NCBI GenBank assembly: GCA_025453925.1
Contig: JALOPK010000052.1
Coordinates: 1 to 13,973 of the forward strand
From: Candidatus Eiseniibacteriota bacterium
GTDB lineage: Bacteria; JAFGKV01
Direction: 5' to 3'
DNA: 13,973 nucleotides
Shown in pieces: positions 1 to 13,973 of this stretch. Position numbers and translations under genes: made by a program. The notes beneath the pieces are model-generated. The model was given only the letters and a program-made list of their open reading frames with translations, did not search any database and had not been told where the DNA came from. Position 1 is the stretch's first letter, and each line of letters opens with the position of its first letter.

Positions 1-2182
1 CCATGCGGAAATAGCCGCGCACCAAATGGCGTAGGCGCTCGATGCCTGCATCACCGACCAGAAGGGATGGGGTGAACTTCATATTCAGCAGGGTGCCCCC
101 GGTTTTGATGTGATCCATTTTCGCCGCCGACCGGAAGACTGCGGTGGGGCCACGCCGGTCGGCGCCCTGTACCGGGGAGATGCCCTCTGAGAGAGGGGCG
201 CCGGCCCTCCGGCCGTCCGGAGTCGCGCCCGTGATCGCCCCGAAGTAGACATGACAGGTGGTGGGGAGCATTTCCACCCGGTACCGTCCTCCTTTGGACG
301 TGGGGCGGCCATCCACGGCGGCGAGCAGCGTATCGAATACCCGCACCATGATCCGGTCGGCGTCGTCGTCATCGTTGCCGTACTTCGGCGCGCGGTGGAT
401 CATGCGCTGGCGGAGGGGCTCATCCTCCCGCCAATCGGCGTCGAGCGCGTCCACCAGAGCGCCCAGCGTCAGCTGTCCCCGGTCGAAGGTCGCTTGTTTG
501 AGCGCCGCCAAGGAGTCGGTGACGCTGCCAATGCCGACCATCTGGATATAGGTGTTGTTGTACCGGGCACCGCCGGCGTTGTAGTCGCGACCGTTGGCGA
601 TGCAGTCATCGGTGAGCACCGAGAGGAACGGCGCCGGCATCTCAGTCGCGTACATGCGTTCGATGATCTGGTTGCCCGTGATCTTGAGGTCGAGAAAGTG
701 CCTCAGCTGTGTCTGGTAGGCCGTGAAAACCTCATCGAAGGTGCGGAAGCTCTCGGCCGAGCCGGTGTGGGGCCCCAACTGCGTCCCCGTCCGGGGATCG
801 TTCCCATCGTGGAGCGTGATCTCCAGCACTTTCGCCAGGTTGAAGTAGCCGGTCAGGATGTAGGCTTCCTTGCCGAAGGCTCCTACCTCCACACACCCGC
901 TGCACCCGCCCGCGCGGGCGTCCTCAAGGCTCTTCCCCTGGCGAAGCTGTTCGGCAACGACGGCGTCGGCGTTGAACACCGAGGGGAACCCGAAGCCTCG
1001 GCGGATCACGCTCAATGCGTGGTCGAGGAACCTGTCCGGTGTTACCCGGGAGATCTGGACATTCGAGGAGGGCTGCAGCAGATGCATGTCCTCGATGATC
1101 TCGAGCAGAAGGTGGGAGACCTCGTTGCTCCCGTCGGCGCCGTCAGCGAGGAGACCGCCCAGGTTGAGGTTGGCGAAATCGGTGTACGTGCCGCTCTCCG
1201 CCGCGGTCACGCCGACCTTGGGAGGCGCGGGGTGGTTGTTGAATTTGATGAAGAAGCACTCCAGCAGCTCCCGGGCGCGGACCTCGTCCAGCGTGCCGTC
1301 GGCAACGCCGGAGCGATAGAACGGGAGAAGGTGCTGGTCGAGGTGGCCGGGGGAAAACGCATCCCAGCCGTTGAGCTCGGTAATCACCCCAAGATGGCAG
1401 AACCAGTAGTACTGGAGGGCTTCGTGGAAGTCGCGGGGTGCGTGAGCGGGCACGTGCCTGCAGACGGCTGCGATCCGGCCAAGCTCTGCGGCGCGGTGCG
1501 GCTCACCCTCAGCACGAGCCATCTCTTCGGCCAGAGCGGCATGGCGTGCGGCCAACGTGATCAGGGCCTCACATGCGATGTGCATGGCCCGTAGTTCTTC
1601 CCGCTTGTTGAATGCGTCGGAATCCTCGGCGAAGTCCAGGACGGCAATCGCTGAGGCGATGTCGGCCTGGAAGTCGCGCATGCCCCGATGGTAGATCTTG
1701 TCATCAAGTACGGTGTGGCCGGGTGCTCTCTGCTCCATGAACTCGGTGAAGATCCCCGCAGCGTACGAGTCATGCCATTCCGGGGCGAGTTGCGGGAAAA
1801 TGCGATCGCGCAGGGAGCGGCCACGCCAGTAGGGGATGATCTCCTCCTCGTACACGCGTACTGCGTCCTCATCGACCGCGTAGCTCGTCTTGAGTCGCGA
1901 GTCGAGTATCCGAAGGTCTTCCACGCTGTGGCAGGTGAGTTCCGGGAAGGTCGGCACCGCCTTCGGCCGCGGGCCCCTTTCGCCGACGATCAGCTCCCCA
2001 TCGCCGATCCAGACGCTCTTGTGCCGGCACAGATGTTGGAAGCACAGGGCGCGCATGGCGGCTACCGAATGCTTGCCTGCCTCCTGCCGATGGAAAGACG
2101 TCACGAGCAGTGCGCGTTCCACTGAAATGGAGGGCCGGGCCTCGAGGCTCCGCTGTCTCAGCATCAAGGTGCGGTCGTTCAT
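1..2182 (-). CDS. hypD: Glycyl radical enzyme, trans-4-hydroxy-L-proline dehydratase (HypD) type, C-terminus cut by window edge
   Basis: Reading the minus strand from ATG at 2182 gives an uninterrupted frame of 727 codons to the left edge. HypD enzymes use a glycyl/thiyl radical to dehydrate trans-4-hydroxy-L-proline to pyrroline-5-carboxylate, which ProC reduces to proline; they are cytosolic and oxygen-sensitive. Visible motifs are GCSGCVEVGAFGKEAY with the thiyl Cys430 and the base Glu432, GWDAFSPG (Asp274), ESGTYTDF (Ser330, Asp335, Phe336), LTGY (Tyr446) and LPTTCH (Thr641). From memory, the Clostridioides difficile HypD residues are Asp278, Ser334, Asp339, Phe340, Cys434, Glu436, Tyr450 and Thr645, so all match with the same offset of four. 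The N-terminal region is also colinear. Family length is about 790 residues, so about 60 are missing, including the glycyl radical loop. The start overlaps the activase stop as ATGA. No proC is visible. The symbol here is the hydroxyproline enzyme, not hydrogenase maturation HypD. Other substrates within the family cannot be fully excluded. Confidence 0.93.
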   Translation of the reverse strand, partial: MNDRTLMLRQRSLEARPSISVERALLVTSFHRQEAGKHSVAAMRALCFQHLCRHKSVWIGDGELIVGERGPRPKAVPTFPELTCHSVEDLRILDSRLKTSYAVDEDAVRVYEEEIIPYWRGRSLRDRIFPQLAPEWHDSYAAGIFTEFMEQRAPGHTVLDDKIYHRGMRDFQADIASAIAVLDFAEDSDAFNKREELRAMHIACEALITLAARHAALAEEMARAEGEPHRAAELGRIAAVCRHVPAHAPRDFHEALQYYWFCHLGVITELNGWDAFSPGHLDQHLLPFYRSGVADGTLDEVRARELLECFFIKFNNHPAPPKVGVTAAESGTYTDFANLNLGGLLADGADGSNEVSHLLLEIIEDMHLLQPSSNVQISRVTPDRFLDHALSVIRRGFGFPSVFNADAVVAEQLRQGKSLEDARAGGCSGCVEVGAFGKEAYILTGYFNLAKVLEITLHDGNDPRTGTQLGPHTGSAESFRTFDEVFTAYQTQLRHFLDLKITGNQIIERMYATEMPAPFLSVLTDDCIANGRDYNAGGARYNNTYIQMVGIGSVTDSLAALKQATFDRGQLTLGALVDALDADWREDEPLRQRMIHRAPKYGNDDDDADRIMVRVFDTLLAAVDGRPTSKGGRYRVEMLPTTCHVYFGAITGATPDGRRAGAPLSEGISPVQGADRRGPTAVFRSAAKMDHIKTGGTLLNMKFTPSLLVGDAGIERLRHLVRGYFRM

Positions 2183-3084
2183 CGGAACACCCCAGTCGAA
2201 ACCAGCATGCCGGCCGCGCGGAACCGTGCGACGTGGCGGCGCATCTGATCCGACGATGGCGTGGGCGTGTCGGAGAGGGGGTATGCTCTGCCCAGTCGAG
2301 CATGTTTGCCGACGCCCGCCCGGTGATAGGGGAGGAGCGTGACGCGACGTGCGCCGGGGAGGGCGGAAGCCAGCTCCGCCATGGAATCCATCTCGTCCTC
2401 GGAGTCATTGACGCCCGGAATCACCGGAACACGGAGCCACACCGCGTCGTGCATCTCCGCCAGGGACCTCAAGTTCGACACGATGTTCTCGTTGGAGGCG
2501 CCCGTGTAATAATCGTGGCGCGCGGAGTTCATCAGCTTGAGGTCGAAGAGAATCAGATCGGCATGGGAGGCCACGCGTTGCAGGGTCTCCCATGGACCAT
2601 GTCCGCAGGTGTCGACGGCGGTGTGGATGCCGTGTGAGCGGCATGATTGGAGGATCTCATTCGCGAACTCCGCCTGGAGGAGCGGTTCGCCTCCCGACAC
2701 CGTCACGCCTCCGCCGCTCTCCTCGTAGAAGACCCGATCGGCCAGAACTTCCGACAGGACCTGATCGACGTGCATTGGATGTCCAATGATCTCCCGGGCC
2801 CCGGTCGGGCACACCTGGGCACATACGCCGCAGAGCGCGCACTCGCTCTTCGCTGACCGCCGCAGGTCCACCGGGGAGAGGTGAACCGGGCAGGCTTCGG
2901 TGCAGACGCCGCATCCTATGCAGCGGTTCTCCACGACCACGGCCTGTGGGCGCGACTCCTGGCCTTCAGGGTTGTGGCACCAGACGCAGCGGAGTGAGCA
3001 CCCCTTGAGGAAGACCGTCGTGCGAATCCCGGGCCCATCATGGACCGAGAACCTCTGGATATTGAAAACGGTGCCGGTGCGCAT
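2179..3084 (-). CDS. hypE: Glycyl radical enzyme activating enzyme (radical SAM)
   Basis: This 301-residue protein is a radical SAM activase that would use S-adenosylmethionine and a reduced [4Fe-4S] cluster to install the glycyl radical on the adjacent dehydratase. The radical SAM motif CX3CX2C is at Cys29, Cys33 and Cys36, after the family-typical stretch FSVHDGPGIRTTVFLKGC. An inserted two-cluster ferredoxin domain follows, with CxxCxxCxxxCP at Cys55-Cys65 and again at Cys82-Cys92, then TVSGGEPL at 128-135. This layout and length match activases of the HypD/CutC/glycerol dehydratase group rather than the short pyruvate formate-lyase activase. The ATG at 3084 is chosen because homology begins there (RTGTVFNIQ) and it shares one base with the upstream stop (TGATG), implying translational coupling. 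An upstream in-frame extension to 3249 would overlap the regulator gene and has no family-like sequence. Pairing with HypD is inferred from the ATGA overlap with that gene. Confidence 0.95.
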   Translation of the reverse strand: MRTGTVFNIQRFSVHDGPGIRTTVFLKGCSLRCVWCHNPEGQESRPQAVVVENRCIGCGVCTEACPVHLSPVDLRRSAKSECALCGVCAQVCPTGAREIIGHPMHVDQVLSEVLADRVFYEESGGGVTVSGGEPLLQAEFANEILQSCRSHGIHTAVDTCGHGPWETLQRVASHADLILFDLKLMNSARHDYYTGASNENIVSNLRSLAEMHDAVWLRVPVIPGVNDSEDEMDSMAELASALPGARRVTLLPYHRAGVGKHARLGRAYPLSDTPTPSSDQMRRHVARFRAAGMLVSTGVFR

Positions 3085-3752
3085 CACACCGACCGCTCGC
3101 GAGTCGCCGCATAGTATCGGCGAACGAATGGCTCCTGCACGGCGTACGACCAATGGATGTCCCGGACGTAGTCGGCCGCAGCGCGGCGGTCCTCCGCGGC
3201 GATTCTCATGACGATGGCATCGTGCTCGTCGACGGACGCCATCTCCCATTCTCGAACGTACCCCTCTCGCCTCGGGAAATCGTAGAGACGGGCCTTCAGG
3301 GTGCGCACTATCCGCACCAGCGCAGCATTGGCCGAAAGGACCAGGTAGACATCATGGAAATCAAGGTTGCGGGCGTAGTAGCGATTGAAGTCATCGGTAG
3401 CCAACGCAGCGCGCATCTCCTCGTTCAACACGCGCATGCGAGTTGCCTCCTCGGAGCCGAGACGCGCGCCGGCTCCGAGAATGACCGCACTCTCCAGAGC
3501 ACCGATGATCTCGTAGATGTGACGTATGTCATCGAGGGAGAGCTCACTCACGACGATTCCCCGCCGGGGGTGGATGGTGACGAATCCCTCGTGGGCGAGC
3601 TGCAGCAGCGCTTCACGCAAGGGCGTGCGGCTTACGCCAAGGGAGGCGGCCATGGAGTCAACGTGGACGGCGGCGCCGGGCCTCAGGGCTCCATCGCCCA
3701 ACCGCTCCTTGAGCAGCTCGTACGCTTGTTCCCGCAGGGATTTGAGGTTCAC
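3084..3752 (-). CDS. GntR-family transcriptional regulator, FadR subfamily with FCD domain
   Basis: The 222-residue product has an N-terminal winged helix-turn-helix (about residues 1-67, recognition segment SRTPLREALLQLAHEGFV) followed by an all-helical FCD ligand-binding domain (about 72-212). Likely metal-ligand histidines of FCD are His133, His177 and His200. The usual aspartate four residues before the first histidine appears to be Asn129, with Asp131 close by. The start is GTG at 3752. It is the only start codon I find in frame downstream of the predicted promoter, and the next upstream ATG (3857) lies upstream of the -35 box. The ribosome-binding site is weak (GGTGGG, three bases before the start). 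The gene leads the operon and couples to the activase, so it probably senses hydroxyproline or a related carboxylate and controls this operon. FCD regulators commonly bind carboxylic acids; the ligand here is inference. Confidence 0.93.
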   Translation of the reverse strand: MNLKSLREQAYELLKERLGDGALRPGAAVHVDSMAASLGVSRTPLREALLQLAHEGFVTIHPRRGIVVSELSLDDIRHIYEIIGALESAVILGAGARLGSEEATRMRVLNEEMRAALATDDFNRYYARNLDFHDVYLVLSANAALVRIVRTLKARLYDFPRREGYVREWEMASVDEHDAIVMRIAAEDRRAAADYVRDIHWSYAVQEPFVRRYYAATRERSV

Positions 3753-3821
3753 GGCCCACCGTTTCGCACGATCGAGAAGGCGGAGTTGTCGCCCGGTCTT
3801 GTACTCAAGATCAGCTGAAGT

Positions 3822-3838
3822 TGATATGTGATATATCA
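3822..3838. promoter_or_regulatory. Candidate operator for the GntR regulator
   Basis: The sequence TGATATATCA at 3829-3838 is a perfect 10-bp palindrome lying between the predicted -35 and -10. A second reading gives TGATAT and ATATCA arms separated by five bases over 3822-3838. GntR/FadR-type regulators bind short AT-centred palindromes and often repress by occupying the core promoter. Autoregulation by the product of the first gene is the simplest reading, but no binding data are visible. Confidence 0.5.
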
Positions 3839-3853
3839 GAAGCGTTCTGTCAA
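3822..3853 (-). promoter_or_regulatory. Predicted promoter of the gntR-hypE-hypD operon
   Basis: On the minus strand a perfect -35 hexamer TTGACA lies at 3853-3848. With a spacer of 17-19 bases, candidate -10 hexamers are CACATA, ACATAT or CATATC within 3830-3823, none a strong match. Transcription would start near 3817 and give a leader of about 65 bases before the GTG at 3752. The AT-rich patch stands out from the surrounding GC-rich DNA. A palindrome sits in the spacer and is listed separately. Confidence 0.55.
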
Positions 3854-3874
3854 GCATCGTCAGACGAGTTGCGC

Positions 3875-3886
3875 TCGTTCGAACGA
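3875..3886. repeat. 12-bp perfect palindrome upstream of the operon promoter
   Basis: TCGTTCGAACGA is self-complementary over all twelve bases. Its centre (3880.5) is about 62-63 bases upstream of the predicted transcription start near 3817, the spacing used by many class I activators. It could be a second regulator's site or chance in GC-rich DNA. Confidence 0.3.
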
Positions 3887-4093
3887 CGCGGGGACCGGGT
3901 GGCTGCGCCGGCGCGGTCTGAATCCGGGCCCTATCAGACGTCTCGATCGAGCCCCTTGTCACGGTGACGGACGGCGGTGTTGCCAAACTTGGACCGGCGC
4001 CGGTTGCTGGCCGCTGGATCAGGTACCCCGACACTGGGGGGACGGAGTACGGGCAACCCGTGGCAGCCGCCTCCGTGACGGATTGCTCACAGC

Positions 4094-4131
4094 GATATAG
4101 GACATGTCCTATATGTGACGTGTCCCATATC
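4094..4131. promoter_or_regulatory. Two overlapping 20-bp palindromes, probable operator pair
   Basis: Positions 4095-4114 read ATATAGGACATGTCCTATAT, a perfect 20-bp palindrome. Positions 4111-4130 read ATATGTGACGTGTCCCATAT, an imperfect palindrome with four unpaired positions in the top-strand comparison. The two share four bases and have centres 16 bases apart. Both carry the core GACxTGTC, and the outermost arms (GATATAGGACA, and the complement of TGTCCCATATC) agree at ten of eleven positions. Such AT-flanked symmetric sites usually bind a dimeric regulator. The first could fold as an 8-bp stem with a CATG loop, but no T-tract follows on either strand, so a terminator is less likely. The regulator and the regulated gene are unknown. 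Confidence 0.6.
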
Positions 4132-4316
4132 AGGTGGACCACCGCCCAGCCCGATGCCCCGGCGCACCCGCGGGAGAGGTGCTCGGAGTTGGATGAGACG
4201 GGAGCGGGGAGTCGTGATTCCCGCGGGGCGAAACGTGGTCTCGAATCCAGGAACGCGATTTCGATGCCCCGTCTTCACTGGAATGGCGGAGTGCGGAAGG
4301 ATGCGCGGGCGGACGA

Positions 4317-4334
4317 GAGGAGGCGATGCTCCTC
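4317..4334 (-). terminator. Possible hairpin at the stop of the membrane protein gene
   Basis: GAGGAG at 4317-4322 pairs with CTCCTC at 4329-4334 around a six-base loop, and the stem overlaps the stop codon of the minus-strand gene. There is no T-tract afterwards, so intrinsic termination is doubtful. Confidence 0.2.
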
Positions 4335-5019
4335 AATGTCCAGCGGCGGTCATGAGACCACAGGCGATCCAGCACCCCGCAACGAGCGCCAGCGACGAGG
4401 CGTAGTAGAGCGGGGCGCTGATCGCCCGAACGCGCGTCAGCGGGTGCGCGAGGCGATGTCCCCACGAGTATCCGACCGGCATGGCCAACGCTGCTGCCGT
4501 CGCCCACGCAATCCCTTCACGACCGAGGAAAACGACCAGCCCCCCGGGCTGGCCAAAGGATTGCAGGTAGGCGCAGGGCGCCACGTGAAGCCCGACGGTA
4601 TGGAAGGAGACGGCGGCGACAAGCGCCCCCGCCCCCGCAACCACTGCCTGCATCGCCGGCCGGTGGTGGATTCTCCGGCCGAGCACTGCGGCGGCCCCCG
4701 CCACGCTCGCGGCCTGGAGCGTGACAGCGATGCACGCATTGGCCTTGCACAGCGGCGACGTTTGGAGAATCGGCACGACGAGCTGCCGACAGGCCACCGC
4801 GATCAAGGCGGCCGCCGGCACCACCACTGGGCTTCGGCCCGTGCCCAGCAGCATGCCCATCAGAAACATGCCTGATGCGACAAGGCCCGTCGCTCGAAGA
4901 TCAGGAATCAGGAATCGAAGACCGGCGTTGAGGGCCACTTCCGATAGCCCCCACAGGGAGCCGGCAATCAAAACCAGGACCAGTGTGTCACGACGCGTCA
5001 TGGCTGGATGGTGAACCAC
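4333..5019 (-). CDS. Multi-pass membrane protein of unknown function
   Basis: I do not recognise the family. The 228-residue product has about seven hydrophobic segments, starting with LVLVLIAGSLWGLSEVAL and ending with LALVAGCWIACGLM. Short polar loops and few charges suggest an inner-membrane protein with no large soluble domain. The start is set at GTG 5019 because GGAGG (5032-5028 on the minus strand) precedes it by eight bases. The ATG at 5001, six codons later, has no visible Shine-Dalgarno sequence. Longer forms up to 5205 would add a polar segment with no family resemblance. It stands alone: the operon to its left starts from its own promoter and the gene to its right is divergent. 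A small transporter component or membrane anchor is possible, but nothing in the sequence decides this. Confidence 0.72.
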   Translation of the reverse strand: MVHHPAMTRRDTLVLVLIAGSLWGLSEVALNAGLRFLIPDLRATGLVASGMFLMGMLLGTGRSPVVVPAAALIAVACRQLVVPILQTSPLCKANACIAVTLQAASVAGAAAVLGRRIHHRPAMQAVVAGAGALVAAVSFHTVGLHVAPCAYLQSFGQPGGLVVFLGREGIAWATAAALAMPVGYSWGHRLAHPLTRVRAISAPLYYASSLALVAGCWIACGLMTAAGH

Positions 5020-5349
5020 GAGAACGACCTCCGTCTTCGGTGCAGCCGACATCGAGCATACCGCAAGATGCAGCCCTCGTGGCGATTCCGCCACACCATT
5101 TGCCACGAGTTCAGGCGGTGACGTGACGGCGTCGTCTTCCTCCGATGCCGCGCGTGGGCGCAGCGAGGTGGCGCACATGGCCCGGCCCGTTCGTGGCGGC
5201 CTCATCTTTCGACATCTGGGGTCTGCCGTTTCGGGGCCTGCAGTGTCGGAAAGCCGCGCTCACCCGGCCTGCACACGCCGGTCTTTCGGCACGCCGCGCC
5301 GCATGGTACCTTGCGCCCGGGTTTGTCTCGCGGAAGGAGGATTCCAAAC
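5020..5349. other. Intergenic region between divergent genes
   Basis: About 330 bases separate the membrane protein start from the secreted protein start. Promoters for both should lie here, but I find no convincing -35/-10 pair. The only clear signals are the two ribosome-binding sites at the ends (CCTCC at 5028-5032 for the minus gene, AAGGAGG at 5334-5340 for the plus gene). Open frames across it are Arg/Pro-rich and probably spurious. Confidence 0.5.
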
Positions 5350-5922
5350 ATGATCGCGATGACTGTCGGTGTTCGGAGATTGCTCGTCGGTTTCGCATTC
5401 TTCGCCGTAACCGCCACCGCCGTCACGGCCGGCGAGCGACCGGAAACCGCCGTCGCCCCCGTGGTCACGGGGGATGGTGAGTATACCGGGGCGCCAGCGC
5501 TTCTGGCGGACGGGGTCCTGCCCGACGAGGAGACGGCCTGGGACTGCTCGCTCAACGTCTTCTGGATTGACTCCTCGGCCGCGTTCCTGTTGGACCTCGG
5601 CTCAGTCCGCCGGGTTGATCATGTGGCAGTCAGCGTTGACAACAACGATACTTACAGGATCGAAGCGTCCACTGATGGGACCACGTTCGCCGACCTCGCC
5701 ATCGTCCCCGCGGACAGCGGGCGGGTGGAATTCGGGATGGAGTGCTTCGGCTCCGATGTTGCGCGCACCGACTTCCTTTCCTCCATGGCCTTTGCCCCTC
5801 GCGAGGCTCGCTTTCTGCGCCTGTCGGCGATTGGCGGAGATGGTGCGTATGCGGCCGGTGAGCTTCAGGTGACGTCGATGCCGCTCCCGGCGGCCGGAGA
5901 CAGTTGCGCGCCGGCTCCCTAA
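5350..5922 (+). CDS. Small secreted protein with a discoidin (F5/8 type C)-like domain
   Basis: The 190-residue product begins with a signal peptide: a basic start, the hydrophobic run LLVGFAFFAVTATAV, and probable cleavage after Ala27 (TAVTA-GE). The rest (about 40-177) looks like a single galactose-binding-like beta sandwich. It shows a Leu-Ala-Asp-Gly segment near 51, a W/F-rich stretch near 64-72, LDLGSVRRVDHVAVSVDN, then IEASTDGTTFADL, and RFLRLSAIGGDG near the end. This order is typical of discoidin/CBM32-type domains, which bind sugars or other surface ligands. There is no catalytic domain, sorting tail or membrane anchor. The ATG at 5350 is chosen because AAGGAGG at 5334-5340 lies nine bases upstream; an in-frame ATG at 5311 has no such site. 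Cys66, Cys132 and Cys186 could form a disulfide after export. The gene appears monocistronic. The ligand is unknown. Confidence 0.82.
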   Translation: MIAMTVGVRRLLVGFAFFAVTATAVTAGERPETAVAPVVTGDGEYTGAPALLADGVLPDEETAWDCSLNVFWIDSSAAFLLDLGSVRRVDHVAVSVDNNDTYRIEASTDGTTFADLAIVPADSGRVEFGMECFGSDVARTDFLSSMAFAPREARFLRLSAIGGDGAYAAGELQVTSMPLPAAGDSCAPAP

Positions 5923-5942
5923 ACAGCGTCGACATCCGCTGT
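5923..5942 (+). terminator. Possible hairpin after the secreted protein gene
   Basis: ACAGCG at 5923-5928 pairs with CGCTGT at 5937-5942 across an eight-base loop directly after the stop codon. A second small stem (CGGG-atg-CCCG) follows near 5951-5961. No T-tract is present, so this is a weak terminator candidate. Confidence 0.25.
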
Positions 5943-6304
5943 GCGCGGCCGGGATGCCCGCTGGCCAGGGCGTTGGCTGGGCCGCCTGAAGGACGGGCGG
6001 GTTTCGCGGTCAACGGTACGGGGGCTTCGGGCCCGGACGGCGCCCGTGCCACGCCGGTTTGCTCCGGCACCGGGCCGTGAGATGTCGCCCTCCTCGCGAT
6101 GCGGAGATCAACCTCGCACGAGGCGGACAGGGCGTGGGATGAGCCGCCGACCCACAGTGGGAGTGATCTGTGTCGGTGGCCCGGTTACCGGAACGAGAGT
6201 CCACCCCGGGGCATGCCGCCCGCGTGGAGCCTTTGAGAACGCGGAATGCGCGGCCTTGCCGTGCGATCTGCCGCAGTATGCCCGCATCCGTGAGGAGGTA
6301 CGCC
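5943..6304. other. Intergenic region upstream of the right-hand operon
   Basis: About 360 bases without a supported gene. Open frames through it are Arg-rich and unlike any protein family. It should contain the promoter of the five-gene operon, but I find no clear sigma-70 hexamer pair. CCGGT-T-ACCGG at 6181-6191 is a short inverted repeat that may be chance in GC-rich DNA. GAGGAGG at 6292-6298 is the ribosome-binding site of the next gene. Confidence 0.5.
6292..6298 (+). promoter_or_regulatory. Ribosome-binding site deciding a GTG start
   Basis: GAGGAGG ends six bases before GTG at 6305. This favours that start over the upstream in-frame ATGs at 6170 and 6278. The ATG at 6317, four codons into the gene, is a less well spaced alternative. 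Confidence 0.75.
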
Positions 6305-8338
6305 GTGGCGAAGAGCATGCCTGAGCTGGAGCGCCTCCTCGCAGCGTTGACCGCGGCGTCCAAGGTGACGAAGTACTATCCTCCCGGTCACCCGCAGATT
6401 GAGGAGACCCTTGGGAAGGTGCTGTCGCTCATTGCCGCCTTGGTTTCAAAGGGGAGCCCTTTGACCCTGGCCGTGCAGGACGACGGCCTCTATGTGGGGC
6501 CTTCCCGCGTCCTCCGCTTCGAGCCCACCGAAATGCTATTCAGGAATCTCAGGGATCTCGGGGTGAAGGAACTCGCCATCAATCCTGGGGTCACGGAGGA
6601 CGAACTGCTGCAATTCGTCGAGCTCATCGGGCGTGATCCCAAGAAGATCTGGGAAGAGGGGGGTCTCCCTCGCACCCTGCGTCAGCGGCGTATCACGCAT
6701 GTCGGGATCACGACCAGCGATTTCGCAGCCGCCGAACGGCAGGCCTCCATGGACAGCCTGCGCGCCGTCAACCCTGAGGAGCGCGCGGAAACGATCACTC
6801 GTGCCAGGGACTGGTTTGCGGGCAGTACCCCGCCACCTCCTGATAGCGAAATCTTGCGGATCGTGGCCCTGATTCATGATTCGGGGGGTATCAGAGACAT
6901 CCTGGATTCCCCCGGCCCCGCAGGCCACAGTGCCCACACCCTGAGCGTCCTGATTCGCCTGTGGGGTGCGATGGTGAGGTCAGGCCTGGAGGTCTCACCG
7001 GTGGAGGGGGCCTTAGCCGCCGACCTGTTTGCCACTGATCCGAGGACGCTCCTTGAGGTCGCGGGCACCGATCAAAGCGGCACTCCCCACCTGCACAGGC
7101 TGGTGGAACGGCTCGATCCGCGGGCCGTCGGCGATCTGATCGCAGCCCGTGTGGGCAATCCGACGGGTGACGCCGCAGCGTGGATCCCCGTGATCGATGC
7201 CCTTGTCAGGGCCTCCGGGCCTAGACGGGCCATGCTCTACAGGGTGCTACAGGGGGTCAGATCGTCACAGGGTGCGGCCGATGCCGTGGCCCTGTTCGAA
7301 GAGGAATTGTCCTCAGGCGCTCGAGAGGAGAGCGCCTTTCTCTCGCTCCTGCAGGGGTCCCGCAGTCAGACGGACCATTCTCCCGCGTCCTGGAGCGGGA
7401 GATGGGGGAGCGGCGTGTTGGTGCGCAGGGCCACCGGAGTCCTGGAGCGGGTAGGCCTGAGCGACGTCCAGCGTGTCGGCTGGCTCTCCAGTGAACTGGA
7501 CAGGCTGATCGAGGCACGGGATGCCGAGGGGGTCATCGAGGTGCTTGAGGTGGCTCGCGACCGCCGTTCGACCAAGGAGACCGGTCAGGATCAACCTCCG
7601 GTGGTCTCGCCCGGTGCGCGAGTCGGGTTTCCCGCCTTCCTCATGGCGACCGAGCTCGCCCCGCGTGCCCGGACGATCCAGGCCCTGGTCGTCGTCGACC
7701 GCTCGTGGCGTGAGATTCTCGGCCGGCTTCTTGACTCCGCAACCCCGGTGGAGTTCAGGCAGCTGGTCGGTGAGCTCGAGGGTGCGGGAATCGTGGTGAG
7801 GGATCTGGTTCTGGACCTCATGCGGAGCGAGAACTCCGATGACATCGCGCGGGGCATTCGCCTCGGCGGCACCCTCGGCGGTGCAGACGAGCTGCCCATT
7901 CTCCTCGCGTTTCTCGACCACGGGAACCCTGCTATCCGCATCGAAGCCATCAGCACGCTCGCCCGGGTGGCCCCGCACGATCTGACGGTGAGACTGCCTG
8001 GTCTCCTGCGTGATCTCAACCCACTCGTGTCGGTCAAAGCGCTGGATGTCGCAGGGGAGTTGCCGGATGTGGTGAGCGCCTTGACCGCTGCGGTGCGCGA
8101 CGGCCTTCTTCGGGTCTTGTCCGAGGACATGGCCCTGGCAGTTGTCGGCTTCGTTTCGCGGTGCGGCACTCCTGAGCAGATCATCGAATTCGCGGATGCG
8201 GCAACGCCCCGACTCATCGGCAAGCCACTCCCGCCCGCCGTCCGCGAGGCGGTCAAGGTTCTCGGACCGATCGAGAAGCCACGGGGAATGCGCCGGCTGT
8301 TCTCCCCCCGCAAAGGAGATGGCTGCGGCGATGAGTGA
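6305..8338 (+). CDS. YPPGHP-module protein with C-terminal HEAT-like repeats
   Basis: The 677-residue soluble protein has no signal peptide or membrane segment. Residues about 5-125 form a module with YYPPGHP at 24-30, then a stretch with PLTLAVQDDGLYVG and a conserved-looking PGVTEDELLQFVELI. I know this module from bacterial proteins that carry HEAT repeats or HD domains, and it recurs at the N-terminus of the next gene. The middle is helical and unassigned. From about residue 500 to 660 there are helical-pair repeats such as LPILLAFLDHGNPAIRIEA and LPGLLRDLNPLVSVKALDV, typical of HEAT repeats, which scaffold protein-protein contacts. No catalytic motif is visible. It overlaps the next gene by eight bases, implying coupled synthesis and a possible complex. 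It opens a probable five-gene operon. The function is unknown; a scaffold or signalling adaptor is inference. Confidence 0.85.
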   Translation: MAKSMPELERLLAALTAASKVTKYYPPGHPQIEETLGKVLSLIAALVSKGSPLTLAVQDDGLYVGPSRVLRFEPTEMLFRNLRDLGVKELAINPGVTEDELLQFVELIGRDPKKIWEEGGLPRTLRQRRITHVGITTSDFAAAERQASMDSLRAVNPEERAETITRARDWFAGSTPPPPDSEILRIVALIHDSGGIRDILDSPGPAGHSAHTLSVLIRLWGAMVRSGLEVSPVEGALAADLFATDPRTLLEVAGTDQSGTPHLHRLVERLDPRAVGDLIAARVGNPTGDAAAWIPVIDALVRASGPRRAMLYRVLQGVRSSQGAADAVALFEEELSSGAREESAFLSLLQGSRSQTDHSPASWSGRWGSGVLVRRATGVLERVGLSDVQRVGWLSSELDRLIEARDAEGVIEVLEVARDRRSTKETGQDQPPVVSPGARVGFPAFLMATELAPRARTIQALVVVDRSWREILGRLLDSATPVEFRQLVGELEGAGIVVRDLVLDLMRSENSDDIARGIRLGGTLGGADELPILLAFLDHGNPAIRIEAISTLARVAPHDLTVRLPGLLRDLNPLVSVKALDVAGELPDVVSALTAAVRDGLLRVLSEDMALAVVGFVSRCGTPEQIIEFADAATPRLIGKPLPPAVREAVKVLGPIEKPRGMRRLFSPRKGDGCGDE

Positions 8339-9572
8339 CCGGCTGACCGAACTGCTCACGCGGCTCAACTCCGTGGTCAAGAAACTCCGCCTGTATCCAC
8401 CGGAGCACACGGTGTGTGCCGCTGCCATCGATCTGGCCATGGAATCCATTCGTGCGGTAACGCCCGACGAGCCGGCGCTCACCATCGGGTTCGCGGGTCT
8501 GACCGCGGTGCACAAGGGCGTTCCCCTGGTGGATCTCGGCACGCGGGCCAAGGCTCTCCTTGATGCACTGACCGGCGCCGGGATCCGATGGGTGCGGATC
8601 GAACAAGGGGTTTCGCGGGAGGAGGTGGTGCGCTTCCTCCTCTGGATCATGCGGCAGGATGAGCGGTCCACCCCGGGCACACCGGAAGAGGGCTGGCATC
8701 CCGTGAACCTTCACGTCGGCCTTGTGGAGCCCAGTGCGGGCACGAGCGCCGATCTCGAAATCCGTGTGGGAGAAGTACTCCAGACCATGGTTGTGTCCCT
8801 CCGTGCCGGCGGCAGCGCGCTTCCCCTCGCGGAGCTGTGGGACTTCGTGTGTCGCGTCAGCCCGCCGAGCGGGCAATCCGATCCGTTGCTGGGAATGCTC
8901 GAGCTCGCCATGGCACAGAGGGAATACATTCTGCGCCGGGCCGTGCTCACGTCTGCGCTGTCCATAGAACTCAGTCGGAGACTGAATCTGGACTCCGCGC
9001 TCTCCCCGCAGCTTGGTCTCGCCGGGCTCCTTGCGGATGTTGCGCTCTTCAAGGTTGACGGGGATTCGCTGAGCTGTCGCCACGGCGGTCCCCAGCAGAT
9101 CCCCAGATGGTCCGATCATCCATCCGACGGCGCCCGCATTCTGGCCTCCGCGGGAGCGCCCTCATTGACGGTCGTTGTAGCGGCGGAGCACCATTGGGGA
9201 TTGCGCTATGCCTCTCCCGCCCGGCATCCCGCATCGACTTTGGTTGGGATGGCGGATACGCTGACGGGCCAACTCCTAGGCGGGTTCGGCGCTGCGTCCC
9301 GCCGATTGGACCTCGCCCTCATCGCGCTGGTGACGGAAGGCTCCTGCTACCCCGCCGAACTCAGCCGCGCCATGTTGGGCATGAGTGGCCTCTTCGTGAA
9401 GGGCGCCCGTGTGCGCCTCTCCAACCGCCAGAAAGGAGAAATCGTCACGCCGAACCCATCTGACCCATTGCGTCCGGAGGTGCTGATGGATGACGAGGTG
9501 GAAGGGATGAAGCTGGTGGATCTATCCGCAGCGGGCGAACGTCTGGCGCTTGCCGCCGTACTGGAGGAATAG
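8331..9572 (+). CDS. YPPEH-module protein with degenerate HD-GYP domain
   Basis: The 413-residue protein repeats the module of the preceding gene at residues 1-110 (LYPPEH at 21-26, then ALTIGFAGL and GVSREEVVRFLLWI). The remainder (about 190-413) follows the HD-GYP plan. LAGLLADVAL at 230-239 stands where a functional enzyme has a His-Asp pair and Lys (LLHDIGK); the His is Ala235. DHPSDGARIL at 262-271, AEHHWGLRY at 285-293 and MADTL at 307-311 match later HD-GYP segments, but the GYP triplet is not intact. The C-terminal part (VKGARVRLSNRQKGEIV, then DPLRPEV) matches the extension often found after HD-GYP domains. HD-GYP enzymes hydrolyse cyclic di-GMP; this copy looks catalytically dead, perhaps a sensor or binding partner. 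The ATG at 8331 is 12 bases after GGAG; the ATG at 8319 abuts that site and is unlikely. Confidence 0.85.
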   Translation: MSDRLTELLTRLNSVVKKLRLYPPEHTVCAAAIDLAMESIRAVTPDEPALTIGFAGLTAVHKGVPLVDLGTRAKALLDALTGAGIRWVRIEQGVSREEVVRFLLWIMRQDERSTPGTPEEGWHPVNLHVGLVEPSAGTSADLEIRVGEVLQTMVVSLRAGGSALPLAELWDFVCRVSPPSGQSDPLLGMLELAMAQREYILRRAVLTSALSIELSRRLNLDSALSPQLGLAGLLADVALFKVDGDSLSCRHGGPQQIPRWSDHPSDGARILASAGAPSLTVVVAAEHHWGLRYASPARHPASTLVGMADTLTGQLLGGFGAASRRLDLALIALVTEGSCYPAELSRAMLGMSGLFVKGARVRLSNRQKGEIVTPNPSDPLRPEVLMDDEVEGMKLVDLSAAGERLALAAVLEE

Positions 9573-9578
9573 CCGCCC

Positions 9579-11018
9579 ATGCCGCATGTTCACCTCATTG
9601 GGATCGGCGGCAGCGGTATGAGCGGGCTCGCCGGCCTTTTCGTCCAGGCGGGATGGAGCGTCACAGGGTGCGACAAGGCAGCCGTACACCCGCCAGCGGC
9701 CGACACCTTGGCCGCGCTCGGCATTCATCCGTTTCTGGGCTACTCTCCCGATCATCTTGATCCGTCTCCGGATCTGGTGGTGGTGGGGAACGTCGTCAGG
9801 GCGACCAACGAAGAAGATCGCGAGGCGCTGACCCGCGGCATGCCGCGCACACATATGGCCAAGGCCCTGTGGGACCACTTCCTCTCCCGTCGTACCAGTG
9901 TCGTGGTGGCGGGGACCCACGGGAAGACGACATCCACCTCGATGCTGGCGTACCTGCTGCAACGGGGCGGATATGACCCAGGTTTCTTCGTCGGGGGAGT
10001 GGTGCGGGGCCTTGGGACGGGCTACCAACTGGGTTCAGGGGCGTACTTCGTGACCGAGGGGGACGAGTATGACTGCGCGTGGTTCGACAAGACACCCAAG
10101 TTTCTCCACTACCGGCCTCGGTATCTCCTGGTCACCAATGTCGAGTATGATCACGCCGACATCTACGCGGACCTCGACGCGATTCGCGAGGTGTTCCGGC
10201 GGCTCATCGCTTCCCTTCCCCACGATGGCGTTCTGGTCTACTGCGCCGAATCCCCCATCCTCACGGAATTGGCCCGGGAGGCACCCTGCACGGTCGTCTC
10301 CTACGCCGTGGATTCACCCATGCCCGCGACCTGGACGGCCTCCAACATCCGGGTTGAGGCTGGCGGCACGGCTTTCACCCTTACCCGCGGCGTCGAGCCC
10401 GCGGGAGAGTTCCTGATCAGGTTGCCGGGGCGGCACAACGTCCTCAATGCCACGGGAGTCATTGCCTTGTGGCGAGCTATGGGATTGAGCTGGTCGGGCC
10501 TCGCCGACCGGATCTCGGAGTTTCAGGGCGCTGCGCGGCGCATGCAAGTTCTGGCCCGGGGCGATGCCGTGGTACTTGATGATTTCGCCCACCACCCCAC
10601 GGAGGTCAGGGCGACCCTCAGCGCCGCGCGCCAATGGTGGCCGGGGAGGAAAATGTGGGCGGTGTTCGAGCCCAAGACCCAGACCAGCAGGAGGCAGGTA
10701 CTCCAGGCAGACCTCGCCGAGGCGCTTTCCCTGGCGGACGAAGTCGTGGTGATCGAACCGCACGATCTTGAGTCTATCCCCTTGGACCATAGGATGGATG
10801 TGGCTCGCCTGGCCGATGATGTGCGCGCCCGGGGGGTTCGCACAACGGTCGCCGCTACCCAGGAGGAGACCGCGGCCCTGCTCGTGGAGGAACTGACCAG
10901 GGAGACCATCGTCGTGCTCATGAGCGCGGGGAGTCTCGGCCATGTCGCCGATGCCGTGACGTCTCTCGTCGCCACGAAGGGATGGGGCTCGGCTCCGGAT
11001 TCGACGCGCTCGGGGTAG
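9579..11018 (+). CDS. mpl: UDP-N-acetylmuramate:L-alanyl-gamma-D-glutamyl-meso-diaminopimelate ligase (Mpl)
   Basis: The 479-residue cytosolic ligase joins recycled murein tripeptide to UDP-MurNAc using ATP, returning peptidoglycan turnover products to synthesis. It has the Mur-ligase layout: a Rossmann start with IGIGGSGMSGLA (7-18), the P-loop AGTHGKTT (111-118), the central-domain signature EGDEYDCAWFDK (160-171), EYDHADIY (189-196), PGRHNVLN (283-290) and DDFAHHPTE (334-342). The signature with CAWFDK...KFLHYRP and the FEPKTQTS stretch fit Mpl rather than its relative MurC, whose equivalent is an EADESD-type motif. Length agrees with Mpl (about 450-460) plus a short C-terminal tail. GGAGG at 9563-9567 lies inside the end of the preceding gene, 11 bases before the ATG, and the next gene begins four bases after the stop, so it is an internal operon member. 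Mpl implies diaminopimelate-type murein and recycling. Confidence 0.94.
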   Translation: MPHVHLIGIGGSGMSGLAGLFVQAGWSVTGCDKAAVHPPAADTLAALGIHPFLGYSPDHLDPSPDLVVVGNVVRATNEEDREALTRGMPRTHMAKALWDHFLSRRTSVVVAGTHGKTTSTSMLAYLLQRGGYDPGFFVGGVVRGLGTGYQLGSGAYFVTEGDEYDCAWFDKTPKFLHYRPRYLLVTNVEYDHADIYADLDAIREVFRRLIASLPHDGVLVYCAESPILTELAREAPCTVVSYAVDSPMPATWTASNIRVEAGGTAFTLTRGVEPAGEFLIRLPGRHNVLNATGVIALWRAMGLSWSGLADRISEFQGAARRMQVLARGDAVVLDDFAHHPTEVRATLSAARQWWPGRKMWAVFEPKTQTSRRQVLQADLAEALSLADEVVVIEPHDLESIPLDHRMDVARLADDVRARGVRTTVAATQEETAALLVEELTRETIVVLMSAGSLGHVADAVTSLVATKGWGSAPDSTRSG

Positions 11019-11022
11019 GATC

Positions 11023-12894
11023 GTGAGGCGGCGCACCTTCGGGAACATCGCCTCCCTCGCACTCACCTTTGTCGTGCTGGGGGTCATCGAGGTGTCGCTG
11101 AGAACCGCCGGTGTCCCGCAGCGGGGTACGCTGTTCGTCCGACACGGCAAAGAGATACGCCTGGCCCCAGGCGCCGCGGCCCGCTACTTCGCGGCCCGCT
11201 CTCCCCTGGTGCCGGAGACTCACTCGGAGGCGTTCTCGGATCCAAAGCCCGCGGGGACGGTTCGGGTGATCTGCCTGGGCGGTTCGACCATGGCCGGGTA
11301 TCCCTTCACCTACAACGGCACGCTCCCGTCCCTGCTGGCGGACCGGCTCACTCATCTTTTTCCCGACACGTCGTTCGAAGTGCTGAACTTCGCTGTTTCC
11401 GCGGTGGGTTCATTCACCGTCCTGGACATGTGCCGACACGCGCTCCGATACCAGCCCGACATTGTGGTGATCTACACCGGTCACAACGAGTTCTACGGCG
11501 CACTGGGCGTCGGCAGCGCCATGCGCAGCCTCGCCCCGCGGTGGCTCACGCTCCTGCATTTGCGCATGCAGGATGTGGCATGCTACCGGTGGTGCTGGGA
11601 TACCCTCGGGAGGGTACGGCGCCCTGGGAGGACCTCATCTGCCGGTGAGACACTCATGGCCCAGATGGTGGGGGACCCCTGTATCCCAACGGGGAGTCGA
11701 GCGTACCACCGAGCATTGAGCACTTTCTGCGCGAACATCCGCGCCGCGTGCCGGAGTTGCGTGGCCGGCGGGGTTCCGGTGGTCGTGTGCGAGCTGGTGG
11801 CCAACCTCCGCGATCAGCCGCCCTTCAGCGTGTGCCCCCCCGCGGGCTCATCCGCGCAAACCGCCTCCTTGCACGCACCCTCGGCGCAGGAGGTTTTTCG
11901 CCAGGCCCGGGCCGCGGAGGCGAAAGGAGAGATCGCCCAGGCCCGCTTTCTGTACGAGCGTGCAAGAGACGGCGATCAGTGCCGTTTCCGCGCCCCCGGT
12001 GAGTTCAACGATTCCCTCCGCACCATCGTGCCGCGCGAGGGAGGCCTTCTTGTCCCGCTGGTGGAGAGGTTTCAGGCGGCGTCGCTCTTTTCCGCCCCTG
12101 GATACGATCTGTTCATCGATCACCTCCACCCGAATCTCGAAGGATACCTGTCCGTGGCCACCGCGCTCACGGAGACCATCCGGGACGGCGGGTTGCTGGT
12201 TCCCCCCGATCGGTGGCCGTCGGATCGCGAACTGCCGGCCGGCGCATACAGGGAGCTTGCTCTGGTGACGCAGCTTGAACACGCCATCGCCGTTGACAAG
12301 GTTCGACGGCTCATGGCCCATTGGCCCTTCTCGCCCGATCAGCCCGCACCCATCCATATGTTTGACGACTCCATTGCCGCTCTTGCCCGGCGGTATCATG
12401 ACGAACGCCTATCCTGGAGTGACGTGCACCTCAAGGCGGCGGACTACCTGATCCGACGCGGGGCGTTCACGGCCGCCCTCCGGGAGACCCAGGCGGTGCT
12501 GAAGCAGGCGGTCGGGTTCTGGCCGGCATGGCTGAAGGCGGGCGACGTCTATCTGGCGCAGGGGCGGCCCCTGGATGCGGCGGACGCCTACCGCACGGCG
12601 TCGCGGCTCGATGGCGGGCAGGGCCACAGCATGGCGAAACTCGGCAGCGCCCTGCTGGCGGCCCGAAAACCGGAAGAGGCCATACCCGTGCTGGTGGGGG
12701 CTCGGCGTGACGAGGCTGGGCTTTCCGAGACAGACAGATGCCGCGCGGGCTACATGCTCGGTCTTGCCTATGTAGAGCTGGGGAGGATTGCGGACGCGGA
12801 GAGGATGGAGGCAGAGCTGAGACGCGAGGGTCCCGGGGCCGTCCTGGCCGAGCGTCTCGAGAACAGAATCCGTGGCCGGTCGGTGCCTCGGTGA
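11023..12894 (+). CDS. SGNH/GDSL-type hydrolase with C-terminal TPR repeats, probably membrane-anchored
   Basis: The 623-residue protein starts with a basic N-terminus and one hydrophobic segment (about 8-25, IASLALTFVVLGVIEVSL), either an anchor or an uncleaved signal. SGNH blocks follow: CLGGSTMAGYP with catalytic Ser88, NFAVSAVGS (122-130), YTGHNEFYG with Asn155 (151-159), and DHLHPNLEGY with Asp366 and His369 (366-375). Between blocks III and V is a helical insert (about 288-332) resembling a single TPR, a feature of this hydrolase subfamily. Residues about 455-610 hold TPR-like pairs such as AGDVYLAQGRPLDAADAY and KLGSALLAARKPEEAIPV. SGNH enzymes cleave or transfer acyl esters; envelope polysaccharide or lipid is a reasonable target, but the substrate is not readable. 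GTG at 11023 is the chosen start, with a purine-rich GGGTAGGA just upstream overlapping the mpl stop. The gene ends in a GTGA overlap with a possible longer start of the next frame. Confidence 0.85.
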   Translation: MRRRTFGNIASLALTFVVLGVIEVSLRTAGVPQRGTLFVRHGKEIRLAPGAAARYFAARSPLVPETHSEAFSDPKPAGTVRVICLGGSTMAGYPFTYNGTLPSLLADRLTHLFPDTSFEVLNFAVSAVGSFTVLDMCRHALRYQPDIVVIYTGHNEFYGALGVGSAMRSLAPRWLTLLHLRMQDVACYRWCWDTLGRVRRPGRTSSAGETLMAQMVGDPCIPTGSRAYHRALSTFCANIRAACRSCVAGGVPVVVCELVANLRDQPPFSVCPPAGSSAQTASLHAPSAQEVFRQARAAEAKGEIAQARFLYERARDGDQCRFRAPGEFNDSLRTIVPREGGLLVPLVERFQAASLFSAPGYDLFIDHLHPNLEGYLSVATALTETIRDGGLLVPPDRWPSDRELPAGAYRELALVTQLEHAIAVDKVRRLMAHWPFSPDQPAPIHMFDDSIAALARRYHDERLSWSDVHLKAADYLIRRGAFTAALRETQAVLKQAVGFWPAWLKAGDVYLAQGRPLDAADAYRTASRLDGGQGHSMAKLGSALLAARKPEEAIPVLVGARRDEAGLSETDRCRAGYMLGLAYVELGRIADAERMEAELRREGPGAVLAERLENRIRGRSVPR

Positions 12895-13052
12895 CGGCGC
12901 TTCGCCAGCGGGGGGTCATAAATCCCCTGCTTGGTGGGACGCCCCCGGCTGGCAGACCCGATGCCGGAGTTCACGGCGACGCAACGTCCTGCGGGCGCCT
13001 GCCTTGGGGCACCGCCGTCATGGTGCTCATTCTTGCCACCTGTGGGTGTGCA

Positions 13053-13060
13053 GGGGAGGA
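13053..13060 (+). promoter_or_regulatory. Ribosome-binding site supporting a cytosolic Pcm start
   Basis: GGGGAGGA lies just before the ATG at 13065, with GGAGG ending five bases upstream of it. It favours translation of a standard-length methyltransferase, although the same reading frame stays open back to a GTG at 12891. Confidence 0.6.
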
Positions 13061-13064
13061 ATCT

Positions 13065-13709
13065 ATGCGCATTGAGGACTGGGCGGCTGCGAGACAGCGT
13101 ATGGTCGAACGGCAGATCCTGAGCCGCGGAGTGGCCGACCGGCGTGTGCTGGATGCGTTGAGTGCCGTGGAGCGGCACCGTTTCGTTCCCGTTGACGTCA
13201 GGGATCTCGCATACACCGATCAGCCCCTGCCCATCGGCGACGGGCAGACTATCAGTCAGCCGTACATCGTGGCACTCATGACCGAGCTCCTGGATCCCCA
13301 GCCCGGTGATACCCTGCTGGAGATCGGCACGGGCTCCGGGTACCAGGCGGCGGTGCTCTCATCGCTCGTCGCCCAGGTCTACAGCATCGAGATCCTGGAG
13401 CCCTTGGCCGAGGAGGCCAGGGCCAGACTCGAAGAGCTTGGCTATCGCAACGTAACCGTTCGGTGCGCTGACGGGTACCGGGGGTGGCCCGAGCACGCTC
13501 CCTTCGACGGAATCGTTGTTACCGCTGCGCCGCCGTCGGTACCGCAACCGCTCCTGGAACAGCTCGCCGTCGGGGGTCGGATGGTCGTTCCCGTGGGAGA
13601 CGCGTTCCAGGAGCTCCAGGTGATTGTGCGGGAGGATTCGGGGTTCACCGTCCGGCGGAGCATCGCGGTGCGGTTCGTCCCCATGGTGGGCGAAGCGCAG
13701 CAGGGTTGA
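13065..13709 (+). CDS. pcm: Protein-L-isoaspartate O-methyltransferase
   Basis: From ATG 13065 the product has 214 residues, the normal Pcm length. It transfers a methyl group from S-adenosylmethionine to isoaspartyl residues in aged proteins, starting their repair. Visible motifs are GDGQTISQPYIVALM (58-72), the SAM-binding LLEIGTGSGYQAAVL (84-98), YSIEI (106-110, end of the second strand), PFDGIVVTAAPPSVP (146-160) and LAVGGRMVVPVG (167-178). The start is supported by a strong ribosome-binding site. The frame is open upstream to GTG 12891, which overlaps the stop of the preceding gene as GTGA. That longer form would add 58 residues including a hydrophobic run, MVLILATCGC, that looks like a weak lipoprotein signal. 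The enzyme could therefore be exported, or made in two forms. It closes the right-hand operon. Confidence 0.92.
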   Translation: MRIEDWAAARQRMVERQILSRGVADRRVLDALSAVERHRFVPVDVRDLAYTDQPLPIGDGQTISQPYIVALMTELLDPQPGDTLLEIGTGSGYQAAVLSSLVAQVYSIEILEPLAEEARARLEELGYRNVTVRCADGYRGWPEHAPFDGIVVTAAPPSVPQPLLEQLAVGGRMVVPVGDAFQELQVIVREDSGFTVRRSIAVRFVPMVGEAQQG

Positions 13710-13890
13710 TCCCCGGGACGCCGGATGCTCCGCCGCGAGATCCGTCGTCTCCGGAGCCCCCCGCCGTCGAATGGGGCGGCCGTAGAGCGTGAAGGAAAGG
13801 CGGCCGGCCCGTGGACCGAACCCGCCGCCTCTCTGCGCCCCGTCGGGATGTGGATGGAGGACGCGGCCGGGTGGACGAGCCGGGGTTCAG

Positions 13891-13973
13891 TCAGAAACGC
13901 CGCGCCAGGGCCAGCGGGAGCCGAAGGAGCTGCATGCCTACGGCGACCGCGCCGTCACGATTAATCACCATGA
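13891..13973 (-). CDS. Possible C-terminal end of a convergent gene
   Basis: A minus-strand frame open from the right edge runs 26 full codons to a TGA at 13893-13891 and ends in MQLLRLPLALARRF. The basic, hydrophobic ending could belong to a real protein and the orientation would be convergent with pcm. The stretch is too short to judge coding quality or assign a family. The 180 bases between pcm and this stop show no gene and no clear terminator. Confidence 0.25.
   Translation of the reverse strand, partial: MVINRDGAVAVGMQLLRLPLALARRF

Follow-up and report, generated by a model that had tools for sequence, protein, structure and literature searches.

The HEAT–HD gene pair

The window analyzed here is a stretch of 13,973 nucleotides from contig JALOPK010000052.1 of a Fermentibacterota genome (assembly GCA_025453925.1). 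Its two-gene core, the domains encoded therein and the flanking genes are as follows:

5-3111, minus strand: trans-4-hydroxy-L-proline dehydratase, cut by the contig end (NF043068, above the curated cut-off)
~3084-3770, minus strand: GntR-type regulator beside the dehydratase
6305-8338, plus strand: HEAT-side gene (P0001), 677 aa; N-terminal YPxxHP module, then a HEAT-repeat solenoid
6317-6724, plus strand: YPxxHP module of the HEAT protein (module HMM; YYPPGHP at 6374-6394)
7895-8104, plus strand: best-scoring HEAT repeats of P0001 (PF13646, E 9e-6, slightly below the curated cut-off)
8331-8338, plus strand: 8-base overlap of the HEAT and HD genes, ATGAGTGA
8331-9572, plus strand: HD-side gene (P0002), 413 aa, ATG start; YPxxHP module, degenerate HD-GYP domain and C-terminal small beta barrel
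8331-8741, plus strand: YPxxHP module of the HD protein (module HMM; YPPEH at 8394-8408)
8880-9386, plus strand: degenerate HD-GYP domain of P0002, lacking the equivalents of PmGH H189, H221 and K225 and the GYP motif
9387-9563, plus strand: C-terminal SH3/Tudor-like beta barrel, common to HD partners (VIA-align Z ~5 to Spindlin/Tudor barrels; low-confidence fold)
9579-11018, plus strand: Mpl/MurC-like ligase directly downstream of the pair, which it adjoins in 3/3 Fermentibacterota genomes; outside the two-gene core
11023-12894, plus strand: TPR-repeat protein with a fused GDSL/SGNH-type hydrolase domain, conserved 3' of the ligase in three genomes

The HEAT-side gene begins with a GTG start codon preceded by GGAGG, and its end overlaps the beginning of the HD-side gene. 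The eight-base overlap described in an earlier reading of this DNA, made from the sequence alone (henceforth the sequence-only reading), is confirmed, and an overlap of the same length recurs in both orthologous pairs (L023 8882/8889 and L024 7489/7482, giving 3/3 pairs). The Fermentibacterota set considered throughout comprises the window genome and two relatives, the Fermentibacteria MAGs L007 and L008. The orthologs of P0001 in these two genomes are 53% and 36% identical to it, and those of P0002 are only 60% and 40% identical to their counterpart, with the length of the overlap still held at eight bases. Each of the three genomes also has a second, paralogous HEAT–HD pair, in which both proteins likewise carry the module.

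A homologous N-terminal module on both partners

The N-terminal ~137 residues of the two proteins are homologous, as the sequence-only reading had proposed from their YYPPGHP and LYPPEH motifs. BLASTP aligns the N-termini of P0001 and P0002 directly (24% identity over 139 columns; E 3e-4). A profile–profile comparison of HEAT-side (n=55) with HD-side (n=56) modules, all of them taken from outside the phylum, gives a probability of 99.8% (E 3e-29) over 134 columns; as controls, a reversed profile and the HD domain reached probabilities of 1.3% and 1.6%, respectively. The Y, P and H of the YPxxH motif are invariant in 12/12 Fermentibacterota modules.

The AlphaFold models, each built from three sequences per protein (window, L007 and L008), place the YPxxH motif of both modules between two helices, followed by a beta hairpin or three-strand sheet, a helix, a strand, a helix and a strand. 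For the HEAT protein, the order of elements reads a-a-b-b-b-a-b-a-(a)-b; in the HD protein, blocks of residues 1-110 are modeled with a pLDDT of 67-91. Rather than adopting unrelated folds, the two modules share the same predicted order of secondary-structure elements, a comparison that concerns the order of these elements and not a superposition of coordinates. The module was matched by no sequence model from Pfam, NCBIfam or the PDB, and a search of the PDB with a profile of the module alone returned nothing better than chance-level matches. VIA-align likewise recovered no clear fold for it, which is no proof of absence.

The HEAT partner

The HEAT repeats claimed for the upstream protein are borne out by the PF13646 match and by the AlphaFold model of P0001, in which a helical solenoid takes up residues ~157-653, with pLDDT values mostly >84 between residues 430 and 630. 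Among the upstream partners more generally, Pfam detects HEAT_2 (PF13646) in 48/51. These HEAT repeats constitute the likeness of the upstream partners to the PBS-lyase/NblB-type HEAT proteins, every score being far under the curated cut-offs; to our knowledge, these families lack the YPxxHP module.

The HD-GYP partner and the lineage-specific loss of its catalytic residues

Searched alone against Pfam, P0002 returned no match. The HD-GYP-like domain attributed to it is nevertheless recovered through its relatives: PF13487 matches one P0002 ortholog at 1e-3 and the paralogs with E-values down to 6e-13; Pfam detects HD_5 in 46/50 downstream partners; and the HD region of these partners resembles an NCBIfam family of HD-GYP c-di-GMP phosphodiesterases, with scores below its cut-off. 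The HD region of P0002 is poorly modeled by AlphaFold (pLDDT 28-49) because the prediction used three sequences only. The small barrel that follows it is conserved at the C-terminus in the alignment of HD partners.

When P0002 is mapped onto PmGH by motif order, it retains the equivalents of D222, H250, H276, H277 and D305, and lacks a complete set of metal ligands and the catalytic lysine: H189, H221 and K225 are all missing. In PmGH, the substitutions H189A, H221A and K225A each abolish activity (PMC4159591). The second Fermentibacterota pair has YD in place of the HD dyad, the first histidine of which is lost in both Fermentibacterota HD copies. Given the loss of this histidine and of the other catalytic residues, the Fermentibacterota HD subunit is predicted to be non-catalytic.

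Thus, the description of the HD-GYP protein as dead stands for P0002 and fails for most of its relatives. In most families, the alignment shows an HD partner with canonical HD-GYP motifs; the metal ligands (H, D, H, H, H, D) are complete in 51/67 HD partners, and 48 of those 51 also keep GYP. The 16 without the full ligand set comprise six from Fermentibacterota, one cut by a contig end and others of scattered occurrence; with a single exception, they still adjoin a HEAT-side gene. Since these scattered losses of ligands are accompanied by retention of the HEAT neighbor, the alignment suggests more than one loss of catalysis, with the HEAT–HD pairing persisting. Judged by these residues, the dead HD state is lineage-specific, and the general system has an HD-GYP domain with intact ligands.

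The genes that follow the window pair allow a different reading of this degenerate copy, namely that the pair moved in Fermentibacterota to a role in cell-wall turnover together with the Mpl-like ligase, acting there and not via c-di-GMP. The ligase and the GDSL–TPR protein come after the first pair in 3/3 genomes, each of which has a separate murC elsewhere, and a non-catalytic HD domain, as predicted for the window pair, is in line with this reading. However, it draws on three genomes of one family, and the second Fermentibacterota pair is equally degenerate, yet lacks both the ligase and the GDSL–TPR neighbors. Hence, we regard a cell-wall role as improbable. The ligase itself (9579-11018, plus strand) is a second MurC-like copy that scores barely above the murC cut-off, and is probably Mpl.

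Distribution, gene order and ancestry of the pair

When 290 genomes from a sample spanning the bacteria were searched with a profile made from the 12 Fermentibacterota modules, the module was found in 72/290. After this first search, open reading frames were called in 92 regions and the profile was iterated. The two genes, which the sequence-only reading expected to be neighbors in related genomes, co-occur in 49 of the 72 module-bearing genomes as 62 adjacent same-strand pairs from ~44 families, and they are coupled in all three Fermentibacterota and in 46 other genomes. The order is HEAT first and HD second in 62/62 pairs. At the junctions, 55/62 pairs lie within 30 bp and an overlap is possible in 46/62, both being generous counts because the start codon was picked for its closeness to a 4-base overlap.

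Viewed from the HD side, 62/67 HD-bearing module proteins directly follow a HEAT-side gene. As for the other five, those of L097 and L114 are near contig ends, those of L127 and L146 are in unusually long frames, and that of L060 has a module-bearing frame ~1 kb upstream. A follow-up sample around one genome yielded more pairs; in one of these the pair is interrupted by a contig break, and in another the HD gene is shortened. In L155 and L156, which belong to one family of this follow-up sample, the HD partner is present with no detectable adjacent HEAT partner, and several module-bearing HEAT proteins also stand alone; hence, the pairing is not obligatory.

The modules of the two partners fall into separate groups: the nearest neighbor of an HD-side module is another HD-side module in 61/62 cases, and that of a HEAT-side module another HEAT-side module in 58/61. 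In a maximum-likelihood tree, a quick one of 137 columns with many forks left open, there are 12 and 10 label changes as against ~49 in shuffles. This implies that the duplication of the module is older than the spread of the pair and that the two genes were inherited together. In keeping with this, the distances among HEAT-side modules and among HD-side modules are correlated across pairs (Spearman 0.49; shuffle maximum 0.125), a correlation that represents co-inheritance and is by itself no proof of contact between the proteins.

Several of these observations can also be accommodated by the main rival to a heteromeric complex, wherein the module is a tandem-duplicated ligand-sensing or homodimerization domain, and the partners share a pathway without contact, their coupling being a matter of co-regulation only. 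The separation of the two module lineages in the tree is compatible with this alternative, and a shared module would equally permit homodimers or the sensing of one ligand. Moreover, the module is also seen on unpaired HEAT, GGDEF-AAA and histidine-kinase proteins, in the manner of sensory input domains. To elaborate, most lone module proteins carry HEAT repeats, with others displaying the architectures GGDEF-AAA-module-HEAT, module-PAS-HisKA-HATPase or DUF4388-module; such domain partners are company typical of a signaling input or docking domain. Nevertheless, coupling in a fixed order in ~44 families, when taken together with co-inheritance, is more than loose co-regulation usually preserves, and we consider this alternative rather unlikely.

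The flanks of 56 pairs contain no recurrent family apart from a few further HEAT proteins and do not indicate a client; given this diversity of flanking genes, the pair is self-contained. The same neighborhoods bear on whether it might represent an anti-phage defense or CRISPR-like system, combining an HD nuclease with a HEAT scaffold. Such a system is brought to mind by weak PADLOC matches in relatives to Cas10, to Cas3 HD models and to HEAT-ARM_XIII (E 1e-3 to 6e-9). These matches, however, span only the shared HD fold or the HEAT repeats; neither P0001 nor P0002 has a PADLOC match; the neighbors are devoid of any recurrent defense family; and the two genes show correlated inheritance. Accordingly, we dropped the defense reading as highly improbable.

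Proposed function and comparison with known systems

We think it somewhat probable, at slightly better than an even chance, that the pair forms a cytosolic heteromeric complex of the c-di-GMP phosphodiesterase type, assembled via the shared module and with a HEAT subunit that docks a client, and that in Fermentibacterota its HD subunit serves as a non-catalytic receptor. Here, the physical heteromerization, the ligand, the client and the direction of signaling are what we infer. Briefly, we advance the following mechanism: (i) the YPxxHP modules, with the predicted order a-a-b-b-b-a-b-a-b, would most likely pair the two proteins and may bind a regulatory ligand as well; (ii) the HEAT solenoid would dock the client or position the complex; (iii) the HD-GYP subunit would adjust or sense a cyclic dinucleotide and, going by its conserved residues, probably hydrolyzes c-di-GMP in most lineages; (iv) in Fermentibacterota, the HD subunit would be a non-catalytic binding partner, the state of which might be read out by the HEAT subunit. 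GGDEF proteins are encoded by 40/40 genomes tested, inclusive of the three Fermentibacterota, with 11 in the window genome. Thus, the c-di-GMP substrate is plausibly present, a consistency check that counts as weak evidence because GGDEF genes are common in bacteria.

More generally, and more tentatively, at a little short of an even chance, we propose that YPxxHP is a previously undescribed signaling domain, heterodimerizing and possibly ligand-binding. On the same footing, the HEAT–HD-GYP pair would be an ancient, uncharacterized and widespread class of two-protein c-di-GMP complex, with the HEAT scaffold as a dedicated partner, in which catalysis was lost several times and the pairing kept.

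HD-GYP phosphodiesterases constitute a major branch of second-messenger signaling in bacteria, the regulation of which is known for few partners. The downstream proteins share their domain with the HD-GYP c-di-GMP phosphodiesterases such as RpfG and PmGH (PF13487), usually with intact HD, HH, GYP and D ligands. However, known HD-GYP members have REC, GAF, PAS or globin domains as their input, whereas in the HD partners an unnamed module takes this place; unlike in those members, the HD gene is also coupled to that of a HEAT protein with the same module. RpfC/RpfG is a two-gene c-di-GMP module in which the HD-GYP enzyme and its controlling protein are encoded side by side. The HEAT–HD pair resembles it in that an HD-GYP enzyme lies next to a dedicated partner, and differs in lacking a histidine kinase or receiver domain and in having one homologous N-terminal domain on both partners.

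The top Foldseek match of P0002 is Bd1817 of Bdellovibrio, a weak one (E 0.74), the search being uninformative given the poorly modeled HD region. Bd1817 is an inactive, degenerate HD-GYP protein (PMC4159591). Its sequence matches the HD-partner profile only in the HD part and the preceding linker, and the two proteins differ in their lesions: in Bd1817, which binds an iron centre of the binuclear type, it is the GYP tyrosine that is missing, and in P0002 the histidine of the HD dyad. The parts of the system are known folds, with the module and the pairing being as yet unnamed. We found no papers on the HEAT–HD pair in the open-licence literature, which agrees with the statement of the sequence-only reading that it knew of no characterized system with such an arrangement.

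If these proposals are true, the HEAT–HD pair, present in about one-sixth of the sampled genomes, would offer the HD-GYP class a testable general partner. Likewise, its active and dead versions would provide a natural series for studying the role of the HD-GYP fold after the loss of catalysis.

Additional architectures and neighbors

L143 (1183-5877) and L137 (2482-6093) each encode a single protein that combines GGDEF and AAA ATPase domains with the YPxxHP module and HEAT repeats; in these, a diguanylate cyclase is joined to the module. One genome has two HEAT–HD pairs in tandem (L074, 4378-10792). In L156, the HD gene is closely preceded by a short module-like remnant. In the family of L151, L152, L154, L155, L156 and L157, the opposite strand near the HD gene encodes, convergently to it, a third and small protein (194-237 aa) with a relationship to the HEAT portion of upstream partners. 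Finally, at the other end of the window, the trans-4-hydroxy-L-proline dehydratase is also adjoined by a glycyl-radical activase.
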